From: Clostridia bacterium
Lineage (GTDB): Bacteria; Bacillota; Clostridia; UMGS1840; HGM11507
Reading direction: 5' to 3'
Assembly: GCA_017554615.1 (NCBI GenBank)
Contig: JAFZHY010000002.1
Coordinates: 1-64,000 of the forward strand
DNA: 64,000 bases
The position numbers and the translations under genes are program-made. The notes below the pieces were generated by a model. That model searched no databases and was not told where the DNA came from. It saw only the letters and a program-made list of their open reading frames with translations. The stretch's first letter is position 1. The number at the start of each line of letters is the position of its first letter. Shown in pieces: positions 1 through 64,000 of the stretch.

Positions 1-665
1 TAAATCTTGTCAAATACCGCAGTAAACTTTTCATCAACTTCAACATCTTTATGGTAATGACCAAAAAACCATTTTTTACATGCCACACTGTTTTTTATCT
101 TTTCCAGAAAATCTGTAAGTTGATTGATTTCATATGTTGGAGCAATTTTATCTTGAACAGATGTCGGGGCAGAATGGGTTATCACATAATCAAATTCAGA
201 ATTATTCTTTTTAAGATTTTCTTCTGCAGTACTATACTCTTTTTCGCTTGGCATTTCATCTTTCCACCAGTTTTTGCCTTCGGTTCGGTGCTCTTTGTCG
301 TGCGAACTTGCCCCGCCAAATACGAAGAACTTCTTTCCGTCAATATGATATACTTCGCCTCTGATTAAATGATATATGCCATCATCAACTTTGTGTGCAA
401 TACTACCACCAAAATCTACTGTTGGGAGATTATAAAGCATCTCAAAATTTTCGTGATTGCCATCGATAAAAAGTGTCGTGAAATTTTTACTTTTCAACCA
501 CTTTATCCAATATTTTTCTTCATTACTACCGTCCCACACGCCACCAAAATCACCACATATTATCACATAATCATTTTTGGTCATTTCTTTTTGCTCTGGA
601 AAACGTTTAGTGGAAAGTTTCTGTATATCGACTGGTATGTGTGTATCTCCTGTAATATATATCAT
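1..665 (-). CDS. Calcineurin-like metallophosphoesterase (3' end cut by window edge)
   Basis: Reading leftward from ATG at 663-665, 221 codons stay open to the window edge, so the C-terminus is missing. The family motifs are in order: GDTH (6-9), CGDFGG (37-42), GNHE (69-72), THSAP (163-167) and GHYH (202-205), the metal-binding set of calcineurin-like phosphoesterases. The substrate cannot be told from sequence. A GAGGGAA ribosome site precedes the ATG and a good promoter lies at 726-754. Small phosphoesterases of this type are common cargo of phages and integrative elements (family knowledge), which fits the element boundary at 980. No signal peptide is seen, so it should act in the cytoplasm. 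Confidence 0.85.
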   Translation of the reverse strand, partial: MIYITGDTHIPVDIQKLSTKRFPEQKEMTKNDYVIICGDFGGVWDGSNEEKYWIKWLKSKNFTTLFIDGNHENFEMLYNLPTVDFGGSIAHKVDDGIYHLIRGEVYHIDGKKFFVFGGASSHDKEHRTEGKNWWKDEMPSEKEYSTAEENLKKNNSEFDYVITHSAPTSVQDKIAPTYEINQLTDFLEKIKNSVACKKWFFGHYHKDVEVDEKFTAVFDKI

Positions 666-725
666 TTTATGTTCCCTCAATGTATAAAAGTATTATTTAT
701 ATCAGACAATCTTTATTGCAAGATA

Positions 726-754
726 ATTATACTATATAATTACTAATAATTCAA
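726..754 (-). promoter_or_regulatory. SigA-type promoter of the metallophosphoesterase gene
   Basis: On the minus strand TTGAAT, a 17-base spacer and TATAAT lie about 60 bases upstream of the start codon at 665. Confidence 0.65.
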
Positions 755-781
755 GAATGCAGATATATTTATTATATTTCC

Positions 782-810
782 TTTTCTAACATTTTTCTAG
801 CACTTTTCTA
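782..810. repeat. Three TTTTCTA direct repeats with 11-bp period
   Basis: TTTTCTA occurs at 782-788, 793-799 and 804-810, exactly one helical turn apart; related TTCTAAC runs occur near 935. Arrays like this near a tRNA junction resemble arm-type sites for tyrosine recombinases. The function is inferred. Confidence 0.5.
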
Positions 811-866
811 GCGAAAACCCAAAAAAGCTATTTAAAAGTGGCAATACCAAATCTGCTAGAACAGCA

Positions 867-900
867 AAGGCTTTGAAGGTTTTTAACCCCTCAAAGCCTT
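867..900. other. Hairpin inside the element end
   Basis: AAGGCTTTGA (867-876) is matched by TCAAAGCCTT (891-900), a perfect 10-bp stem with a 14-base loop. No long T-run follows directly on either strand, so it may be a weak terminator or part of the recombination site. Confidence 0.5.
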
Positions 901-979
901 GATTTTATGCGGTTTTTATCGCTTTTTAACTTCTTCTAACTTCCGCTTATTTCGTCTATCTAAAAAGACTGTCTAACAG

Positions 980-1035
980 CTCGAAATCGTTTTGTCCGCA
1001 AGGGCACGTGGGTTCGAATCCCACCTTCTCCGCCA
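980..1035 (+). pseudogene. 3' half of tRNA-Ser(CGA), displaced attachment-site fragment
   Basis: From the anticodon loop onward this is a normal class II serine tRNA: loop CTCGAAA (anticodon CGA at 982-984), a long variable arm (993-997 with 1002-1006), T arm GTGGG/CCCAC (1008-1012, 1020-1024), acceptor strand CTTCTCC (1025-1031), G and an encoded CCA (1033-1035). The 5' half is absent: no GGAGAAG, D arm or properly matched anticodon stem lies upstream, and the five bases before the loop (aacag) pair poorly. Loss starting at the anticodon loop is what integration into a tRNA gene leaves at the far end. Confidence 0.75.
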
Positions 1036-1037
1036 TG

Positions 1038-1070
1038 GCAAGGTTTTGTATAGTCAAAACCTTGCTTTTT
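1038..1070 (+). terminator. Terminator of the tRNA-Ser fragment
   Basis: GCAAGGTTTTG (1038-1048) pairs with CAAAACCTTGC (1055-1065), then TTTTT. It is retained behind the tRNA 3' half, as expected if this side is the original chromosome. Confidence 0.8.
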
Positions 1071-1079
1071 GTATAACGA

Positions 1080-1108
1080 AAACCACCTGTATATCAGGTG
1101 GTTTGTTG
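1080..1108 (-). terminator. Terminator of the ksgA-mnmA-hydE-rhodanese operon
   Basis: AAACCACCTG (1080-1089) pairs with CAGGTGGTTT (1095-1104) across a 5-base loop; read leftward the stem is followed by TTTT. It lies 22 bases beyond the rhodanese stop codon. Confidence 0.7.
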
Positions 1109-1129
1109 GTTGTTATTATTATAGATATA

Positions 1130-1570
1130 TTACTTTTCTATTTCATACGGCCAGTCGATAATACCACCGAATTCTTTTACATTGGTATAACCAAGCTTTG
1201 CAAGGCTTTCGGCTGCAATTTTGCTTCTGCGACCTGATCTGCAATACACAAGAATCTGTACATCCTTGTCGGGGAGCATTTCTTCTGACCTTTCTTCGAT
1301 TTCGGTATATGGGATAAGAATTGCGCCAGGGATATGACCGTTATCGTATTCATCTTGTTCTCTTACATCAAGAATTATATATTCTTCCCCTGAGGTCATT
1401 ATATTTTTGGCATTTTGTTGTGTTATTACTTTATACATTGCTTTTTCTCCTTTTTTGGAAACTATAATCGAAGTTGGGCCATCTGCACCTCCGATAATTC
1501 CTATACTTGTATCATTTGCACAAGCACAGAGCAATATACAAATACATATAATACATAATAATTTCTTCAT
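1130..1570 (-). CDS. Rhodanese-domain lipoprotein carrying an OadB-like GGADGPT segment
   Basis: 146 residues from ATG 1568-1570, which has an AAGGTAAC site; an upstream in-frame ATG lies inside hydE and is less likely. Residues 1-17 are a lipoprotein signal with lipobox L-C-A-C (Cys17). Residues 22-37 read [16 protein letters not shown], almost identical to the sodium-binding loop of the OadB protein at 20536-20583. Residues 45-146 are a single rhodanese domain with LDVRE, GHIPGA and the active-site loop CRSGRR (Cys110), followed by FGGIIDWPYE. A second ATG at 1436-1438 has a perfect AAGGAG site 8 bases upstream and could make the rhodanese alone. It would act in sulfur transfer at the outer membrane face, or in the cytoplasm if the short form is made. 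Confidence 0.85.
   Translation of the reverse strand: MKKLLCIICICILLCACANDTSIGIIGGADGPTSIIVSKKGEKAMYKVITQQNAKNIMTSGEEYIILDVREQDEYDNGHIPGAILIPYTEIEERSEEMLPDKDVQILVYCRSGRRSKIAAESLAKLGYTNVKEFGGIIDWPYEIEK
1436..1452 (-). promoter_or_regulatory. Strong internal ribosome site and ATG within the rhodanese gene
   Basis: AAGGAG at 1447-1452, 8 bases before ATG 1436-1438, in frame with the lipoprotein gene. It is a better site than that of the annotated start and matches the start of free-standing rhodaneses of this family. Confidence 0.6.
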
Positions 1571-1583
1571 ATCGTTACCTTTT

Positions 1584-2630
1584 TTACTCTTTATAGTCTC
1601 CTCTTTCAAATGAAATTTCATATCCTATTTTTTTCATTTCATCATTTAAGATTTTAAGGCTTTCGGCTCCTTCTGCGCCTGTTGAAAGTTTACCGTTATA
1701 GAGAGTATATTTATCTCTTTTATCATAAGGAGAGAGGTTTGGCATTATAACATTCGCTCCTGCTTTTATTCCCTCTTCTCTGCCATTTGGAGACACTGAA
1801 TTTAGTGCTGTGGTGGCAGGGATAAGGGCTTTATTACATAAAAGCCTTAAAATTCCTATTATAAAAGTTGTAAGTTTATAACTACCGTTTTCAAAATTTA
1901 AAAACGGGGTATCTTTATGGCTGATATACGGGCCGACGCCTATCATATGAGGTTTAAACTCTTTTATAAACATAATATCTTCTGCTATATTTGTAAGAGT
2001 CTGATAAGGGGCGCCTACCATAAACCCACAGCCTACCTGATATCCGATTTTTTTAAGGTTATAAAGACATTCGACTCTGTTTTTAATACTCATATTTTCA
2101 GGATGAAGTTTTGAGTAATGCTCACTGTTTATACTCTCATGCCTTAAAAGATATCTATTAGCTCCACAGTCAAAAAACTTTTTATAAGAGTCATAAGATT
2201 TTTCGCCCATAGAAAGTGTTATTGCGCAATCTGGGTATTTATTTCTTATTTCAGATATAATCTCACAGGTTAAATCATCTGTAAAATATCCGTCTTCCCC
2301 ACCCTGAAGTACAAAGGTGCGAAAGCCAAGATTATATCCTTTTTCACAACAGATAAGTATTTCTTCTTTTGAGAGCCTGTATCTTTCCAAATTAAGATTG
2401 CTTTTTCTTATTCCGCAATAGAAACAGTCATTCTTACAATAGTTTGAATACTCTATAAGACCTCTTATATATATTTTGTTTGAAAAATTATTTAAAGTTA
2501 CTTCTTTTGATTTATCAAACAAATAATTTCTTACTGATTGGTCATTACTGCTTTTAAGAAGATTAAGACATTCATCAAACGAAATATTTTGTTTTTCATA
2601 TAAATTATCAATAGTTTTAAAAACAGTCAT
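1584..2630 (-). CDS. hydE: [FeFe] hydrogenase H-cluster maturase HydE (radical SAM)
   Basis: 348 residues, normal for HydE. The radical-SAM cluster motif CX3CX2C is at Cys65, Cys69 and Cys72 in a YCKNDCFYCGIR context. LQGGED, the LRHES segment and GFMVGAPYQT match HydE rather than BioB. HydE acts with HydF and HydG to build the diiron subcluster of [FeFe] hydrogenase. Its likely client here is the group B hydrogenase at 43577-45040; hydF and hydG are not in the window. It is third in a minus-strand operon, one base after mnmA, and is followed 13 bases later by the rhodanese gene. Confidence 0.9.
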   Translation of the reverse strand: MTVFKTIDNLYEKQNISFDECLNLLKSSNDQSVRNYLFDKSKEVTLNNFSNKIYIRGLIEYSNYCKNDCFYCGIRKSNLNLERYRLSKEEILICCEKGYNLGFRTFVLQGGEDGYFTDDLTCEIISEIRNKYPDCAITLSMGEKSYDSYKKFFDCGANRYLLRHESINSEHYSKLHPENMSIKNRVECLYNLKKIGYQVGCGFMVGAPYQTLTNIAEDIMFIKEFKPHMIGVGPYISHKDTPFLNFENGSYKLTTFIIGILRLLCNKALIPATTALNSVSPNGREEGIKAGANVIMPNLSPYDKRDKYTLYNGKLSTGAEGAESLKILNDEMKKIGYEISFERGDYKE

Positions 2631-2631
2631 A

Positions 2632-3690
2632 CTATATTATAGTTCCTCCGCCGACAACGATATCGCCATTATAAAAGACTACTGCCTGACCTTTGGTTAT
2701 TGCTCTTTGAGGTTTATCAAATTTAACAAGCACATCTCCGTTATCAAGCATAGTAAGTGTTGCCGGTTCTTCTTTTTGTTTATATCTTGTTTTGGCTGTT
2801 ACTCTTAAGTTATCCTCTGGCTTATCAAAGGGAATAAAGTTAACATCGGTTGCTACCAAGGTATCGCTCATAAGGTCGTCCGAATAGCCTAAGACTACTT
2901 TGTTATTTAAAATATCTTTTTCGCATACAAACATAGAAGATTTTAAAGATAAGCCAAGACCTTTTCTCTGGCCTATGGTATAATTTATAATTCCTTTATG
3001 CTTACCCAAAACATTCCCTGACTTATCTACAAATTCCCCAGGGACACTTTTTACTCCCAGATATTCTTCAATAAATTCACCGTATTTTCCGTCTTTTATA
3101 AAACAGATATCCTGACTGTCAGGCTTATTGGCATTAACAAAATTTAGGGAATTTGCTATTTCTCTTATTTTATCCTTAGTTAAATTACCAAGAGGGAAAA
3201 GAATTTTGGATAGTTGTTTCTGAGTTAAGGAATAAAGAACATAACTTTGGTCTTTTGATTCATCCAGACCTTTTTTCAAAAGATATTTATTAAGCGTCTT
3301 ATCATATTCCACTCTTGCGTAATGGCCTGTAACAACTTTTGAATATCCCTCATTATCTGCCAAGTCAAGAATTTTTTTAAACTTTATATAACGGTTACAA
3401 TCTACACAGGGGTTAGGAGTTCCACCGTTAACATAGGTTGAAACAAATTTATCTATAACTTTTTTATTAAAATCTTCTGTGAAATTTATAACTTCATAAG
3501 GGATATCAAGGACATCACATACTTTTTTAGCATCCAAAATATCCTGATTAGTACAACAGGACGGATTTTCATCTTTAGTTGTATGAAGTTTAAGGGTAAC
3601 CCCTTTTAACAGATACCCTTCTTCTTTTATTAAATATGCGGCAACGGAACTATCCACGCCACCACTCATTGCAATTACAGCACTTTTCAT
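2632..3690 (-). CDS. mnmA: tRNA-specific 2-thiouridylase MnmA
   Basis: 352 residues, the usual length. The PP-loop SGGVDSS is at 9-15, the catalytic Cys95 lies in TPNPCVDC, and the partner Cys196 lies in DSQDICF. GHYARVE and the YTIGQRKGLG segment are also present. It thiolates U34 of tRNA Lys, Glu and Gln in the cytoplasm, using sulfur relayed from a cysteine desulfurase. It lies between ksgA (12-base gap) and hydE. Co-transcription with a rhodanese two genes downstream is suggestive for sulfur supply but does not prove it. Confidence 0.95.
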   Translation of the reverse strand: MKSAVIAMSGGVDSSVAAYLIKEEGYLLKGVTLKLHTTKDENPSCCTNQDILDAKKVCDVLDIPYEVINFTEDFNKKVIDKFVSTYVNGGTPNPCVDCNRYIKFKKILDLADNEGYSKVVTGHYARVEYDKTLNKYLLKKGLDESKDQSYVLYSLTQKQLSKILFPLGNLTKDKIREIANSLNFVNANKPDSQDICFIKDGKYGEFIEEYLGVKSVPGEFVDKSGNVLGKHKGIINYTIGQRKGLGLSLKSSMFVCEKDILNNKVVLGYSDDLMSDTLVATDVNFIPFDKPEDNLRVTAKTRYKQKEEPATLTMLDNGDVLVKFDKPQRAITKGQAVVFYNGDIVVGGGTII

Positions 3691-3702
3691 TATATCACCA
3701 AA

Positions 3703-4548
3703 TTAAAATAGTCTATCGGAGATTTTTGCAAATTCTTCAACTGATAATGTTTCTCCTCTTAAGTTACAGTCATATCCCAAATCGGTTATAATCTGTTCAA
3801 TTTCTGCTTTGCTTTTTTGTGTTATACCACTGTTTGAAATTCCGTTAAGAAATGTTTTTCTTCTTTGGTTAAAAGATGCTTTTATTAGTTTAAACATATT
3901 TTTTTCACTTAACGGTGTTACACTCGGAGTATCTAGTATATCAAGTTTTACCACTGCAGAATCTACATTAGGCGCAGGGATAAAACAATCTTTAGGTACA
4001 TTGGTTACAATACTTGATTTACTGTAATAATCTATAAGACAGGTTATAGCACCGTAGTCTTTACTTCCCGGTTTTGCAACAAGTCGGTCTGCGACTTCTT
4101 TTTGCACCATTACAGTAATTGATTTTAAATTAAATCTTCCTTCCAGAAGATATGTTAAAATCGGTGTTGTTATATAATACGGAAGATTTGCAACCAGGAT
4201 AGTATTATCACTCTTAATGATAGAATTTAAATCAAACTTTAAAACATCTTCGTTAATAAGGTTAAAGTTATCAAATTCCAAAAAGAGTTCATTTAACACA
4301 GGAATTAAAGAATTATCTATTTCAACAGATGTAACAGATTTTGCATATTTTAATAAAGACTGAGTAAGACTTCCAAACCCAGGCCCGATTTCAATAACAT
4401 CGGTATCCTTTGTTATTTTAGAATTATAGATAATACTTTCTACTATACTCTCATCACATAAAAAATTTTGCCCGAAGCCTTTTTTAAATTTAAATCCGTA
4501 TTTTGCACATATTTTTTTTATAACCGATATATCTGTTAAATTTTCCAT
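3703..4548 (-). CDS. rsmA: 16S rRNA (adenine1518/1519-N6)-dimethyltransferase
   Basis: 281 residues, also called KsgA. GQNFL (26-30), the SAM-binding EIGPGFGSL (53-61), and the catalytic NLPYY (121-125) are all present, followed by the family's FNQRRKTF stretch. It dimethylates two adjacent adenines of the 16S helix 45 loop during small-subunit assembly. It is first in its operon, with an AGGAGA site and a TTGAAT-17-TATAAT promoter at 4592-4620. Confidence 0.95.
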   Translation of the reverse strand: MENLTDISVIKKICAKYGFKFKKGFGQNFLCDESIVESIIYNSKITKDTDVIEIGPGFGSLTQSLLKYAKSVTSVEIDNSLIPVLNELFLEFDNFNLINEDVLKFDLNSIIKSDNTILVANLPYYITTPILTYLLEGRFNLKSITVMVQKEVADRLVAKPGSKDYGAITCLIDYYSKSSIVTNVPKDCFIPAPNVDSAVVKLDILDTPSVTPLSEKNMFKLIKASFNQRRKTFLNGISNSGITQKSKAEIEQIITDLGYDCNLRGETLSVEEFAKISDRLF

Positions 4549-4591
4549 ATAAATCTCCTGATTTTTATTTAAGCTTAATTTTATTTAATTT

Positions 4592-4620
4592 ATTATACAT
4601 TAAATTATAAAAAAATTCAA
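4592..4620 (-). promoter_or_regulatory. Promoter of the rsmA-mnmA-hydE-rhodanese operon
   Basis: On the minus strand TTGAAT, a 17-base spacer and TATAAT, about 45 bases upstream of the rsmA start. Confidence 0.7.
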
Positions 4621-4681
4621 TAATATTATATAGGCAGATTATAGATATTTTAAAATAAAAAAGATTTTTTATTAAAACACC

Positions 4682-4710
4682 TTGACAAACTTAAAATTTT
4701 AAGGTATAAT
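4682..4710 (+). promoter_or_regulatory. Consensus SigA promoter of tRNA-Met
   Basis: Perfect TTGACA and TATAAT hexamers with a 17-base spacer; the tRNA starts 16 bases after the -10 box. Confidence 0.9.
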
Positions 4711-4725
4711 CTCATAGAATGATTT

Positions 4726-4802
4726 GGCGGTGTAGCTCAGTTGGCTAGAGCATACGGTTCATACCCGTACGGTCGGTGGTTCAAGTCCACTCGCCGCTAC
4801 CA
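4726..4802 (+). tRNA. tRNA-Met (CAT), elongator type
   Basis: The cloverleaf is complete: acceptor GGCGGTG with CGCCGCT, D stem GCTC/GAGC, anticodon stem TACGG/CCGTA around TTCATAC, T stem GGTGG/CCACT, and an encoded CCA. The anticodon stem lacks the three G-C pairs of initiator tRNA, and the loop context is elongator-like. tRNA-Ile(CAU) is possible but less likely. Confidence 0.95.
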
Positions 4803-4810
4803 AAACAAAA

Positions 4811-4836
4811 ATCCTGTCGAAAGATAGGATTTTTTG
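4811..4836 (+). terminator. Terminator of tRNA-Met
   Basis: ATCCTGTC, a GAAA tetraloop and GATAGGAT form an 8-bp stem followed by six T residues. Confidence 0.85.
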
Positions 4837-4839
4837 TTT

Positions 4840-5006
4840 TGTATTATTCATTTTTCACTATTCAATATTCATCATTCATTAAGTTCGAAGGGTATTGATT
4901 TCTTCAATAAATACTGCAAAAAAGAACAATAATTGAATGTCATCTAAACGCAGTTTAGATTTCATCGTGAGCATTGCAAACGATTTCATTTTAATAACTT
5001 TTCCTT
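4840..5006. repeat. Gene-free stretch with nested palindromes, possible miniature-element remnant
   Basis: No gene is visible. The stretch opens with ATTCA-rich short repeats (4846-4880), then has a perfect 8-bp palindrome ATCTAAAC/GTTTAGAT with a 3-base loop (4942-4960) and a weaker ATCGT/ACGAT pair (4964-4968, 4980-4984). Its composition and position behind a tRNA resemble non-coding palindromic repeats of Clostridia. Only one copy is in this window, so repetition is not shown. Confidence 0.35.
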
Positions 5007-5042
5007 AAAAAAGACTACTGCTTACATATAAACAGTAGTCTT
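5007..5042 (-). terminator. Terminator of the DUF378 gene
   Basis: AAGACTACTG (5011-5020) pairs with CAGTAGTCTT (5033-5042); read leftward it runs into six T residues. Confidence 0.85.
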
Positions 5043-5047
5043 CTTTT

Positions 5048-5248
5048 TTAATTATCTTTTTCTGAATTTCTAAAAAGTAAAGTAAGCGTCCACAGACCTG
5101 CGATACCTACTATGGTAAATATAATACGGCTTAAAAGTGCAAGTTGGCCACCAAAAAGCCATCCTACGATATCGAAGCCAAATATCCCTATACTTCCCCA
5201 GTTAAGCGCACCGATTATTACAAGTATCAACGCAATTTTATCAATCAT
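5048..5248 (-). CDS. DUF378 (YuzA-like) small membrane protein
   Basis: 66 residues from ATG 5246-5248, chosen because an AAGGAG site lies just upstream; a longer in-frame start has no such site. Two hydrophobic segments flank the conserved ALNWGSIGIFGFDIVGWLFG core of DUF378, and the C-terminus is short and charged. It is an inner-membrane protein of unknown function, found widely in Bacillota. It stands alone between the tRNA-Met region and a divergently read alaX-like gene and has its own terminator. Confidence 0.85.
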   Translation of the reverse strand: MIDKIALILVIIGALNWGSIGIFGFDIVGWLFGGQLALLSRIIFTIVGIAGLWTLTLLFRNSEKDN

Positions 5249-5308
5249 TTTTATAAACTCCTTTTTTATTTTTATTATTATCATATATACTCGTAATATT
5301 CATAAATA

Positions 5309-5337
5309 TTGACTTTTTATTTGAATTTTTATATAAT
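5309..5337 (+). promoter_or_regulatory. Promoter of the AlaX-like gene
   Basis: TTGACT, a 17-base spacer and TATAAT, 35 bases before the ATG; an AAAAGGAG ribosome site follows. Confidence 0.75.
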
Positions 5338-5371
5338 TTTATTATAATTTTTTTAAAAGGAGCATCCTTTA

Positions 5372-6529
5372 ATGACTATTAAATTATATGACTTTGACAG
5401 TTATTTAACTGAATTTGATGCGCAAGTTTTAGACTGTGAAAAGTGTGGAGAACAATATAAAACAGAACTTGATAAGACTTTATTTTTCCCCGAAGAAGGC
5501 GGACAAAGTGCAGACAGGGGCACACTTAACGGTATAGAAATTACCGATGTTAAACTAAAAGACGGTGTTATTTACCACTACTCAAACCATCCTTTTACAA
5601 AGGGTGAAATGGTGCATGGAAAGATTGATTTTGATTTTCGTTTCAGGAATATGCAAAACCACAGCGGAGAGCATATAATCTCAGGGATAGCACATAAACT
5701 ATTTGGGTATGACAATGTTGGATTTCATCTTGGAATTGACAATGTTACAATGGACTTAAGCGGCTACATAGAAGATGAGGATATTAAAAAAATAGAATTG
5801 CTTGCGAACAAGGCAGTATATGAAAATCATCCTGTAACTGCATATTATCCACCAGATGATGAACTTAAAAACTTAGAATACAGGGCAAAAGGCGAAATAA
5901 AAGAAAATATAAGAATAGTTAAAATCGGTAATCTTGACTTATGTGCTTGTTGTGCTCCGCATGTTAAGAACACAGGAGAGATAGGAATTATAAAGATACT
6001 TTCCAAGACAAGATACAAAGGCGGAGTAAGGCTTAATATTCTTTGCGGATATGATGCACTAAATGATTATTATAAAAAACATTATACAAATTCTTTAATA
6101 TCTTCCCTTTTATCTGTTAAAGAGGATGAAACTTATGACGGTGTTAAAAAACTTCTTGATAACATTACATCTTTAAACATAAAACTTAATGAAAGAACTA
6201 AAATTCTTGCAAAACATATTTCAGACTCTGTAAAATTTACAAAAGACAACATTTGCCTATTCTTTGACGGAATGGATAACGACCATTTAAGGCTTATTGC
6301 AAACGAGATTAAAGAAAAAACAGAATCTTTTGCGATTATTTTATCAGGCGATGATAACGACTGTTACAGATATATAATAATCTCAAATAAAAAAAGCGCT
6401 GAAGAATTTACCAAAAAGGCAAATTTATCACTTTCCGGCAGAGGCGGAGGAAGATTAAATATGGCAACAGGAACATTTAAGGCAACTAAAAAAGAAATTG
6501 AAAATTACTTCTTAAATGTTATTGAATAA
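5372..6529 (+). CDS. Alanyl-tRNA editing protein, AlaX-L type with DHHA1 domain
   Basis: 385 residues. The N-terminal part matches the second-additional domain of alanyl-tRNA synthetase: HSGEH (97-101) and CxxxH (193-197) give the four zinc ligands of the editing site. The C-terminal part ends in the glycine-rich GRGGGRL of DHHA1. No aminoacylation domain is present. The family hydrolyses Ser-tRNA(Ala) or Gly-tRNA(Ala) in trans. It has its own promoter, and the creatininase-family gene downstream starts from a promoter overlapping this stop codon. Confidence 0.88.
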   Translation: MTIKLYDFDSYLTEFDAQVLDCEKCGEQYKTELDKTLFFPEEGGQSADRGTLNGIEITDVKLKDGVIYHYSNHPFTKGEMVHGKIDFDFRFRNMQNHSGEHIISGIAHKLFGYDNVGFHLGIDNVTMDLSGYIEDEDIKKIELLANKAVYENHPVTAYYPPDDELKNLEYRAKGEIKENIRIVKIGNLDLCACCAPHVKNTGEIGIIKILSKTRYKGGVRLNILCGYDALNDYYKKHYTNSLISSLLSVKEDETYDGVKKLLDNITSLNIKLNERTKILAKHISDSVKFTKDNICLFFDGMDNDHLRLIANEIKEKTESFAIILSGDDNDCYRYIIISNKKSAEEFTKKANLSLSGRGGGRLNMATGTFKATKKEIENYFLNVIE

Positions 6530-6550
6530 ATAAAAAAACCATAGTATAAT
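6522..6550 (+). promoter_or_regulatory. Promoter of the creatininase-family gene
   Basis: TTGAAT (6522-6527, overlapping the end of the AlaX-like gene), a 17-base spacer and TATAAT (6545-6550). A GGAGA ribosome site follows. Confidence 0.7.
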
Positions 6551-6577
6551 TAAGAAAAAAATGCAGGAGAATTTCAA

Positions 6578-7297
6578 ATGATTAGTTATTATAATACAAT
6601 TAATGATATCAATACTGATACTGTAATAATACCTGTTGGAAGCATTGAGCAACACGGTTCACATCTTCCTACCGGTACAGATTATTTTATTATTAAAAAA
6701 CTTTCCGAAGAAGTGGCAAAGAAAATTGATGCATATCTTCTTCCACCACTTCCTATAAGCACTTGCTACGAACATTTAGGCACAAAAGGATGCGCACGTA
6801 TGCGTCCGTCCACTTTTCAGGCTATGCTTACAGACATTATTCTTGATTTAAAAGACCAGGGCTTTAAAAAAGTTATAGTTATGATAGGCCACGGAGGTAT
6901 ATTTATTGCAGGACCTACAATAAGAGAAATAAATGCACTTTATGATGATATTGAGGTAATTAAAGTTGAAGCACTTGTAAACGAAAAAATCAGGGCTGTG
7001 TTTGACGGTTCCCCACTAAACGAGATACACGGTGGAGAATCTGAGACATCTTTAATGCTTGCGATTGAAGAAGAAACAGTTAAAAAAGACGAAATGGTAA
7101 AGAATGATTTTATACCAGACTGCCCAAGAGAATATCTTAACTATGCTCCTTTGACAAAACTTTCTCCAACAGGCATCTGGGGGCTTCCTTCCCACTCTAC
7201 AAAAGAAAAGGGCGAAAAACTAATTGAATTAAAAGTAGAAGAAGCATTAAGAATTATAGAAGATGCATTTAAATATACTTCATCCGATAAATGGTAA
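6578..7297 (+). CDS. Creatininase-family amidohydrolase
   Basis: 239 residues. Family metal ligands are visible: GSIEQHGSHLP (Glu24, His26), TGTD (Asp35), GHGG (104-107) and HGGESETS (His151, Glu154). The family covers creatinine amidohydrolase, FAPy deformylase and the mycofactocin peptidase MftE; the substrate here cannot be assigned. The last 157 bases overlap the oppositely read VanZ-like gene, so the two transcripts are antisense at their 3' ends. It is probably cytoplasmic. Confidence 0.85.
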   Translation: MISYYNTINDINTDTVIIPVGSIEQHGSHLPTGTDYFIIKKLSEEVAKKIDAYLLPPLPISTCYEHLGTKGCARMRPSTFQAMLTDIILDLKDQGFKKVIVMIGHGGIFIAGPTIREINALYDDIEVIKVEALVNEKIRAVFDGSPLNEIHGGESETSLMLAIEEETVKKDEMVKNDFIPDCPREYLNYAPLTKLSPTGIWGLPSHSTKEKGEKLIELKVEEALRIIEDAFKYTSSDKW

Positions 7298-7767
7298 GAA
7301 ATTAAAAAACATAATATAAAAACTAAAAATACGCCTGTAAGACTTCCCATAAAGTCGATACCAACATCTAAAATTTTACCTGCGCGTCCCGGAATAAAAA
7401 GTTGATGTATTTCATCTGATATTGCATAAATAAGGCAAATAATAAGCGCAGGTATAACTGCATTTTTACTCTCGCAGTAACATTTTAAAAGAAGAAAGAC
7501 AAGTATCCCGAATATCATATATATTCCAAAATGGGCAAGTTTTCTTATTAAGTTATTTAATTTTTCTGCTATATTTATAATCTCTGTTTCTGCTATCTCG
7601 GGGTTATCAGAAAGGTCTATAACATCAATTTTATCAAAGAATATTATAATATTCTTAGTAAACCCAAGACTTGTATCGTTAGATTCTGTTGCCGGTTGAT
7701 TAGAAAAACAAAATATTGATATTGCCCAGGCAATGCACAAAAACCAGAGAATTATCTTTTTTATCAT
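7141..7767 (-). CDS. VanZ-like membrane protein with an antisense-encoded tail
   Basis: 208 residues. About four membrane segments carry the VanZ signature: RKLAHFGIYM, SDEIHQLFIPGR and DVGIDFMGS. The recognisable domain ends near residue 157. The remaining ~50 residues (YLNASSIIL onward) are encoded opposite the end of the creatininase-family gene and look like an accidental extension, since no stop codon intervenes. VanZ proteins give low-level teicoplanin resistance or act as accessory envelope proteins; the role here is unknown. The start overlaps the upstream esterase stop by four bases, so the two are translationally coupled. Confidence 0.8.
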   Translation of the reverse strand: MIKKIILWFLCIAWAISIFCFSNQPATESNDTSLGFTKNIIIFFDKIDVIDLSDNPEIAETEIINIAEKLNNLIRKLAHFGIYMIFGILVFLLLKCYCESKNAVIPALIICLIYAISDEIHQLFIPGRAGKILDVGIDFMGSLTGVFLVFILCFLISYHLSDEVYLNASSIILNASSTFNSISFSPFSFVEWEGSPQMPVGESFVKGA

Positions 7768-8489
7768 ACTAACTCCTTGTATTTTTCGAAATATCTTAAA
7801 CCAAACTCTCTTAATGAGTGTGAATCAAAATGAATTTTATCTTCTTTTAAATTAAGATTTTTTGCAGAAACTACTTTGCAGTTATTTAGTTCTTTTTCAA
7901 TTTCATAAAATGTTTTATTAAGTTCTTTGACTGCTCCCTCGTCTACCCACTCCAAAGATACATCTTCAGAAAGTTCGCCTATTAAAACAGGCAGGTTTTC
8001 GTTTCCTAATTCTTTTCTTAAGGTATTTATCATTAAAATAAAGTCTTTTTTATATTTTTGAGGGTCTAAATTAGTGCAGTCGCTTTCCCCCTGATGCCAT
8101 AAAATTCCACCGATTTGCGATGTTCTTTTTGCAAGGCTGCACATCATAACAGCATGGTCAAAAAGAATTTCACCCGGCATCCACTGTGAGAGTTTTGTAC
8201 CACCATCTGCACATGGAATAAGTCCACATGAATTTTTATACTCTTTGGTAAAACTATCAGCAAAACTTGCTGCAAGACTTATACCACTATGAAATCTTAT
8301 TCCCCATATTGCACGGTCAGGGTTTATCGGCTCACTCATTTTCTGCCATCTTCCCATTCTTAACATAAAGCATTTATCGTTATCTATTATATCAACATCT
8401 AAAAACTCGCCTCGCCCTGCCATATTGGACTGACCAATCATTAAAAAAGAAATTATTTTATCTTGTGAATTTACTCCGTCTTTTAACAC
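7764..8489 (-). CDS. Sialate O-acetylesterase-like SGNH hydrolase (SASA domain, CE6-like)
   Basis: 241 residues without a signal peptide. GQSNMAG (19-25, Ser21 nucleophile), the block WHQGESD (131-137) and a C-terminal IHFDSHSLREFG (His220) are the diagnostic blocks of carbohydrate-esterase family 6 / SASA proteins, which remove acetyl groups from sugars. The absence of a secretion signal suggests action on imported, acetylated sugars. It neighbours the MglBAC sugar importer, read in the same direction but separated by a terminator. It has a clear promoter at 8529-8557 and is followed by the VanZ-like gene. Confidence 0.85.
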   Translation of the reverse strand: MLKDGVNSQDKIISFLMIGQSNMAGRGEFLDVDIIDNDKCFMLRMGRWQKMSEPINPDRAIWGIRFHSGISLAASFADSFTKEYKNSCGLIPCADGGTKLSQWMPGEILFDHAVMMCSLAKRTSQIGGILWHQGESDCTNLDPQKYKKDFILMINTLRKELGNENLPVLIGELSEDVSLEWVDEGAVKELNKTFYEIEKELNNCKVVSAKNLNLKEDKIHFDSHSLREFGLRYFEKYKELV

Positions 8490-8528
8490 ATCATTTACCC
8501 TCTCTTTTTATAATATAATATTATTGAT

Positions 8529-8557
8529 ATTGTATACATTTTATAGGTTCTTGTCAA
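8529..8557 (-). promoter_or_regulatory. Promoter of the esterase-vanZ operon
   Basis: TTGACA, a 17-base spacer and TACAAT on the minus strand, about 40 bases upstream of the start. Confidence 0.8.
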
Positions 8558-8569
8558 TTAAATTAAACT

Positions 8570-8599
8570 AAAAAACCCTGTAAGAGAAGTCTTACAGGG
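8570..8599 (-). terminator. Terminator of the mgl operon
   Basis: CCCTGTAAGA (8576-8585) pairs with TCTTACAGGG (8590-8599) across a 4-base loop; read leftward it ends in TTTTTT. It directly follows mglC. Confidence 0.9.
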
Positions 8600-8604
8600 A
8601 AAGA

Positions 8605-9609
8605 TTATTTTTTTACAAGATATTTTCTTACATCTATTGAAACCGCAAGAATTATGATTATACCTTTTATAATATACTGATAATATGGGCTAATACCCAC
8701 GAAATTAAGGCCATAATTTATAAACTGCAAGATTATTGTACCGATTATTACCCCTGGAATAGTTCCTACTCCGCCTGAAAAGGATACTCCTCCTACCACA
8801 CATGCACTTATTGCATCCAGTTCATAATTTATTCCTGTATTACTGGTGGCAGAACCGACTCTACCCGCTTCTAAAAACCCTGCAATACCGTATAAAACAC
8901 CTGATATTATAAAGACTGCCATTATATTTTTAAATAGGTTTACGCCTGATACTGCTGCGGCTTCAGGGTTACCACCTATTGCAAACATATTTTTACCTAG
9001 AGTTGTTTTATTCCATATAAACCACATTATAACAGCGATAATGGCAAGATAGAATATAAGATACGGAAGTTCAAGATTACCTATTTTAAGATAGCCTGTT
9101 ACAAATTCTACATATCTTTCGTCAAAATTTGCTATTGGCTGTGCACCAAGGGGCGGACGGTCTATATATATGGCAGAAAGACCATATGCTATAAGTTGTG
9201 TACCCAAAGTTACAATAAATGCGTGAAGATGAAGTTTACTCACTCCAAAACCGTTTACTGCGCCAAATATTGCACCTACTCCTACTGCAATAATCAAAGG
9301 CAGGATAAGAGGAAGCGCCGGAAGATTAGGATACATTCTTGAAGCATAATTTACAGATTGGAGCAAAGATGCAGAAATTATTGCAGTAAGCCCTAAAATT
9401 CTACCTGCAGAAAGGTCTGTACCCTGCAGGACAATAAGACCTGCTACACCTAATGCGAGTATCCCCCTTGTTGACGCCTGACTTAAGATATTGGTTATAT
9501 TTTTAAAGGAAATGAATGACGGGTCATGTATTATAACTGCTATTATCATTATTCCAAGAACTATATATAACGAATAATCAAGAAGAAGGTCTGTAATTTT
9601 TCGTTTCAT
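8605..9609 (-). CDS. mglC: Galactose/methyl-galactoside ABC transporter permease MglC
   Basis: 334 residues, strongly hydrophobic with roughly eight to ten membrane spans. Family stretches include GLIVLQGTDLSAGR, the IGGNPEAAAVSGV loop that contacts the ATPase, and CVVGGVSFSGGVGTI. It is the sugar-conducting pore of a CUT2-type importer. It is the last gene of mglB-mglA-mglC, 12 bases after mglA, and a strong terminator follows. Confidence 0.92.
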   Translation of the reverse strand: MKRKITDLLLDYSLYIVLGIMIIAVIIHDPSFISFKNITNILSQASTRGILALGVAGLIVLQGTDLSAGRILGLTAIISASLLQSVNYASRMYPNLPALPLILPLIIAVGVGAIFGAVNGFGVSKLHLHAFIVTLGTQLIAYGLSAIYIDRPPLGAQPIANFDERYVEFVTGYLKIGNLELPYLIFYLAIIAVIMWFIWNKTTLGKNMFAIGGNPEAAAVSGVNLFKNIMAVFIISGVLYGIAGFLEAGRVGSATSNTGINYELDAISACVVGGVSFSGGVGTIPGVIIGTIILQFINYGLNFVGISPYYQYIIKGIIIILAVSIDVRKYLVKK

Positions 9610-9621
9610 TCATATCACCTC

Positions 9622-11136
9622 CTATATATATTTTGAAGCAAGTTTTAATATTTCTTCCTGCGTAATATTTTCATCATTATCAAGTATTCCTGCTACTCTT
9701 CCCTCTGACATTACCATTATTCTGTCGCATATGCCTAAAAGTTCAGTCATTTCGGAAGACACCATTATTACTCCTTTGCCTTTTTTTGCAAGGTCTAAAA
9801 TAAGTTGGTATATTTCATATTTTGCACCTACATCTATTCCCCTTGTCGGCTCGTCAAGCATCAGTATTTCAGGCTCGGTCAGAAGCCATCTTCCCAAAAT
9901 TACCTTTTGCTGATTACCACCTGAGAGCGTTTTTATATGAGTTTTCTGACCCGGGGTTTTTACCTTCATACTTTCTATTACCCATTTGGTATCATCATTC
10001 ATTTTTGAGTCGTTTAGGACTCCTATTTTTGAATATCTTTTAAGGTTGGAAATTACTGAATTAAACCTTATACTAAGACCACCAAAAATTCCTGTACTTC
10101 TTCTTTCTTCGGTTAAAAGGGCAAATCCGTTTTTTATGGAATGGCGAGGCGTTTTATTATAAATTTCTTTATTATGAAGAAAAATCTTTCCTTCTTTTTT
10201 TCGCTTTATTCCAAACAGAGTTTCTAATAGTTCTGTTCTTCCTGAACCTACAAGCCCTGCAACACCAAGAATTTCTCCTTTTTTTAATTTAAAATTTACA
10301 TTAGTTATTCCCGGAAAATAGTAAGATGTTAAATCTTCTACGCTAAGCACAACTTCTTGGGGGTTATTACTCTTAGGCGGGAAACGATGTGTCATATCCC
10401 TTCCCACCATAAGTTTAATAATTTTATCTATATCAAGATTCTCTGCGCGTTCGGTGGTTATCCACTTTCCGTCTCTCATTATGGTTACATCGTCTGAAAT
10501 TTTAAGAATTTCTTCCATTTTATGCGATATATAAATTATTCCGCAACCTTTTTTCTTTAACTTATCTATTATTTCAAAAAGCCTTTTAACTTCCTCTTCG
10601 GTTAAGGATGACGTCGGCTCGTCAAGAACAAATATTTTTGCATTGTACGAATAGGCTTTTGCTATTTCTATCATTTGTCTTTGGGATACAGAAAGTTTAT
10701 AGATTTTTTCGTCAGGGTTTATATCCATATCAAGTTCGCTAAAAATTTTTTTAGTGTCTTCATACATTTTATTTCGGTTGATTATTCCTGACACGGTTGG
10801 AAATCTTCCTAACCACATATTATCCATTACAGTTTGCTTTAAAACCTGATTAAGTTCCTGATGAACCATTGCAACCCCGTTTTCAAGGGCTTGTTTTGAA
10901 TTTTTAAAATTTACTTTTTCTCCATCAATATATATTTCCCCCTCGTCTTCTCTGTATACACCGAAAAGACATTTCATAAGGGTAGACTTCCCTGCTCCGT
11001 TTTCGCCCATAAGTGAGTGGACTGTACCGTGCCTTACATTAAGTTTTGCCCTATCGAGTGCCAAAACTCCCGGAAATCTTTTTGTTATATCTACCATCTG
11101 AAGAACAAATTCGCTTTTACTCAAATTATTCACCAA
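9622..11136 (-). CDS. mglA: Galactose/methyl-galactoside ABC transporter ATP-binding protein MglA
   Basis: 504 residues with two fused nucleotide-binding domains, as usual for CUT2 sugar importers. Domain 1 has Walker A GENGAGKS (44-51), VSQRQ and VLDEPTS. Domain 2 has the degenerate P-loop [10 protein letters not shown], the signature LSGGNQQK and [11 protein letters not shown]. The degenerate second P-loop is normal for the family. Its start overlaps the end of mglB by 11 bases, indicating coupled translation. Confidence 0.93.
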
Positions 11137-12127
11137 CTCCGGTATATGATTTATATGGAATTCTTACAGAAACTCCTGTTTCGTCAAACTGATAATCTGT
11201 TCCCTCTGTTATTGGTTTTGAATCTTTCATATTTATTGCGCTTCTGAATAAAATTTTACCCATTGCATCTCCGTCCTGAACTACTGTTCCTGACATATAT
11301 CCTTTGGATATTAGTTCTTTGGCTGCGTCTGTTGCATCAACACCTACAACAGGAATAAATCTGTTTGGATCTCCTTTATTATAGTTTGCAGCCTGAAGCG
11401 CTGATATTGCACCCTGAGCCATTCCGTCGTTATTGGCTATTACAAACTCTATTTTATCGCCGAATTTTGTTATCCATGCTTCCATTGCTCTGTTGGCAAG
11501 TTCGGTATCCCAGTTTGCTACCTGAAGACCTAACTCTTCCGTTTTAACACCTAATTCCTGCGCTCTTTTAACTGACCATTCTGTTCTTGCTACTGCTTCA
11601 GGATTATCAGGCTCACCTTTAAACATTACATATTGCATTATACCGTCATTATTTTTATCATATTTTTTATCTTTCCAGATATCTGCTACAATTTCGCCCT
11701 GAATAACACCTGCATCTTTTGCATTTGTGCCTATAAATCTTGCTTTATCGTATGATTTTAATACATCAAGACTTGGCTCGCGGTTAAAGAAAATTATCGG
11801 TATATCGGCATTTTTGGCTTTATTTACTACTGTTTGTGCTGCACCAACATCAACGATATTTACTAATAGAACATCAACGCCTTTTTGAATTAACAAATCT
11901 ATCTGGTCATTCTGAGTTCCCTGGTCGCCTTTACCGTCATTTAGTAGAAGTTCTGCTCTACCATCTGCGGCATTTATAAGAGAATTTTTAACTGTGGAAA
12001 TATAGGTATCGTCATATTTATAAATTGCTACCCCTATTTTAGGAAGGTCATCCTCTCCAGCACCACAACCAAAAAGTGTTACAGTCAATATAGTTATTAT
12101 TAAAACTGATAAAATTTTCTTTTTCAT
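11126..12127 (-). CDS. mglB: Galactose/glucose-binding lipoprotein MglB
   Basis: 333 residues. The signal peptide ends in lipobox L-F-G-C (Cys21), so it is membrane-anchored. The rest is a periplasmic-binding-protein type 1 fold resembling galactose-binding proteins: [48 protein letters not shown] and GVDATDAA. It delivers galactose or glucose to MglAC. It is first in its operon, with an AAAGGAAC ribosome site; I could not find a convincing promoter or operator in the 60 bases upstream. Confidence 0.92.
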
Positions 12128-12190
12128 TTTTTTGTTCCTTTCTTTATTAAACTTTTAGTTCTATTTTAATTCTTTACAGAAAATAAAAAA

Positions 12191-12220
12191 AAATACAACT
12201 AAAAAAATTTAGTTGTATTT
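12191..12220. terminator. Terminator behind the leuS-ruvX-DUF1292 operon
   Basis: AAATACAACTAAA pairs perfectly with TTTAGTTGTATTT over 13 bp with a 4-base loop and flanking A and T runs on both sides, so it could work in both directions. It lies between the DUF1292 stop and mglB. Confidence 0.85.
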
Positions 12221-12238
12221 TTTGTTTTCTAAAAATTA

Positions 12239-12523
12239 TTAATCGTTATCAAATTCTTCTTCGCGTCTTAGAAGTTCGTTAAATGCTTCCTCTTCTTCCT
12301 CTTCGGTTTCGATAAATGAGAAGATTTCTTCGCCATCAACTTCGGTAACCTTAAGCATTGTAACATCAAGCGGAATATTCTCGTCATATTCATCCTGAAG
12401 AGGTGTAACTGCTGCATAAACGCTTTCGTTATATTCAAACACATCAACTATTTCAAAGTCCTGTGCGTTTTCGTTTTCGTCATACAGGGTAACAACATCT
12501 CTTTCTTCATTGTACTGAGTCAT
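12239..12523 (-). CDS. DUF1292 domain protein (YrzB-like)
   Basis: 94 residues, very acidic, ending in a run of glutamates and aspartates. The VTLYDENENAQDFEIVDVF and VYAAVTPL segments are those of DUF1292, whose members lie next to yqgF/ruvX in many Bacillota. The function is unknown; it is cytoplasmic. It is the last gene of the operon, 12 bases after ruvX, with an AGGAGG site. Confidence 0.9.
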   Translation of the reverse strand: MTQYNEERDVVTLYDENENAQDFEIVDVFEYNESVYAAVTPLQDEYDENIPLDVTMLKVTEVDGEEIFSFIETEEEEEEAFNELLRREEEFDND

Positions 12524-12535
12524 TTTAAATACCTC

Positions 12536-12943
12536 CTATAAACTATCTAAATAACATTGCAGTATAAACACAGCACTTACTGTATCAACCACTTTTTTTC
12601 TTTTTTTGCCTCTTACATTGGCTTCGGATAAAACTCTGTGAGCACTCACTGTTGTAAGCCTTTCGTCCCACATAACAGTTTTAATTCCAAATCGTTCTTT
12701 TAATTTTTCGGCAAAGTCTTTTGCCATTTCTCCTCTTTCGCCTATGGTGCCATTCATATTTTTAGGAAGACCTATAACCACTGTTTCAACATTATTTTCT
12801 TTAATTACAGGCTCTAACTGATTTAAAAGGTCTTCTTTATCTTTATTATAAATTGTTCCATAAGACTGAGCTAAAAATTTAAGTTCATCTGACAGGGCAA
12901 CGCCTGTTCTTGCGTCGCCCAAGTCAAGCCCCATAACTTTCAT
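12536..12943 (-). CDS. ruvX: YqgF/RuvX family Holliday-junction resolvase-like nuclease
   Basis: 135 residues, typical length. MGLDLGDARTGVALSD opens the RNase H fold with its first catalytic Asp; VVIGLPKNMNG, WDERLTT and a late conserved Asp (VVDTVSAVFILQ) follow. Family members process 16S rRNA 5' ends (E. coli YqgF) or resolve Holliday junctions. It lies between leuS (8-base gap) and DUF1292. Confidence 0.92.
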   Translation of the reverse strand: MKVMGLDLGDARTGVALSDELKFLAQSYGTIYNKDKEDLLNQLEPVIKENNVETVVIGLPKNMNGTIGERGEMAKDFAEKLKERFGIKTVMWDERLTTVSAHRVLSEANVRGKKRKKVVDTVSAVFILQCYLDSL

Positions 12944-12951
12944 AAAAACTC

Positions 12952-15360
12952 CTATTTAACAACAATATTAACAAGTTTGCCAGGAACTGAAATAACCTTA
13001 ACAATAGTTTTGCCTTCAATATTAGTTTTAATATTATCAAGTTCTTTTGCTCTTACTTCATACTCTTCTTTCGGCAAATCGGCAGGGATGATAAGTTTAT
13101 CTCTTGTTTTACCGTTTATCTGCACAACTATTTCTATTTCGTTATCTACTGTTTTTTCTTCGTCATAAACAGGCCATTTTGCCTCATTTAACATTCCGTC
13201 AAACCCGTTTAACTCCCACATTTCTTCTGTAACATGAGGTGCAAAAGGATTTATTAAAATAAGAAGTGATTTAAGTTCTTTCTTATTTATTTTGCCAACC
13301 TTGTAAACATCGTTTAAGAATGACATTATTGCTGCGATAGCAGTATTGAACTTAAGGTTTTCAATATCCATTGATACTTTTTTAATTGTTTTATGCATTG
13401 ATTTTTCAAGTTTTTCAGAGTACTCGTCTCCGTCAACCACTGCATTATTTAAGTTCCATACTCTTTCGATAAATCTGGAGCAACCTTTAATACCTGTTGC
13501 AGACCATGGTGCTGATTTTTCAAAATCGCCTATAAACATTTCGTATAAACGCATTGTATCTGCACCAAATTCTGATACGATATCGTCAGGGTTTACAACA
13601 TTACCTCTTGACTTACTCATCTTTTCTCCGTTTTCGCCAAGAATCATACCGTGAGAAGTTCTTTTTGCATATGGCTCTTTTGTAGGAACTACTCCTATAT
13701 CATATAAGAACTTATGCCAGAATCTTGAGTAAAGAAGATGCAAGGTTGTATGCTCCATACCTCCGTTATACCAGTCAACAGGTGTCCAGTATTCCAATGC
13801 TTCTTTTGATGCTAATTCATCTTTATTATCAGGGTCAATATATCTTAAAAAATACCATGATGAACCTGCCCATTGAGGCATAGTATCAGTTTCTCTTTTG
13901 GCATCCTTACCACATACAGGACAAGTTGTATTAACAAAACTTTCCATTTTAGAAAGTGGAGAATCTCCTGTATCAGTAGGCTCATATGAATCTACTTCAG
14001 GAAGCATAAGAGGAAGTTCTGATTCAGGAACAGGAACATATCCGCAATGCTCACAATGAATTATCGGAATAGGCTCTCCCCAATATCTTTGACGGGAGAA
14101 TACCCAGTCTCTTAATTTATAGTTTACTTTCTTTGTTCCTATGCCTTCTTTTTCAAGGAATTCTATAATTTTTTCTTTTGCTTCGCTAACTTCAAGACCG
14201 TTTAAGAAATCACTGTTACAAAGTTCTCCTGAAGATGTTTCACAATATGCTTCTTTTAAAACATCTTCGCCGCCTTTTACAACTTCTATAATCGGCAAGT
14301 CAAATTTCTTTGCAAATTCCCAGTCTCTTGTATCGTGAGCAGGAACTGCCATAATAGCACCTGTTCCATATGTCATAAGAACATAATCGGATACATAGAT
14401 TGGAATTTCTTTTTTATTAACAGGGTTAATTGCTTTTATACCTTCAATTTTAACACCTGTTTTTTCTTTAACAAGTTCAGTTCTTTCAAAGTCTGATTTT
14501 TTATTTGCTTCTTCTTTATATACTACTATATCATCATAGTTTGAAATTACATCTTTATATTCTTCAATAAACGGATGTTCAGGGGATACTACCATATATG
14601 TAGCACCAAATAAGGTATCAGGACGGGTAGTATAAACTCTTAGTTTATTCCCCACAGTAGTTTCAAAATCAACTTCTGCACCTGTTGATTTTCCTATCCA
14701 GTTTATCTGCTGGGTTTTAACCCTGTCAACATAGTCAACTTCGTCTAAGTCCTGAATAAGTCTTTCTGCATATTCAGTAATCTTTAACATCCACTGGCTT
14801 TTAACTTTTCTTACAACTTCGCTCTGGCATCTTTCACAAACACCGTTAACCACTTCTTCATTTGCAAGAACAACTTTACATGAAGTACACCAGTTAACTG
14901 CCATTTCCTTTTTATATGCAAGGCCTTTTTCAAAAAGTTTTAAGAAAATCCACTGAGTCCATTTATAATATTCAGGGTCAGTTGTGTTTATTTCCTTTGA
15001 CCAGTCAAAAGAAAAACCTAAAGATTTAAGTTGTTCTTTAAATCTTTCAACATTATTCTTAGTAACTATTTTAGGATGAATTTTATTCTTTATTGCAAAG
15101 TTTTCAGTAGGAAGACCGAATGCATCCCATCCCATAGGATATAAAACATTATATCCTTCAAGTCTTTTCTTTCTTGAAACTATATCAAGAGCAGTATATG
15201 ACCTTGGATGACCAACATGAAGCCCCTGACCTGACGGATAAGGGAACTCTACCAATGCATAGAATTTTTCTTTTGTATAATCTGTGCTGGTTTTAAAAGT
15301 TTGTTTTTCATCCCATATTTTTTGCCATTTCTTTTCTATATCTTTAAAATTATATTCCAT
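12952..15360 (-). CDS. leuS: Leucyl-tRNA synthetase
   Basis: 802 residues, full length for a bacterial LeuRS. The HIGH-type motif sits in [13 protein letters not shown], and the KMSKS motif in [10 protein letters not shown]. The CP1 editing domain has [12 protein letters not shown] and the [12 protein letters not shown](T)RD active-site region. It charges tRNA-Leu with leucine. It lies inside an operon, 15 bases after rsfS, and no T-box leader precedes it, so amino-acid-specific attenuation is not evident. Confidence 0.97.
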
Positions 15361-15375
15361 TTTGCCTTAATTCTC

Positions 15376-15732
15376 CTATTCTGTAATAATATCGCTTATA
15401 TCTATTCTTTCTGCATCCTGCCATAATCTCTCAAGAGAATAAAATGCTCTTGATTCTTTATTGAATATATGGCATACAACATCATTATAGTCAAGAAGCA
15501 CCCATCCTGCTGTCTGATATCCTTCAATATGAGTAGGGACAATTCCCTCCTCTTTTAATTTGAATTCTATTTCGTCTGCAACTGCTTTAACCTGAAGCTC
15601 AGAATTAGCTGTACATATTACGAAATAATCAGTTATTGATGATACACCTTCTATCTTTATAAGGTCGATATCGTGGGCTTTTTTAAGGTCTGCAAGTTCA
15701 ACAATTTTCTTTGCTTTTTTTAATGCATCCAT
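15376..15732 (-). CDS. rsfS: Ribosomal silencing factor RsfS
   Basis: 118 residues. The conserved core DYFVICTANSELQVKAVADEI, GYQTAGWVLLDYNDVVCHIF and YSLERLW identify RsfS (YbeB/Iojap), which binds uL14 and blocks subunit joining in starved cells. It starts one base after nadD-yqeK ends; the nadD-yqeK-rsfS order is usual in Bacillota. Confidence 0.95.
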   Translation of the reverse strand: MDALKKAKKIVELADLKKAHDIDLIKIEGVSSITDYFVICTANSELQVKAVADEIEFKLKEEGIVPTHIEGYQTAGWVLLDYNDVVCHIFNKESRAFYSLERLWQDAERIDISDIITE

Positions 15733-16872
15733 TTATAAATTCTCCTTAATATAATCTCTTAATTCTAATACATTAGTCTGTACTTTATCTTCGCCAAGAT
15801 AAGAAACAGTATTTTCAATAGACATAAGTATTGCCTTATCTATATTATTATAAGCCATTTCTCTTAAAATTTCAACACCTTTATACAATCTGTCCGAACT
15901 TATTAAATCGGCTATATATATAATCTTACTAAGAAGTGTCATATTTTTGTTTCCCAAGGTGTGAAAACGAATTGCATCAAGTATTTCTCTATCCGATACA
16001 TTAAATTCCCTTTTAGCAATTATACTGCCTGTAAGAGCGTGAAGTACCTTTGGATAGGACAGTTCATTTTCCATAAGAGGATAGGTGTTAAATTTATTTA
16101 TTAAATCTAACTGCTCATCTAAATCTATTTTTTTTGCGCAGTCGTGAAGAAGACCTGCATAATATGCCTTTTCGCAGTCTTCGTTATATACTTTTGCTAA
16201 CTTATACGCCTCAAAAGCCACATTTTTACTGTGGATAAATCTTTTATCGTCAAGTTTTTCTTTTAACTTATTTATTTTATCACAAGGATAAACTGCGTGT
16301 TCTGCAATATATGAAAACACACCTGATGGAAGTTTATCTTCTACCTTGATAAAATTTTCAAACGCTTCTCTTATACATGATGAAGAAATATCGATCCCGT
16401 AAAAATCTATTACGGATATATTTGCATTATAAGTTTCTTCTAAATTTTTTATAATATTTTTATCAAGTTCATATTCAGGGCGTTTAACAAACACAAAATT
16501 TGCATATTTAAATAACTCTTCGGGGTTTTTCCAGCCTGATATTTTATCAATATTATCCGACCCTGCAATAAAATAAAGTTCGTCAAAAGGATATTTTTTT
16601 CTAAGATATTCCAATGTTAAATAAAGATAGGAAGTGTCATTTTTATCAATTTCAAAAGTATCCACAAAAAACTGAGGGTAATTTAATAAACTTATATTTA
16701 ACATATTAAGTTTATCTTCATTTGAAATTGAACTTGATTTTTTATGCGGAGGAATTCCGTTCGGTATAAAAATAACTTTACCAAGCCCTAAATTTTCACA
16801 GGCTGTTTTTGCTATTTCAATATGGCCTTTATGAATGGGATTAAAGGTGCCTCCCAATATTCCTATTTTCAT
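15733..16872 (-). CDS. nadD: NadD-YqeK fusion: nicotinate-nucleotide adenylyltransferase plus HD hydrolase
   Basis: 379 residues. Residues 1-195 are NadD: GGTFNPIHKGH with the HxGH nucleotidyltransferase motif, IPPHK, and the ISSSCIRE (ISST-type) segment; it makes deamido-NAD. Residues ~197-379 are YqeK: HSKNVA, LLHDCAKK and HALTGSIIA are the HD-domain ligands of diadenosine tetraphosphatase. In most Bacillota these are two adjacent genes; here they are one reading frame with no stop or restart between. The operon places it between the amidase and rsfS. Confidence 0.9.
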   Translation of the reverse strand: MKIGILGGTFNPIHKGHIEIAKTACENLGLGKVIFIPNGIPPHKKSSSISNEDKLNMLNISLLNYPQFFVDTFEIDKNDTSYLYLTLEYLRKKYPFDELYFIAGSDNIDKISGWKNPEELFKYANFVFVKRPEYELDKNIIKNLEETYNANISVIDFYGIDISSSCIREAFENFIKVEDKLPSGVFSYIAEHAVYPCDKINKLKEKLDDKRFIHSKNVAFEAYKLAKVYNEDCEKAYYAGLLHDCAKKIDLDEQLDLINKFNTYPLMENELSYPKVLHALTGSIIAKREFNVSDREILDAIRFHTLGNKNMTLLSKIIYIADLISSDRLYKGVEILREMAYNNIDKAILMSIENTVSYLGEDKVQTNVLELRDYIKENL

Positions 16873-16885
16873 AATTAAACTTCCT

Positions 16886-18310
16886 TTATATATCTAAAAC
16901 TTCAATAATACCGTTTGCTATTGCTTTTGCTATATCATTTATATATTTATTATCCATAAGTTTTTCCCTGTCTTCTTCATTGGTTATAAAAAGCGACTCG
17001 GTTATAACAGCAGGCATAGTAGTATTTTTTACAACATATAAAGATGCATTTTTTCTTGGGCCGAAATCTTTTGCATCGGTTGCTTTTACAAGATGTTTTT
17101 GCATAATTTTTGCAAACTCTTCACCCGATATATCATATCCTTCTTTTTTAGTATCATATGCATACATTACCATAGTACCACTTGTTTCTGGGTTTTCAGT
17201 AGCGTTATTATGCACACTTACAAATAAGTCGGCATTTTTTTTGTTTGCATACTCACATCTTTCTAATAAGGACAGATACACATCTTTTCCCCTTGTCATA
17301 TACACATTTATTTTTTCTTCTTTTAAAATTTTATAAACCTTTAAGGCAATTTTTAAATTAACATCTTTTTCTTTTAATATAATTTCGCCATCTACTTCCC
17401 CTAACGCTCCAGGGTCAGAACCACCATGGCCAGGGTCTAATACAACGGTAGGATATTTTTTATTATAGACTGGCTCTTTATATATTATTTCTTCATCTTC
17501 TATATCTTCTTCATCTTCATCATCGGACGGTTTTTCGCCTTTTTCGTAGAATTTAACTGTAAGTTTATTGTCTTTTACCTTAAAATCATATTCAACCTTT
17601 TCATTAAGTTCTGCAACTAAACGGACAACGATAGGATCGTTAGAAAACTGAGCATATCTTAAAGTTTTATAAAAATCGCTATCAATTTCAGGCTCTTTTT
17701 TTGTATCTCTTATACAGTTATCTATATCTACTACAAGTCTTAAAGGCTCTGATAAAGAAAAAGAATTAAATGTTATATCTTCATTTTTAAAGGTTAAAGT
17801 AATTTCATCATCTTTTACAGATATATCTAAAAGATAATTTTTCTTAACTTCTTCTTTTTCTTCATCTTCTTTATCTTTAAGATAAACTGTTCTTTCCTTA
17901 TCTGACCAGTCAACTTGAAGACCACTGTTTTCTGCTATAAATCTTAGAGGAACAAAAGTTCTGTCTGAAATAATTTTTGCAACAGTGTCAAGTTTATGCT
18001 TTGTTTTATTTACATATGCAATATCGCTGTCAATAGTAAATTTAATAGTATCTTCGCCGTTTATTATAGTAACTACTCTTGTTTTAGCGTTCCACTCGAT
18101 ATCTGCCTCTATGGCTTCAAATATCATTCTTACAGGAACTAAAACCCTGTCATTATGTATTATAGGTGCTACATCAGATTTTATAATTTTATTATTATAT
18201 TTAACTTTAATGTTATCCTCTGCTCTTACAAAAACAGGAATTATTATTGCAATTATATTTACTAAAAAAAATACAAATAAAATAAGGGCTATAATATTTT
18301 TCTTTTTCAT
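16886..18310 (-). CDS. N-acetylmuramoyl-L-alanine amidase with copper-amine-oxidase-like and AMIN domains
   Basis: 474 residues from ATG 18308-18310, chosen for its perfect AGGAGG site; an in-frame start upstream lacks one. A signal sequence or anchor (1-29) is followed by a copper-amine-oxidase-N stalk domain (VPVRMIFEAIEADIEWN and its second half), an AMIN-like region, an acidic linker, then amidase_3: LDPGHGGSDPGA (zinc His), the glutamate in DGEIILKEKDVN, SVHNNA (zinc His) and the catalytic Glu in ITESLFITN. It cuts the glycan-peptide bond of peptidoglycan outside the cell and heads the nadD-leuS operon. Confidence 0.92.
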   Translation of the reverse strand: MKKKNIIALILFVFFLVNIIAIIIPVFVRAEDNIKVKYNNKIIKSDVAPIIHNDRVLVPVRMIFEAIEADIEWNAKTRVVTIINGEDTIKFTIDSDIAYVNKTKHKLDTVAKIISDRTFVPLRFIAENSGLQVDWSDKERTVYLKDKEDEEKEEVKKNYLLDISVKDDEITLTFKNEDITFNSFSLSEPLRLVVDIDNCIRDTKKEPEIDSDFYKTLRYAQFSNDPIVVRLVAELNEKVEYDFKVKDNKLTVKFYEKGEKPSDDEDEEDIEDEEIIYKEPVYNKKYPTVVLDPGHGGSDPGALGEVDGEIILKEKDVNLKIALKVYKILKEEKINVYMTRGKDVYLSLLERCEYANKKNADLFVSVHNNATENPETSGTMVMYAYDTKKEGYDISGEEFAKIMQKHLVKATDAKDFGPRKNASLYVVKNTTMPAVITESLFITNEEDREKLMDNKYINDIAKAIANGIIEVLDI

Positions 18311-18359
18311 AATGCCTCCTTCATTTTCGATAGATATAAGGGTATAAAAACCCATTTAC

Positions 18360-18388
18360 ATTATAACCCAAAATACGACAAAGTTCAA
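18360..18388 (-). promoter_or_regulatory. Promoter of the amidase-nadD-leuS operon
   Basis: TTGAAC, a 17-base spacer and TATAAT on the minus strand, 50 bases before the amidase start. Confidence 0.75.
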
Positions 18389-18426
18389 ATACAAATATAT
18401 TACAAAATTGTGAATAATTTAATACA

Positions 18427-18455
18427 AAAAAGATGGTGCATTGCACCATCTTTTT
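18427..18455 (-). terminator. Terminator of the sodium-pump decarboxylase operon
   Basis: AAAAAGATGGTGCA and TGCACCATCTTTTT form a long stem flanked by A and T runs, three bases beyond the oadA stop codon. Confidence 0.9.
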
Positions 18456-18457
18456 AA

Positions 18458-19855
18458 TTATACTGTATGAATTTTATTTTCGTTATCCATATGAGCAACA
18501 TCCATTTTATATTTGGCTGCTTTTCTCTGCTCAAAGAATTTAACTGCTACTTTATCAAACAATGCATATGATAAAACGTCTTCATCCTGTTCCATATACT
18601 GTTTTGCTTCTTCTCTTAGTTTATCAAGTTCAGGAGCGATTTTATCTGCAGGTCTGCAAGTAATTCTTTCTTCGCCGCCTATAATTTTTTCAATTATTTC
18701 AGGCTTGATTTCTACAGGAGTTTTACCGTATTCGCCTTTTACAAGACCTTTTGTTTCATTGGAAATCATTTTATATCTTTCTCCACTGATTACATTTAAA
18801 ACTGCCTGTGTACCAACTATCTGGCTGGTAGGTGTAACTAAAGGCGGATATCCTAATTCTTCTCTTACTCTTGGAACTTCTTTTAACACTTCATCAAACT
18901 TATCTTCTTTACCTGCCTGTTTAAGCTGAGAAACAAGGTTTGATAACATTCCGCCAGGAACCTGATATTTTAGTGTGTTAATATCAACTTTTAATACTTT
19001 AGGGTCAAGAAGACCTGATGCTAATGCTTTTTCTCTTAATGCACTGAAGTAATCAGTGATTTCTGATAATTTATCAAGGTCTATTCCTGTGTCATACTCT
19101 GTTCCCTGAAGTGTAGCAACTATTGGCTCTGTTGCAGGCTGGCTTGTACCAAGTGCAAATGGAGACATAGCAGTATCAACAACATCTATTCCTGCTTCGA
19201 TTGCTTTTAAGTAAGTCATAGAAGCAACACCAGATGTATAGTGAGTGTGAAGCTGAAGAGGAATTTTAATTTCTTCTTTCATTGCTTTAACAAGGTCATA
19301 TGCTGTATAAGGTGTTAAAAGACCTGCCATATCTTTGATACAAATAGAATTTGCACCCATATTTTCAAGTTCTTTACCCATTTTTACAAATGATTCGATA
19401 TTGTGAACAGGGCTTATTGTATAACATACAGTAGCCTGAACATGACCTTTTTCTTTCTGGTCTGCTTTAATTGCTGTCTGAAGATTTCTAACATCATTTA
19501 AAGCATCAAATATTCTTAAGATATCAATACCGTTTGAAATTGATTTTTGCACGAAGTATTCAACAACATCATCTGCATAGTGTCTGTAACCTAAAACGTT
19601 CTGACCTCTAAATAACATCTGAAGTTTTGTGTTAGGTGCTTTATCTTTGATTTTTCTAAGTCTTTCCCATGGGTCTTCATTTAAGAATCTTAAGCAGGAG
19701 TCAAATGTTGCTCCTCCCCAACATTCTAAAGAGTGATACCCGATTTTATCTAATTTTTCAACTATCGGTAAGATATCATCAGTTGTCATTCTTGTAGCAA
19801 TCTGAGACTGATGAGCATCTCTTAGGATAGTTTCGGTAATTTTTACTTTACTCAT
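18458..19855 (-). CDS. oadA: Oxaloacetate decarboxylase alpha-type carboxyltransferase (5S subunit, no biotin domain)
   Basis: 465 residues from ATG 19853-19855. The upstream ATG of the same frame lies within the GGAGGT ribosome site, so the second is preferred. It has the HMGL-like TIM barrel: TILRDAHQS, DALND, CIKDMAG with the carboxylatable lysine, and the metal-binding HTH of LQLHTHYTSG. The C-terminal conserved carboxylase domain is present, but it stops before a biotinyl domain. The biotin carrier is supplied by the separate protein at 21088-21456. It moves CO2 from a substrate, probably oxaloacetate or pyruvate/oxaloacetate, onto biotin, and is last in its operon. Confidence 0.9.
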   Translation of the reverse strand: MSKVKITETILRDAHQSQIATRMTTDDILPIVEKLDKIGYHSLECWGGATFDSCLRFLNEDPWERLRKIKDKAPNTKLQMLFRGQNVLGYRHYADDVVEYFVQKSISNGIDILRIFDALNDVRNLQTAIKADQKEKGHVQATVCYTISPVHNIESFVKMGKELENMGANSICIKDMAGLLTPYTAYDLVKAMKEEIKIPLQLHTHYTSGVASMTYLKAIEAGIDVVDTAMSPFALGTSQPATEPIVATLQGTEYDTGIDLDKLSEITDYFSALREKALASGLLDPKVLKVDINTLKYQVPGGMLSNLVSQLKQAGKEDKFDEVLKEVPRVREELGYPPLVTPTSQIVGTQAVLNVISGERYKMISNETKGLVKGEYGKTPVEIKPEIIEKIIGGEERITCRPADKIAPELDKLREEAKQYMEQDEDVLSYALFDKVAVKFFEQRKAAKYKMDVAHMDNENKIHTV

Positions 19856-19869
19856 TTTATTTACCTCCA

Positions 19870-21051
19870 TTATTTATACATTGCAAGGAATACACCTGCA
19901 GCAACTGCAGAACCGATAACACCTGCAACATTAGGGCCCATAGCGTGCATTAAAAGGAAGTTTTTAGGATTTGCTTCCTGACCAACTTTCTGAGACATAC
20001 GAGCAGCCATAGGAACAGCAGATACACCTGCAGAACCGATAAGAGGATTGATTTTTCCTCCTGATAATTTACACATAAGTTTACCAAGAAGTAATCCACC
20101 TGCTGTACTGATACCGAATGCAACAAGTCCCATTACTATAATTTTAATTGTATTTAAACTTAAGAAATTTTCTGCAACTGCAGTTGCACCAACGCTTACG
20201 CCTAAGCAGATTGTTACAATATTCATAAGTTCGTTCTGAGCAGTTTTAGATAATCTTTCAACTACTCCTGATTCTTTCATTAAGTTACCAAGCATAAGCA
20301 TACCAACAAGTGCTGTAGCATCTGGTAATACAAGTGCAATAACTATTGTTACCAATATAGGGAAGATAATTTTTTCTGTTTTTGATACAGGTCTTAACTG
20401 ACTCATAACAATTTCTCTTTCCTTTTTGGTTGTAAGCGCTTTCATAATAGGCGGTTGAATAATAGGAATAAGCGCCATATATGAATAAGCAGCAACAGCA
20501 ATAGCAGACAATAGGTGTGGTGCTAAAGTTTTGGTTACAAAAATCGCAGTAGGACCGTCAGCACCACCGATAATACCGATAGATGATGCTTCTTCTACGG
20601 TAAAGCCTAACAGTAATGAGCCAAAGAATGTTACGAAAACACCAAGCTGAGCCGCAGCGCCTAAGAATAAAATCTTAGGATTTGAAATAAGCGGACCAAA
20701 GTCTGTCATTGCGCCAACACCCATAAAGATAAGAGGCGGAAATATACCAAACTTAACCCCAAGATACAAATAGTCAAATATTCCACCGCTCTTTATTATC
20801 TGAGAGAACGGAACCATTGACGCACCGTTTTCCTGCAACTGGAAAAATTCCGGATGATATACACCTGAATTTGGAATATTTGTAAGAAGCATACCGAATG
20901 CAATCGGTAATAAAAGCATAGGTTCAAACTCTTTTACAATAGCAAGATATAAAAGAACGCATGATATAACAATCATAACAGCCTGTTGCCATGTGATAGA
21001 GAGTATGCCCATTGTGCTTATAAAGTTTAAAAAACTATCAATAATATTCAA
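19870..21051 (-). CDS. oadB: Na+-pumping decarboxylase beta subunit OadB
   Basis: 393 residues, multi-spanning. The signature [16 protein letters not shown] (20536-20583) is the re-entrant loop whose aspartate lies on the sodium path in Klebsiella OadB (family knowledge). [13 protein letters not shown] and a late [14 protein letters not shown] segment complete the family pattern. It decarboxylates carboxybiotin and exports Na+. It follows the biotin carrier gene, and its stop lies against the oadA ribosome site. Confidence 0.95.
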
Positions 21052-21087
21052 AGCAAAACCTCCCTTATTATTTACTGTTATTTTTTA

Positions 21088-21456
21088 TTAACCGATAACA
21101 GCAATAACAGTTCCGGTTTCAACTGTTCCACCAACATTAACATTAACAGATACAACTTTACCTGCGCATGGTGCAGGGATATCATTTTCCATTTTCATTG
21201 CTTCTAAAACTGCAATAGCCTGTCCTTCATTTACTGTATCGCCAACTTTAACATTTAATTTTAAGATTGTACCAGGCATTGGAGCTTCAACTTTTGTTCC
21301 GTTTGCTGGTGCACTTGCCTGAGGCGCAGCTTTAGGTGCCTGAGGAGCAACTGCTGGTGCAGACTGCATAACAGGTGCAGAAGATACTCCTGCTCCTACT
21401 TCTTCTACTGTAACATCATATGATTTTCCGTTAACACTGATTATATAATTTTTCAT
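21088..21456 (-). CDS. Biotin carboxyl carrier protein of the decarboxylase
   Basis: 122 residues. A short N-terminal region and an Ala/Pro linker (about 28-53) precede a biotinyl domain with EAMKMEND, whose second lysine is the biotin attachment site; APMPGTILKLNVKVGDTV is typical of the GcdC/MmdC/1.3S type. It shuttles CO2 between the carboxyltransferases and OadB. An AGGAGG site precedes the start; it follows oadG by 12 bases. Confidence 0.93.
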   Translation of the reverse strand: MKNYIISVNGKSYDVTVEEVGAGVSSAPVMQSAPAVAPQAPKAAPQASAPANGTKVEAPMPGTILKLNVKVGDTVNEGQAIAVLEAMKMENDIPAPCAGKVVSVNVNVGGTVETGTVIAVIG

Positions 21457-21468
21457 TTTCTTTTCCTC

Positions 21469-21777
21469 CTATTTATTCCAATTACTGATTCTTTTAATTG
21501 ATTTAATCTTAAATTTTGACGCATCACTGTTTGTCATATTACATATTGCCCCAGTAATTACTGCAATAATTTCCAAATCGTCTTCATAAGGGGTTTCGAT
21601 TACTTCCAAAACTTCTTCTTTCTTAACAGGAGCCTGTGATTTTTCTTTTTTCTTCACAGGTGCTTTATAAAAGATTTTTTCAAAGCCTAAAAGAATTGCC
21701 CAAAGAAGAATTAAAACCGAGAAAACGATTGTCATACCAATAACTAAAACAACTACGCCTTCGCCCATTTTATCCAT
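21469..21777 (-). CDS. oadG: Na+-pumping decarboxylase gamma subunit OadG
   Basis: 102 residues from ATG 21775-21777; a GTG three codons upstream lies inside the GAGGTG ribosome site and is unlikely. One membrane span (GVVVLVIGMTIVFSVLILLW) is followed by a lysine-rich stretch and the EVIETPYEDDLEIIAVITGAI tail. OadG stabilises the complex and anchors the soluble subunits to OadB. It is the second gene of the operon. Confidence 0.85.
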   Translation of the reverse strand: MDKMGEGVVVLVIGMTIVFSVLILLWAILLGFEKIFYKAPVKKKEKSQAPVKKEEVLEVIETPYEDDLEIIAVITGAICNMTNSDASKFKIKSIKRISNWNK

Positions 21778-21792
21778 ACTTGCCACCTCATA

Positions 21793-23304
21793 TTATAACG
21801 GCATATTACCGTGTTTTTTGTCTATAATATCTTCTCTTTTGGTAAGCAGAACATCAAATGCACTTACTAAAACAGGTCTTAAATATTCAGGGTCAACTAC
21901 ATCATCTATATATCCGCGTTTAGCAGCTTCGTATGGAGATGCAACTTCATCTTTATATTTATTCATAATTTCTATTCTGCCTGCTTTAGGGTCGTCATAT
22001 TTTTTAATTTCGTCTGCATATAACATATTAAGGGCAACTTCCGGAGTTGCTGCTGTGATTACAGCAGTTGGAAGCGCATAAGAAAGGTCAGCGCCCATTT
22101 GTTTAGAATTCATATAAAGGTATGCTGCGCCATATGCTTTTCTTAATACTACATTAACTTTTGCTACTGTTGATGATGCAAATGCATAACCAAGTTTAGC
22201 AACGTCTTTAATCATACCCCATTTTTCGTCTTCTAAAGATAATTCAAAACCTTCAGAATCAGTAAATGAAAGCACAGGGATATTGAAACTGTCGCATTTT
22301 GTGATAAAGTCTGCTGCTTTTTTAGCACCAAGATTATCAATTACTCCGCCCTTTTCGTTAGGCTGGTTTGCAACTACGCCAACGGTAATTCCGCCTAATT
22401 TGATAAATCCTGTTACCATATTTTTAGCATAAGTTTCAGACACTTCCATAAAATCAAAGTTATCTGCAACTGATTTTATAATATCTTTTACATCGTATTC
22501 TGATTTGTCATCAGAAGGAATAATATTTATAATATCAGGGGTTGCTCTGTTAAAGTCGTCAGATGTATCTGTAATTTCTGCCTGTTCAAAATTATTTGAA
22601 GGAAGCAGGCCTAATAGTTTTTTAAGATTTAAAAAGGCATCTTCTTCGCTTTTTGCAACAAATTCGCAAGAACCGTTTGCACCGTTAAATGATGCAGAAG
22701 CAAAATCTACATTATCTTCATTGTTAACACCTTTTAAAACTTCCTTGCTTGTGATGTACATTTCAGACTGCTTGTCTACTATAAATGAAAAATCTGAAAT
22801 TGCAGGAATAAATGTCATACTACCTGCGCATACACCTAAAACAACTGAAATCTGTGGAACAAGACCTGATGCGTCCACTGCTTTTTTCATAACTTCGTTA
22901 TATGAACAAAGCGCGTCAAGACCGTCATCTAATCTTATACCTCCGCAATCAATAACAGACACGATAGGTGCACCTGTTTTAAGAGCTGCGTCATATACTT
23001 TTGCAATTTTTTTACAGTTCATTTCGCTGATGGAACCGTTAAGAACACCAAAGTCCTGAGCGTATGCGTAAACAAGTTTACCCATAACTGTACCGTAACC
23101 GGCAATAACACCGTCAGCATAGTTAGTTTCACCTGTCAGAACATTTCTGCTTTTTAAGAATGAATCTGTTTCGATAAATGTACCGTCATCAAATAACATT
23201 TCCAATCTTTCTTTTGCGGATTTTTTCCCGCTTACACTTCCGGATGCTGTTTTCTTATTTTCAGCCATTTCACGGAAGAGTTTTAGTTTTTCAAGATTAT
23301 CCAT
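21793..23304 (-). CDS. Acyl-CoA carboxyltransferase, methylmalonyl-CoA decarboxylase alpha type (divergent)
   Basis: 503 residues, matching the 12S/MmdA family in length and two-half crotonase-like layout. N half: SAKERLEMLFDDGTFIE, DFGVLNGSISEMNCKKI, and GGIRLDDG in place of the usual GGARIQEG. C half: FNIPVLSFTDSEGFELS, KVNVVLRKAYGAAYLYMNSKQMGAD and the PYEAAKRGYIDDVV end. Several glycine-rich CoA-contact stretches are altered, so substrate and activity are uncertain. It should decarboxylate an acyl-CoA such as methylmalonyl-CoA onto biotin. It is the first gene of the cluster, with an AGGAGGG site. Confidence 0.82.
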   Translation of the reverse strand: MDNLEKLKLFREMAENKKTASGSVSGKKSAKERLEMLFDDGTFIETDSFLKSRNVLTGETNYADGVIAGYGTVMGKLVYAYAQDFGVLNGSISEMNCKKIAKVYDAALKTGAPIVSVIDCGGIRLDDGLDALCSYNEVMKKAVDASGLVPQISVVLGVCAGSMTFIPAISDFSFIVDKQSEMYITSKEVLKGVNNEDNVDFASASFNGANGSCEFVAKSEEDAFLNLKKLLGLLPSNNFEQAEITDTSDDFNRATPDIINIIPSDDKSEYDVKDIIKSVADNFDFMEVSETYAKNMVTGFIKLGGITVGVVANQPNEKGGVIDNLGAKKAADFITKCDSFNIPVLSFTDSEGFELSLEDEKWGMIKDVAKLGYAFASSTVAKVNVVLRKAYGAAYLYMNSKQMGADLSYALPTAVITAATPEVALNMLYADEIKKYDDPKAGRIEIMNKYKDEVASPYEAAKRGYIDDVVDPEYLRPVLVSAFDVLLTKREDIIDKKHGNMPL

Positions 23305-23385
23305 AATACCCTCCTGATTTTTTTATATTAAGTAAAGATTTAAGCCAAAATTTCAGCCATAAACCCATTTTTACCCATCATTTAT

Positions 23386-23414
23386 ATACTACCCTATTTT
23401 TACCAGATAATCAA
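23386..23414 (-). promoter_or_regulatory. Possible promoter of the decarboxylase operon
   Basis: TTGATT, a 17-base spacer and TAGTAT on the minus strand, overlapping the last codon of rluB. This is a moderate match only; no terminator separates the two genes. Confidence 0.45.
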
Positions 23415-24127
23415 TAGTTTTTTTTACATTTTTCGCTAAAAATTCTATCTAATTCTTTTTGGGAAAGTTTCTTCCATTCTCCCCTTTTCAAACTGCCGAG
23501 CATAAGGTTTCCTATGCTTATTCGCTTAAGTTTTAAAACTTTATATCCAACCGATTCAAACATTTTTCTTACCTGTCTGTTTTTACCCTGAGATATTGTT
23601 ATAAGAACTTCCTTTTTCTCTTCATTTATTTCTTCTATAACACTTGCTATTGCAATGTAGTCTTCTATTGTAACACCGTCTAAAAGTTTTTGTTTATCCT
23701 CTTTAATTAAATTTTTATTTAAAGTTGCAACATATGTTTTTGTTATTTCAAACTTCGGATGAGTTACTTTATAGGTAAATTCTCCGTCATTAGTTAAAAT
23801 CAAAAGCCCTTCTGTATCATAATCAAGCCTCCCCACAGGGAAAACTCTTTCTTTAATATTAAGAAGGTCAACCACAGTTTTTCTTCCCCTGTCGTCAGAT
23901 ACGGAAGATAGATATCCTGTCGGCTTATTTATCATTATATATACTTTTTCATCTTCTTTTTTTATAAGTTTCCCGTCAATTTCAACCCTGTCTGTAAGTT
24001 CATCAACTTTAACACCAAGTTCGGCAATGACACCATTTACCTTTACCCTTTTATTAAGAATCATCTCTTCTGCCTTTCGCCTTGATGTATATCCACATTC
24101 ACTTATAAACTTTTGTAGTCTTACCAT
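23411..24127 (-). CDS. rluB: 23S rRNA pseudouridine synthase, RsuA/RluB family
   Basis: 238 residues. The N-terminal S4 domain (LQKFISECGYTSRRKAEEMI) is followed by the catalytic motif GRLDYDTEGLL with the nucleophilic Asp, then TKTYVA and ISQGKNRQVRKMFESVGY. In Bacillota this protein modifies helix 80-93 uridines of 23S rRNA, and the RluB assignment fits the scpB neighbourhood. It overlaps the preceding carboxypeptidase gene by 7 bases. Confidence 0.9.
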   Translation of the reverse strand: MVRLQKFISECGYTSRRKAEEMILNKRVKVNGVIAELGVKVDELTDRVEIDGKLIKKEDEKVYIMINKPTGYLSSVSDDRGRKTVVDLLNIKERVFPVGRLDYDTEGLLILTNDGEFTYKVTHPKFEITKTYVATLNKNLIKEDKQKLLDGVTIEDYIAIASVIEEINEEKKEVLITISQGKNRQVRKMFESVGYKVLKLKRISIGNLMLGSLKRGEWKKLSQKELDRIFSEKCKKNY

Positions 24128-25224
24128 ACCCTAAACACCTTTTTTAAATATTCAATATATGTCGCCTTTTTTGTTCTTTCAATTTCTTTTGAAGCAACAA
24201 GGTCGCATTTATATATTTCTTTATTATTTATTTTAACAACTGCTTCCCCTGCTTTATCCCCCGTTTTTATGGGTGCTTTTAATTTATCAAATTTACATTC
24301 TACAATATATTCATTCTTACCGTCAATAAGCACTCCGTAAAAATCTTCTTTAAAACGCACATCAACTTTATCTACATATGCATCTTTTACAAATGAGTAT
24401 CCTGCAATACTGTCTTTTTCTATTATTCTTTCTTTTTTTACCCTTAAGAACCCCTCGTTTAAAAGTTTTTCGTGATCTCTCCAGTCGTCAGGCGCATTAA
24501 GAGTAACAACAACAAGTTTTATACCATCTCTTTCTGCCGCTGTAACAAGCGTTCTTCCTGATTTTTTTGTAAACCCTGTTTTAACACCTATACACCCCTC
24601 ATACTGATTTAACATTCTGTTATGATTTGTTAAAAATCTTTTAAAACCGTTTTCTCCGTTTATGACCTTTGTTTTAGTTTTTACAATTTCAGAAAATTTT
24701 TCGCAATTTAGGGCATATGAAGTTATAAGAGCAAGGTCATATGCTGTTACATAATGGTCAGGGTGGTCTAACCCATTGGGGTTTGTAAAATTAGAATTTT
24801 TTGCACCGATTTCTTTTGCTTTTTTATTCATTAAAGATGCAAATTTCTCTACATTTCCTTTTATATGTTCAGAAATTGCAACTGCTGCGTCATTCCCCGA
24901 ATTTAGCATAAGCCCATACACCATATTTTCCAAAGAGAGTTTATCCCCTTTTTTTAAATATATTGATGAGCCTTCCTGACTGCTTGCAAGATATGATGCA
25001 GTTACCATATCCGAAAGATTCCCTTCCTCAAGCGCACAAATAGCAGTAAGAATCTTTGTTGTACTTGCAGGTTTCATTCTTACATTTTCATTTTTCGCCA
25101 TTAAAACTTTATTCAAAGACTGCTCCATAACAACATACGATTTTGCAGAAATTGAATCTGCTCCGTAGCATGTAAAGGTTGCAAATAAAAATATCAAAGT
25201 AAAAATAATATTCCTTTTTATCAT
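24121..25224 (-). CDS. D-alanyl-D-alanine carboxypeptidase (penicillin-binding protein 5 type)
   Basis: 367 residues from ATG 25222-25224. The signal peptide ends near CYGADS. The serine peptidase S11 motifs are SxxK in PASTTK (Ser54, Lys57), SGN (109-111) and KTG (214-216). A C-terminal beta-rich domain follows, and the protein ends with a basic stretch that may be a membrane anchor. It trims the terminal D-Ala of peptidoglycan. Position next to gerW suggests the DacF/DacB sporulation group, but that is inference. Its GGGTG ribosome site lies at the foot of a 14-bp hairpin. Confidence 0.9.
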   Translation of the reverse strand: MIKRNIIFTLIFLFATFTCYGADSISAKSYVVMEQSLNKVLMAKNENVRMKPASTTKILTAICALEEGNLSDMVTASYLASSQEGSSIYLKKGDKLSLENMVYGLMLNSGNDAAVAISEHIKGNVEKFASLMNKKAKEIGAKNSNFTNPNGLDHPDHYVTAYDLALITSYALNCEKFSEIVKTKTKVINGENGFKRFLTNHNRMLNQYEGCIGVKTGFTKKSGRTLVTAAERDGIKLVVVTLNAPDDWRDHEKLLNEGFLRVKKERIIEKDSIAGYSFVKDAYVDKVDVRFKEDFYGVLIDGKNEYIVECKFDKLKAPIKTGDKAGEAVVKINNKEIYKCDLVASKEIERTKKATYIEYLKKVFRVW

Positions 25225-25232
25225 AAAAATCA

Positions 25233-25270
25233 CCCATTCATATACAGTCTTTTATATGTATATGAATGGG
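25233..25270 (-). other. 14-bp hairpin between gerW and the carboxypeptidase gene
   Basis: CCCATTCATATACA (25233-25246) pairs perfectly with TGTATATGAATGGG (25257-25270). Read leftward, its 3' arm ends in GGG that forms part of the carboxypeptidase ribosome site, followed by TGATTTTT and the ATG. It could attenuate transcription or hide the ribosome site. Confidence 0.6.
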
Positions 25271-25280
25271 CAAAAGTTAA

Positions 25281-25718
25281 TTATTCCACATCAAATTCTT
25301 TATCAAAATCGCTCTGGAATTTAATAGTTTCTTCTTTTTTGTCTTTTTTGATTAGTTCCTTAAATTTTGTTAAAATTTCAGGAATCATATCTACAATTTT
25401 ATCGGTAGCAGTAGATGCTGATGACATAGAAATCAATCTTACATTTGTTCCGTTAACCACTAAAAATGCAACAGGAGTAATAGAAACCCCTGCGCCGCTG
25501 CCTCCGCCGAAATTAGACTGAAGACCGCCTTCTTTAACAACAGGACTGCCAAATTCACTGCCCCCTGCGCAAAAACCGAATGCAACTTTTGATACAGGAA
25601 TTATAACTGTACCGTCAGGAGTAGTAACAGGTGTTCCTACAATTGTGTTAACATCTACCATTTCTTTAATATTCTGCAATGCTGTACTCATTATTCCCTG
25701 AATAGGATGTTCTGCCAT
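25281..25718 (-). CDS. gerW: Spore germination/sporulation protein GerW (YtfJ family)
   Basis: 145 residues from ATG 25716-25718 with a GGAGG site 8 bases upstream. HPIQGIMSTALQNIKEMVDVNTIVG, GTVIIPVSKVAFGFCAGGSEF and the glycine-rich GGGSGAGVSITPVAFLVV are the full GerW/YtfJ signature. The family is needed for a normal spore and lysozyme response in Bacillus. The C-terminus is lysine-rich. It sits between scpB and a D,D-carboxypeptidase, a common clostridial arrangement. Confidence 0.95.
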   Translation of the reverse strand: MAEHPIQGIMSTALQNIKEMVDVNTIVGTPVTTPDGTVIIPVSKVAFGFCAGGSEFGSPVVKEGGLQSNFGGGSGAGVSITPVAFLVVNGTNVRLISMSSASTATDKIVDMIPEILTKFKELIKKDKKEETIKFQSDFDKEFDVE

Positions 25719-25740
25719 TTTAAGCACCTCCGTATGTAAA

Positions 25741-26376
25741 TTATATAAATGACGGATCAGTTACTTCTTCATACTCTCCGTCTTCCATTCTTTTCTCAAG
25801 TTCATCAAATGTAACATTATCTTTATTAGGGTCAGTTTCCATTCCAAGTTCGGATAAGTCATCATTAAGATTTGGCATTTCATCTAAAGAAGTCAGACCA
25901 AAGCATCTTAAAAATTCGTCTGTTGTACCGTATAAAACAGGTCTGCCCGGTGCATTGAGTCTTCCTCTTTGCTCGATAAGTTCTCTTTCTAAAAGTTTTG
26001 CAAGAGAGTGAGAAGAGTCTACCCCTCTTACCTTTTCAATAGCCGCTTTTGTAATAGGCTGATTATATGAAATTATAGAGAGAACTTCTAAAGTCGCAGG
26101 AGATAACACCTGCTTTTGTTTATGGGTTACCATTCTTACAACAGCATCAAAATACTCCGAACGGGTTGTAAGCTGATAAGAATTTTCGAGTTTTATAAGT
26201 TTTATGCCTCTTCTTTCATAATTGTATTCGTCAAGCATTTTAGGCATAAAGGCTTCTAATTCGTCCATTGGAATTCCAAGAGCCTCTGCAAGTTTATCTG
26301 TTGATACAGGGTCTCCCGCAACGAATAAAAGAGCCTCAATAGAGTTATATAACTCTTTATCTTCCATTCCTAACAT
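25741..26376 (-). CDS. scpB: Segregation and condensation protein ScpB
   Basis: 211 residues. The start at 26376 overlaps the scpA stop as TAATG and has an AAAGGAAG site; a later ATG has poorer spacing. ALLFVAGDPVSTDKLAEAL, tandem winged helices, and ITKAAIEKVRGVDSSHSLAKLLERELIEQRGRL-like spacing identify ScpB. It dimerises and binds ScpA in the SMC-ScpAB condensin. The acidic C-terminal tail is normal. Confidence 0.95.
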   Translation of the reverse strand: MLGMEDKELYNSIEALLFVAGDPVSTDKLAEALGIPMDELEAFMPKMLDEYNYERRGIKLIKLENSYQLTTRSEYFDAVVRMVTHKQKQVLSPATLEVLSIISYNQPITKAAIEKVRGVDSSHSLAKLLERELIEQRGRLNAPGRPVLYGTTDEFLRCFGLTSLDEMPNLNDDLSELGMETDPNKDNVTFDELEKRMEDGEYEEVTDPSFI

Positions 26377-27107
26377 TATTTTTCTTCCTTTAATGTGATA
26401 TACATATTATCACCGTATTTTTTAACTGTAATTTTGCTTAGTTTAATAAGTTCCAGCACTCCAAGAAAGGTTACAATTATCTGCGGCCTTGTAGTGCAGG
26501 TTGTAATAAAGAGTTCATCAAACTCTACTTTTTTATTTTTTGATAAATGTTTAAGTATTATATCAATTCTGTCTTTAAGATTAACCTCTTCTCTTGCAAC
26601 AATTCCCACAAAAGATGTTTTAGGCGGCGGAAGTTTTCTCTCTATTCTGTCCACCACATCCTGAAAGGCATTGACAAGGTCAACAAGAGATACATCCAAA
26701 TCGTCATTATTATATTTAATGCCCTTAACTTTTGCACGGGGTTTAACAAAAGAAAACCTGCCGATATCTTCCCTTTCTTTTAAGAATTCAGAAAGTTCTT
26801 TGTATTTCTGATATTCCAAAAGTTTTGCCACAAGTTCTGTACGAGGGTCGATTACCTCACCGTCATCATTTTTTTCAACAGGAAGAAGCATTTTTGATTT
26901 AATATATAAAAGTTCACTTGCCATAACAAGAAATTCGCTTGTATAGTCAAGGTCCATCTCTTTCATTTCGTTAACATATTTTATATACTGCTCGGATATT
27001 TCCACAATCGGTATATCATAAATGTTAACTTTATTTGCTTTTATTAAAAACAACAGTAAATCAAGAGGCCCTTCAAATTCATGGGTTTTAAAGGTAATCT
27101 GTTCCAT
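26376..27107 (-). CDS. scpA: Segregation and condensation protein ScpA (kleisin)
   Basis: 243 residues. FEGPLDLLLFLIKANKVNIYDIPI opens the N-terminal SMC-neck-binding helix bundle, YTSEFLVMASELLYIKSKMLLP follows, and the C-terminal winged helix (FLGVLELIKLSKITV) binds the SMC head. It bridges the two SMC heads in chromosome condensation. It is coupled to scpB by stop/start overlap and follows the M50 protease gene by 2 bases. Confidence 0.96.
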   Translation of the reverse strand: MEQITFKTHEFEGPLDLLLFLIKANKVNIYDIPIVEISEQYIKYVNEMKEMDLDYTSEFLVMASELLYIKSKMLLPVEKNDDGEVIDPRTELVAKLLEYQKYKELSEFLKEREDIGRFSFVKPRAKVKGIKYNNDDLDVSLVDLVNAFQDVVDRIERKLPPPKTSFVGIVAREEVNLKDRIDIILKHLSKNKKVEFDELFITTCTTRPQIIVTFLGVLELIKLSKITVKKYGDNMYITLKEEK

Positions 27108-27109
27108 TT

Positions 27110-27775
27110 TTATAAAAATACTCCTACTAGTTTCTCAAGGACTGATATAAGATTATTAACGCCCGTATAAACAATTTTATCAAGAACTCCAACATATACC
27201 AATATCAAAGAAAAAATCATCATATATCTGTCATAAGAAAGTATTTTAAAATACAGTCTGTCGGGCAGAAACGCATAAAATATCTTTGAACCGTCAAGAG
27301 GCGGCAAAGGTATAAGATTAAATATTGCAAGCATTGAATTAACCTGAACCATCTGCCAGGAAAAAAGCACTACATAATAAGCAATATTATAAGTTATATC
27401 CGAGTTAAACTCCACATTTACCAATATGCGAACAACACTTAAAAATATAAAGGCAAGAATAACATTGGTGCATGGCCCTGCAAGTGCAGAATAAACCATA
27501 CCGTGCTTTTCATTTTTAAAGTTTCTTGAATCAATAGGCACACCTTTTGCCCATCCGAAACGGAATACTATAAAAAAGAGTATTGCATAAAGGTCAAAGT
27601 GTTTAACGGGGTTAAGAGTGAGTCTTCCGCTGAATTTAGCAGTAGAATCCCCCAATTTATATGCGATATATCCATGAGCAAATTCGTGAAACGATATGGA
27701 TATAAAAAACGCTACCAATGATAAAATAAGTACAATTATATACTCTAAATTAAGAAGATTTTTAAAATCTATCAC
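27110..27775 (-). CDS. Site-2 protease-like membrane metalloprotease (M50 family)
   Basis: 221 residues with about five or six membrane spans. The zinc motif HEFAH is at 30-34 and the third-ligand region NLIPLPPLDGSK follows in a later span. FGWAKGVPID is typical of the short, PDZ-less YwhC/YdiL-type group. The substrate is unknown. It commonly precedes scpA in Clostridia, as here, and overlaps the gene before it by four bases. Confidence 0.9.
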   Translation of the reverse strand: MIDFKNLLNLEYIIVLILSLVAFFISISFHEFAHGYIAYKLGDSTAKFSGRLTLNPVKHFDLYAILFFIVFRFGWAKGVPIDSRNFKNEKHGMVYSALAGPCTNVILAFIFLSVVRILVNVEFNSDITYNIAYYVVLFSWQMVQVNSMLAIFNLIPLPPLDGSKIFYAFLPDRLYFKILSYDRYMMIFSLILVYVGVLDKIVYTGVNNLISVLEKLVGVFL

Positions 27776-28053
27776 GGATCCATCTCCAAAGCTTCTTTAA
27801 GCCAGTATTCAGCAAGGTCAAGAGCAACATACAAACTGTCTCTTTCTGCTTTTTTAATTGGCTTGAATTTTAAATTGCCACAGTTCTGATTAAGTTTAAT
27901 ACTAAGACTTAACGGAATTTTAACTCCGTTTTCCTCTTTTTCTGATAAAATTTCAATAATAGAAATATACTTATCGGAAAAATCTCCGTAATAAATCATA
28001 TTGCCACAACGTGAAAGAGGCTTATCCTTATATGTCAACATTTTTTCTGTCAA
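27772..28053 (-). CDS. Conserved hypothetical protein (scpA neighbourhood)
   Basis: 93 residues, no signal or membrane span. Visible features are the opening LTYKDKPLSRCGNMIYYGDFSDKY, a charged middle and an amphipathic C-terminal helix (LYVALDLAEYWLKEAL). Similar small proteins occur at this position in related Clostridia, from my general recollection. Function unknown. The start follows the DUF1858 gene closely and its stop overlaps the M50 gene start, so it is translated with them; tight coupling argues that it is real. Confidence 0.75.
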   Translation of the reverse strand: MTEKMLTYKDKPLSRCGNMIYYGDFSDKYISIIEILSEKEENGVKIPLSLSIKLNQNCGNLKFKPIKKAERDSLYVALDLAEYWLKEALEMDP

Positions 28054-28054
28054 T

Positions 28055-28270
28055 TTATTTTGCCCCCTTTTCTAAAAAATCATTTATTTTACTAACCAAT
28101 AAATCGCAGTCTGCATCGTGAACTTCACATGCTTCTTCGATAGTTTCGCTGGTTGCAGAAGGGCAACCTAAACAATGCATACCGATTTCTAAAAAGAAAG
28201 GTGCAAGGTCTGCATCTAATTTTAAAACGTCTGCGATAATTGTATCTTTTGTTATTTTCATTTTATTCAC
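28055..28270 (-). CDS. DUF1858 domain protein
   Basis: 71 residues. ITKDTIIADVLKLDADLAPFFLEIGMHCLGCPSAT matches DUF1858, which contains a conserved CxxC-like pair (CLGC) and is linked to hybrid-cluster and redox proteins, where it may bind metal or form a redox disulfide. It is the first gene of the run to rluB. A second possible start (fourth codon) is similar. A promoter lies at 28295-28324. Confidence 0.88.
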   Translation of the reverse strand: MNKMKITKDTIIADVLKLDADLAPFFLEIGMHCLGCPSATSETIEEACEVHDADCDLLVSKINDFLEKGAK

Positions 28271-28294
28271 TCCATTTACACATTATTATTTATT

Positions 28295-28324
28295 ATTATA
28301 CTACAAGTTACATAGTAAATGCAA
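28295..28324 (-). promoter_or_regulatory. Promoter of the DUF1858-scpAB-rluB operon
   Basis: TTGCAT, an 18-base spacer and TATAAT on the minus strand, 25 bases before the start codon. Confidence 0.65.
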
Positions 28325-28350
28325 CATTTTTTTAAAACAAAATGAATAAT

Positions 28351-28378
28351 GCCCTGAGGGATAATTCTCCCGCAGGGC
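28351..28378 (-). terminator. Hairpin behind the zinc-ribbon gene
   Basis: GCCCTGAGGGA (28351-28361) pairs with TCCCGCAGGGC (28368-28378), with one mismatch. The run after it is T-poor (ATTATTC), so termination may be weak. Confidence 0.6.
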
Positions 28379-28394
28379 TTAAACATATTTTTAA

Positions 28395-28670
28395 TTATTC
28401 AGCGCTTTTTTTGCTGAAACATTCGCTGCAGTAAACTGGTCTGTCATCTCTTGGAATGAACGGAACTTTTGCTTCTCCGCCACATTCTGCGCAAACTGCT
28501 GTGTGAAGTTCTCTTTTTTCACGGATGCTTGCTTTTCTGGACACTCTGCAATCTTTGCAACGAACAGGTTCATTTTCAAAACCTTTCTCAGCGTAGAACT
28601 CCTGTTCTCCTGCTGTAAATACAAATTCGTTTCCGCAATCTTTGCAGATAAGTGTTTTGTCTTGATACAT
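28395..28670 (-). CDS. Zinc-ribbon domain protein
   Basis: 91 residues with four CxxC pairs: CKDC (9-12), CKDC (38-41), CAEC (60-63) and CSEC (81-84). The opening KTLICKDCGNEFVFTAGEQEFYAEKGF is typical of a probable zinc-binding family found across Bacillota. The role is unknown, perhaps nucleic acid or protein binding. A strong GGAGAG site precedes it. A competing frame on the same strand gives no family pattern. Confidence 0.85.
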   Translation of the reverse strand: MYQDKTLICKDCGNEFVFTAGEQEFYAEKGFENEPVRCKDCRVSRKASIREKRELHTAVCAECGGEAKVPFIPRDDRPVYCSECFSKKSAE

Positions 28671-28705
28671 AGTTTTCTCTCCTTAAAAAATAGAAATATT
28701 GTTTA

Positions 28706-28796
28706 GTCCAGCGTCCGGAATCGAACCGTCTCCTCCATTAACCACAGTAAAAAAATACCCGCGAAAAACAGCACTCTGCCAATGAGCTACATGGAC
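28706..28796 (-). pseudogene. Decayed tRNA-like sequence at the end of the sigH-like gene
   Basis: Read leftward it starts GTCCATG then TAGCTCATTGGCAGAGT, a good U8-A9 plus D arm, and ends with a T loop (GGTTCGATTCC) and TGGAC pairing with GTCCA. Only five acceptor pairs form, two T-stem pairs are broken, and no anticodon stem can be folded in the T-rich middle. No CCA is encoded. It is 91 bases, as long as a class II tRNA. I read it as a relic whose identity is lost. The U8-A9-G10 bases are also the stop codon of the sigma gene. Confidence 0.6.
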
Positions 28797-29404
28797 ATAT
28801 ATTGATTTTTTATAACTTCCATCTTCTTTTTGATTCTCTGAATCGCATTGTCGATAGATTTTACACTTTTACCTGTAATTTCTGAAATCTCTTTATAACT
28901 TAAATGCTGATTATATAAAATCAAAATATTAAGTTCAAGTTTACTCAAAGATTCATATAAAAGTTTATTAAGCTGATTAAAAGTTTCATTGTTTATATAA
29001 ATCTCTTCAGGATTGATTTCTTTTTTATCCTCATAATATTCCATAGAATCTCCGTCGTCATCCTCACAAAATTTAGGAGCATGAAGGGATATGGAAGAAT
29101 TAAGCGGTATATGTTTCTTCCTTGTAGAAAGTTTAAGAGCAGTCTGCACCTGCCTTTTTATACAAAAAGATGCAAAAGAAGAAAATAAAACCCCTTCGCT
29201 AAAATCATAATCTCTTATCGCTTTAAAAAGGCCAATCATACCTTCCTGAACGAGATCATCTTTATCTGCACCTGCAAGGTAATATTTATTGGATAAACTC
29301 CTGATATAACTTCTGAACTCATCAAATATTATCTTAAGACAATCATTATCGCCTGACTTTGCACCATTGATTATTTCAGGATTGTTAACACCTTTGTTTT
29401 CCAC
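28787..29404 (-). CDS. RNA polymerase sigma factor, SigH (Spo0H)-like
   Basis: 205 residues from GTG 29402-29404, chosen because AGGTG lies just upstream and because the promoter at 29435-29463 excludes the longer frame. Region 2 is DDLVQEGMIGLFKAIRDYD with FSSFASFCIKRQVQTAL; region 4 is LSYKEISEITGKSVKSIDNAIQRIKKK. The order of motifs and size fit sigma-30/SigH, which starts sporulation and stationary-phase programmes. A low-complexity acidic linker (about 120-150) separates the regions. The last codons and stop fall in a tRNA-like sequence, so the C-terminus may have been rewritten. Confidence 0.85.
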   Translation of the reverse strand: MENKGVNNPEIINGAKSGDNDCLKIIFDEFRSYIRSLSNKYYLAGADKDDLVQEGMIGLFKAIRDYDFSEGVLFSSFASFCIKRQVQTALKLSTRKKHIPLNSSISLHAPKFCEDDDGDSMEYYEDKKEINPEEIYINNETFNQLNKLLYESLSKLELNILILYNQHLSYKEISEITGKSVKSIDNAIQRIKKKMEVIKNQYMSM

Positions 29405-29434
29405 TAAAACACCTACCACTTGTTTATCATACAT

Positions 29435-29463
29435 ATTATACATTACAAAGAATATTATGTCAA
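29435..29463 (-). promoter_or_regulatory. Consensus promoter of the sigH-like gene
   Basis: TTGACA, a 17-base spacer and TATAAT on the minus strand, 31 bases upstream of the chosen GTG. It lies inside the longer open frame, which therefore cannot be fully translated from this transcript. Confidence 0.85.
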
Positions 29464-29535
29464 ACATTTTTTATTAAAATTGTCAAAAGCACTAAGAGAA
29501 TTTCTTTGTTTTTGTGCAAAATATACAAAATATTA

Positions 29536-29570
29536 CAAAAATCTCCATAAAATGACTTTTATGGAGATTT
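29536..29570 (-). terminator. Terminator of the queT-radical SAM operon
   Basis: ATCTCCATAAAA (29541-29552) pairs perfectly with TTTTATGGAGAT (29557-29568), 12 bp with a 4-base loop; T-rich on the exit side. Confidence 0.85.
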
Positions 29571-29585
29571 TGATTTTTAATATTT

Positions 29586-30221
29586 TTAAAAAATTTCACC
29601 GTTTTCGGATATAAGATATTCCCTTACAATTCTTACATTTGATATTTTGATATTATCAATATGTTTTTCCATGGCTTTTAAAACAAGTTGCGGGTTAAGA
29701 TTTTCGCTGCTTCCTGCTTTTAATTTAAGTTTTAATACAATTTTGTCTTCCACTTCATAACTTAAAAACAGAGGCTTTATATCAACTTCTTTTATACCCT
29801 TTTTAGTTTTCTTTTCTATTAAAATTTCATCCTGTCTTAAAAAGTTAATTATTTCGTCTTTATCCTTATTGGTATCAATTTTTACAGTATACATAGCAGC
29901 ACATAAAGTATTAAACTTTAAAGAATCATCAGTTGTTACATCGCATATTTCTATTCCCAAAGGCGAAACTTCTCTAAGATTTTTTAAAACTTCTTTGGTA
30001 TCATATTCGCCTTCTATAACAATATCGGCACAATCGTTTAAAGTTTCTGTTCCCACTGATGAAGGATGCAAAAAATTAAGAAGAATATGCGGGTTAAACC
30101 CCTGAGAATAAGAGGGTGTAAGCATACTTCTCATAAGCATTCTGTTAAAGGTTCTTAACAGGTCAAGATGAGAAATATATTTTGCATCTTTAGTTTTATT
30201 AAACTTAATTCTTAGATTCAT
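29586..30221 (-). CDS. TIGR03936 / DUF2344 radical-SAM-associated protein
   Basis: 211 residues. LRIKFNKTKDAKYISHLDLLRTFNRMLMRS and the YSQGFNPH motif are diagnostic of DUF2344, which in other bacteria is a separate gene or the C-terminal part of the neighbouring B12-binding radical SAM protein. The function is unproven; its constant pairing with that enzyme implies a shared RNA or ribosome modification step. It overlaps the upstream gene by 17 bases. Confidence 0.92.
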   Translation of the reverse strand: MNLRIKFNKTKDAKYISHLDLLRTFNRMLMRSMLTPSYSQGFNPHILLNFLHPSSVGTETLNDCADIVIEGEYDTKEVLKNLREVSPLGIEICDVTTDDSLKFNTLCAAMYTVKIDTNKDKDEIINFLRQDEILIEKKTKKGIKEVDIKPLFLSYEVEDKIVLKLKLKAGSSENLNPQLVLKAMEKHIDNIKISNVRIVREYLISENGEIF

Positions 30222-32052
30222 TTAAGCACTCCTTACACTCACAAAGTTTTGTAACGCCGCACCCTGCACACTTTTGTCTGCAATTAGGGGTTGTTACTGC
30301 CTGTTTTGCCTTTTCATTTTCTTTCATTAAAAAGTTTTTGGTAACGCCCACATCTATAAAGTCCCAAGGCAACACTTCGTCATAACTTCTTTCTCTGTGG
30401 TTATAGAATGAATAGTCAATATTATTATCCTTAAAGGCTTCCATCCATAAATCATACTTAAAATGTTCATTCCAGCCATCAAGTTTACATCCTTTTTTAT
30501 ATGCATCAATAAGAACCTTAGATAATCTTCTATCCCCTCTTGCAAATACGCCCTCTAAAATTGAAAGGTCAGCATCATGCCAGTTATAGTTAATAAGTTT
30601 AGACTTCATTTCGCTTTTTAAGATATCCTGTTTTCTTCTTAGTTCATCCATAGTGTCCTGCGGTGCCCACATAAACGGAGTAAACGGTTTAGGAACAAAA
30701 GAGGATGTGCTTACTGTTATTCTTGCACCTTTTGGTCTATTCATTTTATCTATGCTATAATATGTATCCTGAACTTTATATGCAAGGTCTTTTATACCCA
30801 CAATATCTTCATCTTCTTCATACGGAAGACCAATCATAAAATAAAATTTTACACTGTTCCATCCGTTTTCAAAAATAAGTTTAGATGTTTTTAATACATC
30901 CTCTTCGGACACATTTTTATTTATTACATCTCTCATTTTCTGAGTACCTGCTTCAGGTGCAAAAGTCAAAGATGTTTTTCTTACTTTCTGAACTTTATTT
31001 GCAAGTGGCAAATTAAAATTATCCACTCTTAATGACGGAAGACAGAAATTGATTTTTCTATCATCTGTATATTCCATCAATTTATCAGTAAGTTCATCAA
31101 GTTTAGTATAATCACTTGTACTAAGAGAACATAATGATACTTCGTCGTACCCTGTTGATTTTAAAGAATTTATGGCAATATCCACTAATTTTTCAGGTGT
31201 TCTTTCCCTTACAGGTCGATAAATAAAACCTGCCTGACAAAATCTGCAACCTCTTATACAACCCCTGAATATTTCAAGAGTTACTCTGTCATGAACTATC
31301 TCTGTATAAGGCACAATTATTTCTTCAGGATGAGGTAACATATCAAAATTTTCAACCACTCTTTTTTCAATTACTGAAGGTACATCAAAAAGAGTTGTTC
31401 TTTTATCTATTGTTCCGTCTTCTTTATATGTAACATCATAAAATTTAGGAACATATACTCCCTTTATGTTTGCAACTTTTAATAAAAATTCATCCTTTGA
31501 TAAATTCTCATTCTTACAATTTCTATATAAATCTATAATCTCCTGCCAAACTTCTTCCCCTTCTCCTACCATAAAGAAGTCTACAATATCTGCTAATGGC
31601 TCAGGGTTAACTGCACAAGGCCCACCTGCGCAAATAATCGGATGCTTTTTTCCCCTTTCTGAAGATAAAAAAGGTATGCCTGATAAATCAAGCATTGCAA
31701 GAAGATTTGTATAACTCATTTCATACTGCAATGTAAACCCTAACATATCAAATTCATAAAGACTGTCTTTTGATTCCAATGCGTAAAGAGGGATATTGTT
31801 TTTTCTCATTACTTCTTCCATATCTGTCCATGGCATAAAACTTCTTTCACACCATACATCAGGTATATTATTAAGAACGTGGTATATACATCTTAAGCCA
31901 AGATGAGACATACCAATTTCATATGTATCAGGAAAACAGAATGCAACACGGATATCTACATCATCCTTGTTTTTTACCACACTATTATATTCTCCCCCAA
32001 CATAACGAGACGGTTTTTCCACTTTGTCAAGATATTTTTCAATATTAATCAT
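30205..32052 (-). CDS. TIGR03960 B12-binding-domain radical SAM protein
   Basis: 615 residues. The N-terminal part has the cobalamin-binding-like Rossmann region (FCFPDTYEIGMSHLG, FYMVGEGEE-like FMVGEGEEVW). The radical-SAM cluster is in FRGCIRGCRFCQAG (CX3CX2C), then SLRVDNF and TFAPEAGTQKMR. A cysteine-rich tail ends the protein (NCRQKCAGCGVTKLCECKEC), probably a further metal site. Function unproven. It overlaps queT by 8 bases and TIGR03936 by 17, so the three are one transcript. Confidence 0.93.
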   Translation of the reverse strand: MINIEKYLDKVEKPSRYVGGEYNSVVKNKDDVDIRVAFCFPDTYEIGMSHLGLRCIYHVLNNIPDVWCERSFMPWTDMEEVMRKNNIPLYALESKDSLYEFDMLGFTLQYEMSYTNLLAMLDLSGIPFLSSERGKKHPIICAGGPCAVNPEPLADIVDFFMVGEGEEVWQEIIDLYRNCKNENLSKDEFLLKVANIKGVYVPKFYDVTYKEDGTIDKRTTLFDVPSVIEKRVVENFDMLPHPEEIIVPYTEIVHDRVTLEIFRGCIRGCRFCQAGFIYRPVRERTPEKLVDIAINSLKSTGYDEVSLCSLSTSDYTKLDELTDKLMEYTDDRKINFCLPSLRVDNFNLPLANKVQKVRKTSLTFAPEAGTQKMRDVINKNVSEEDVLKTSKLIFENGWNSVKFYFMIGLPYEEDEDIVGIKDLAYKVQDTYYSIDKMNRPKGARITVSTSSFVPKPFTPFMWAPQDTMDELRRKQDILKSEMKSKLINYNWHDADLSILEGVFARGDRRLSKVLIDAYKKGCKLDGWNEHFKYDLWMEAFKDNNIDYSFYNHRERSYDEVLPWDFIDVGVTKNFLMKENEKAKQAVTTPNCRQKCAGCGVTKLCECKECLNESKN

Positions 32053-32539
32053 TAAGAATTTCTCCTATTTTCTTATGTTTTAATATAAAGTTTATAAAAG
32101 GGATACCGAGTATATATGTTACTATCCCTTCCCCTAATGCAACACTTAGCATACATAAAAATATATTTACTGTATTAAATGCAATAAAATGCAGATATCC
32201 TCCTACTATAACACCGTTAAACAACACAGGGAACAAAGCAACCAGCCATTTGTTTTTTCTAAAATAATAAGAACAGATTGCTGCAAGAAAAGTTGCCAGT
32301 GTTCCAAAGATTACATCAATTATTCCTGCACTGCCTGTAAATGACATTCCTATATAGTTGGATACAAAGCATCCAAGAGTTAAGCCAAAAACAGAATGTT
32401 TGGAAAAAGCAGGAAGCACTGTAAGAACTTCTGATACTCTTAACTGAACTATTCCGTAACTTATTGGTGCCAATGTTAAAGTCATAGCACAATAAAGGGC
32501 AGCCACAACTGCAGTTTTAGCAAGATTTTTAATATTCAT
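32045..32539 (-). CDS. queT: QueT family queuosine-precursor transporter
   Basis: 164 residues with about five membrane spans. APISYGIVQLRVSEVLTVLPAF and GLTLGCFVSNYIG are typical of QueT, the substrate-specific S component of an ECF importer for preQ1 or a related precursor. The direct evidence for ligand class is the preQ1 riboswitch immediately upstream. The energising ECF module is not in the window. Confidence 0.93.
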   Translation of the reverse strand: MNIKNLAKTAVVAALYCAMTLTLAPISYGIVQLRVSEVLTVLPAFSKHSVFGLTLGCFVSNYIGMSFTGSAGIIDVIFGTLATFLAAICSYYFRKNKWLVALFPVLFNGVIVGGYLHFIAFNTVNIFLCMLSVALGEGIVTYILGIPFINFILKHKKIGEILND

Positions 32540-32547
32540 TTTTATTC

Positions 32548-32592
32548 ACTCCTTAGTTTTGTTTATAGACAGGATGGTTTCGAACTGTCTTT
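32548..32592 (-). promoter_or_regulatory. PreQ1-I riboswitch controlling queT
   Basis: Read leftward, AGACAG pairs with CTGTCT around a loop TTCGAAACCATC, followed by ATAAACAAAACTAAGGAG. This matches the class I preQ1 aptamer: P1, a C/A-rich loop, and an A-rich tail with CUA that forms the pseudoknot. The tail runs directly into the AAGGAG ribosome site of queT, so ligand binding should hide it (translational OFF switch). It begins 6 bases past the trmFO stop codon. Confidence 0.9.
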
Positions 32593-32597
32593 AATTT

Positions 32598-33908
32598 TTA
32601 TATTAAATTATTTTTAATTTTTTCTTCAATTTCCAAAAGTGCTCTTTTTGAAATTTCAAGATTTTTTTCCTGTTTACCTTTAACACGGTAACCAAGAGGG
32701 TTTATAATGCCAAAATTTATATTCATCGGCTGAAATTTCTCTACTGTTTTATTTGATATATAATTTGAAAGTGCACCTATTGCGGTATCAGAAGAAAACT
32801 CACTTATTTCTTTACCGTTTAAAAGCCTTGAAAGATATATACCTACTAAAAGACCACTTGCGGCAGATTCGACATATCCTTCAACGCCTGTAATCTGACC
32901 TGCAAAATATATTTTATCATTATTTATAAGTTTATAATGATTATCAAGAACTTTCGGCGAATTTATAAAAGTGTTCCTGTGCATTACACCGTATCTTAAA
33001 AATTCTGCATTATTAAGCCCAGGAATCATAGAAAATACTCTTTTTTGTTCATAAAACTTAAGATGAGTCTGGAAACCTACAATATTATACATTGTGGCTT
33101 CTTTATTATCCTGCCTTAACTGAACAACAGCGTAAGCATCTTTTTCCATGCTTTCACTTCTTAAGCCAACAGGTTTTAAAGGCCCGAATAATAGTGTGTT
33201 ATACCCTCTTTTTGCCATAGTTTCAACCGGCATACACCCTTCAAAAACAACCTCTTTTTCAAACGCTTTAAGTTCCGCACATTCGGCATTTATAAGTGCT
33301 TCATAAAAGGCATCATATTCTTCTTTTGTCATAGGGCAGTTAATATAATCTGCATCCCCTTTATTATAACGGGAGCCTTTAAACGCTTTGGACATATCTA
33401 TTGAATCATAAGAGACAATAGGTGCTGCGGCATCGTAAAAATAAAGGTCATCGCTTCCTGTAAGTTTTTTGATATTTGAAAAAAGCTTGTCCGATGTTAA
33501 TGGTCCTGAAGCAATAACTGTATATTCATCTTCATCTATTTCTTCTTTTTCTTTATAGATAACATTGATATTAGGATGTGATTTTATTTTATTGGTTATA
33601 TACTCTGAAAACTTTTCCCTGTCTACTGCAAGTGCTCCTCCTGCAGGAACCTGATTTATGTAGGCACTCTCTATTACAAGAGAGCCAAGCATTCTCATTT
33701 CTTCTTTTAAAAGGCCGACTGCATTACTTAAAACATTGCCTCTTAATGAATTACTGCATACAAGTTCACAAAATTTATCAGAAGAATGAGCCGGAGATTT
33801 TTTCTCCGGCTTTTGTTCATATAAATTAACTTTTATATTTTCGTTTGCAAGTCTAAACGCTACTTCGCATCCTGCAAGACCTGCCCCGATAACATTAACT
33901 GTTTTCAT
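32598..33908 (-). CDS. trmFO: Methylenetetrahydrofolate-tRNA-(uracil-5-)-methyltransferase
   Basis: 436 residues from ATG 33906-33908, chosen for its AAGGATG site and for the FAD motif VIGAGLAGCE right after it. An earlier in-frame ATG lies within topA. The FAD-binding N-terminus, CSNSLRGN, the cysteine-bearing PMTKEEYDAF region, and FAGQITGVEGYVESAASGL identify TrmFO. It methylates U54 of tRNA using folate and FADH2. It overlaps topA by 14 bases. Confidence 0.96.
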   Translation of the reverse strand: MKTVNVIGAGLAGCEVAFRLANENIKVNLYEQKPEKKSPAHSSDKFCELVCSNSLRGNVLSNAVGLLKEEMRMLGSLVIESAYINQVPAGGALAVDREKFSEYITNKIKSHPNINVIYKEKEEIDEDEYTVIASGPLTSDKLFSNIKKLTGSDDLYFYDAAAPIVSYDSIDMSKAFKGSRYNKGDADYINCPMTKEEYDAFYEALINAECAELKAFEKEVVFEGCMPVETMAKRGYNTLLFGPLKPVGLRSESMEKDAYAVVQLRQDNKEATMYNIVGFQTHLKFYEQKRVFSMIPGLNNAEFLRYGVMHRNTFINSPKVLDNHYKLINNDKIYFAGQITGVEGYVESAASGLLVGIYLSRLLNGKEISEFSSDTAIGALSNYISNKTVEKFQPMNINFGIINPLGYRVKGKQEKNLEISKRALLEIEEKIKNNLI

Positions 33909-36018
33909 TTTTTGCATCCTTTTTTGTTTTCTTAGAAAGGGAATTTTCACATTCCTGATTTGAGCAATACAGTTTAGAGCCTCTTCCATAACGCTTTTTA
34001 ACCATTATATTTCCACACACTTCGCATTTATCGTTTGTCGGCTCATCCCATGTCATAAATGAACATTTAGGGTTATTTTCGCAACCGTAATACTTTTTGC
34101 CCTTTTTACTTTTCTTTTCAAGAATTTTGCCTTCACAAACAGGGCATTTAACATCTTTTACTTCGCTTGTTATCGGTTTTGCATTTTTACACTGAGGAAA
34201 ACCAGGACATGCTAAGAATTTGCCGAATCTTCCAGTTTTTATAACCATTTTTCTTCCGCATTTTTCGCATATCTCATCAGATTCTTCGTCTTGTATTTTA
34301 ACTTTTTCTATATTCTGCGCTTTATTTAAAGTTTCTTCAAAATCACCGTAGAATTCTTTTATAATTTCAACCCAGTCAACATTACCGTTTTCAATACTGT
34401 CAAGTTTTTCTTCCATCCCTGCAGTAAATGAAACATCGACTATATCGGCAAAGTTTTCTTTCATAAGGTTGGTTGTAATTCTTCCAAGTTCAGTAGGTTT
34501 AAGGGCTTTACCCTCTTTTACAACATACTCTCTTTGAAGAATTGTGCTTATTGTAGGGGCATAGGTGCTTGGTCTTCCTATACCGTATTCTTCCATTATC
34601 TTTATAAGCCCTGCTTCGGTATATCTTGACGGTGGGGCTGTAAAATTCTGCTTATCATTTAATTTTAAAAGTTCAACTTCTTCGCCTTTTGTAAGTTCAG
34701 GAAGAATCTGTGAATTTTCTTCATCTGATTCATCATCCGTACCCTCAATATAAAGTTTCATAAACCCGTCAAATATCATTTGAGAGCCTGTTGCTTTAAG
34801 GGTTAAATTATCTGCACTAACATCAACCATAGTTGAATTAAACAATGCATTTACCATCTGGGATGCAACAAATCTTTCCCAGATAAGTTTATATAGTTTA
34901 TACTGGTCATTTGTCAGAGAGTCTTTAACAAACGCCGGTGTAAGAAACACATCTGACGGTCTTATTGCTTCGTGAGCATCCTGAACATTACTGTTTTTTA
35001 ATTTATATTCATTATATCCTTTAGGTGCGTACTGAGGTCCGAAGTTACTCATTATATAACTTACACACGCTTTTTTTGCTTCGTCTGATATTCTTAGGCT
35101 GTCTGTTCTCATATAGGTAATTAAACCTATAAGGCCTTTTCCTTTTATATTTATACCTTCATATAAAGTCTGGGCAACAGACATGGTTTTTTTAGAGGTG
35201 AAATTAAGTTTTCTTGATGCTTCCTGCTGAAGTGTACTTGTTACAAACGGAGCAGCAGGTTTTCTTATTTTTTTGGTTTGCTTTATACTGTTTATAACAT
35301 ACTTTGCATTCTTTAAAATTTCAAGAACTGCTTTTGTTTCCTGTTCATTTTTAAGTGTAAGTTTTTTTCCGTCTTTTTTTTCTAATCTTGCTGTGAAAAA
35401 TTTATTTTTTGATGATTTAAGTTTGGCATTTACTGTCCAGTATTCTTCAGGTTTAAACTTTTCAATTTCTTCTTCCCTGTCGCAGACAATTCTTGTTGCA
35501 ACCGACTGAACTCTTCCTGCGCTAAGACCTTTTCTTATTTTTTTCCAAAGAAGAGGGCTTAATTTATAACCTACTATTCTGTCTAAAACTCTTCTTGCCT
35601 GTTGGGCATCAACTAAATCTTTATCTATTGTACGAGGGTTTAAAACAGCGTCGGTTACCGCATTTTTTGTTATTTCGTTAAATGTTATTCTTAGCATCTT
35701 ACTATCTTCAAGTCCAAGGATACTTGCAATATGCCAGGATATTGCTTCTCCCTCACGGTCAGGGTCGGTAGCAAGATACACTTTATCTGAAAGTTCTGCT
35801 TCTTTTTTCAAGGTTTTAATAAGTTCGCTCTTACCCTTTATGGCTTGATATTTAGGAGTAAAACCTCTTTCTATATCAACGCCCAGAGTTTTCTCAGGCA
35901 AATCTCTTAAATGCCCCATAGAAGCAAGAACACTAAAATCTTTACCCAGATATTTTTCAATTGTTTTTGCCTTTGCTGGAGATTCCACAATAACAAGATT
36001 TTTTGACAATTTGTACAC
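33895..36018 (-). CDS. topA: DNA topoisomerase I
   Basis: 707 residues. The Toprim domain (VIVESPAKAKTIEKYLG, ATDPDREGEAISWH) leads to the catalytic Tyr in LITYMRTDS. Three C-terminal zinc ribbons start at CEKCGRKM, CPVCEGKI and CEVCGNIM. It relaxes negative supercoils. Next to dprA upstream (4-base gap) and trmFO downstream, the usual order in Bacillota. Confidence 0.97.
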   Translation of the reverse strand: MYKLSKNLVIVESPAKAKTIEKYLGKDFSVLASMGHLRDLPEKTLGVDIERGFTPKYQAIKGKSELIKTLKKEAELSDKVYLATDPDREGEAISWHIASILGLEDSKMLRITFNEITKNAVTDAVLNPRTIDKDLVDAQQARRVLDRIVGYKLSPLLWKKIRKGLSAGRVQSVATRIVCDREEEIEKFKPEEYWTVNAKLKSSKNKFFTARLEKKDGKKLTLKNEQETKAVLEILKNAKYVINSIKQTKKIRKPAAPFVTSTLQQEASRKLNFTSKKTMSVAQTLYEGINIKGKGLIGLITYMRTDSLRISDEAKKACVSYIMSNFGPQYAPKGYNEYKLKNSNVQDAHEAIRPSDVFLTPAFVKDSLTNDQYKLYKLIWERFVASQMVNALFNSTMVDVSADNLTLKATGSQMIFDGFMKLYIEGTDDESDEENSQILPELTKGEEVELLKLNDKQNFTAPPSRYTEAGLIKIMEEYGIGRPSTYAPTISTILQREYVVKEGKALKPTELGRITTNLMKENFADIVDVSFTAGMEEKLDSIENGNVDWVEIIKEFYGDFEETLNKAQNIEKVKIQDEESDEICEKCGRKMVIKTGRFGKFLACPGFPQCKNAKPITSEVKDVKCPVCEGKILEKKSKKGKKYYGCENNPKCSFMTWDEPTNDKCEVCGNIMVKKRYGRGSKLYCSNQECENSLSKKTKKDAKNENS

Positions 36019-36022
36019 CTCT

Positions 36023-37162
36023 TTATATATTTAAGATAAATCTGTTTCCGACAACAGATTTAACTACACCTTTAATTTCTAACATAGTTAGCGCTGAAAG
36101 CACATAACTTACGGGAAGTTTTGATTTTTTTGAAATTTCGTCTGCAGTAGTTTCGTATGTTTCCAAAGATAATGCGACCTCTTTTTCAACAGGAGTAAGG
36201 TCGGTAAACTTAGAAATAAAATCTTCTTTTTTAAAAGAATTATTATATGTATTTTCACTAAAAGTTTTTATAATATTTATACTTTCAAACATTCCTTTAT
36301 ATTCATCTAAAATGTCTGTTGCATCCAAAGTAAGTATCGCGCCCTCTTTTATAAGTTTATTTGTACCCATACCTTTTACATTATCAGGAGAACTTGGAAC
36401 TGCAAACACATCTCTGCCTTGTTCCAAGGCAAAGTTAGCAGTAATAAGAGAGCCACTTTTATTACCCGCTTCTACCACTAATGTTCCAAGAGATAAGCCA
36501 CTTATAATTCTGTTTCTTATTGCAAAATTTGAAGGGTTAGTAACACTTTCGGGCGGATATTCTGAAATAACACATCCGTTATAGAGCATATAATCGTATA
36601 AATATTTATTTGATTTAGGAGAAGGCTTATCTATTGAAGAGCCTAAGACAGCAACTGTAGGTTTATCTATACTCATTGCTCCAAGATGCGCATTAGCGTC
36701 AATACCAAATGCCATACCACTTATAACAAGAGCGTTATTATACGCAAGTTCGCGTGATATCTTTTTGGCAATGCTTATTCCATATCCTGATGGTTCCCTT
36801 GTTCCTACAACTGAAATACACAAAAGATTATCAAAATCAAAAAACATTCCTCTGTGGTATAAAACAACAGGGAAATCACAAATATTTTCAAGCCTTTTAG
36901 GATAATTATCCTCGGCATAACAGATTATATTATAACCGTTAGTTTCACATTTTTCAACAATTTTCTTTGCAGGTTCCAAATCTTTATCAAGAAGTTTTAT
37001 AAAAGAAACCTTATTAAGATACGGTATTTGCTCTAATTCTTTTTCTCCCATACTATATATTATTTCTGCATCGGGAACTTCTTTTATAAGTTTTCTTATA
37101 CATAAATTATTAGGAGGGGTTTTTAAAGAAAGCCACACCCAATATAAAACATTACTTTTCAT
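36023..37162 (-). CDS. dprA: DNA-processing protein DprA
   Basis: 379 residues. The Rossmann-like core has SVVGTREPSGYG, SGMAFGIDANAH, VAVLGSSIDKPSP and GLVVEAG-type sequences (SLGTLVVEAGNKSGSL). The C-terminal winged helix is TADEISKKSKLPVSYVLSAL. It loads RecA on incoming single-stranded DNA during transformation. It overlaps lgt by 11 bases. Presence does not show competence on its own. Confidence 0.95.
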   Translation of the reverse strand: MKSNVLYWVWLSLKTPPNNLCIRKLIKEVPDAEIIYSMGEKELEQIPYLNKVSFIKLLDKDLEPAKKIVEKCETNGYNIICYAEDNYPKRLENICDFPVVLYHRGMFFDFDNLLCISVVGTREPSGYGISIAKKISRELAYNNALVISGMAFGIDANAHLGAMSIDKPTVAVLGSSIDKPSPKSNKYLYDYMLYNGCVISEYPPESVTNPSNFAIRNRIISGLSLGTLVVEAGNKSGSLITANFALEQGRDVFAVPSSPDNVKGMGTNKLIKEGAILTLDATDILDEYKGMFESINIIKTFSENTYNNSFKKEDFISKFTDLTPVEKEVALSLETYETTADEISKKSKLPVSYVLSALTMLEIKGVVKSVVGNRFILNI

Positions 37163-37997
37163 TTTTTACCCTTTTTTTATACATTATTATATAGAAAACA
37201 ACACCGACAATAATTGATATTAGACCAACCAGTTGAGATACTCTTATATTGAAAAAATAAAGACTGTCAGTTCTTAGTCCCTCTATAAACACTCTTCCAA
37301 GTCCGTACCATATAATATACAATATAAAAATCTCAGAGTCAAACTTTTTCTTTTTGGAATAATTATGTAAAATAATTATTCCAATTATATTCCATAGAGA
37401 CTCATATAAAAAGGTTGGATGAACGGGCATTAAAGGGTCAACATCATATCCTTTAAGTTTAAGAGAAGATAGATAACTTATTGTTTCTTCACTAATCATT
37501 CCCCACTTTAAAGTAGTGTTACTTCCAAACGCCTCCTGATTAAAAAAGTTTCCCCATCTGCCTGTTGCCTGTCCTATAAGAAGACCGATAACACATATAT
37601 CAAATATCTTATAAGGCGATATTTTCTTTGATTTTAGATAAATAAAAACTGTAACAACCGAGAAGATTATTGCTCCGTATATTGCAAGTCCTCCATCTCT
37701 TAAGGCAAAAATCTTCATTGGATTATTAACATAGTTCTGCCATCTGAATATTACATAATAAAGCCTCGCTCCTATTATGGCAGACGGAATACCCCACAGG
37801 AGTATATCAGTAAAAATTTCTTTATCTATTCCCTCTTTGCTGCCCCTTCTTATACAGTATAAATATGCAAGGACTATGCCCAATGTTATTATAACGGCAT
37901 ACCAATATATATCAATTCCTATAATACTTTTGGGAATTGCCACTCTGTTTATATTAAATGATAGACCAAGGCCCGGGAATTTTACAACATTTTCCAC
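37152..37997 (-). CDS. lgt: Prolipoprotein diacylglyceryl transferase
   Basis: 281 residues with seven membrane spans. The Lgt signature GRWGNFFNQEAFG and the HPTFLYESLWN and GLGRVFIEGLR segments are complete. It attaches diacylglycerol to the lipobox cysteine, for example of the MglB and rhodanese lipoproteins in this window. It lies between the YfmH-like peptidase and dprA genes. Confidence 0.96.
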   Translation of the reverse strand: MENVVKFPGLGLSFNINRVAIPKSIIGIDIYWYAVIITLGIVLAYLYCIRRGSKEGIDKEIFTDILLWGIPSAIIGARLYYVIFRWQNYVNNPMKIFALRDGGLAIYGAIIFSVVTVFIYLKSKKISPYKIFDICVIGLLIGQATGRWGNFFNQEAFGSNTTLKWGMISEETISYLSSLKLKGYDVDPLMPVHPTFLYESLWNIIGIIILHNYSKKKKFDSEIFILYIIWYGLGRVFIEGLRTDSLYFFNIRVSQLVGLISIIVGVVFYIIMYKKRVKNEK

Positions 37998-38024
37998 AAT
38001 TTACACTATCCTTTTTTTAATCTT

Positions 38025-39314
38025 TTATTCCTTAGGTAAAATAATGGATGTAACAAACATATCTTCATTAAACAGTTCGTTAAATCTTTCTATTATATCA
38101 TCATAGGTAATACTTTCATATACATCTAAAAAGTCAAACAAGTCAACCTTTAAGAAAAAGTTTGAAGCAAAGGCATTACCGATAGATTCAATATTGTTAA
38201 ATGATTTTATATACTTACCGTACATAAATTTTTTGCATCTTAGAAAATCTGATTTATTAAATCCTTCTTCTTTAATTCTTTTTGCTTCTTTTAATATTTC
38301 TTCTCTTACCTTTTTAGGCTCAGGCGATTCTCCCGAAAACTGTACAAAAGAATAATCACGGTTTATGGTTATATCGTCATAGAAGGTTTCATTTATAAGC
38401 CCCTCGTCATACATTCTTTTATATAATGGAGAACTATCCCCTGCAAAAAGTTTTACTATAATTGATGTTATAAGATTTTTCTTTGCCAACTCTTTTCCTA
38501 ATATTATTTTTGAGTTATCCTTATACCCCATAGAAAATATAGGCATTGAAACCTCTAAGTTATCTGTTATTTCCTTTTTATTTATGTTCTCAGGCTCGTT
38601 ATATTCTTTCTTTATTGCATTAAAGTCCTTTTCTTTTACCGGCACACATTTATCTAAAATGTCAGAAATATTTTCCACATCAAAATCCCCTGCTATAAAA
38701 AGCACCATATTCTGCGGATGATAAAAGATATTGTAGCAGTAGTAAAGAAGATCTTTATCTATTTTTGATATGCTTTCTACCGTTCCTGCTATATCTCTTC
38801 TTATAGGATGCTCACTGTACATCGCTTTTAGCATATTGAACATAACTCTCCAGTCAGGGTCGTCATCATACATTCTTATTTCCTGACCTATTATTCCCTG
38901 CTCTTTTTCTACATTCTCTTTAGTAAAGTAAGGAGAAAAAACATAATTTAATAAATGCTCTAAATTTTCATTAAAAAAGTCGGTTGACTGGAAAAGATAC
39001 GCTGTATTGTTAAATGACGTAAAAGCGTTTGCATTTGCGCCATACAGGGAAAATTTATCAAAGGCATTTGTTCCGTCAGGCTGTTCAAACATTTTATGCT
39101 CAAGAAAATGCGCTATTCCGTCAGGAATTTCAATAAATTCTTTATGCTCATCATCTTTAAAACATACATCATTTGACCCGTATCCTGTTGATAATATAGC
39201 ATAGTATTTGGAAAAACCCTTTTTAGGAAGTGCCACTACATTAAGCCCTGATTTATGGACTCCCTTATATATTGCTTCATTTAAAAATTCGTTTTTTATT
39301 TGTGAGAAAATCAT
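38025..39314 (-). CDS. M16 family metallopeptidase, YfmH-like
   Basis: 429 residues. The inverted zinc motif HxxEH is intact in GIAHFLEH (69-73), with the third ligand in EKEQGIIGQEIRMYDD. It pairs with the adjacent YfmF-like subunit. Proteins of this pair are associated with EF-P modification in Bacillota by current annotation practice; direct function is unproven. It is the catalytic member. Confidence 0.9.
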   Translation of the reverse strand: MIFSQIKNEFLNEAIYKGVHKSGLNVVALPKKGFSKYYAILSTGYGSNDVCFKDDEHKEFIEIPDGIAHFLEHKMFEQPDGTNAFDKFSLYGANANAFTSFNNTAYLFQSTDFFNENLEHLLNYVFSPYFTKENVEKEQGIIGQEIRMYDDDPDWRVMFNMLKAMYSEHPIRRDIAGTVESISKIDKDLLYYCYNIFYHPQNMVLFIAGDFDVENISDILDKCVPVKEKDFNAIKKEYNEPENINKKEITDNLEVSMPIFSMGYKDNSKIILGKELAKKNLITSIIVKLFAGDSSPLYKRMYDEGLINETFYDDITINRDYSFVQFSGESPEPKKVREEILKEAKRIKEEGFNKSDFLRCKKFMYGKYIKSFNNIESIGNAFASNFFLKVDLFDFLDVYESITYDDIIERFNELFNEDMFVTSIILPKE

Positions 39315-39324
39315 TCTGCTACCT

Positions 39325-40572
39325 CTATTCGTGTTTAGTTAAATAATAAACTGTGTGAAGTTTAACATTGTTTGCAACATCTGTAATATCCTTTTTTGAA
39401 ATATTATTTACACGATGTATATATTCGTCTATATCGGTTAAATTTCCGCTGATAAGTCCGTTTAATATATAGTTTTCATAAGAGAACAAACTGTCATTTA
39501 ACGATTTTAAACTGTTTATTACCGATTTTTTAGATGCTTCTATTTCCTCATCGGATATATTTCCTTTTCTTAAATCGTCAAGCTGGGCTAAAATTTCATC
39601 ATATGCTTTTTTAAAGTTTTCAAATTCTACTCCTGAATTAACTTTCATTATACCTTTAAAATTATCTATTCTTGAATATGCATAATAGCACAGGCTTAAT
39701 TTTTCCCTTACATTGTTAAACAGTTTTGAATGTGCTCCGCTTCCATACACACTGTTAAATACTGACAGGGCATATTTATTATTTTCCCCTAAGGTAAAGC
39801 CCATACTGATTTTACCCTGATTTACATCAAACCCTTCTTTTTCTTCTCTTACTTCTTCTCTCTCTTCCATAAGATTACATTCAGGATAATCTACATTTTT
39901 ATCAGGAAGGTCTAAACCTTTGATTCTTTCGGTTATATCAGAAAATGAAGTATTGCCCATAACAAAAATATCAATTCTTGATGAGTCTATTACTTCTTTA
40001 TATCTTTTATAAAGTTCTGTTGGAGTGATATTTTTTATTTTTTCTATATCTCCGTATTCAAAAACAGAATAGTTATCCCCTTTGCACATAAGTTGTGTGC
40101 TTCTTAAGTTTGCGTATTCTTTCTTATCGTTAATAAGACCTTCGATATAGTTTATAAGATTTTTCTTTTCTCTTTTAGTATATTCACTGTTAAAGCCACC
40201 GTCTTCGGTTAAAGGGTTAAAGATAACATCAAAAATAAAATCAAATACTTTATCTTTATAATCGTTGTCTTTTATATACGCATCTGATACAAATTCAAAA
40301 CTAAATCCTATAATATGGTCTTCCCCTTTTTTTCTTATACTGCAGTCAAACATACCTCCATATAACTCTTCAAGAGTGTTTGATATATCGACCATATCTT
40401 TATGATTTTTACTGCCCATTTTCATAACATAAGGTAAAAGCGCATTATAAGATGCAGTTTCTTCGCTAAGTTTATTATGAAAATAAAAACTTACGGTAAA
40501 AGTTTTGAATTTATCATTTTTTACTTTTACAAGATTGATTCTGTTATTTATTTTTTCTATTATCATTTTCAA
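39325..40572 (-). CDS. M16 family peptidase-like subunit, YfmF-like (inactive)
   Basis: 415 residues. It shows the M16 fold pattern (LEELYGGMFDCS, NVREKLSLCYYAYSRID) but lacks HxxEH, as usual for the non-catalytic partner. It is 10 bases upstream of the YfmH-like gene and probably forms a heterodimer with it. The start overlaps the PAP2 gene by 29 bases. Confidence 0.88.
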   Translation of the reverse strand: MKMIIEKINNRINLVKVKNDKFKTFTVSFYFHNKLSEETASYNALLPYVMKMGSKNHKDMVDISNTLEELYGGMFDCSIRKKGEDHIIGFSFEFVSDAYIKDNDYKDKVFDFIFDVIFNPLTEDGGFNSEYTKREKKNLINYIEGLINDKKEYANLRSTQLMCKGDNYSVFEYGDIEKIKNITPTELYKRYKEVIDSSRIDIFVMGNTSFSDITERIKGLDLPDKNVDYPECNLMEEREEVREEKEGFDVNQGKISMGFTLGENNKYALSVFNSVYGSGAHSKLFNNVREKLSLCYYAYSRIDNFKGIMKVNSGVEFENFKKAYDEILAQLDDLRKGNISDEEIEASKKSVINSLKSLNDSLFSYENYILNGLISGNLTDIDEYIHRVNNISKKDITDVANNVKLHTVYYLTKHE

Positions 40573-41383
40573 TAATCCTTTCTGTGATTTTAAAAAGCCA
40601 AGGTGCAGGAAGTGTAACCCATAAACCTATTAAAAAATATTTTAAAATATCAGGCGAGAAAATATATATAAGTGCAATTCCTGATATTCCAATTATAAAG
40701 TTTATTACTTTATATTTTGTTTTTTGTGGAATTTTATAATCAATGTATTTATTTTCTATTAAAAAACCTGTTAAAACCCCAAAATATATACTTGTAATCT
40801 TAAAACTGTCTTCATTTTTAAATACAAACATTCCTATTATTCCTAAAATAAGAAATAAGAATGCAAGATAATATTTTTTACTTTCAATTATCTTATCAAT
40901 TATATTCCCTAAAACCTTTACAAAAGTTATGCCTAAAATAAAGCCTACACTTACATCCAAAATACTGTGAACTCCAAGATAAACCCTTGAAAAACAAATC
41001 ATTAAAACAAGAATAAGTGATGGAATAAAAACTTTGGATATACTAAAGTATCTGGCAAATGAAAATAAAAAGGAAGAAGAAATCTGGGAATGGTTACTCG
41101 GAAAAGAATATCCGTAGCCATATTCTATATCCTTATTTATTATCTTGGAATTTTTAACATACGGTCTTTCAACCTTAAAAATGTCTTTTATAATAAAATT
41201 AAACTGCATTCCGTTTAAGAGAATAAAACCAATTTTTATTCCTTTTTCCTTATTTATACACCAGTAAATAACACACAGGGTAATAACAAGGGGAATATCG
41301 GTTATAAGATTTGATATGGTTATAAAAATAAAGTCCCAAAAAGGACTGCTTATACTTTGTAAAAACAAATTAATTTTAAGCAT
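40544..41383 (-). CDS. PAP2-family membrane phosphatase
   Basis: 279 residues from ATG 41381-41383, which has an AAGGTGG site; an earlier in-frame start has none. About seven membrane spans. The acid-phosphatase motifs are KVERPY, FPSNHSQ (PSGH-type) and SRVYLGVHSILDV. It could act on undecaprenyl pyrophosphate or phosphatidate; the substrate is not clear. It is the first gene of the long operon reaching trmFO. Confidence 0.88.
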   Translation of the reverse strand: MLKINLFLQSISSPFWDFIFITISNLITDIPLVITLCVIYWCINKEKGIKIGFILLNGMQFNFIIKDIFKVERPYVKNSKIINKDIEYGYGYSFPSNHSQISSSFLFSFARYFSISKVFIPSLILVLMICFSRVYLGVHSILDVSVGFILGITFVKVLGNIIDKIIESKKYYLAFLFLILGIIGMFVFKNEDSFKITSIYFGVLTGFLIENKYIDYKIPQKTKYKVINFIIGISGIALIYIFSPDILKYFLIGLWVTLPAPWLFKITERIIENDNRKNK

Positions 41384-41468
41384 AACACACCACCTTATAT
41401 TTAATATTACCATAAGTTAACATTTTTTTAAAGTATTTTTTTATTTACAAAAAAATATAAAATAATAC

Positions 41469-41497
41469 TTTAAAATTCTTTTCGTTTATGATATAAT
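41469..41497 (+). promoter_or_regulatory. Promoter of the DUF1846-phosphodiesterase-hydrogenase operon
   Basis: TATAAT with an extended TGA element just upstream (41489-41497) and a poor -35 (TTTAAA) at 17 bases. An AAAAGGGG ribosome site follows. Confidence 0.6.
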
Positions 41498-41529
41498 CTA
41501 TAAAGATATACAAAAGGGGTACTTTTATA

Positions 41530-43014
41530 ATGAATAAATCAGGATTTGACAATAACAAGTATTTAAAAACTCAATCTGAACAAATAAGAAAAAGAATTGA
41601 CCAGTTCGGTGGAAAACTTTACCTTGAATTTGGCGGTAAGATATTTGACGATTATCACGCTTCAAGAGTTTTACCCGGGTTTGAGCCGGACAGTAAAATA
41701 AGAATGCTTCAGAAGTTAAAAGATGATGTTGAAATAGTTATAACCATTAATGCTTCTGATATTGAAAAAAACAAAATAAGAAGTGATATTGGCATTGCAT
41801 ATATTGACGATGTTTTAAGGCTTATTGATGTTTTTTCGTCTATGCAGTTATATGTTGGAAGCGTTGTTATCACAAGATATAACGGTCAACCTGCGGCAGA
41901 CGATTTTATCAGAAAACTAAACATTCTCGGTGTTACCTGTTATAAGCATTATCCTATAGAAGGATATCCGTCCAATGTTGCCCACATTGTAAGCGATGAG
42001 GGGCTTGGAAAAAACGATTATATTAAAACTACCCACCCTCTTGTTGTTGTAACTGCTCCCGGCCCCGGAAGCGGTAAAATGGCAACCTGCTTAAGCCAAC
42101 TGTACCACGACTGTAAGAATGGTATAAAATCAGGATATGCAAAATTTGAAACATTCCCTGTGTGGAATTTGCCTTTAAATCATCCTGTAAACCTTGCATA
42201 TGAGGCTGCAACTTCAGACCTTAACGATGTTAATATGATTGACCCGTTCCACCTTGAGTCGTACGGAAAAATCGCAGTTAATTATAATAGAGATGTGGAA
42301 ATATTCCCTGTGCTCAGCACTATTTTTGAAAAAATACAGGGTGAATCTCCATACAAATCGCCTACTGATATGGGCGTTAATATGGCAGGAGACTGCATAA
42401 TAGATGACGAAGTTTGTAAAACTTCCTCCAAAATGGAAATTATAAGAAGATATTTTACTGCAAAGGTAGATAAAATCAAGGGTAAAAACAATGATAATCA
42501 GGTTTCCAAACTTGAACTTCTTATGAACCAGTCAGGAATTACTCCGAAATTCCACCCTGCAGTATCCGTTGCTCTTAAAAAAGCAAAAGAAACAGGTATG
42601 CCTGCAGGTGCGATGGTTTTACCTAATGGAAAAATTGTTACAGGAAAAACATCAAACACTTTAGGTGCTGCATCTGCTCTTATTCTTAACGCATTAAAAG
42701 AATTGGGAAGTATAGATTCAAGCCTTGAACTTATTTCGTCCTGCGTTCTTGAGCCTATATGCAAATTAAAAACCAATGATTTAAAACATCAAAACCCAAG
42801 GCTTCATACTGACGAAATTCTTATAGCGCTTACAGTTTCTGCGCTTACCGACCCTACTGCAAATCTTGCAAAAGAGCAACTTTCAAAACTTAAGGGAAGC
42901 GACGCTCATTTCTCGGTTATTATAAGCGAAGAAGACGAAAAAATTCTTAAGCGTTTAGGAATTAACGTAAGTTACGAAGCATTATATGAAAGCAAAGGAT
43001 TATATCATAAATAG
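41530..43014 (+). CDS. DUF1846 domain protein
   Basis: 494 residues, the usual length. The opening YLKTQSEQIRKRIDQFGGKLYLEFGGK, the VVVTAPGPGSGKMATCLSQLY P-loop-like stretch (a GxxGSGK pattern) and AGDCIIDDEVC are features of DUF1846. A structure exists for a streptococcal member, but the biochemical role is unknown; the nucleotide-binding-like loop is suggestive only. It is the first gene of a plus-strand operon with a phosphodiesterase and a hydrogenase. Confidence 0.9.
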   Translation: MNKSGFDNNKYLKTQSEQIRKRIDQFGGKLYLEFGGKIFDDYHASRVLPGFEPDSKIRMLQKLKDDVEIVITINASDIEKNKIRSDIGIAYIDDVLRLIDVFSSMQLYVGSVVITRYNGQPAADDFIRKLNILGVTCYKHYPIEGYPSNVAHIVSDEGLGKNDYIKTTHPLVVVTAPGPGSGKMATCLSQLYHDCKNGIKSGYAKFETFPVWNLPLNHPVNLAYEAATSDLNDVNMIDPFHLESYGKIAVNYNRDVEIFPVLSTIFEKIQGESPYKSPTDMGVNMAGDCIIDDEVCKTSSKMEIIRRYFTAKVDKIKGKNNDNQVSKLELLMNQSGITPKFHPAVSVALKKAKETGMPAGAMVLPNGKIVTGKTSNTLGAASALILNALKELGSIDSSLELISSCVLEPICKLKTNDLKHQNPRLHTDEILIALTVSALTDPTANLAKEQLSKLKGSDAHFSVIISEEDEKILKRLGINVSYEALYESKGLYHK

Positions 43015-43024
43015 GAGATATAAA

Positions 43025-43567
43025 ATGAAACTTCTTATCGCATCAGATATACACGGATCTTTATATTATTCAAACGAACTTAAAAAGGCAATAGATAATG
43101 AAAACCCTGATAAGATAATTCTCTTAGGCGATTTACTCTATCACGGGCCAAGGAATAATCTTCCTTGTGATTATCAGCCAAAAGAGGTTATAAATTTTCT
43201 TAACACTTATAAAGAAAAAATCTTGTGTGCAAGAGGTAACTGCGATACAGAAGTTGACCAGATGGTGCTTAATTTTCCCATAATGTCTGACTATCTGGTT
43301 TTAATGGTTGATGGAATTTGTTTTTATTTTTCTCACGGTCATAAATATAATATTGATAACCCTCTCCCTCTGTCTGAAGGAGATATATTTATAAGCGGTC
43401 ATACTCATATTCCAAGTTGTAAAGAGAAAGACGGAGTTTTGTATTTAAATCCCGGAAGTATATCCATTCCAAAGGAAAATACGCCTCACTCATATTTAAT
43501 ATATGAAAACAAAATGTTTACATGGAAGAATATGGACGGCGAAACATATATGAACCAAGAAATTTAG
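43025..43567 (+). CDS. YfcE-type phosphodiesterase
   Basis: 180 residues from ATG 43025-43027 with an AGGAGA site; an earlier ATG overlaps DUF1846. The calcineurin-like motifs are SDIHG, LGDLLYHG, ARGNCD, SHGH and SGHTHIP, with the GSISIP end typical of YfcE. YfcE proteins cleave phosphodiester bonds in vitro; the cellular substrate is not known. It follows DUF1846 by 10 bases and precedes the hydrogenase by 9. Confidence 0.92.
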   Translation: MKLLIASDIHGSLYYSNELKKAIDNENPDKIILLGDLLYHGPRNNLPCDYQPKEVINFLNTYKEKILCARGNCDTEVDQMVLNFPIMSDYLVLMVDGICFYFSHGHKYNIDNPLPLSEGDIFISGHTHIPSCKEKDGVLYLNPGSISIPKENTPHSYLIYENKMFTWKNMDGETYMNQEI

Positions 43568-43576
43568 GAGGTAATT

Positions 43577-45040
43577 ATGAATTTTTTTGATACAGATGTT
43601 CAGGAACTTAAGTATAATGTGTTAAAAGAAGTGGCAAAATTAGCCTACAATGATGATTTAACGCCCCAGAAGTTACTTGACATTGCTGAAATAATTGTTC
43701 CCGACGGGGAAGCAAAAATGCGTTGCTGCATTTATAAAGAAAGAGCAATAGTTAACGAAAGAGTTAAACTTGCTTTAGGTGGAGACAGAACTACAACAAA
43801 TATGGTTGAAGTATTAAAAATTGCCTGTGATGAATGTCCTATCGACGGAATTCAGATCACTCCGTCTTGCAGAGGATGTATTGCTCACCGTTGTCAGAAT
43901 GCCTGTCCTAAAGATGCTATAAGAATAGTTGACAGAAAAGCAGTTATAGATAAATCAAAATGTATAGAATGCGGAAAATGCCTTGCTGCATGTCCTTATT
44001 CTGCTATTGTAAAAAATGTTCGACCATGCGTAAAAGCATGTGTGCCAAAGGCTATATCTATAAACAAAGAAAACCATAAGGCGATTATAAGCGAAGAAAA
44101 ATGTATTTCCTGCGGTGCGTGTGTTTACCAGTGTCCGTTTGGTGCTATTGTGGATAAATCATTTATAACAGATGCAATAAAGATTTTAAGAGATTCAGAA
44201 AATAACACTAAATATAAAGTTTATGCAGTTATTGCCCCATCTCTTGCAAGTCAGTATTCTTCTATTAACGAAATTACTATGGGTAAGGTTATCTCTGCTA
44301 TTAAAGAGTTAGGCTTCCACGCTGTTGTAGAGGCGGCACAAGGCGCAGATGTTACTGCTTTTCTTGAAGCAAAGGAACTTTCAGAAAAAGGCTTTTTAAC
44401 TTCTTCCTGTTGCCCTGCTTTTGTAGGATATATTGAAAAACATTTCCCTAAATTAAAAGAAAATGTTTCACATAATTTATCCCCTATGGCTCAGATTTCA
44501 AAAATTATAAAGGAAAATGACCCTGACGCCAAAACTGTATTTATAGGCCCTTGTATTTCCAAAAAAGGCGAAACAAGAAAAGAAAGTGTTGCTCCATATG
44601 TTGATTGCACCATCACTTTTGAAGAAATGCAGGCAATGTTTGATGCAAAAAATATTGATATAGCATCACTTAACGAAACATCTCTTGAAACATCTTCTTA
44701 CTTCGGAAGAATATTTGCACACTGCGGAGGGCTTTCTGAAGCAGTTAATCAGGCTCTTAAAGAGCATGGCATCAAAGAAGAAGATTTCAAATGCGAACCT
44801 GTATCATGTAACGGTATCAATGACTGTAAGACAGTACTTTTAAAAGCATCAAAAGGTTTGCTTAAAGAAAACTTTATTGAGGGAATGATTTGTAATGGTG
44901 GATGTATAGGCGGTCCTGCTTGTTTATCTCACAGCGCAAAAGATTATAACCTTGTTAAACAATACGGTATGGAAGCAAAAGATAAAACTATTTCTACTTC
45001 AATATCTGCTCTTAACAGTAAAGATTTAGATAATATGTAA
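43577..45040 (+). CDS. Monomeric [FeFe] hydrogenase, group B
   Basis: 487 residues. An N-terminal cysteine-rich region (CRGCIAHRCQNAC, 98-110) precedes two 4Fe-4S ferredoxin motifs, CIECGKCLAACP (129-140) and CISCGACVYQCP (176-187). The H-cluster signatures are TSSCCPAF (275-282), IGPCISKKGE (323-332) and EGMICNGGCIGGPAC (435-449). The variant L2 (GPCISKK rather than MPCTAKK) and the short size fit group B. It evolves or takes up H2 with ferredoxin, in the cytoplasm. HydE at 1584 is its likely maturase. Confidence 0.92.
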   Translation: MNFFDTDVQELKYNVLKEVAKLAYNDDLTPQKLLDIAEIIVPDGEAKMRCCIYKERAIVNERVKLALGGDRTTTNMVEVLKIACDECPIDGIQITPSCRGCIAHRCQNACPKDAIRIVDRKAVIDKSKCIECGKCLAACPYSAIVKNVRPCVKACVPKAISINKENHKAIISEEKCISCGACVYQCPFGAIVDKSFITDAIKILRDSENNTKYKVYAVIAPSLASQYSSINEITMGKVISAIKELGFHAVVEAAQGADVTAFLEAKELSEKGFLTSSCCPAFVGYIEKHFPKLKENVSHNLSPMAQISKIIKENDPDAKTVFIGPCISKKGETRKESVAPYVDCTITFEEMQAMFDAKNIDIASLNETSLETSSYFGRIFAHCGGLSEAVNQALKEHGIKEEDFKCEPVSCNGINDCKTVLLKASKGLLKENFIEGMICNGGCIGGPACLSHSAKDYNLVKQYGMEAKDKTISTSISALNSKDLDNM

Positions 45041-45050
45041 AATCAAATTA

Positions 45051-45083
45051 AAAAAGACGGTGTATAAACACCGTCCTTTTTTT
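45051..45083. terminator. Bidirectional terminator between hydrogenase and symporter genes
   Basis: GACGGTGT, loop ataa (45064-45067), then ACACCGTC, with an A-run before and a T-run after; it serves both convergent genes. Confidence 0.9.
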
Positions 45084-45087
45084 ACTT

Positions 45088-46617
45088 TTACATATTTTTT
45101 AATTTTTCTTCCTGTTCTTTCTGGATATCAGAAAATGCAGAAATCATAGGCTTAATATCTTTTCCTTTAAATCTTCTGTCGATATAGTTATCGGTAATCT
45201 TTTTAACAAGACCTGATAATACTATAACACCTATTAAGTTAGGAACCATCATAAGACCGTTGAATGTGTCTGAAATATCCCATGCTAAAGATGAAGTTAA
45301 AAGTGCACCACATAGCATTGTTAAAAGATGAAGAACTTTATAAGCCTTAACAGATTTTGTTCCAAATAAGTATTCCCATGCTTTAGAACCGTAGTGGTCC
45401 CAACCTAAAACAGTAGTGAAGGCAAAAAGCAATATTGCAATAGCAATAAATCTTTCTCCCCAGATACCGAAAATTCCTGAAAATGCTTTTGCAACTAAAG
45501 TTGCATCTGTTGCACCTTCTGCTACTAATGCACCTGTATTTAAGTCAATAACACCTGATGTTAAAATTACAAGAGCAGTCATAGTACATACTATCATAGT
45601 ATCTGCAAAAACCTCAAAAATACCCCAGATACCCTGTTTAACAGGTTCTATAACATTGGAATTAGAGTGAACCATAACAGATGAACCTAAACCTGCTTCA
45701 TTAGAGAATACCCCTCTTTTACAACCGTATGTAACTATATCTTTAACAACAATACCTGTAGCACCACCAAGCGCAGCAGGAACTGTAAATGCATATTTAA
45801 ATATAGATATAAACGCGGCACCTATATTGGAAATATTAACTAAAATAACAGTAAGTGAACCTAAAATAAAAAGAACGACCATTACAGGCACAACTTTTTC
45901 TGCAAAGTTAGCAATTCTTTTTAGTCCTCCAAGAATTATAAGACCTGCAATAATAAATAATACAATACCTATAACAAGATGATACATAGAAATTGTATCA
46001 TAAAGAATATTTGAAGATAAAGAAGGAATATCAAAAGCAGAAACAATATTAACAACTATTTTGTTAATCTGCCCCATTGAGCCTATACCGAATGATGCAA
46101 GGATACAGAATATTGAAAATAAAACAGCAAGAATTTTACCGATTTCTTTGCATCCTTTTTTGCTTCCTAACCCATCCTGAAGAAAATACATTGCTCCGCC
46201 TGACCATTCTCCGTCAATATTTTTTCTTCTGTAAAAAATACCTAATACATTTTCAGAATAGTTTGTCATCATCCCAAAAAATGCTGCAACCCACATCCAG
46301 AACACAGCCCCTGGACCACCACCAACAATAGCAGCGGCAACCCCTGCGATATTACCTACGCCGATAGTTGCGGCAAGTGCTGTACATAAGGCCTGAAACT
46401 GAGAAATTGATTTACCCTTTACATGACCTGAAACGTCTTTTTTAAATAAACTTCCCAATGTTTCTGACATCCAATGACCAATTTTTGTTACCTGAAAAAC
46501 TTTGGTAACAAGTGTCATCAGTATCCCTGTTGCAAGAAGAAGATATAATCCCTTCCCCCATACAAAACTGTTAATGGAATCATTAAATTCCGTTAAACTA
46601 CTTAAAAAATTACCCAT
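45088..46617 (-). CDS. Sodium:alanine/glycine symporter (AGCS family)
   Basis: 509 residues with about eleven membrane spans. TALAATIGVGNIAGVAAAIVGGGPGAVFWMW and the NYSENVLG region are the AGCS signature; SNEAGLGSS is also present. It takes up alanine or glycine with Na+. The glycine riboswitch upstream argues that glycine is the physiological substrate, used or exported when plentiful. The Na+ gradient could come from the OadB pump. Confidence 0.93.
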   Translation of the reverse strand: MGNFLSSLTEFNDSINSFVWGKGLYLLLATGILMTLVTKVFQVTKIGHWMSETLGSLFKKDVSGHVKGKSISQFQALCTALAATIGVGNIAGVAAAIVGGGPGAVFWMWVAAFFGMMTNYSENVLGIFYRRKNIDGEWSGGAMYFLQDGLGSKKGCKEIGKILAVLFSIFCILASFGIGSMGQINKIVVNIVSAFDIPSLSSNILYDTISMYHLVIGIVLFIIAGLIILGGLKRIANFAEKVVPVMVVLFILGSLTVILVNISNIGAAFISIFKYAFTVPAALGGATGIVVKDIVTYGCKRGVFSNEAGLGSSVMVHSNSNVIEPVKQGIWGIFEVFADTMIVCTMTALVILTSGVIDLNTGALVAEGATDATLVAKAFSGIFGIWGERFIAIAILLFAFTTVLGWDHYGSKAWEYLFGTKSVKAYKVLHLLTMLCGALLTSSLAWDISDTFNGLMMVPNLIGVIVLSGLVKKITDNYIDRRFKGKDIKPMISAFSDIQKEQEEKLKNM

Positions 46618-46685
46618 TTTTTTCTCCTTCTGCTAAGATTAAAGTTAAATTAAACGATAACCCTTCCAGAGTTTATTAAACTACA

Positions 46686-46721
46686 ATAAAAAATGGGGAG
46701 TTTACACACAGAAAACTCCCC
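46686..46721 (-). terminator. Terminator in the glycine riboswitch expression platform
   Basis: GGGGAGTTT (46695-46703) and AAACTCCCC (46713-46721) form a 9-bp stem followed on the minus strand by T-rich sequence. It lies between the aptamers and the symporter, so glycine binding probably decides whether it forms. Confidence 0.85.
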
Positions 46722-46749
46722 GTAAAATAAAGCAATTTAATACTTCTTT

Positions 46750-46932
46750 CTCCGTCCTTTTGCCTGAGAGATTAACTTACAAATGTAAGTTTTGCACCTT
46801 CGGCATCCTCTTTTCTTAATTTAAGAATGGACTTCTCCGGAGCGCTATCCGTTTGCAGTCTTTACCATATAAAGCACCTGAGAGCGTTACTCCTTCGGCG
46901 GGCTGACCCTTTTCCTGCATCCTTCGCTTAGC
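46750..46932 (-). promoter_or_regulatory. Tandem glycine riboswitch
   Basis: Two glycine aptamers in series, read leftward. The first holds GCCGAAGGAGTAACGC, CTCTCAGG and its closing segments (about 46845-46932). The second holds GCCGAAGGTGCAAAAC, CTCTCAGGCAAAAGGAC and closes with GGAG (about 46750-46842). A promoter lies upstream and a terminator downstream. Glycine normally switches these on (family knowledge). Confidence 0.95.
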
Positions 46933-46949
46933 ACATATATTTTTTTAAA

Positions 46950-46978
46950 AGTATATCATTAAATTTAGCAGTTGTCAA
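46950..46978 (-). promoter_or_regulatory. Promoter of the glycine riboswitch transcript
   Basis: TTGACA, a 17-base spacer and TATACT on the minus strand, about 20 bases before the first aptamer. Confidence 0.85.
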
Positions 46979-47001
46979 CCTTTAATAAACATTTTAAATT
47001 A

Positions 47002-48480
47002 TTAAAGAATTATACAAATAAGCCCACCTGAGCCTTCGTTTATAATCTTCTGCAGAGTTTCCTGCATTTTTACCTGAGCGTCTTCAGGCATTTTAGAAAG
47101 TTTATTATGCAGTCCTTCATTAACAAGTTCGTGTAAAGATTTACCAAAAATATTTGACGACCATATAGATTTAGGGTCTGCTTCAAATTCTTTTAAAAGA
47201 TAATGTACAAGTTCTTCTGATTGTTTTTCTGTTCCTACAATCGGAGAAACCTCTGTTTCAATATCTGCTTTTATCATATGGATTGACGGTGCAGATGCTT
47301 TTAATCTTACACCGAATTTATTACCCTGTTTTACAATCTCAGGCTCTTCCAATGTAAGTTCGTCTATTGACGGAGATACTATTCCGTATCCTTTACGGTT
47401 AACATCTGCCATTGCATAACTGAATTTGTCATATTCTTTTTTCATTTTTGAAAGTTCGGTTAACACTGTTAATAAATCTTTATCATTCTCAATACTAAGT
47501 TCAGTATTTTCGCTTAGTATCTTATAGAATAATTCGTCTTTTAAATCAAGTTTTATAAGTACTGTTCCCTCGCCCAGATTACAGTCTGAAATACCCGTAT
47601 ATTTTACAAAATCATAATTTTTAAGTAAATCTATAATACTTCTTATATCATTGACTTTATAAGCATCCTTTATAACTTCCTTAATTGAACGGCAAATTTC
47701 GCTCTTTAGCCAGTTTGTAGGCGCAAGTGAAGATAGCCAGTCAGGAGTGTCAAACCACACTTCTTTAACAGGAAACTCATTAAGAACTGCGCCTATAATA
47801 TCCAAAAGTTCATTTTTTGTTATATTAAGGCAGTTTATTGCCATTACAGGAACCGAATATTTCCTTGAAAGTTCTTCTTTTAGCATTATACTTTCAGGCG
47901 AAGTCGGGTTAACGCAGTTTAAAAGCACAACAAACGGTTTGCCTATTTGTTTAAGTTCGCCGATTACTCTTTCTTCTGCTTCAACATAGTCTTCACGCTC
48001 AATTTCTGATACTGACCCGTCAGTTGTTATAACAAGTCCTATGGTTGAATGGTCGCATATAACCTTTTTTGTTCCAAGTTCTGCCGCCTTTATAAAAGGT
48101 ATAGGCTCAGGATACCACGGTGTATTAACCATTCTTGGCTCTTCATTTTCAATATGACCTAATGCAGAATCAACCACATATCCTACACAGTCAATCATTC
48201 TTACATTAAAATTAACATTATCTTGTGTTTTGATTTTAATTGCCTCGTTTGGAATAAATTTAGGCTCGGTGGTCATAATCGTCTTCCCTTTTGCACTCTG
48301 AGGAAGTTCGTCCTTTGCCCTTTCCTTTTTAAATTCGTTGGAAATATTAGGTATAACAAGTTGGTCCATAAAGTTTTTTATAAAAGTTGATTTACCTGTT
48401 CTTACAGGACCTACAACACCTATGTAAATATCTCCCTGCGTTCTTTTTGCCACATCTTCTAACACATTATACTGTTCCAT
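47002..48480 (-). CDS. spoIVA: Stage IV sporulation protein A
   Basis: 492 residues, standard length. The N-terminal P-loop GPVRTGKST (24-32) belongs to its ATPase domain; FMDQLVIPNI, DCVGYVVDSALG and the C-terminal LHELVNEGLHNKLSKMP stretch are conserved. The protein uses ATP to polymerise on the forespore and form the spore coat basement layer, and is made in the mother cell. It is strong evidence that the organism sporulates. A GGAGGATA site precedes the start. I did not find a convincing SigE promoter. Confidence 0.96.
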   Translation of the reverse strand: MEQYNVLEDVAKRTQGDIYIGVVGPVRTGKSTFIKNFMDQLVIPNISNEFKKERAKDELPQSAKGKTIMTTEPKFIPNEAIKIKTQDNVNFNVRMIDCVGYVVDSALGHIENEEPRMVNTPWYPEPIPFIKAAELGTKKVICDHSTIGLVITTDGSVSEIEREDYVEAEERVIGELKQIGKPFVVLLNCVNPTSPESIMLKEELSRKYSVPVMAINCLNITKNELLDIIGAVLNEFPVKEVWFDTPDWLSSLAPTNWLKSEICRSIKEVIKDAYKVNDIRSIIDLLKNYDFVKYTGISDCNLGEGTVLIKLDLKDELFYKILSENTELSIENDKDLLTVLTELSKMKKEYDKFSYAMADVNRKGYGIVSPSIDELTLEEPEIVKQGNKFGVRLKASAPSIHMIKADIETEVSPIVGTEKQSEELVHYLLKEFEADPKSIWSSNIFGKSLHELVNEGLHNKLSKMPEDAQVKMQETLQKIINEGSGGLICIIL

Positions 48481-48588
48481 ATATATCCTCCCTAATTTGT
48501 AAATTATGTACAGGTTAATATATATATATTAGAAATATTTGTATTTTATTACTTTTTAAAAAAAGCCTTAATTCTCTTATATTTTAGT

Positions 48589-48617
48589 TTGACAAAACGT
48601 GCCATTAGTGGTATCAT
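48589..48617 (+). promoter_or_regulatory. Promoter of nagB
   Basis: TTGACA, a 17-base spacer and TATCAT, 40 bases before the chosen ATG. Confidence 0.8.
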
Positions 48618-48657
48618 TGTGTATAGAAAAAAATTTATATTTATGGAGGAAGACAAA

Positions 48658-49410
48658 ATGTTAGCAAAAACAAGTTTTAAAGTAAACACATTCCCTACAA
48701 GAAAAGAAATGGGTTTAGCAGCTGCTGAAGACTGTAAAGCAAAAATTATTGCTCTTTTAAAAGAAAAAGAAGAAATCAATATGATTTTTGCTGCTGCTCC
48801 ATCTCAGAACGAATTTTTAGAAAGTTTATTAGCATGTGAAGAAATTGATTTCACAAGAATCAATGCTTTCCATATGGACGAATATATCGGATTACCTGCA
48901 GGTGCTCCTCAGGGATTTGGTCAGTTCTTAAAAGACAGACTTTTTGGAAAAGCACCTTTCAAAACTGTTAACTACTTAAACGGTAACGCAGAAGATCCTC
49001 AGGCAGAATGTGAAAGATATTCTAAATTATTAAGAGATAACCCTACTGATATCGTTTGCTTAGGTATCGGTGAAAACGGACACATCGCTTTCAACGACCC
49101 TCACGTTGCATTCTTTAATGACCCTGCAATGGTTAAAATCGTTGAACTTGACAATGTTTGCCGTCAGCAGCAGGTTAATGACGGATGCTTCAACTCTATT
49201 GACGAAGTTCCTACTCACGCATTAACTCTTACTGTTCCAACTCTTAAAAATGTTGACTGCCACATCTGTATCGTTCCTGCTCCTACAAAAGCAGAAGCAG
49301 TTAAAAACACAGTTTACGGTGAAATCACAGAAAAATGCCCTGCATCTATTATGAGATTATCAAAAGATGTTAACATCTATCTTGATGCTGACAGTTCAAG
49401 TTTATTATAA
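48658..49410 (+). CDS. nagB: Glucosamine-6-phosphate deaminase
   Basis: 250 residues from ATG 48658-48660 with a GGAGG site; a longer frame would start inside the promoter. FHMDEYIG (72-79, general acid-base Asp) and GIGENGHIAFND (135-146, with the catalytic His141) are the NagB signature. It deaminates glucosamine-6-phosphate to fructose-6-phosphate and ammonia. No nagA is adjacent. Codon choice is GC-richer and more biased (CTGC, GTT, ATC) than in neighbours, typical of a highly expressed gene. Confidence 0.92.
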   Translation: MLAKTSFKVNTFPTRKEMGLAAAEDCKAKIIALLKEKEEINMIFAAAPSQNEFLESLLACEEIDFTRINAFHMDEYIGLPAGAPQGFGQFLKDRLFGKAPFKTVNYLNGNAEDPQAECERYSKLLRDNPTDIVCLGIGENGHIAFNDPHVAFFNDPAMVKIVELDNVCRQQQVNDGCFNSIDEVPTHALTLTVPTLKNVDCHICIVPAPTKAEAVKNTVYGEITEKCPASIMRLSKDVNIYLDADSSSLL

Positions 49411-49433
49411 GATTATACTAAATCTTACATATT

Positions 49434-49464
49434 AAAAAAGTTTGGAGAAATCCAAACTTTTTTT
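49434..49464 (+). terminator. Terminator of nagB
   Basis: AAGTTTGGA, GAAA loop and TCCAAACTT followed by a run of T. Confidence 0.9.
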
Positions 49465-49472
49465 GTGCAAAA

Positions 49473-49513
49473 AAAAGAGTTTATCAGGTATTTTTTACCT
49501 AATAAACTCTTTT
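49473..49513 (-). terminator. Terminator of the infC-rpmI-rplT operon
   Basis: A long stem AAAAGAGTTTAT-c-AGGT with ACCT-a-ATAAACTCTTTT (49473-49489 with 49497-49513), with A and T runs at the ends; it lies 9 bases past rplT. Confidence 0.85.
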
Positions 49514-49522
49514 AAACTTTAA

Positions 49523-49876
49523 TTATAAACTTGCTTTTGCTTTTTCAACTAATTCTGTAAACGCTTTAGCGTCAGAAACAGCGATTTCAGCTAACATTTT
49601 TCTGTTAAGAGTAATGTCTGCTTTTTTAAGACCGTTCATAAATCTTGAATAACTGATACCGTTCATTCTTGCAGCGGCATTGATTCTTGCTATCCATAAT
49701 TTTCTGAAATCTCTCTTCTTCTGTTTTCTTCCGATGTAAGAGTAAACTAATGATTTCATAACAGCCTGGTTGGCAGTTCTATATAGTTTACTTTTAGCAC
49801 CTCTATAACCTTTAGCTAATTTTAAAATCTTTTTATGTCTTTTTCTGGTGTTCATAGCACCTTTAACTCTAGCCAT
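49523..49876 (-). CDS. rplT: 50S ribosomal protein L20
   Basis: 117 residues, normal length. [20 protein letters not shown], the basic N-terminal helix, and the globular C-terminal RNA-binding part ([27 protein letters not shown]) are complete. L20 organises 23S rRNA domain II early in assembly and in Bacillota represses its own operon by binding the leader, which fits the leader found at 50727-50868. Confidence 0.98.
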
Positions 49877-49905
49877 TGACTTTTACCTCCAATCACTTCT
49901 TAATC

Positions 49906-50103
49906 TTATTTGTAAGGAATTAACTTTTTGATAACTGCTTCATTTGCAGGACATGCATAAGAAATTTTTCTTAAAGCTCTTTTTCTTTTTGTGGTTTTCT
50001 TAGTTAAAATGTGTCTTCTGAAAGCACTTGTTTTTTTAACTTTACCGGATTTTGTTAAGCTGAATCTTTTTGCAGCTCCTCTATGAGTTTTAATTTTTCC
50101 CAT
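49906..50103 (-). CDS. rpmI: 50S ribosomal protein L35
   Basis: 65 residues. [21 protein letters not shown] and [16 protein letters not shown] are the family hallmarks; strongly basic. It lies between infC and rplT, the conserved order. Confidence 0.98.
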
Positions 50104-50153
50104 TTTAATTCGCTCCTCTCGGTTTTATAATATATTCTTTTAAAATTTTTAGC

Positions 50154-50666
50154 TTATGCTTTTGGGCCTAAATAAGCCGCCATATTTCTGCCTTCCATTT
50201 TAGGTTGCTTTTCTACAACACAACTATCGGTAGCCCCTTCAATAAATCTTTCCAAAAGTTTCAAGCCAAGTTCAGTATGCGCCATTTCTCTTCCTCTGAA
50301 TTTAACAGAAACCTTAACTTTATTTCCTGATTTAAGGAATTTAACTGCCTGATTAAGTTTAGTATTAAAATCGTGAGTATCAATAGACATTGAAAGCCTT
50401 ACTTCTTTAACACTTATAACTTTTTGGTTTTTCTTAGATTCTTTTTCTTTCTTCGCTTGTTCAAATCTGTATTTGCCATAGTCCATAATTCTGCATACAG
50501 GCGGTTCTGCCTGTGGGGCAATCATAACCAAGTCAAGATTTTTGCCACTTGCAACTTCTAAGGCTTCTTTTGATGACATAATACCAAGCTGCGAACCATC
50601 TGAATCTATAACCCTGATTTCGGCATTTTTAATAGATTCGTTGATTTGTAATTCCTTGCTACTAAT
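50154..50666 (-). CDS. infC: Translation initiation factor IF-3, AUU start codon
   Basis: 170 residues when begun at ATT 50664-50666. The frame runs upstream of the first ATG (50577-50579) with typical IF-3 sequence: SSKELQINESIKNAEIRVID and then the N-terminal domain. GGAGGTG lies 8 bases before the ATT, and no ATG, GTG or TTG precedes. An AUU start is the classic autoregulatory device of infC: IF-3 rejects its own non-standard start. The C-terminal domain (KVSVKFRGREMAH) binds the 30S platform. It is first in infC-rpmI-rplT. Confidence 0.95.
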   Translation of the reverse strand: MSSKELQINESIKNAEIRVIDSDGSQLGIMSSKEALEVASGKNLDLVMIAPQAEPPVCRIMDYGKYRFEQAKKEKESKKNQKVISVKEVRLSMSIDTHDFNTKLNQAVKFLKSGNKVKVSVKFRGREMAHTELGLKLLERFIEGATDSCVVEKQPKMEGRNMAAYLGPKA

Positions 50667-50726
50667 AGGAAAGCACCTCCATAAAATTAAAATATCAGCA
50701 TAATCTGAATTCTTTGTGAATTACAC

Positions 50727-50839
50727 AAAAAATGACGAGCAGAAATATTCCGCTCGTCAAAATAATCAAAGTCATCTAAACCTTAAACACGCATTTGCTT
50801 TAAGGTGAGAAGCGGAAAACTTCTTCTTGCTACCAGAAA
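50727..50839 (-). promoter_or_regulatory. Leader of the infC-rpmI-rplT operon with attenuator (L20-type leader)
   Basis: The transcript leader between promoter and infC has paired segments (GAAG.../CTTCTCACC and ACCTTAAAGC.../GTTTAAGGT) that resemble the L20 leader. It is followed by a strong terminator TGACGAGC/GCTCGTCA (50733-50759) with a T-run on the exit side. This fits feedback by L20. The leader class is assigned by eye. Confidence 0.7.
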
Positions 50840-50868
50840 ATGATATCATATATAAATTAAAATGTCAA
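50840..50868 (-). promoter_or_regulatory. Promoter of the infC-rpmI-rplT operon
   Basis: TTGACA, a 17-base spacer and TATCAT on the minus strand, 174 bases upstream of the AUU start. Confidence 0.85.
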
Positions 50869-50880
50869 CACTTTTTTTAT

Positions 50881-51384
50881 TTATTTTTTGTTAGGTTTTG
50901 ATGCGTTGGCAATATGTAGACCTAATACAAGACCTGTAACAACTGTTGCAACAACCTGAACTACTAAATGCACCTGCCATAAAAGACCACATCTTAATAC
51001 AGGAACTGCGATATACATAATAACACCAATTATGCTTATAACTACAGGAGTAATAGCAGCAATATATGTTTTTCTCTGGAAAATGTATAACGCTAAAGCA
51101 AGAATTGCAAGTAAGCACTGAAGATTAGGTAATAAAATAATATTATTCATTAACATATCATAATCAGAAGATAATGATTTAGCAGTATCTAAAACCCCAG
51201 GATATGTTTCAGGTAACCATTCATATGAAAATAATGAAAGTGTTTCTTTACCGTCTGCTACAGGATTTACGCTTATTGCATCACCCTCAACAACAAAGAA
51301 AGGAAGAAAATGCAATGCAACAACTATCACTATCATAAGTATACCGATTGTATTCCATAATGTAGGTGAAAATTTCTTTAACAT
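50881..51384 (-). CDS. Hypothetical membrane protein with four spans
   Basis: 167 residues. About four hydrophobic spans (near 13-32, 83-102, 106-124, 135-157); an extracytoplasmic loop of about 50 residues follows the first. Not recognised. It has its own TTGACA-17-TACTAT promoter and a GGAGG site and stands alone, so it is likely a real, regulated gene. Residual similarity in design to the other unknown membrane protein at 59100 is weak. Confidence 0.65.
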   Translation of the reverse strand: MLKKFSPTLWNTIGILMIVIVVALHFLPFFVVEGDAISVNPVADGKETLSLFSYEWLPETYPGVLDTAKSLSSDYDMLMNNIILLPNLQCLLAILALALYIFQRKTYIAAITPVVISIIGVIMYIAVPVLRCGLLWQVHLVVQVVATVVTGLVLGLHIANASKPNKK

Positions 51385-51415
51385 AATAAAAAACCTCCCA
51401 AATAATCTTTATCAT

Positions 51416-51444
51416 ATAGTACCATATAAGGTATAAATTGTCAA
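51416..51444 (-). promoter_or_regulatory. Promoter of the hypothetical membrane protein
   Basis: TTGACA, a 17-base spacer and TACTAT on the minus strand, 32 bases before the start. Confidence 0.8.
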
Positions 51445-51456
51445 GTTATTTAACTT

Positions 51457-51485
51457 AAAAATAAGCAGTTACACACTTATTTTTT
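51457..51485 (-). terminator. Possible terminator of the murJ-csaB operon
   Basis: AAAAATAAG (51457-51465) pairs with CTTATTTTT (51476-51484), overlapping the csaB stop codon. The stem is A/T-rich, so weak. Confidence 0.45.
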
Positions 51486-52583
51486 TGTACATTTATTGAT
51501 TAACTCCATCGCATAGTCAGCATTCTCTTTGGCTAATTTTTTTAAAATTTTATTGGTCTTCTTTATCTCTTCTCTTCTTAATTCCCTTTCGGTAATAACC
51601 CTTTGTAAAATCTCTTTTGATTTGTCCAAGTCCATTGTTTCAACATTTATCCAGTCTGGCTGGTTTAGAGAATTCATAAATGCACTTATTTTAGGGTCAT
51701 ATACAAAAGCCATTGCAGGAATACCGAGTGTTGTCGCATATATAAGCGAATGAAGCCTCATCCCTATAACAAATTCCGTTTCGGAAAGCACTGAAAACAT
51801 TTCAGGAACTGTAAGTTCTCTGTTTATAACATATGCCTTATTTTTCATAAGCGAAATAACCTTTTTTGATATTTCAAGGTCAACAGGATACTGCATAGGA
51901 ACAAAGAGAGGGCTTATATTATATTCTTCTACCATAAAGTCGCATAACTTTGCAACCTTTTCTTCAAAACCTATAATGGCATTTTTCCATTCCCTTAGTG
52001 ATATAACGCACAAATTGGTCCCCGACGGAACACCTGCCATATTTGTAAAATATTTTCCTGACAGGGAATTGTCTGCGTCAAGAGTAAAAGCAGGGTCGGC
52101 AGTAATAACTATTTTAGGTTTTACTACTTTCATATTTCTTAACTCTTCGTCAGATTTATCATCTCTTAGGGTTATAATATCCACCCTGTTAAGAATAAAA
52201 GAGGCAAGTTTCCTGTTTAGTTTTTTATTGATAGGGCCGACTCCGTTTGCATAAAGCATAGTTTTTAATTTGCATTTTTGCGCAAGTAAGATAACCAAAA
52301 GATAATAAATCAAAGATTTACTGCTTGTAACATCCTGCAAAAGACTTCCCCCACCGAAAAGAAGCATACCTGATTTTTTCATTTCTTTTCGTATTTTTAA
52401 GAAACTGTATCTTGAAATTGATTTTACATCATATACTCTGGCAGTTTCTTCAGGTGTTTTTGATAAAACGGTAACATCTATATCTGGCTTTTTTTCTCTT
52501 AAAGTAGTAAGTATAGCATATAGCAATGCTTCGTCACCGCTGTTTTTAAATCCGTGATATCCGGATATAACAACATCTGCCAT
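51477..52583 (-). CDS. csaB: Polysaccharide pyruvyl transferase CsaB
   Basis: 368 residues. VISGYHGFKNSGDEALLYAIL at the N-terminus, LLFGGGSLLQDVTS, and IGMRLHSLIYATTLGIP identify CsaB. It puts a ketal pyruvate on the secondary cell-wall polysaccharide, the ligand for SLH domains (family knowledge). An SLH protein is encoded at 60877-61872, so the ligand and binder are both in the window. Last gene of murJ-DUF5693-csaB. Confidence 0.93.
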   Translation of the reverse strand: MADVVISGYHGFKNSGDEALLYAILTTLREKKPDIDVTVLSKTPEETARVYDVKSISRYSFLKIRKEMKKSGMLLFGGGSLLQDVTSSKSLIYYLLVILLAQKCKLKTMLYANGVGPINKKLNRKLASFILNRVDIITLRDDKSDEELRNMKVVKPKIVITADPAFTLDADNSLSGKYFTNMAGVPSGTNLCVISLREWKNAIIGFEEKVAKLCDFMVEEYNISPLFVPMQYPVDLEISKKVISLMKNKAYVINRELTVPEMFSVLSETEFVIGMRLHSLIYATTLGIPAMAFVYDPKISAFMNSLNQPDWINVETMDLDKSKEILQRVITERELRREEIKKTNKILKKLAKENADYAMELINKCTKK

Positions 52584-52610
52584 TTTTTCATCCCCAAATT
52601 GTTTTTTAGT

Positions 52611-54656
52611 TTAGTTCTTTTTAAAATATTTTTTTGAAATAACATCAATTACTTTAAACAGAATAATATTTCCTGTATAAACAAATGCCGAAACAATCAT
52701 ACCAACAAATAAACCGTTTAAAGTACGCTCGACTATAACAAAAAAGTCAGTAAATACATGGCAGAAACTGTTGCTTACAGATGTTATAAGAATTGATGCA
52801 CCCACAGCCAATGCCCAGTTTATAAATTTTACATTGCAATTTTTTACATAGTACGCAAAAAGAACTAAGCAAGGATAACCAATTAAAAACTCCTTGGTTC
52901 TTGGACGGGCATAGAAAATTTCGGTTAAGGTAGACCTCATAAGTTTTTCCATAGAACTTATTGAATTTACATTTCCGCTTCTTATGATATAGTAAACCCC
53001 TACTGCACCTAAAACACCTGCAAGGATAACCCAGTACACCTTAATATCTGCGTTAAGAACATTTTTAACATCTTTTATTACAGATGTTTTTTCATTCTTT
53101 ATAAACATAAAGTAGTAAATAACAGCAGTATAAAGAGTAGGAACGATAAGCGAAAGTTTTATGCCTCTGAATATATCGTTATTTATATAATAGTCTATAC
53201 CAGATAACATTGTTCCCTGTGCTACTGCTCCGATAAGCATTACACTGTACACAAGCGCTATTGATGAAATTGCAAGAAGCAAGGCTGAAAGTTTATCTTT
53301 AAACCTTTTTATAAAACTTAGTGTAAGTGTAGAACAAAATGCAGGAAGAATAACCGAATATGCAGTTGGATATAATGCTAAAATCGGTTCGGGTATAACA
53401 GTTAATGTACCCAAAAATGCTACTAATGAAAGCACAAGTGCAACTATGGTTAATTTAAAACTTGCACTACCCAAAATCATATTAAATGCTAAAAGCATAA
53501 ACATAATCATAATAACTAAGCAGACTGCATAATTAAACGGTTTATTGGCATTATAATCTACCTTTTGGGAAGTTAAGTTTACGCTAAAGCCTATATCCTC
53601 AATTTTTTCTTTATAAAGTTTTACAGCCTTTAAGGTATTATCTGCACACTCATTATAAGTTACACCTTCAGGCTCGATAAGTGTAACTGTTACAAATCTG
53701 ATATTTCTGTCAACAGTTGAATTGACAAACTGCTCAACTCGGAATTTATATTTTGTTTCATCTGCCTGTGTTTCATCATATGTTTCATATGAACGAAGAA
53801 TTTTATTTGAACCGCCCTTTTTCATTACTTCATCATATACATATGAATATCCGTAAAACTTCTGGTTGGAAAGTTGGTTAACATTTTCTGTAACAACTAA
53901 TGTTAAATCATTATTATTTATAACATCAGCCATTTTTTTATAGTTTTCTTCGTTATTATATTTTTTGTCCATTGATGTATCTTCTTTTAGGTTAAGATAC
54001 TTAATATCATATTTTTTTATCAGTTTTTCTATTTCATCAATATATTCTGTTTTAACTGCATTTTTTAATTTATGGATAAGTACAATATTAAAACCTTCAT
54101 TTTTTAAGGCTGCAATTTTTTCTTCGCTATAACCTATCGGATAATCCCATAACTGCTTTCTTCCGTCAAAGAAGACATATATATCAAGGTTGTCGAAACT
54201 GCCGATTTTTTTATATTCATCATCGCCATATCTTAGATGCACCTCATTATTAAATCGTTCCTTAATATTTTCCTTTCCGATAAGAACAACATGGCTGTCA
54301 TAAGAAATATCAGGAAATTCGCTTTTTATCTTTTCGGCAATTTTAACACTCTGCTCGTCGTATTTATGGCAAAGGACATTATATTTAATACAGGTAAGAT
54401 CCCCTTTTGATACGAAATAGTTAATGTTATCCTCCATAATTGAAAGAGAATTTACACCCATATTCTTTAAATTTAAAACTGTATCATTTAGTTTAGACTC
54501 AGTAAGTTTGGTACTTGCTCCGTCATAGTTAAATGAAATAATAACATTATTGTTTTTCTCCTCGGATGTAACCCTTAATGTTATTCCAGGAATAAGAAGA
54601 GCAAACATCACAATAAGTAAAACCCATGGTATAAATTTTATAACAAATTTTTTCAT
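52611..54656 (-). CDS. DUF5693 membrane protein
   Basis: 681 residues. A first span (9-28) is followed by a ~350-residue extracytoplasmic region rich in polar and charged residues, then about eight to ten spans to the C-terminus. DUF5693 proteins occur between murJ and csaB in S-layer-bearing Clostridia; their role is unknown. The placement suggests transport, polymerisation or ligation of secondary wall polysaccharide. That is inference. Confidence 0.85.
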   Translation of the reverse strand: MKKFVIKFIPWVLLIVMFALLIPGITLRVTSEEKNNNVIISFNYDGASTKLTESKLNDTVLNLKNMGVNSLSIMEDNINYFVSKGDLTCIKYNVLCHKYDEQSVKIAEKIKSEFPDISYDSHVVLIGKENIKERFNNEVHLRYGDDEYKKIGSFDNLDIYVFFDGRKQLWDYPIGYSEEKIAALKNEGFNIVLIHKLKNAVKTEYIDEIEKLIKKYDIKYLNLKEDTSMDKKYNNEENYKKMADVINNNDLTLVVTENVNQLSNQKFYGYSYVYDEVMKKGGSNKILRSYETYDETQADETKYKFRVEQFVNSTVDRNIRFVTVTLIEPEGVTYNECADNTLKAVKLYKEKIEDIGFSVNLTSQKVDYNANKPFNYAVCLVIMIMFMLLAFNMILGSASFKLTIVALVLSLVAFLGTLTVIPEPILALYPTAYSVILPAFCSTLTLSFIKRFKDKLSALLLAISSIALVYSVMLIGAVAQGTMLSGIDYYINNDIFRGIKLSLIVPTLYTAVIYYFMFIKNEKTSVIKDVKNVLNADIKVYWVILAGVLGAVGVYYIIRSGNVNSISSMEKLMRSTLTEIFYARPRTKEFLIGYPCLVLFAYYVKNCNVKFINWALAVGASILITSVSNSFCHVFTDFFVIVERTLNGLFVGMIVSAFVYTGNIILFKVIDVISKKYFKKN

Positions 54657-54671
54657 ATATAATACCCTTTC

Positions 54672-56180
54672 TTATATTTTTTTCATAAGTTTTTTAAGTA
54701 TTCCTGTAATATAAAGCCCCAAAAGATAGATAATTGCACACGCAAAAAGAGGGATTACAAAAGTCAATTTCCCGTGCGTAAAATCAGGAAGAAATATATT
54801 AAATACAAAGTATGTTAAGATTGCAAAGCAACCTGATATAAAAATTTTTGATAAATCTACAACTAAATCTTTTTTAAAATAAGGGCCGACCACTTTTTTA
54901 ATACCGAAGGCAATAACAACTGCGTAGCCTATAAGAAGCAGGGATGTTGTAATAGTTATCCATAAAGAAACAGTTGTAAACCCTGAACCTGTAATAGGTG
55001 TATCTAAAGCATAAGTTTTAACAGCGATGTTAAAAATCAAGTTTAAAATTATAATCATTACAGTTCCTATAACTGTATGTTTATATTTACCTGCAAGATA
55101 CATTATTTTATTAAAGAGTTCCTGAGAAACATATCCTAAAATTCCTAAACTGTAAACAAAAAACACAATGGCAACTGCAACAGTGGAATCCGAAGTAAAG
55201 GAACCTCTTTCATATACAAGCCTTATAACATCTGTGCCAAAAAGACCAGCAACCATTATAAAAGGAAGGAAAATAGCAGTCATAATAGTTATAATATATC
55301 TTAAAAGTTCATTAACATAATCTATATTTCCCTCTTCGTAATTTTTGGATATTGACGGAAATACAACAGTAGACATAGCCACAACAAACACGCTCGATAT
55401 TGTTACAAAAAGATTTGAAGCATAATTAAAGGTTGCTGCCATTCCCTCGTAGCCTACTACGAATGCTCTGTCAGTATAAAAACATATCTGGAACATCATA
55501 TTGGAAATAAATATCCAGAGAATTTCAAAGTTTTTATCTTTCTTTATCTGCGATTTTTCTTTAATTGTAAATAATAAGTATTTTTTCTTATAAAAAGACG
55601 GAAGCAAAATAAGAATATGAAGAAACCATCCGATAGTTGTTACGATACCTACATTTAAAATAGAAATGCCAGGAATCATAAGCGCAATGATTATAACAGC
55701 ATTAAAAGGAAGACTCATTACAGAAGTAATAAAGAACACTCTTTCATTCTGTAAAACTCCTGAAATAACATATGCCACAACAACAAACATCAAAGACGGA
55801 ATCATAACATATGTAAGTTTAACGGCTAAATTAAGATTTGCACCTGATATTTCAGGTAAAACTATATTTACTATCGTAGGAGCAAAAAGAGCCATTAAAG
55901 AACATACAACTACAAGGGATAAAACGGTTTTCCTTAAAAAATCTGCTACATATGCTCTTTCTTTGCCCAGATTTTCACTCTTATTGATGTTTTTTATAAC
56001 CAGTGTAGAAAGGGCTACACCAATACCTGTGAAAATAAGATTTACCAGACCGAAAATCTGGAAATATATATCTGCTTCTACCCCTGTGCCGAAAGTTTTC
56101 GCAAATACCATATCACGATAAAAGCCAAGACCTTTTGCAAGAAGTATACCTGCAACAACCATTATATATGCACTGCTCAA
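54672..56180 (-). CDS. murJ: Lipid II flippase MurJ-like protein (MviN/MATE fold)
   Basis: 502 residues, about fourteen spans. LAKGLGFYRDMVFAKTFGTGVEADIYFQIFGLVN is the typical amino end, TDRAFV and the RGSFTSDST segment follow. It probably flips lipid-linked peptidoglycan or wall-polymer precursors. The downstream genes suggest the latter, though a cell needs a true MurJ too. It is first in its operon, with a consensus promoter at 56238-56266. Confidence 0.88.
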   Translation of the reverse strand: MSSAYIMVVAGILLAKGLGFYRDMVFAKTFGTGVEADIYFQIFGLVNLIFTGIGVALSTLVIKNINKSENLGKERAYVADFLRKTVLSLVVVCSLMALFAPTIVNIVLPEISGANLNLAVKLTYVMIPSLMFVVVAYVISGVLQNERVFFITSVMSLPFNAVIIIALMIPGISILNVGIVTTIGWFLHILILLPSFYKKKYLLFTIKEKSQIKKDKNFEILWIFISNMMFQICFYTDRAFVVGYEGMAATFNYASNLFVTISSVFVVAMSTVVFPSISKNYEEGNIDYVNELLRYIITIMTAIFLPFIMVAGLFGTDVIRLVYERGSFTSDSTVAVAIVFFVYSLGILGYVSQELFNKIMYLAGKYKHTVIGTVMIIILNLIFNIAVKTYALDTPITGSGFTTVSLWITITTSLLLIGYAVVIAFGIKKVVGPYFKKDLVVDLSKIFISGCFAILTYFVFNIFLPDFTHGKLTFVIPLFACAIIYLLGLYITGILKKLMKKI

Positions 56181-56237
56181 TTCGATTCATCTCCTATCTT
56201 AAGTATAACTGTCAGCATCAAATAAATCTACCTTTAA

Positions 56238-56266
56238 TTATACACTACAATAAATGGTAAGTCAAT
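56238..56266 (-). promoter_or_regulatory. Promoter of the murJ-DUF5693-csaB operon
   Basis: TTGACT, a 17-base spacer and TATAAT on the minus strand, back-to-back with the promoter at 56274. Confidence 0.8.
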
Positions 56267-56273
56267 TTTTTTG

Positions 56274-56302
56274 TTGAATCATAAGCCCTTGTGTGTTAAA
56301 AT
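56274..56302 (+). promoter_or_regulatory. Promoter of the phosphodiester-glycosidase gene
   Basis: TTGAAT, a 17-base spacer and TAAAAT, with an AGGAGG site before the ATG. Only 7 bases separate its -35 from that of murJ, so regulation may be shared. Confidence 0.7.
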
Positions 56303-56339
56303 AAATTAAAGGCTTAAATTTTTTTACAGGAGGATAAAA

Positions 56340-59030
56340 ATGAAGAAAATTTTACTTTTAATTATATGTTTTTTGCTTGTTTTAAACATTAATATTGCTA
56401 ACGCTTCTACCATATACAGTTACAAGGAAGTTATACCGATATCAGAGAGTATTACGCTTACAAAAGTTAAGGAATTTCGTTCCGACTTTAGTGTAACCTA
56501 TTCTTATATAAAAGCCGATCTTACTGACAGTAATACATCACTTAAACTGTTAAAATCAGATGATGGAATTGATAAACTTGAAACAGTTTCAAACCTTGCC
56601 GGTACTAAGGAAAATATAGTTGCTGCTCTTAACGCTGACTTTTTTTCTTCCTACTCAGGCAACACTGGTTTTTCCCTTGGGATAGAGGTTGAAGACGAAA
56701 AACTGCTTACCTCTCCTATCAACCCTCAAACCATGGCGACAGTTTCTTATATTGATAAAGAGTTAAGTATGTCTTACCTTGATTTTCATATAATGGCAGT
56801 TGCTCCTAACTGGCAGTATAATGAAATTCGTCATCTTAACAAGCACACCGATTATTATGGCGATATACTTATGTATACAAAAGAATTTAATAACGGTATG
56901 TCCCCTGCTCCCGGTGGAGAAGTTTTAGAAGTTTTAGTAGAAGATGGAATTATTAAAGAATTTAGAAGAAATATGCCATCTGTAGAAATTCCCGAAAACG
57001 GTTGCGTTCTTGTTGTTTCAGAAGGTGTAAATATGTTCTTTGCCAACAATTTTAATGTTGGCGACGAAATAAGATTTGATTATTATATTACCCCTGATAT
57101 TCAAAAAGCCGAAGTTGCTTTCGGTGGGGGTGCAATGCTTGTAAAAGACGGAGAGGTTGTAACAGACTGGTCTCACGTTATAGCAGGGCATAACCCAAGA
57201 AGTGCAATAGGGGTTGACAAATCGGGAAAAACCCTTTATCTTGTTGCAGTTGACGGGCGTCAGGGTATAAGTTCGGGGATGAGAATGTCCCATCTTGGCT
57301 CCCTTATGAAATCGCTTGGCTGTTATAATGCAGTTAATCTTGACGGTGGAGGCTCTACAAATATGGTTGCATCAACCGTATGGAACAAAGATATTCACAC
57401 AGTAAACTCCCCTACTGAAAACAGAAAGGTTATAAACGCAATAGGTCTTACTTATGATAAACCAACCTTATCTGCAAGTGAAATTTTGGTTAAGGCTGAT
57501 AAATATGTTACATTTATTGGTCAGCCTGTTAAAATAGAAACTGCTGTGTATGACAAAAATAAAAGGCCTGTGGATGATAAAGTAACACTGTCTTCCCCAT
57601 ACGGTGAATTTAACTCAAATATTTTTACTCCAGACACTGCAGGAGAAGTAAAAATTACTGCAAAAAGCGGAAAATTAAAAGAAAGCTTATCATTATTTGT
57701 AGTAGATAAAATTTCAGGTATAGAAACTGATAGTTATATGAAATTAAAAAAGGGCGAAACAAAAGAAATAAACTTCAATGTTTTTGACGAAGATGGAAAT
57801 TATGTTAAAATAATAAACTTTGAGCCTTTTAATATAACATCATCTGACAGTAATATAATAACAGTTAACGGAAATAAAATTAATGCTTTAAATAACGGAA
57901 ATGCTATAATTACCATTTCAAAAGACGGTGCTAAAAGTTATATATCCGTTTCAGTTGGAGAAGACTCTAAAACACACACCGATTATTTTGAAAATTTAAG
58001 CGGAAAAGTAAAAACTTATCCAAAAGAAGTTTCGGGAGAATTTGAACTTAGTGATGAATTTAAATATTCGTATAACAAGGCAGGAAAACTTAAGTTTGAT
58101 TTTACTTTGGAAAATGACGAAGCAAAGGCTGTATATTATAATTTAGATACAAAATATAAATTATCCGATTCATTTAAGGAAATATCACTTATGTTTTACA
58201 CTAAAGAGCCATTTACCCATGAATTAAGGGCACAGTTCTTTGATGAAAATAATGAACTTAAAATTTTATCCTTTGGAAACAAATATGAAACTAACAAGTG
58301 GCAGAAGTTAACATTACAAATACCGTCTTCTTATAAAAACCTTACTTTAGACAGTATATATGTTGTATATCTTCCTGAAGATGAAAAGGATAAGGGAGAA
58401 ATTTATATTGATGACCTTACTTTAGATGTAGCCACTCCCCTTACCCAATACACACCTTATCAGAATATTTATACAAATGCACAGCAAAACATTTCTTCTT
58501 CTGATAAGTTCTATATAGGTGCGATAAACTCTAAGGCAGATTCACTTTTATCTAAATATATAAATAACACAGTATATGATTTTATAGGCAGTAAAGACAA
58601 AGGTTATATTATTAAAGATACAAATAGTTTTAAAACTTCTGAATTTGAAAATGGTGTTATTATTAATTTAAACACATCAGGCGGAGGAATAAGAAAAACA
58701 GATTCTTCCCAATGGGAAAAGTTAGCAGATGTTTTTAACAAAACCAAAAAACAAAACATTTTTATAGTAGCATCCGATTCTTTATTTGGGACTGACGAAT
58801 TTGAAAATCAGGTTATTGAAGACTTTTTATCAACATCAGATAAAAATGTATTTGTAATAACAGATTCAGACCATAACAGCATTAAGAATATAAAAGGTGT
58901 TTATTATCTTACTTTAGGAAATAAAAACAGCAGTAAACTTAATAAAGAATACCTTGATAACTTAAGTTATATTGAATTTAACTTTGACGGTAAAAACACA
59001 TCCTTTTCATTTAATAAATACTATAAATAA
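56340..59030 (+). CDS. Secreted phosphodiester glycosidase (NAGPA-like) multidomain protein
   Basis: 896 residues. A signal peptide (1-22) is followed by an N-terminal domain, then NAGPA/DUF2233 core: ALNADFFS, NPRSAIGVDKSGKTLYLVAVDGRQ and NLDGGGSTNMV. After about 375 come an Ig-like domain pair and a beta-sandwich resembling carbohydrate-binding modules (about 560-700). The last ~190 residues are not recognised. NAGPA cleaves GlcNAc-1-phosphodiesters; in Gram-positive bacteria it may trim phosphate-linked wall glycans (inference). It is divergent from the murJ-csaB operon. Confidence 0.85.
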   Translation: MKKILLLIICFLLVLNINIANASTIYSYKEVIPISESITLTKVKEFRSDFSVTYSYIKADLTDSNTSLKLLKSDDGIDKLETVSNLAGTKENIVAALNADFFSSYSGNTGFSLGIEVEDEKLLTSPINPQTMATVSYIDKELSMSYLDFHIMAVAPNWQYNEIRHLNKHTDYYGDILMYTKEFNNGMSPAPGGEVLEVLVEDGIIKEFRRNMPSVEIPENGCVLVVSEGVNMFFANNFNVGDEIRFDYYITPDIQKAEVAFGGGAMLVKDGEVVTDWSHVIAGHNPRSAIGVDKSGKTLYLVAVDGRQGISSGMRMSHLGSLMKSLGCYNAVNLDGGGSTNMVASTVWNKDIHTVNSPTENRKVINAIGLTYDKPTLSASEILVKADKYVTFIGQPVKIETAVYDKNKRPVDDKVTLSSPYGEFNSNIFTPDTAGEVKITAKSGKLKESLSLFVVDKISGIETDSYMKLKKGETKEINFNVFDEDGNYVKIINFEPFNITSSDSNIITVNGNKINALNNGNAIITISKDGAKSYISVSVGEDSKTHTDYFENLSGKVKTYPKEVSGEFELSDEFKYSYNKAGKLKFDFTLENDEAKAVYYNLDTKYKLSDSFKEISLMFYTKEPFTHELRAQFFDENNELKILSFGNKYETNKWQKLTLQIPSSYKNLTLDSIYVVYLPEDEKDKGEIYIDDLTLDVATPLTQYTPYQNIYTNAQQNISSSDKFYIGAINSKADSLLSKYINNTVYDFIGSKDKGYIIKDTNSFKTSEFENGVIINLNTSGGGIRKTDSSQWEKLADVFNKTKKQNIFIVASDSLFGTDEFENQVIEDFLSTSDKNVFVITDSDHNSIKNIKGVYYLTLGNKNSSKLNKEYLDNLSYIEFNFDGKNTSFSFNKYYK

Positions 59031-59054
59031 TTTGTCTTTTAATTTAAAATGCAC

Positions 59055-59090
59055 AAAAAAAGCACAGCGCCAAAGGCACTGTGCTTTATT
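59055..59090. terminator. Bidirectional terminator between glycosidase and unknown membrane protein genes
   Basis: AAAGCACAG-c-GCC (59059-59071) pairs with GGC-a-CTGTGCTTT (59075-59087), with A and T runs at the ends; it sits between convergent genes. Confidence 0.85.
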
Positions 59091-59099
59091 TATATATAA

Positions 59100-59825
59100 T
59101 TATTTTACTTCTTTGCTTATATCCATCATTAAGAATAAGAATGAAAGATAAGATAAAACTCTTAATCCACAAGCAATAACAGGAAGAAGCATCATATCTA
59201 ACCCGTAAAGGCTGATACTAAATACTGCGCTACCTGCTAAAACAGCAGCAACAACTAAAATACCAATAATAAATACTAACGGCATTTTTTCTGAAATTGT
59301 GCTACGAGCCATAGATTCAAAACCGATGTTTGTAACATCAATAAACACTTTGAAGAATAACGCTCCGGCAATAGCAACAGCAAGTGATGCTAAAAGAATT
59401 ATGTAGAACATAAACTGGCTTACACCGTGAACATTTTTAGATAGTACAGGAATACCTACTACTAAGATAACAGCAGCAATAAAGAACATAAAAATACTAA
59501 CTGCCATACCCATTTTAACTACATTAACGCCTGTATCGTCATCACTGCCTTTGGCTACAGTAAGTTTAACGATTACAAGACCTGCAATTTCAAGAATAAG
59601 AGGAATATATAACGCATTTTTGATAATTGCGTAAACAACAGTAGAATTATAGAACTCTTTATTGCCCATAATTGTTGCAATTGAGTCAAGTGCAGTAGAT
59701 CTGAATGTTACTAAAGACATAACTAAAGAAACTGCTGCTAAAATAATTGATAATATAAACAAAGGACTGTTTACAACATTAGGAATAGACTTAAATTTTT
59801 TTTCAACATTATTATTGTTTACCAT
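59100..59825 (-). CDS. Hypothetical membrane protein with six spans
   Basis: 241 residues. A polar first 20 residues precede about six hydrophobic spans; the middle loop KGSDDDTGVNVV is acidic. I do not recognise a family. The gene is monocistronic, with a consensus TTGACA-17-TATAAT promoter and terminator, so it is likely expressed. No motif suggests a substrate. Confidence 0.7.
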   Translation of the reverse strand: MVNNNNVEKKFKSIPNVVNSPLFILSIILAAVSLVMSLVTFRSTALDSIATIMGNKEFYNSTVVYAIIKNALYIPLILEIAGLVIVKLTVAKGSDDDTGVNVVKMGMAVSIFMFFIAAVILVVGIPVLSKNVHGVSQFMFYIILLASLAVAIAGALFFKVFIDVTNIGFESMARSTISEKMPLVFIIGILVVAAVLAGSAVFSISLYGLDMMLLPVIACGLRVLSYLSFLFLMMDISKEVK

Positions 59826-59961
59826 TTAAAACACCTTTCTGTCTTTAAAATTTTTGTTGAACGGCAACGCCTTATGTACTCTTTACAAATATATTTCATA
59901 CATTTAAAACATATGAAAAATTGTTATAACACACATACGCAAACTGCCTTATTTTGTTAAT

Positions 59962-59990
59962 ATTATACAACATATGATAATTTATGTCAA
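59962..59990 (-). promoter_or_regulatory. Promoter of the six-span protein gene
   Basis: TTGACA, a 17-base spacer and TATAAT on the minus strand, about 135 bases upstream of the start. The long leader between them (59826-59960) shows no recognised riboswitch. Confidence 0.85.
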
Positions 59991-59993
59991 TAG

Positions 59994-60025
59994 AAAAAAG
60001 GGGGAATAAATATCTTTTTTCCCCC
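59994..60025 (-). terminator. Terminator of the SLH-DUF4358-DHHW locus
   Basis: GGGGGAA (60000-60006) pairs with TTCCCCC (60019-60025) across a 12-base loop; read leftward it runs into TTTTTT. It lies 15 bases past the DHHW-like stop codon. Confidence 0.85.
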
Positions 60026-60040
60026 TTCTTATATTAGTTG

Positions 60041-60832
60041 TTAATTAAATATAACCTTAAGCATTTCGCCGTTATTTACTATCTGTTCATTATAAAGGAA
60101 CAATATATCTGCCGAGCCTATTTCAACATATCTTTCTATAAGCGAACTTGCAACATATCTTAAGTCTATAAGCACAATTTCACTGTAACTTTCAATAAGA
60201 AGCGGTGCAAGAGTGCAACTGTAAGAATCGTTAAATATTATAAGTCTTTTTCCTTCATTGTTATTCTCATTTTTTATTATACTTATAGGCGAAGGCCCTG
60301 AAAGGAATAAATCATACGGAGATTTTGATGAAAGTTTATCTAAATTATAAACTTTATCATATGCATCTCCCATAATATTTGTAACCTTGGCATTATCGGT
60401 AAAAGAGTTTGTTAAGTAATAAATTTCTTCTCCCGAAATATCATAAACTTTATCCTTATGCTGACCTATGAAATTATCCACCTTATTATAAGTATTTTTG
60501 GATATGTCAATATTAAAACCAAGGTTTTCCCCTAATCTTTTTATAAGTTTATCCGTTTTATCCTGCTTAAAATGAGGGTCGGTAACATAATAGTCTGTAA
60601 GAGTAAGAGTGTCAAAAATATCAATATATGTTGCACTCTTAATATTCTCATTTAGAATTTTATGCATTAAATCATAGTCAAAAGGGTTTTTAAGTTCATC
60701 ATTTATAAAATAACTTTTACTTGGAATTACTGAATAAAAAACTCTGTTATTGCTATAATCTGATGCCATATATTCAATTTTTTTCGCAGTTGTTTCAACG
60801 CCTGATGTGCGGATAGAGTCAATATAATCCAT
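60041..60832 (-). CDS. DHHW-like (AlgX/AlgJ-type) domain lacking its secretion signal
   Basis: 263 residues from ATG 60830-60832. YYVTDPHF (81-88) corresponds to the DHHW motif, keeping the Asp85-x-His87 pair; NDSYS (201-205) supplies the candidate nucleophile Ser203. These match the Ser-Asp-His sites of SGNH-like polysaccharide O-acetylation proteins (family knowledge). DHHW proteins normally act outside and carry an N-terminal anchor; here about 100 residues including it are absent. The frame stays open 16 codons upstream to the slippery heptamer in the SLH-DUF4358 gene. The AAAGG site and ATG sit within an inverted repeat. It is either a frameshift-fused domain, a separately started cytoplasmic protein, or a truncated relic. 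Confidence 0.6.
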   Translation of the reverse strand: MDYIDSIRTSGVETTAKKIEYMASDYSNNRVFYSVIPSKSYFINDELKNPFDYDLMHKILNENIKSATYIDIFDTLTLTDYYVTDPHFKQDKTDKLIKRLGENLGFNIDISKNTYNKVDNFIGQHKDKVYDISGEEIYYLTNSFTDNAKVTNIMGDAYDKVYNLDKLSSKSPYDLFLSGPSPISIIKNENNNEGKRLIIFNDSYSCTLAPLLIESYSEIVLIDLRYVASSLIERYVEIGSADILFLYNEQIVNNGEMLKVIFN

Positions 60833-60858
60833 ATAATATCCTTTATGAGATATTATAT
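60831..60858 (-). other. Inverted repeat covering the DHHW-like start codon
   Basis: ATATAATATC (60831-60840) pairs perfectly with GATATTATAT (60849-60858) across an 8-base loop. On the minus strand the loop and 3' arm contain the AAAGG site and the ATG, so independent initiation may be blocked. It begins about 21 bases past the slippery heptamer. Confidence 0.6.
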
Positions 60859-60876
60859 CATGCTCATCAGGCTCTA

Positions 60877-61872
60877 TTAGTTTTTTCTTTCTACTTGGGT
60901 GTTTTTAAAACTTTCTTCAAATTCTTTTGGTGCAATCTGGTCGATTATTAAAAGAATGATGTTACCTTTATTTAAAACTATAACTTCATCTCTTTCAACG
61001 CCTACACATATCCATTTTCTTGGGTCTACTTTTTCTTTTATTTCTGCCATTGTTTTTTGAACATCTGTGCCCTCTTTTACTTTTACAAGGCAGATAGAGT
61101 GAGCAATACTTCCCATCATAGGTTCACTTGCTATTGCTTCTTCAAATTCCATATTTTCAATACCAAGATAATATGCACTTGTTTCGCTTGTTATATCCAT
61201 TATCATTGTATTAGGAAGAGGTTGTTTTACTCCGTCATAAATTCTGTTCATTATACCTTGTAAAGAATAAGGGTCTTTAACTATACCAAAACCGTCTAAA
61301 ATTTTAATACATTCTGCTCTTGTAATATTATTTAAAGGTTTTATTGTGTTATCTTCATAACCTGTAACACAACCGGATTCAACAAGACCTGCAACATATT
61401 CTTTTGCGTAATCCGCTATATCCTGATAGTCATTAAAACCTTTTATAGCATCGTCATTTTCAGAGTAGTAATAAAATGCTCTTCCTGCCATTGTCATAAC
61501 TTCCTGTCTTGTAATAAGACTGTCAGGGTTAAATTTATCACTTGGTGCTATAACTGAAAGCGCATGAAGTTTTTTAACATTTTCAAAGAACCAATCGTTT
61601 TCATTAACATCGGTATATGGAAATTCAGGATATTCTGCAACATTTATATCAATTACTGATGCTAAAACTGTTGCAAATTCTGCTCTTGTCATATTATTTG
61701 ACGGTTTAAAACTTCCGTCGGTGTAACCTTTGATTTTACCCGCTTCTATCCATTTTTCAATAATACTTTGCGCCCAATGGCCCGAAATATCACTTGCAGC
61801 ATATGTAGACATACCCGCAAACATTGATAAGATAAGGGTTATTGCCAATAATAATGATAGTTTTCTTTTCAT
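60877..61872 (-). CDS. S-layer homology protein with C-terminal DUF4358 domain
   Basis: 331 residues. Signal peptide 1-26; three SLH motifs at about 28-72, 84-128 and 141-190 (ISGHWAQ, GYTDGSFKPSNNMTRAE and repeats with ITR[QA]E); then DUF4358 from about 205 (EEAIASEPMMGSIAHSICLVKV, DPRKWICVGV, IVLNKGNIILLII). SLH domains bind pyruvylated wall polysaccharide made through CsaB. DUF4358 proteins usually lie next to DHHW and MBOAT acyltransferase genes; here a DHHW-like frame follows directly. The last codons AGA AAA AAC TAA contain a canonical -1 slippery site. The GGAGAC ribosome site is good. Confidence 0.88.
   Translation of the reverse strand: MKRKLSLLLAITLILSMFAGMSTYAASDISGHWAQSIIEKWIEAGKIKGYTDGSFKPSNNMTRAEFATVLASVIDINVAEYPEFPYTDVNENDWFFENVKKLHALSVIAPSDKFNPDSLITRQEVMTMAGRAFYYYSENDDAIKGFNDYQDIADYAKEYVAGLVESGCVTGYEDNTIKPLNNITRAECIKILDGFGIVKDPYSLQGIMNRIYDGVKQPLPNTMIMDITSETSAYYLGIENMEFEEAIASEPMMGSIAHSICLVKVKEGTDVQKTMAEIKEKVDPRKWICVGVERDEVIVLNKGNIILLIIDQIAPKEFEESFKNTQVERKN
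60880..60886 (-). promoter_or_regulatory. Putative -1 ribosomal frameshift site A_AAA_AAC
   Basis: The heptamer is in the correct zero-frame phase, immediately before the TAA of the SLH-DUF4358 gene. Slipping back one base reads AAA AAA CTA ATA GAG and stays open through the DHHW-like domain to 60041, adding a 16-residue linker. Whether it is used is not known. Confidence 0.5.
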
Positions 61873-61965
61873 AGTTTGTCTCCTTAAATGTATTTATTTT
61901 TTTACTATATACTAATTAGACTTAAAATGCCGATTAAAAGTTCCCACAATATTATTTTTATACAT

Positions 61966-61999
61966 AAAAATCAGTGTTCTTTGACAAACACTGATTTTT
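61966..61999 (-). terminator. Terminator of gapA
   Basis: AAAAATCAGTGTT (61966-61978) pairs perfectly with AACACTGATTTTT (61987-61999), 13 bp. Confidence 0.9.
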
Positions 62000-62029
62000 A
62001 TTTTATGCATTAAGTTTAATTTAAGTTAA

Positions 62030-63073
<1,044 letters not shown>

Positions 63074-63085
63074 TTACCAAAATAT

Positions 63086-63114
63086 ATTTTACTATATTTC
63101 TTTTTATAATGCAA
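63086..63114 (-). promoter_or_regulatory. Promoter of gapA
   Basis: TTGCAT, a 17-base spacer and TAAAAT on the minus strand, 46 bases before the start. Confidence 0.7.
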
Positions 63115-63139
63115 TAGTTTTTTTAATTATCACTTAGTA

Positions 63140-64000
<861 letters not shown>

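Follow-up and report, generated by a model that had tools for sequence, protein, structure and literature searches.

The 64,000-nucleotide stretch analysed here, the window, forms the beginning of contig C2 in a Clostridia bacterium assembly of 1.28 Mb (27 contigs, 98.7% complete). It probably carries one end of an integrative element inserted at tRNA-Ser(CGA) which, together with a second end on contig C19 of the same assembly, would flank a single island that brings a whole replacement tRNA. According to this explanation, positions 785–1035 of the window would represent the attR of an element recombining at the sequence CTCGAAAT in the anticodon loop of the tRNA, and a tyrosine integrase would bind TCTARC arms on both sides of that core. 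C19 and the window would border one, perhaps composite, island with an unassembled interior, and a complete tRNA-Ser(CGA) located just inside the left end would compensate for the broken host gene. The features of the window on which this explanation is built are collected in Table 1.

Table 1. Coordinates of the element end, the tRNA half and the neighbouring genes in the window
Feature	Position	Strand	Basis or remark
Calcineurin-like phosphoesterase gene, cargo, truncated by contig start	1..665	-	PF00149, E 2.6e-14
Conserved element end, attR side, 195 bp	785..979	+	Sharp left edge at TCTAAC, right edge at 979
Arm-type direct repeats TCTAAC/TCTAGC/TCTAGC, 11 bp apart; putative integrase arm-binding sites	785..812	+	Sole such cluster in the window
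Hairpin within the element end (arms 867-882 and 885-900)	867..900	+	Kept among relatives
Core CTCGAAAT, proposed crossover region in the anticodon loop	980..987	+	Common to window end and C19 end
Displaced tRNA-Ser(CGA) 3' half	980..1035	+	Sequence and identity to G036 tRNA
Intrinsic terminator of the tRNA half	1038..1070	+	Inverted repeat 1038-1048/1055-1065, then T-run
Rhodanese-like protein, host right flank; start near 1571 likely	1130..1621	-	PF00581, E 2.5e-19
Radical SAM, MnmA and KsgA genes, host right flank	1584..4548	-	Synteny with G001

The element end and the displaced tRNA half

The tRNA half reads from the anticodon loop CTCGAAA, which begins at 980, to the CCA ending at 1035. 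It is not a chance resemblance, because genome G036 has an intact tRNA-Ser(CGA) whose 3′ part matches it at all 56 bases (E 6e-23). G036 belongs to another family, and the corresponding tRNA half of G002, a genome of the same family, is 84% identical to that of the window. The bases to the left of 980 form no tRNA 5′ half, and neither ARAGORN nor Rfam reported a tRNA at this position. The initial annotation had described a tRNA that is perfect from the anticodon loop to CCA, keeps its terminator and lacks its 5′ half, a description borne out by the sequence and by both programs. Near-identical copies of the terminator sequence CAAGGTTTTGNATAGTCAAAACCTTG lie at 1039–1064 of the window, at G002:C32:45874–45899 and at G358:C1:52008–52033, all of them adjoining tRNA-Ser 3′ ends. 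The sequence is thus present in three genera (3 of 391 genomes) and was found nowhere else in the 391 genomes.

Evidence for an element on the left of the half comes from the distribution of the 195 bp block. A search of genome contigs with an exact 29-mer of the element end retrieved 24 other contigs from Clostridia MAGs, and the end was also found in 13 of 391 genomes of the class, distributed over nine families, with one match per genome and nearly the full query matched in 10 of the 13; the two sets overlap and are not additive. Some record titles name the source, which is the gut of goat, sheep, buffalo, yak or water deer. Twenty-five blocks were aligned, including that of the window, and 22 are complete to the core, the remaining three (L119, L120 and L121) ending before it. 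Column identity ranges from 0.87 to 1.0 up to position 976 and drops to the right of the core. The cargo to the left of TCTAAC differs between contigs and so does the sequence to the right of CTCGAAAT, where the 24 contigs diverge, mostly into different tRNA-Ser 3′ halves. Classification of the 22 complete blocks by an automatic rule, with L106 and L116 (variant before the core) corrected by eye, showed that 15 continue into a tRNA half that retains the T-loop and CCA/TCA, two into a shortened half (L116 and L124) and five into other DNA (L105, L109, L115, L117 and L126). The core itself is present in 19 of the 22 (17 of 20 recognised by the rule, plus L106 and L116 by eye). The right edge of the complete blocks falls at CTC(G/A)A, mostly within tRNA-Ser, and secondary sites that have only CTCGA or CTCAA (L105, L115 and L117) fit a crossover close to the beginning of the core. 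Judged from these comparisons, 785–979 is the end of a mobile element, with the element on its left and the host on its right. The initial annotation had already taken the locus for the footprint of an integration into a tRNA gene in this orientation, and the conserved end and the chromosomal genes to its right agree with it. Its range, 666–1070, encloses a real feature, but the useful part is 785–1070, since 666–784 is the upstream region of the cargo gene and is unconserved in relatives.

Two readings dispense with an integrative element. If the block were a MITE-like short dispersed repeat that came to lie beside a tRNA half by chance, its conservation next to DNA that varies between contigs on its left would be understandable, but many copies per genome would be expected and each of the 13 genomes gave one match. 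The constant right edge of the 22 complete blocks, the mirroring of the arm repeats at a second end and the presence of relaxase, NikA/MobC and MobA_MobL genes inside elements with such ends also make this reading very improbable. The other reading is a decayed tRNA relic or an assembly chimera. The contig starts only 979 bp to the left and the half is functionless, as such an origin would have it; however, the same type of junction occurs in 17 of the 22 complete blocks, and 16 of these 17 come from other assemblies. We find this reading barely credible.

A second end on contig C19

A search of the rest of this genome for the missing tRNA-Ser 5′ part returned one place, C19:191–216 on the minus strand, with two mismatches. 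Read along that strand, C19 contains genes for MurA and a metallo-beta-lactamase-fold protein, the decayed tRNA-Ser 5′ part (altered in the acceptor and in the D-loop), 11 extra bases, CTCGAAAT, non-tRNA sequence and four TCTARC motifs, and the contig stops 164 bases past the core. Three TCTARC motifs within 45 bp occur once in the window, and a scan of 231,575 further bases, which are part of the genome, found such a cluster only at the C19 end. The two flanks fit a single tRNA-Ser(CGA) locus because of synteny with two relatives. In G001, of the same genus, homologues of the C19 flank genes (MurA, 51%; metallo-beta-lactamase-fold protein, 65%) precede tRNA-Ser(CGA), and in G005, of the same order, a rhodanese 61% identical to that of the window follows it. 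Further into the window, a glycine riboswitch was detected at 46742–46850 on the minus strand (54.1 bits).

The C19 end and the tRNA half of the window have only the 8-bp core in common. ARAGORN found no tRNA-Ser at the C19 end, and the sequence past the core is no tRNA half. The C19 end does not regenerate a tRNA; provided that C19 is the partner end, the target gene is not restored at the other side of the island. On the same condition, the host tRNA of this genome is left split between the C19 and window ends, with no tRNA at either. The initial annotation had predicted an intact tRNA-Ser(CGA) repeating 980–1035 beyond the left edge. The window begins its contig, no intact tRNA-Ser(CGA) was found in the assembly and the half is present in it once, contrary to that prediction.

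These observations bear directly on the possibility of a classical island, in which attP contains the tRNA 3′ half, the intact tRNA lies at an end missing from the assembly and C19 represents the end of another, older insertion. Such an arrangement is the usual one in the Islander account (PMC4383910), a Monoglobus record displays it at tRNA-Ser(CGA), and the C19 and window halves pair poorly. Nevertheless, the C19 end has both the arm motif and the core of the window end, each of the two ends was found once in the bases scanned, both flanks fit one locus by synteny with G001 and G005, and the assembly contains no second copy of 980–1035. On this evidence we regard a classical island as unlikely.

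The poor pairing deserves attention in itself. The anticodon stem formed by the C19 5′ part and the window 3′ half has two Watson–Crick and two GU pairs out of five, 11 nt are inserted before the core, and the joined sequence is called a tRNA only at relaxed ARAGORN thresholds. The two parts may therefore not derive from one original gene and, because they fit each other poorly, the site in this genome is probably remodelled or composite. One way of arriving at a composite island is tandem accretion, that is, successive insertions at one core, where the 5′ part on C19 would come from a first tRNA and 980–1035 from a second, carried in by an element that had inserted earlier. In L113 the element end directly abuts the integrase remnant of another element, in L087 a lone half lies between two elements, in G307 an element end directly precedes the left-end sequence of 76–82 bp, and the window half is identical to that of G036, from another family, while differing from that of G002, from its own. 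Nothing speaks directly against tandem accretion; it could coexist with whole-gene replacement and would account for the poor pairing. We consider it possible, although on the tentative side. The lone tRNA-Ser halves of L113 (right of the element end) and L087 (7486–8953) have an element on either side and an integrase, or what is left of one, immediately to their right; these are read as tandem arrays at tRNA-Ser(CGA).

The sequence past the C19 core is shared with other genomes. Over 174 bp the C19 end is 91% identical to G358:C15, and the 76–82 bp between core and arms are common to C19, G358 and G307. Rfam assigned no family to the sequence after the core in L175 and L169. That the G307 post-core sequence might be a chromosomal RNA gene was considered and rejected, since C19 shows it to be element sequence. 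In L169 (G307:C8, 5099–5180) a window-type end runs directly into 82 bp of left-end sequence followed by ordinary DNA without arms, a junction that is possibly the relic of a tandem insertion or of a circle junction.

Complete tRNA-Ser(CGA) genes inside related elements

The proposal that the island of this genome carries a whole tRNA is drawn from relatives, since a complete tRNA lies just inside the left end in G358, where that end is 91% identical, and in G003 and G006, whose elements have different arms. In G358 (L175) the core at 1353–1360 is followed by arms at 1448–1490 and by an intact tRNA-Ser(CGA) at 1545–1639. G358:C15 reaches this complete gene 20 bp past the point that matches the C19 stop; the tRNA copy itself was not seen in the present genome, where C19 stops about 20 bp before the equivalent position. 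Beyond the tRNA, G358:C15 contains a YpsA-like gene, an integrase, MobA_MobL, an actin-like gene and a serine recombinase. Contig C1 of G358 also has a window-type end, which abuts a lone tRNA half, and no recognisable tRNA 5′ half was found in that genome.

Genome G003, of the same family, is a clean case of a split and replaced gene. On its contig C39 a decayed 5′ half is followed by the core, and 142 bp containing GTTCCC repeats separate the core from another tRNA-Ser(CGA), which is complete and distinct; more GTTCCC repeats and a convergent PF00589 integrase come next. Its contig C44 has a lone 3′ half behind GTTTCC repeats. When the 5′ flank from C39 was joined to the 3′ flank from C44, ARAGORN called a tRNA-Ser(CGA) at default settings, with an anticodon stem of 5/5, while each flank alone gave none. 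The only intact tRNA-Ser(CGA) seen in G003 is the one 142 bp inside the left end, two weaker matches being untyped. The arms of this element, GTTCCC/GTTTCC, differ from TCTARC. G006 shows an order like that of G003, with a weak 5′ half (score 30 against a shuffle maximum of 24–26). Altogether, the carried tRNA-Ser(CGA) lies 142–184 bp inside the core in G358, G003 and G006, a distance that the contig of the present genome ends before reaching.

A comparison of 19 distinct intact tRNA-Ser(CGA) loci (20 rows, of which L045 and L098 are one locus) identified CTCGAAA within 400 bp upstream in four (G003, G005, G006 and G358) and an integrase match within 2.5 kb downstream in four (G003, G006, G358 and G288); in G288 the integrase lies beyond a tRNA-Pro, itself 6 bp further on from tRNA-Ser(CGA). 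The upstream motif was present at three of the four loci with a downstream integrase and at 1 of the 15 without (one-sided chance about 0.016), a figure that refers to non-random loci and includes two self-hits, L088 and L175 having been among the integrase queries. No upstream core was found at five further tRNA-Ser(CGA) loci from phage and plasmid records, one of which has an integrase remnant. The classical layout of the Monoglobus record consists of an integrase remnant after tRNA-Ser(CGA) with no upstream core. In L085 (G002) and L059 (G005) the 3′ end of an intact tRNA-Ser(CGA), and no other part of it, is repeated some 100–150 bp further on, and these are best read as small scars of lost insertions, as classical elements leave.

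The observations in relatives raise a broader proposal, that a widely distributed group of mobile islands in gut Clostridia breaks tRNA-Ser(CGA) without repairing it and brings a complete copy less than 200 bp from the crossover, the carried tRNA becoming the next landing site. This may well be so, although we would not yet call it probable. If true, an 8-bp core in the anticodon loop would suffice for entry without a matching acceptor stem, distant hosts would be enterable, and the wide host range of the element end (13 of 391 genomes of the class, nine families) would receive a reason at the level of sequence. The host would depend on the island for its tRNA-Ser(CGA), and tandem arrays would be favoured. 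Where the carried tRNA is the sole copy, the island would be tied to the codon reading of its host, and loss of the island would cost the host a tRNA. The present genome has a tRNA-Ser(UGA), and wobble reading by such a tRNA may soften the cost of losing tRNA-Ser(CGA). Islands that replace the whole tRNA would also be missed or mismapped by a rule that looks for a regenerated gene and a fragment, as happened in the prediction of the initial annotation.

Cargo, integrases and known systems

The phosphoesterase gene at the left end of the window is 79% identical in DNA sequence to a gene of G017, and in L118 its antisense reading is found to the left of the same element end, about 2.4 kb away. 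The cargo of relatives to the left of the block includes a RibD_C-domain protein and, by eye, apparent MATE, NADH oxidase and Fic genes. Nineteen contigs have a cargo ORF of at least 100 aa, and in 18 of them the nearest one points away from the block, as if the element end carried a promoter or regulatory region. Genes for mobility are present inside elements with such ends, namely relaxases (PF03432 and PF03389, in G358 and L120), NikA/MobC, which accompanies the relaxase in the L120 cargo, MobA_MobL and actin-like (ParM-type) genes. No relaxase was seen in the readable 979 bp of the element in this genome, and inspection by eye of the small contigs of the assembly for its interior recognised only housekeeping-type genes. 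Conjugation genes suspected in G003:C44 were unsupported by Pfam.

No integrase of the element was found in the assembly, where its interior is unassembled. The genome has three full integrase genes and fragments, none linked to the C19 or window ends. In a clustering that comprised this genome and 11 genomes with the element end, two of the three grouped with integrases of 9 and 7 of the 12 genomes; these two we take to be XerC/XerD-like. The 279-aa integrase of G358, a candidate for the cognate enzyme, is present in 6 of the 11 element-end genomes, in 13 copies, and no TCTARC cluster was seen beside its other copies. In G379 a remnant integrase adjoins TTTTCTAAC repeats, which suggests that this type of arm belongs to tyrosine integrases.

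Two marks of tRNA islands are found here, a displaced fragment at one end and element DNA that recurs at the same site in other genomes. The Islander account gives as the usual rule that an island restores its target gene, and the software seeks a regenerated gene together with a displaced fragment (PMC4383910). Like the islands of that class, the present element has its target in the anticodon loop, leaves a lone 3′ half at its far end, has repeats on either side of the core and carries cargo in between. It differs from them in that the C19 end supplies no 3′ half, the host gene is unregenerated and relatives carry a complete tRNA. Whole-gene replacement, which we infer for this island, has a phage precedent in a study of Rhizobium phages, where a whole tRNA-Leu is a presumed replacement and partial replacement is the commoner situation (PMC8631192). 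The vTRX32-1 group resembles the present case in its short tRNA core, its broken host gene and a whole tRNA proposed as replacement. In contrast, the tRNA-Leu of vTRX32-1 lacks the core and is suggested there to block further insertion, whereas the tRNA-Ser carried here keeps CTCGAAA in its anticodon loop and would stay a target (PMC8631192). Tycheposons adjoining tRNA genes are described in another report (PMC10872708). Similarity to integrative mobilizable/conjugative elements of Clostridia is seen in the relaxases, NikA/MobC and actin-like genes of elements with such ends; compared with them, the present element is known from 979 bp at one end and from the C19 end. No report of whole-tRNA replacement by Clostridia islands at tRNA-Ser(CGA) was found in the literature covered, most subscription papers falling outside that scope.

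There was no sign of a phage in viral contigs, where none of three exact patterns matched, and the matches in plasmid and phage collections were limited to tRNA-like or phosphoesterase sequences. Four short, unannotated records named ‘Bacteriophage sp.’ (L166, MT840079.1; L167, MT838611.1; L284, MT835633.1; L285, MT838415.1) hold tRNA-Ser(CGA) genes, a lone half in the case of MT840079.1. The ORFs of two such records were read; one resembles a mobile element with ParA/ParB-like genes and the other looks like ordinary bacterial DNA.
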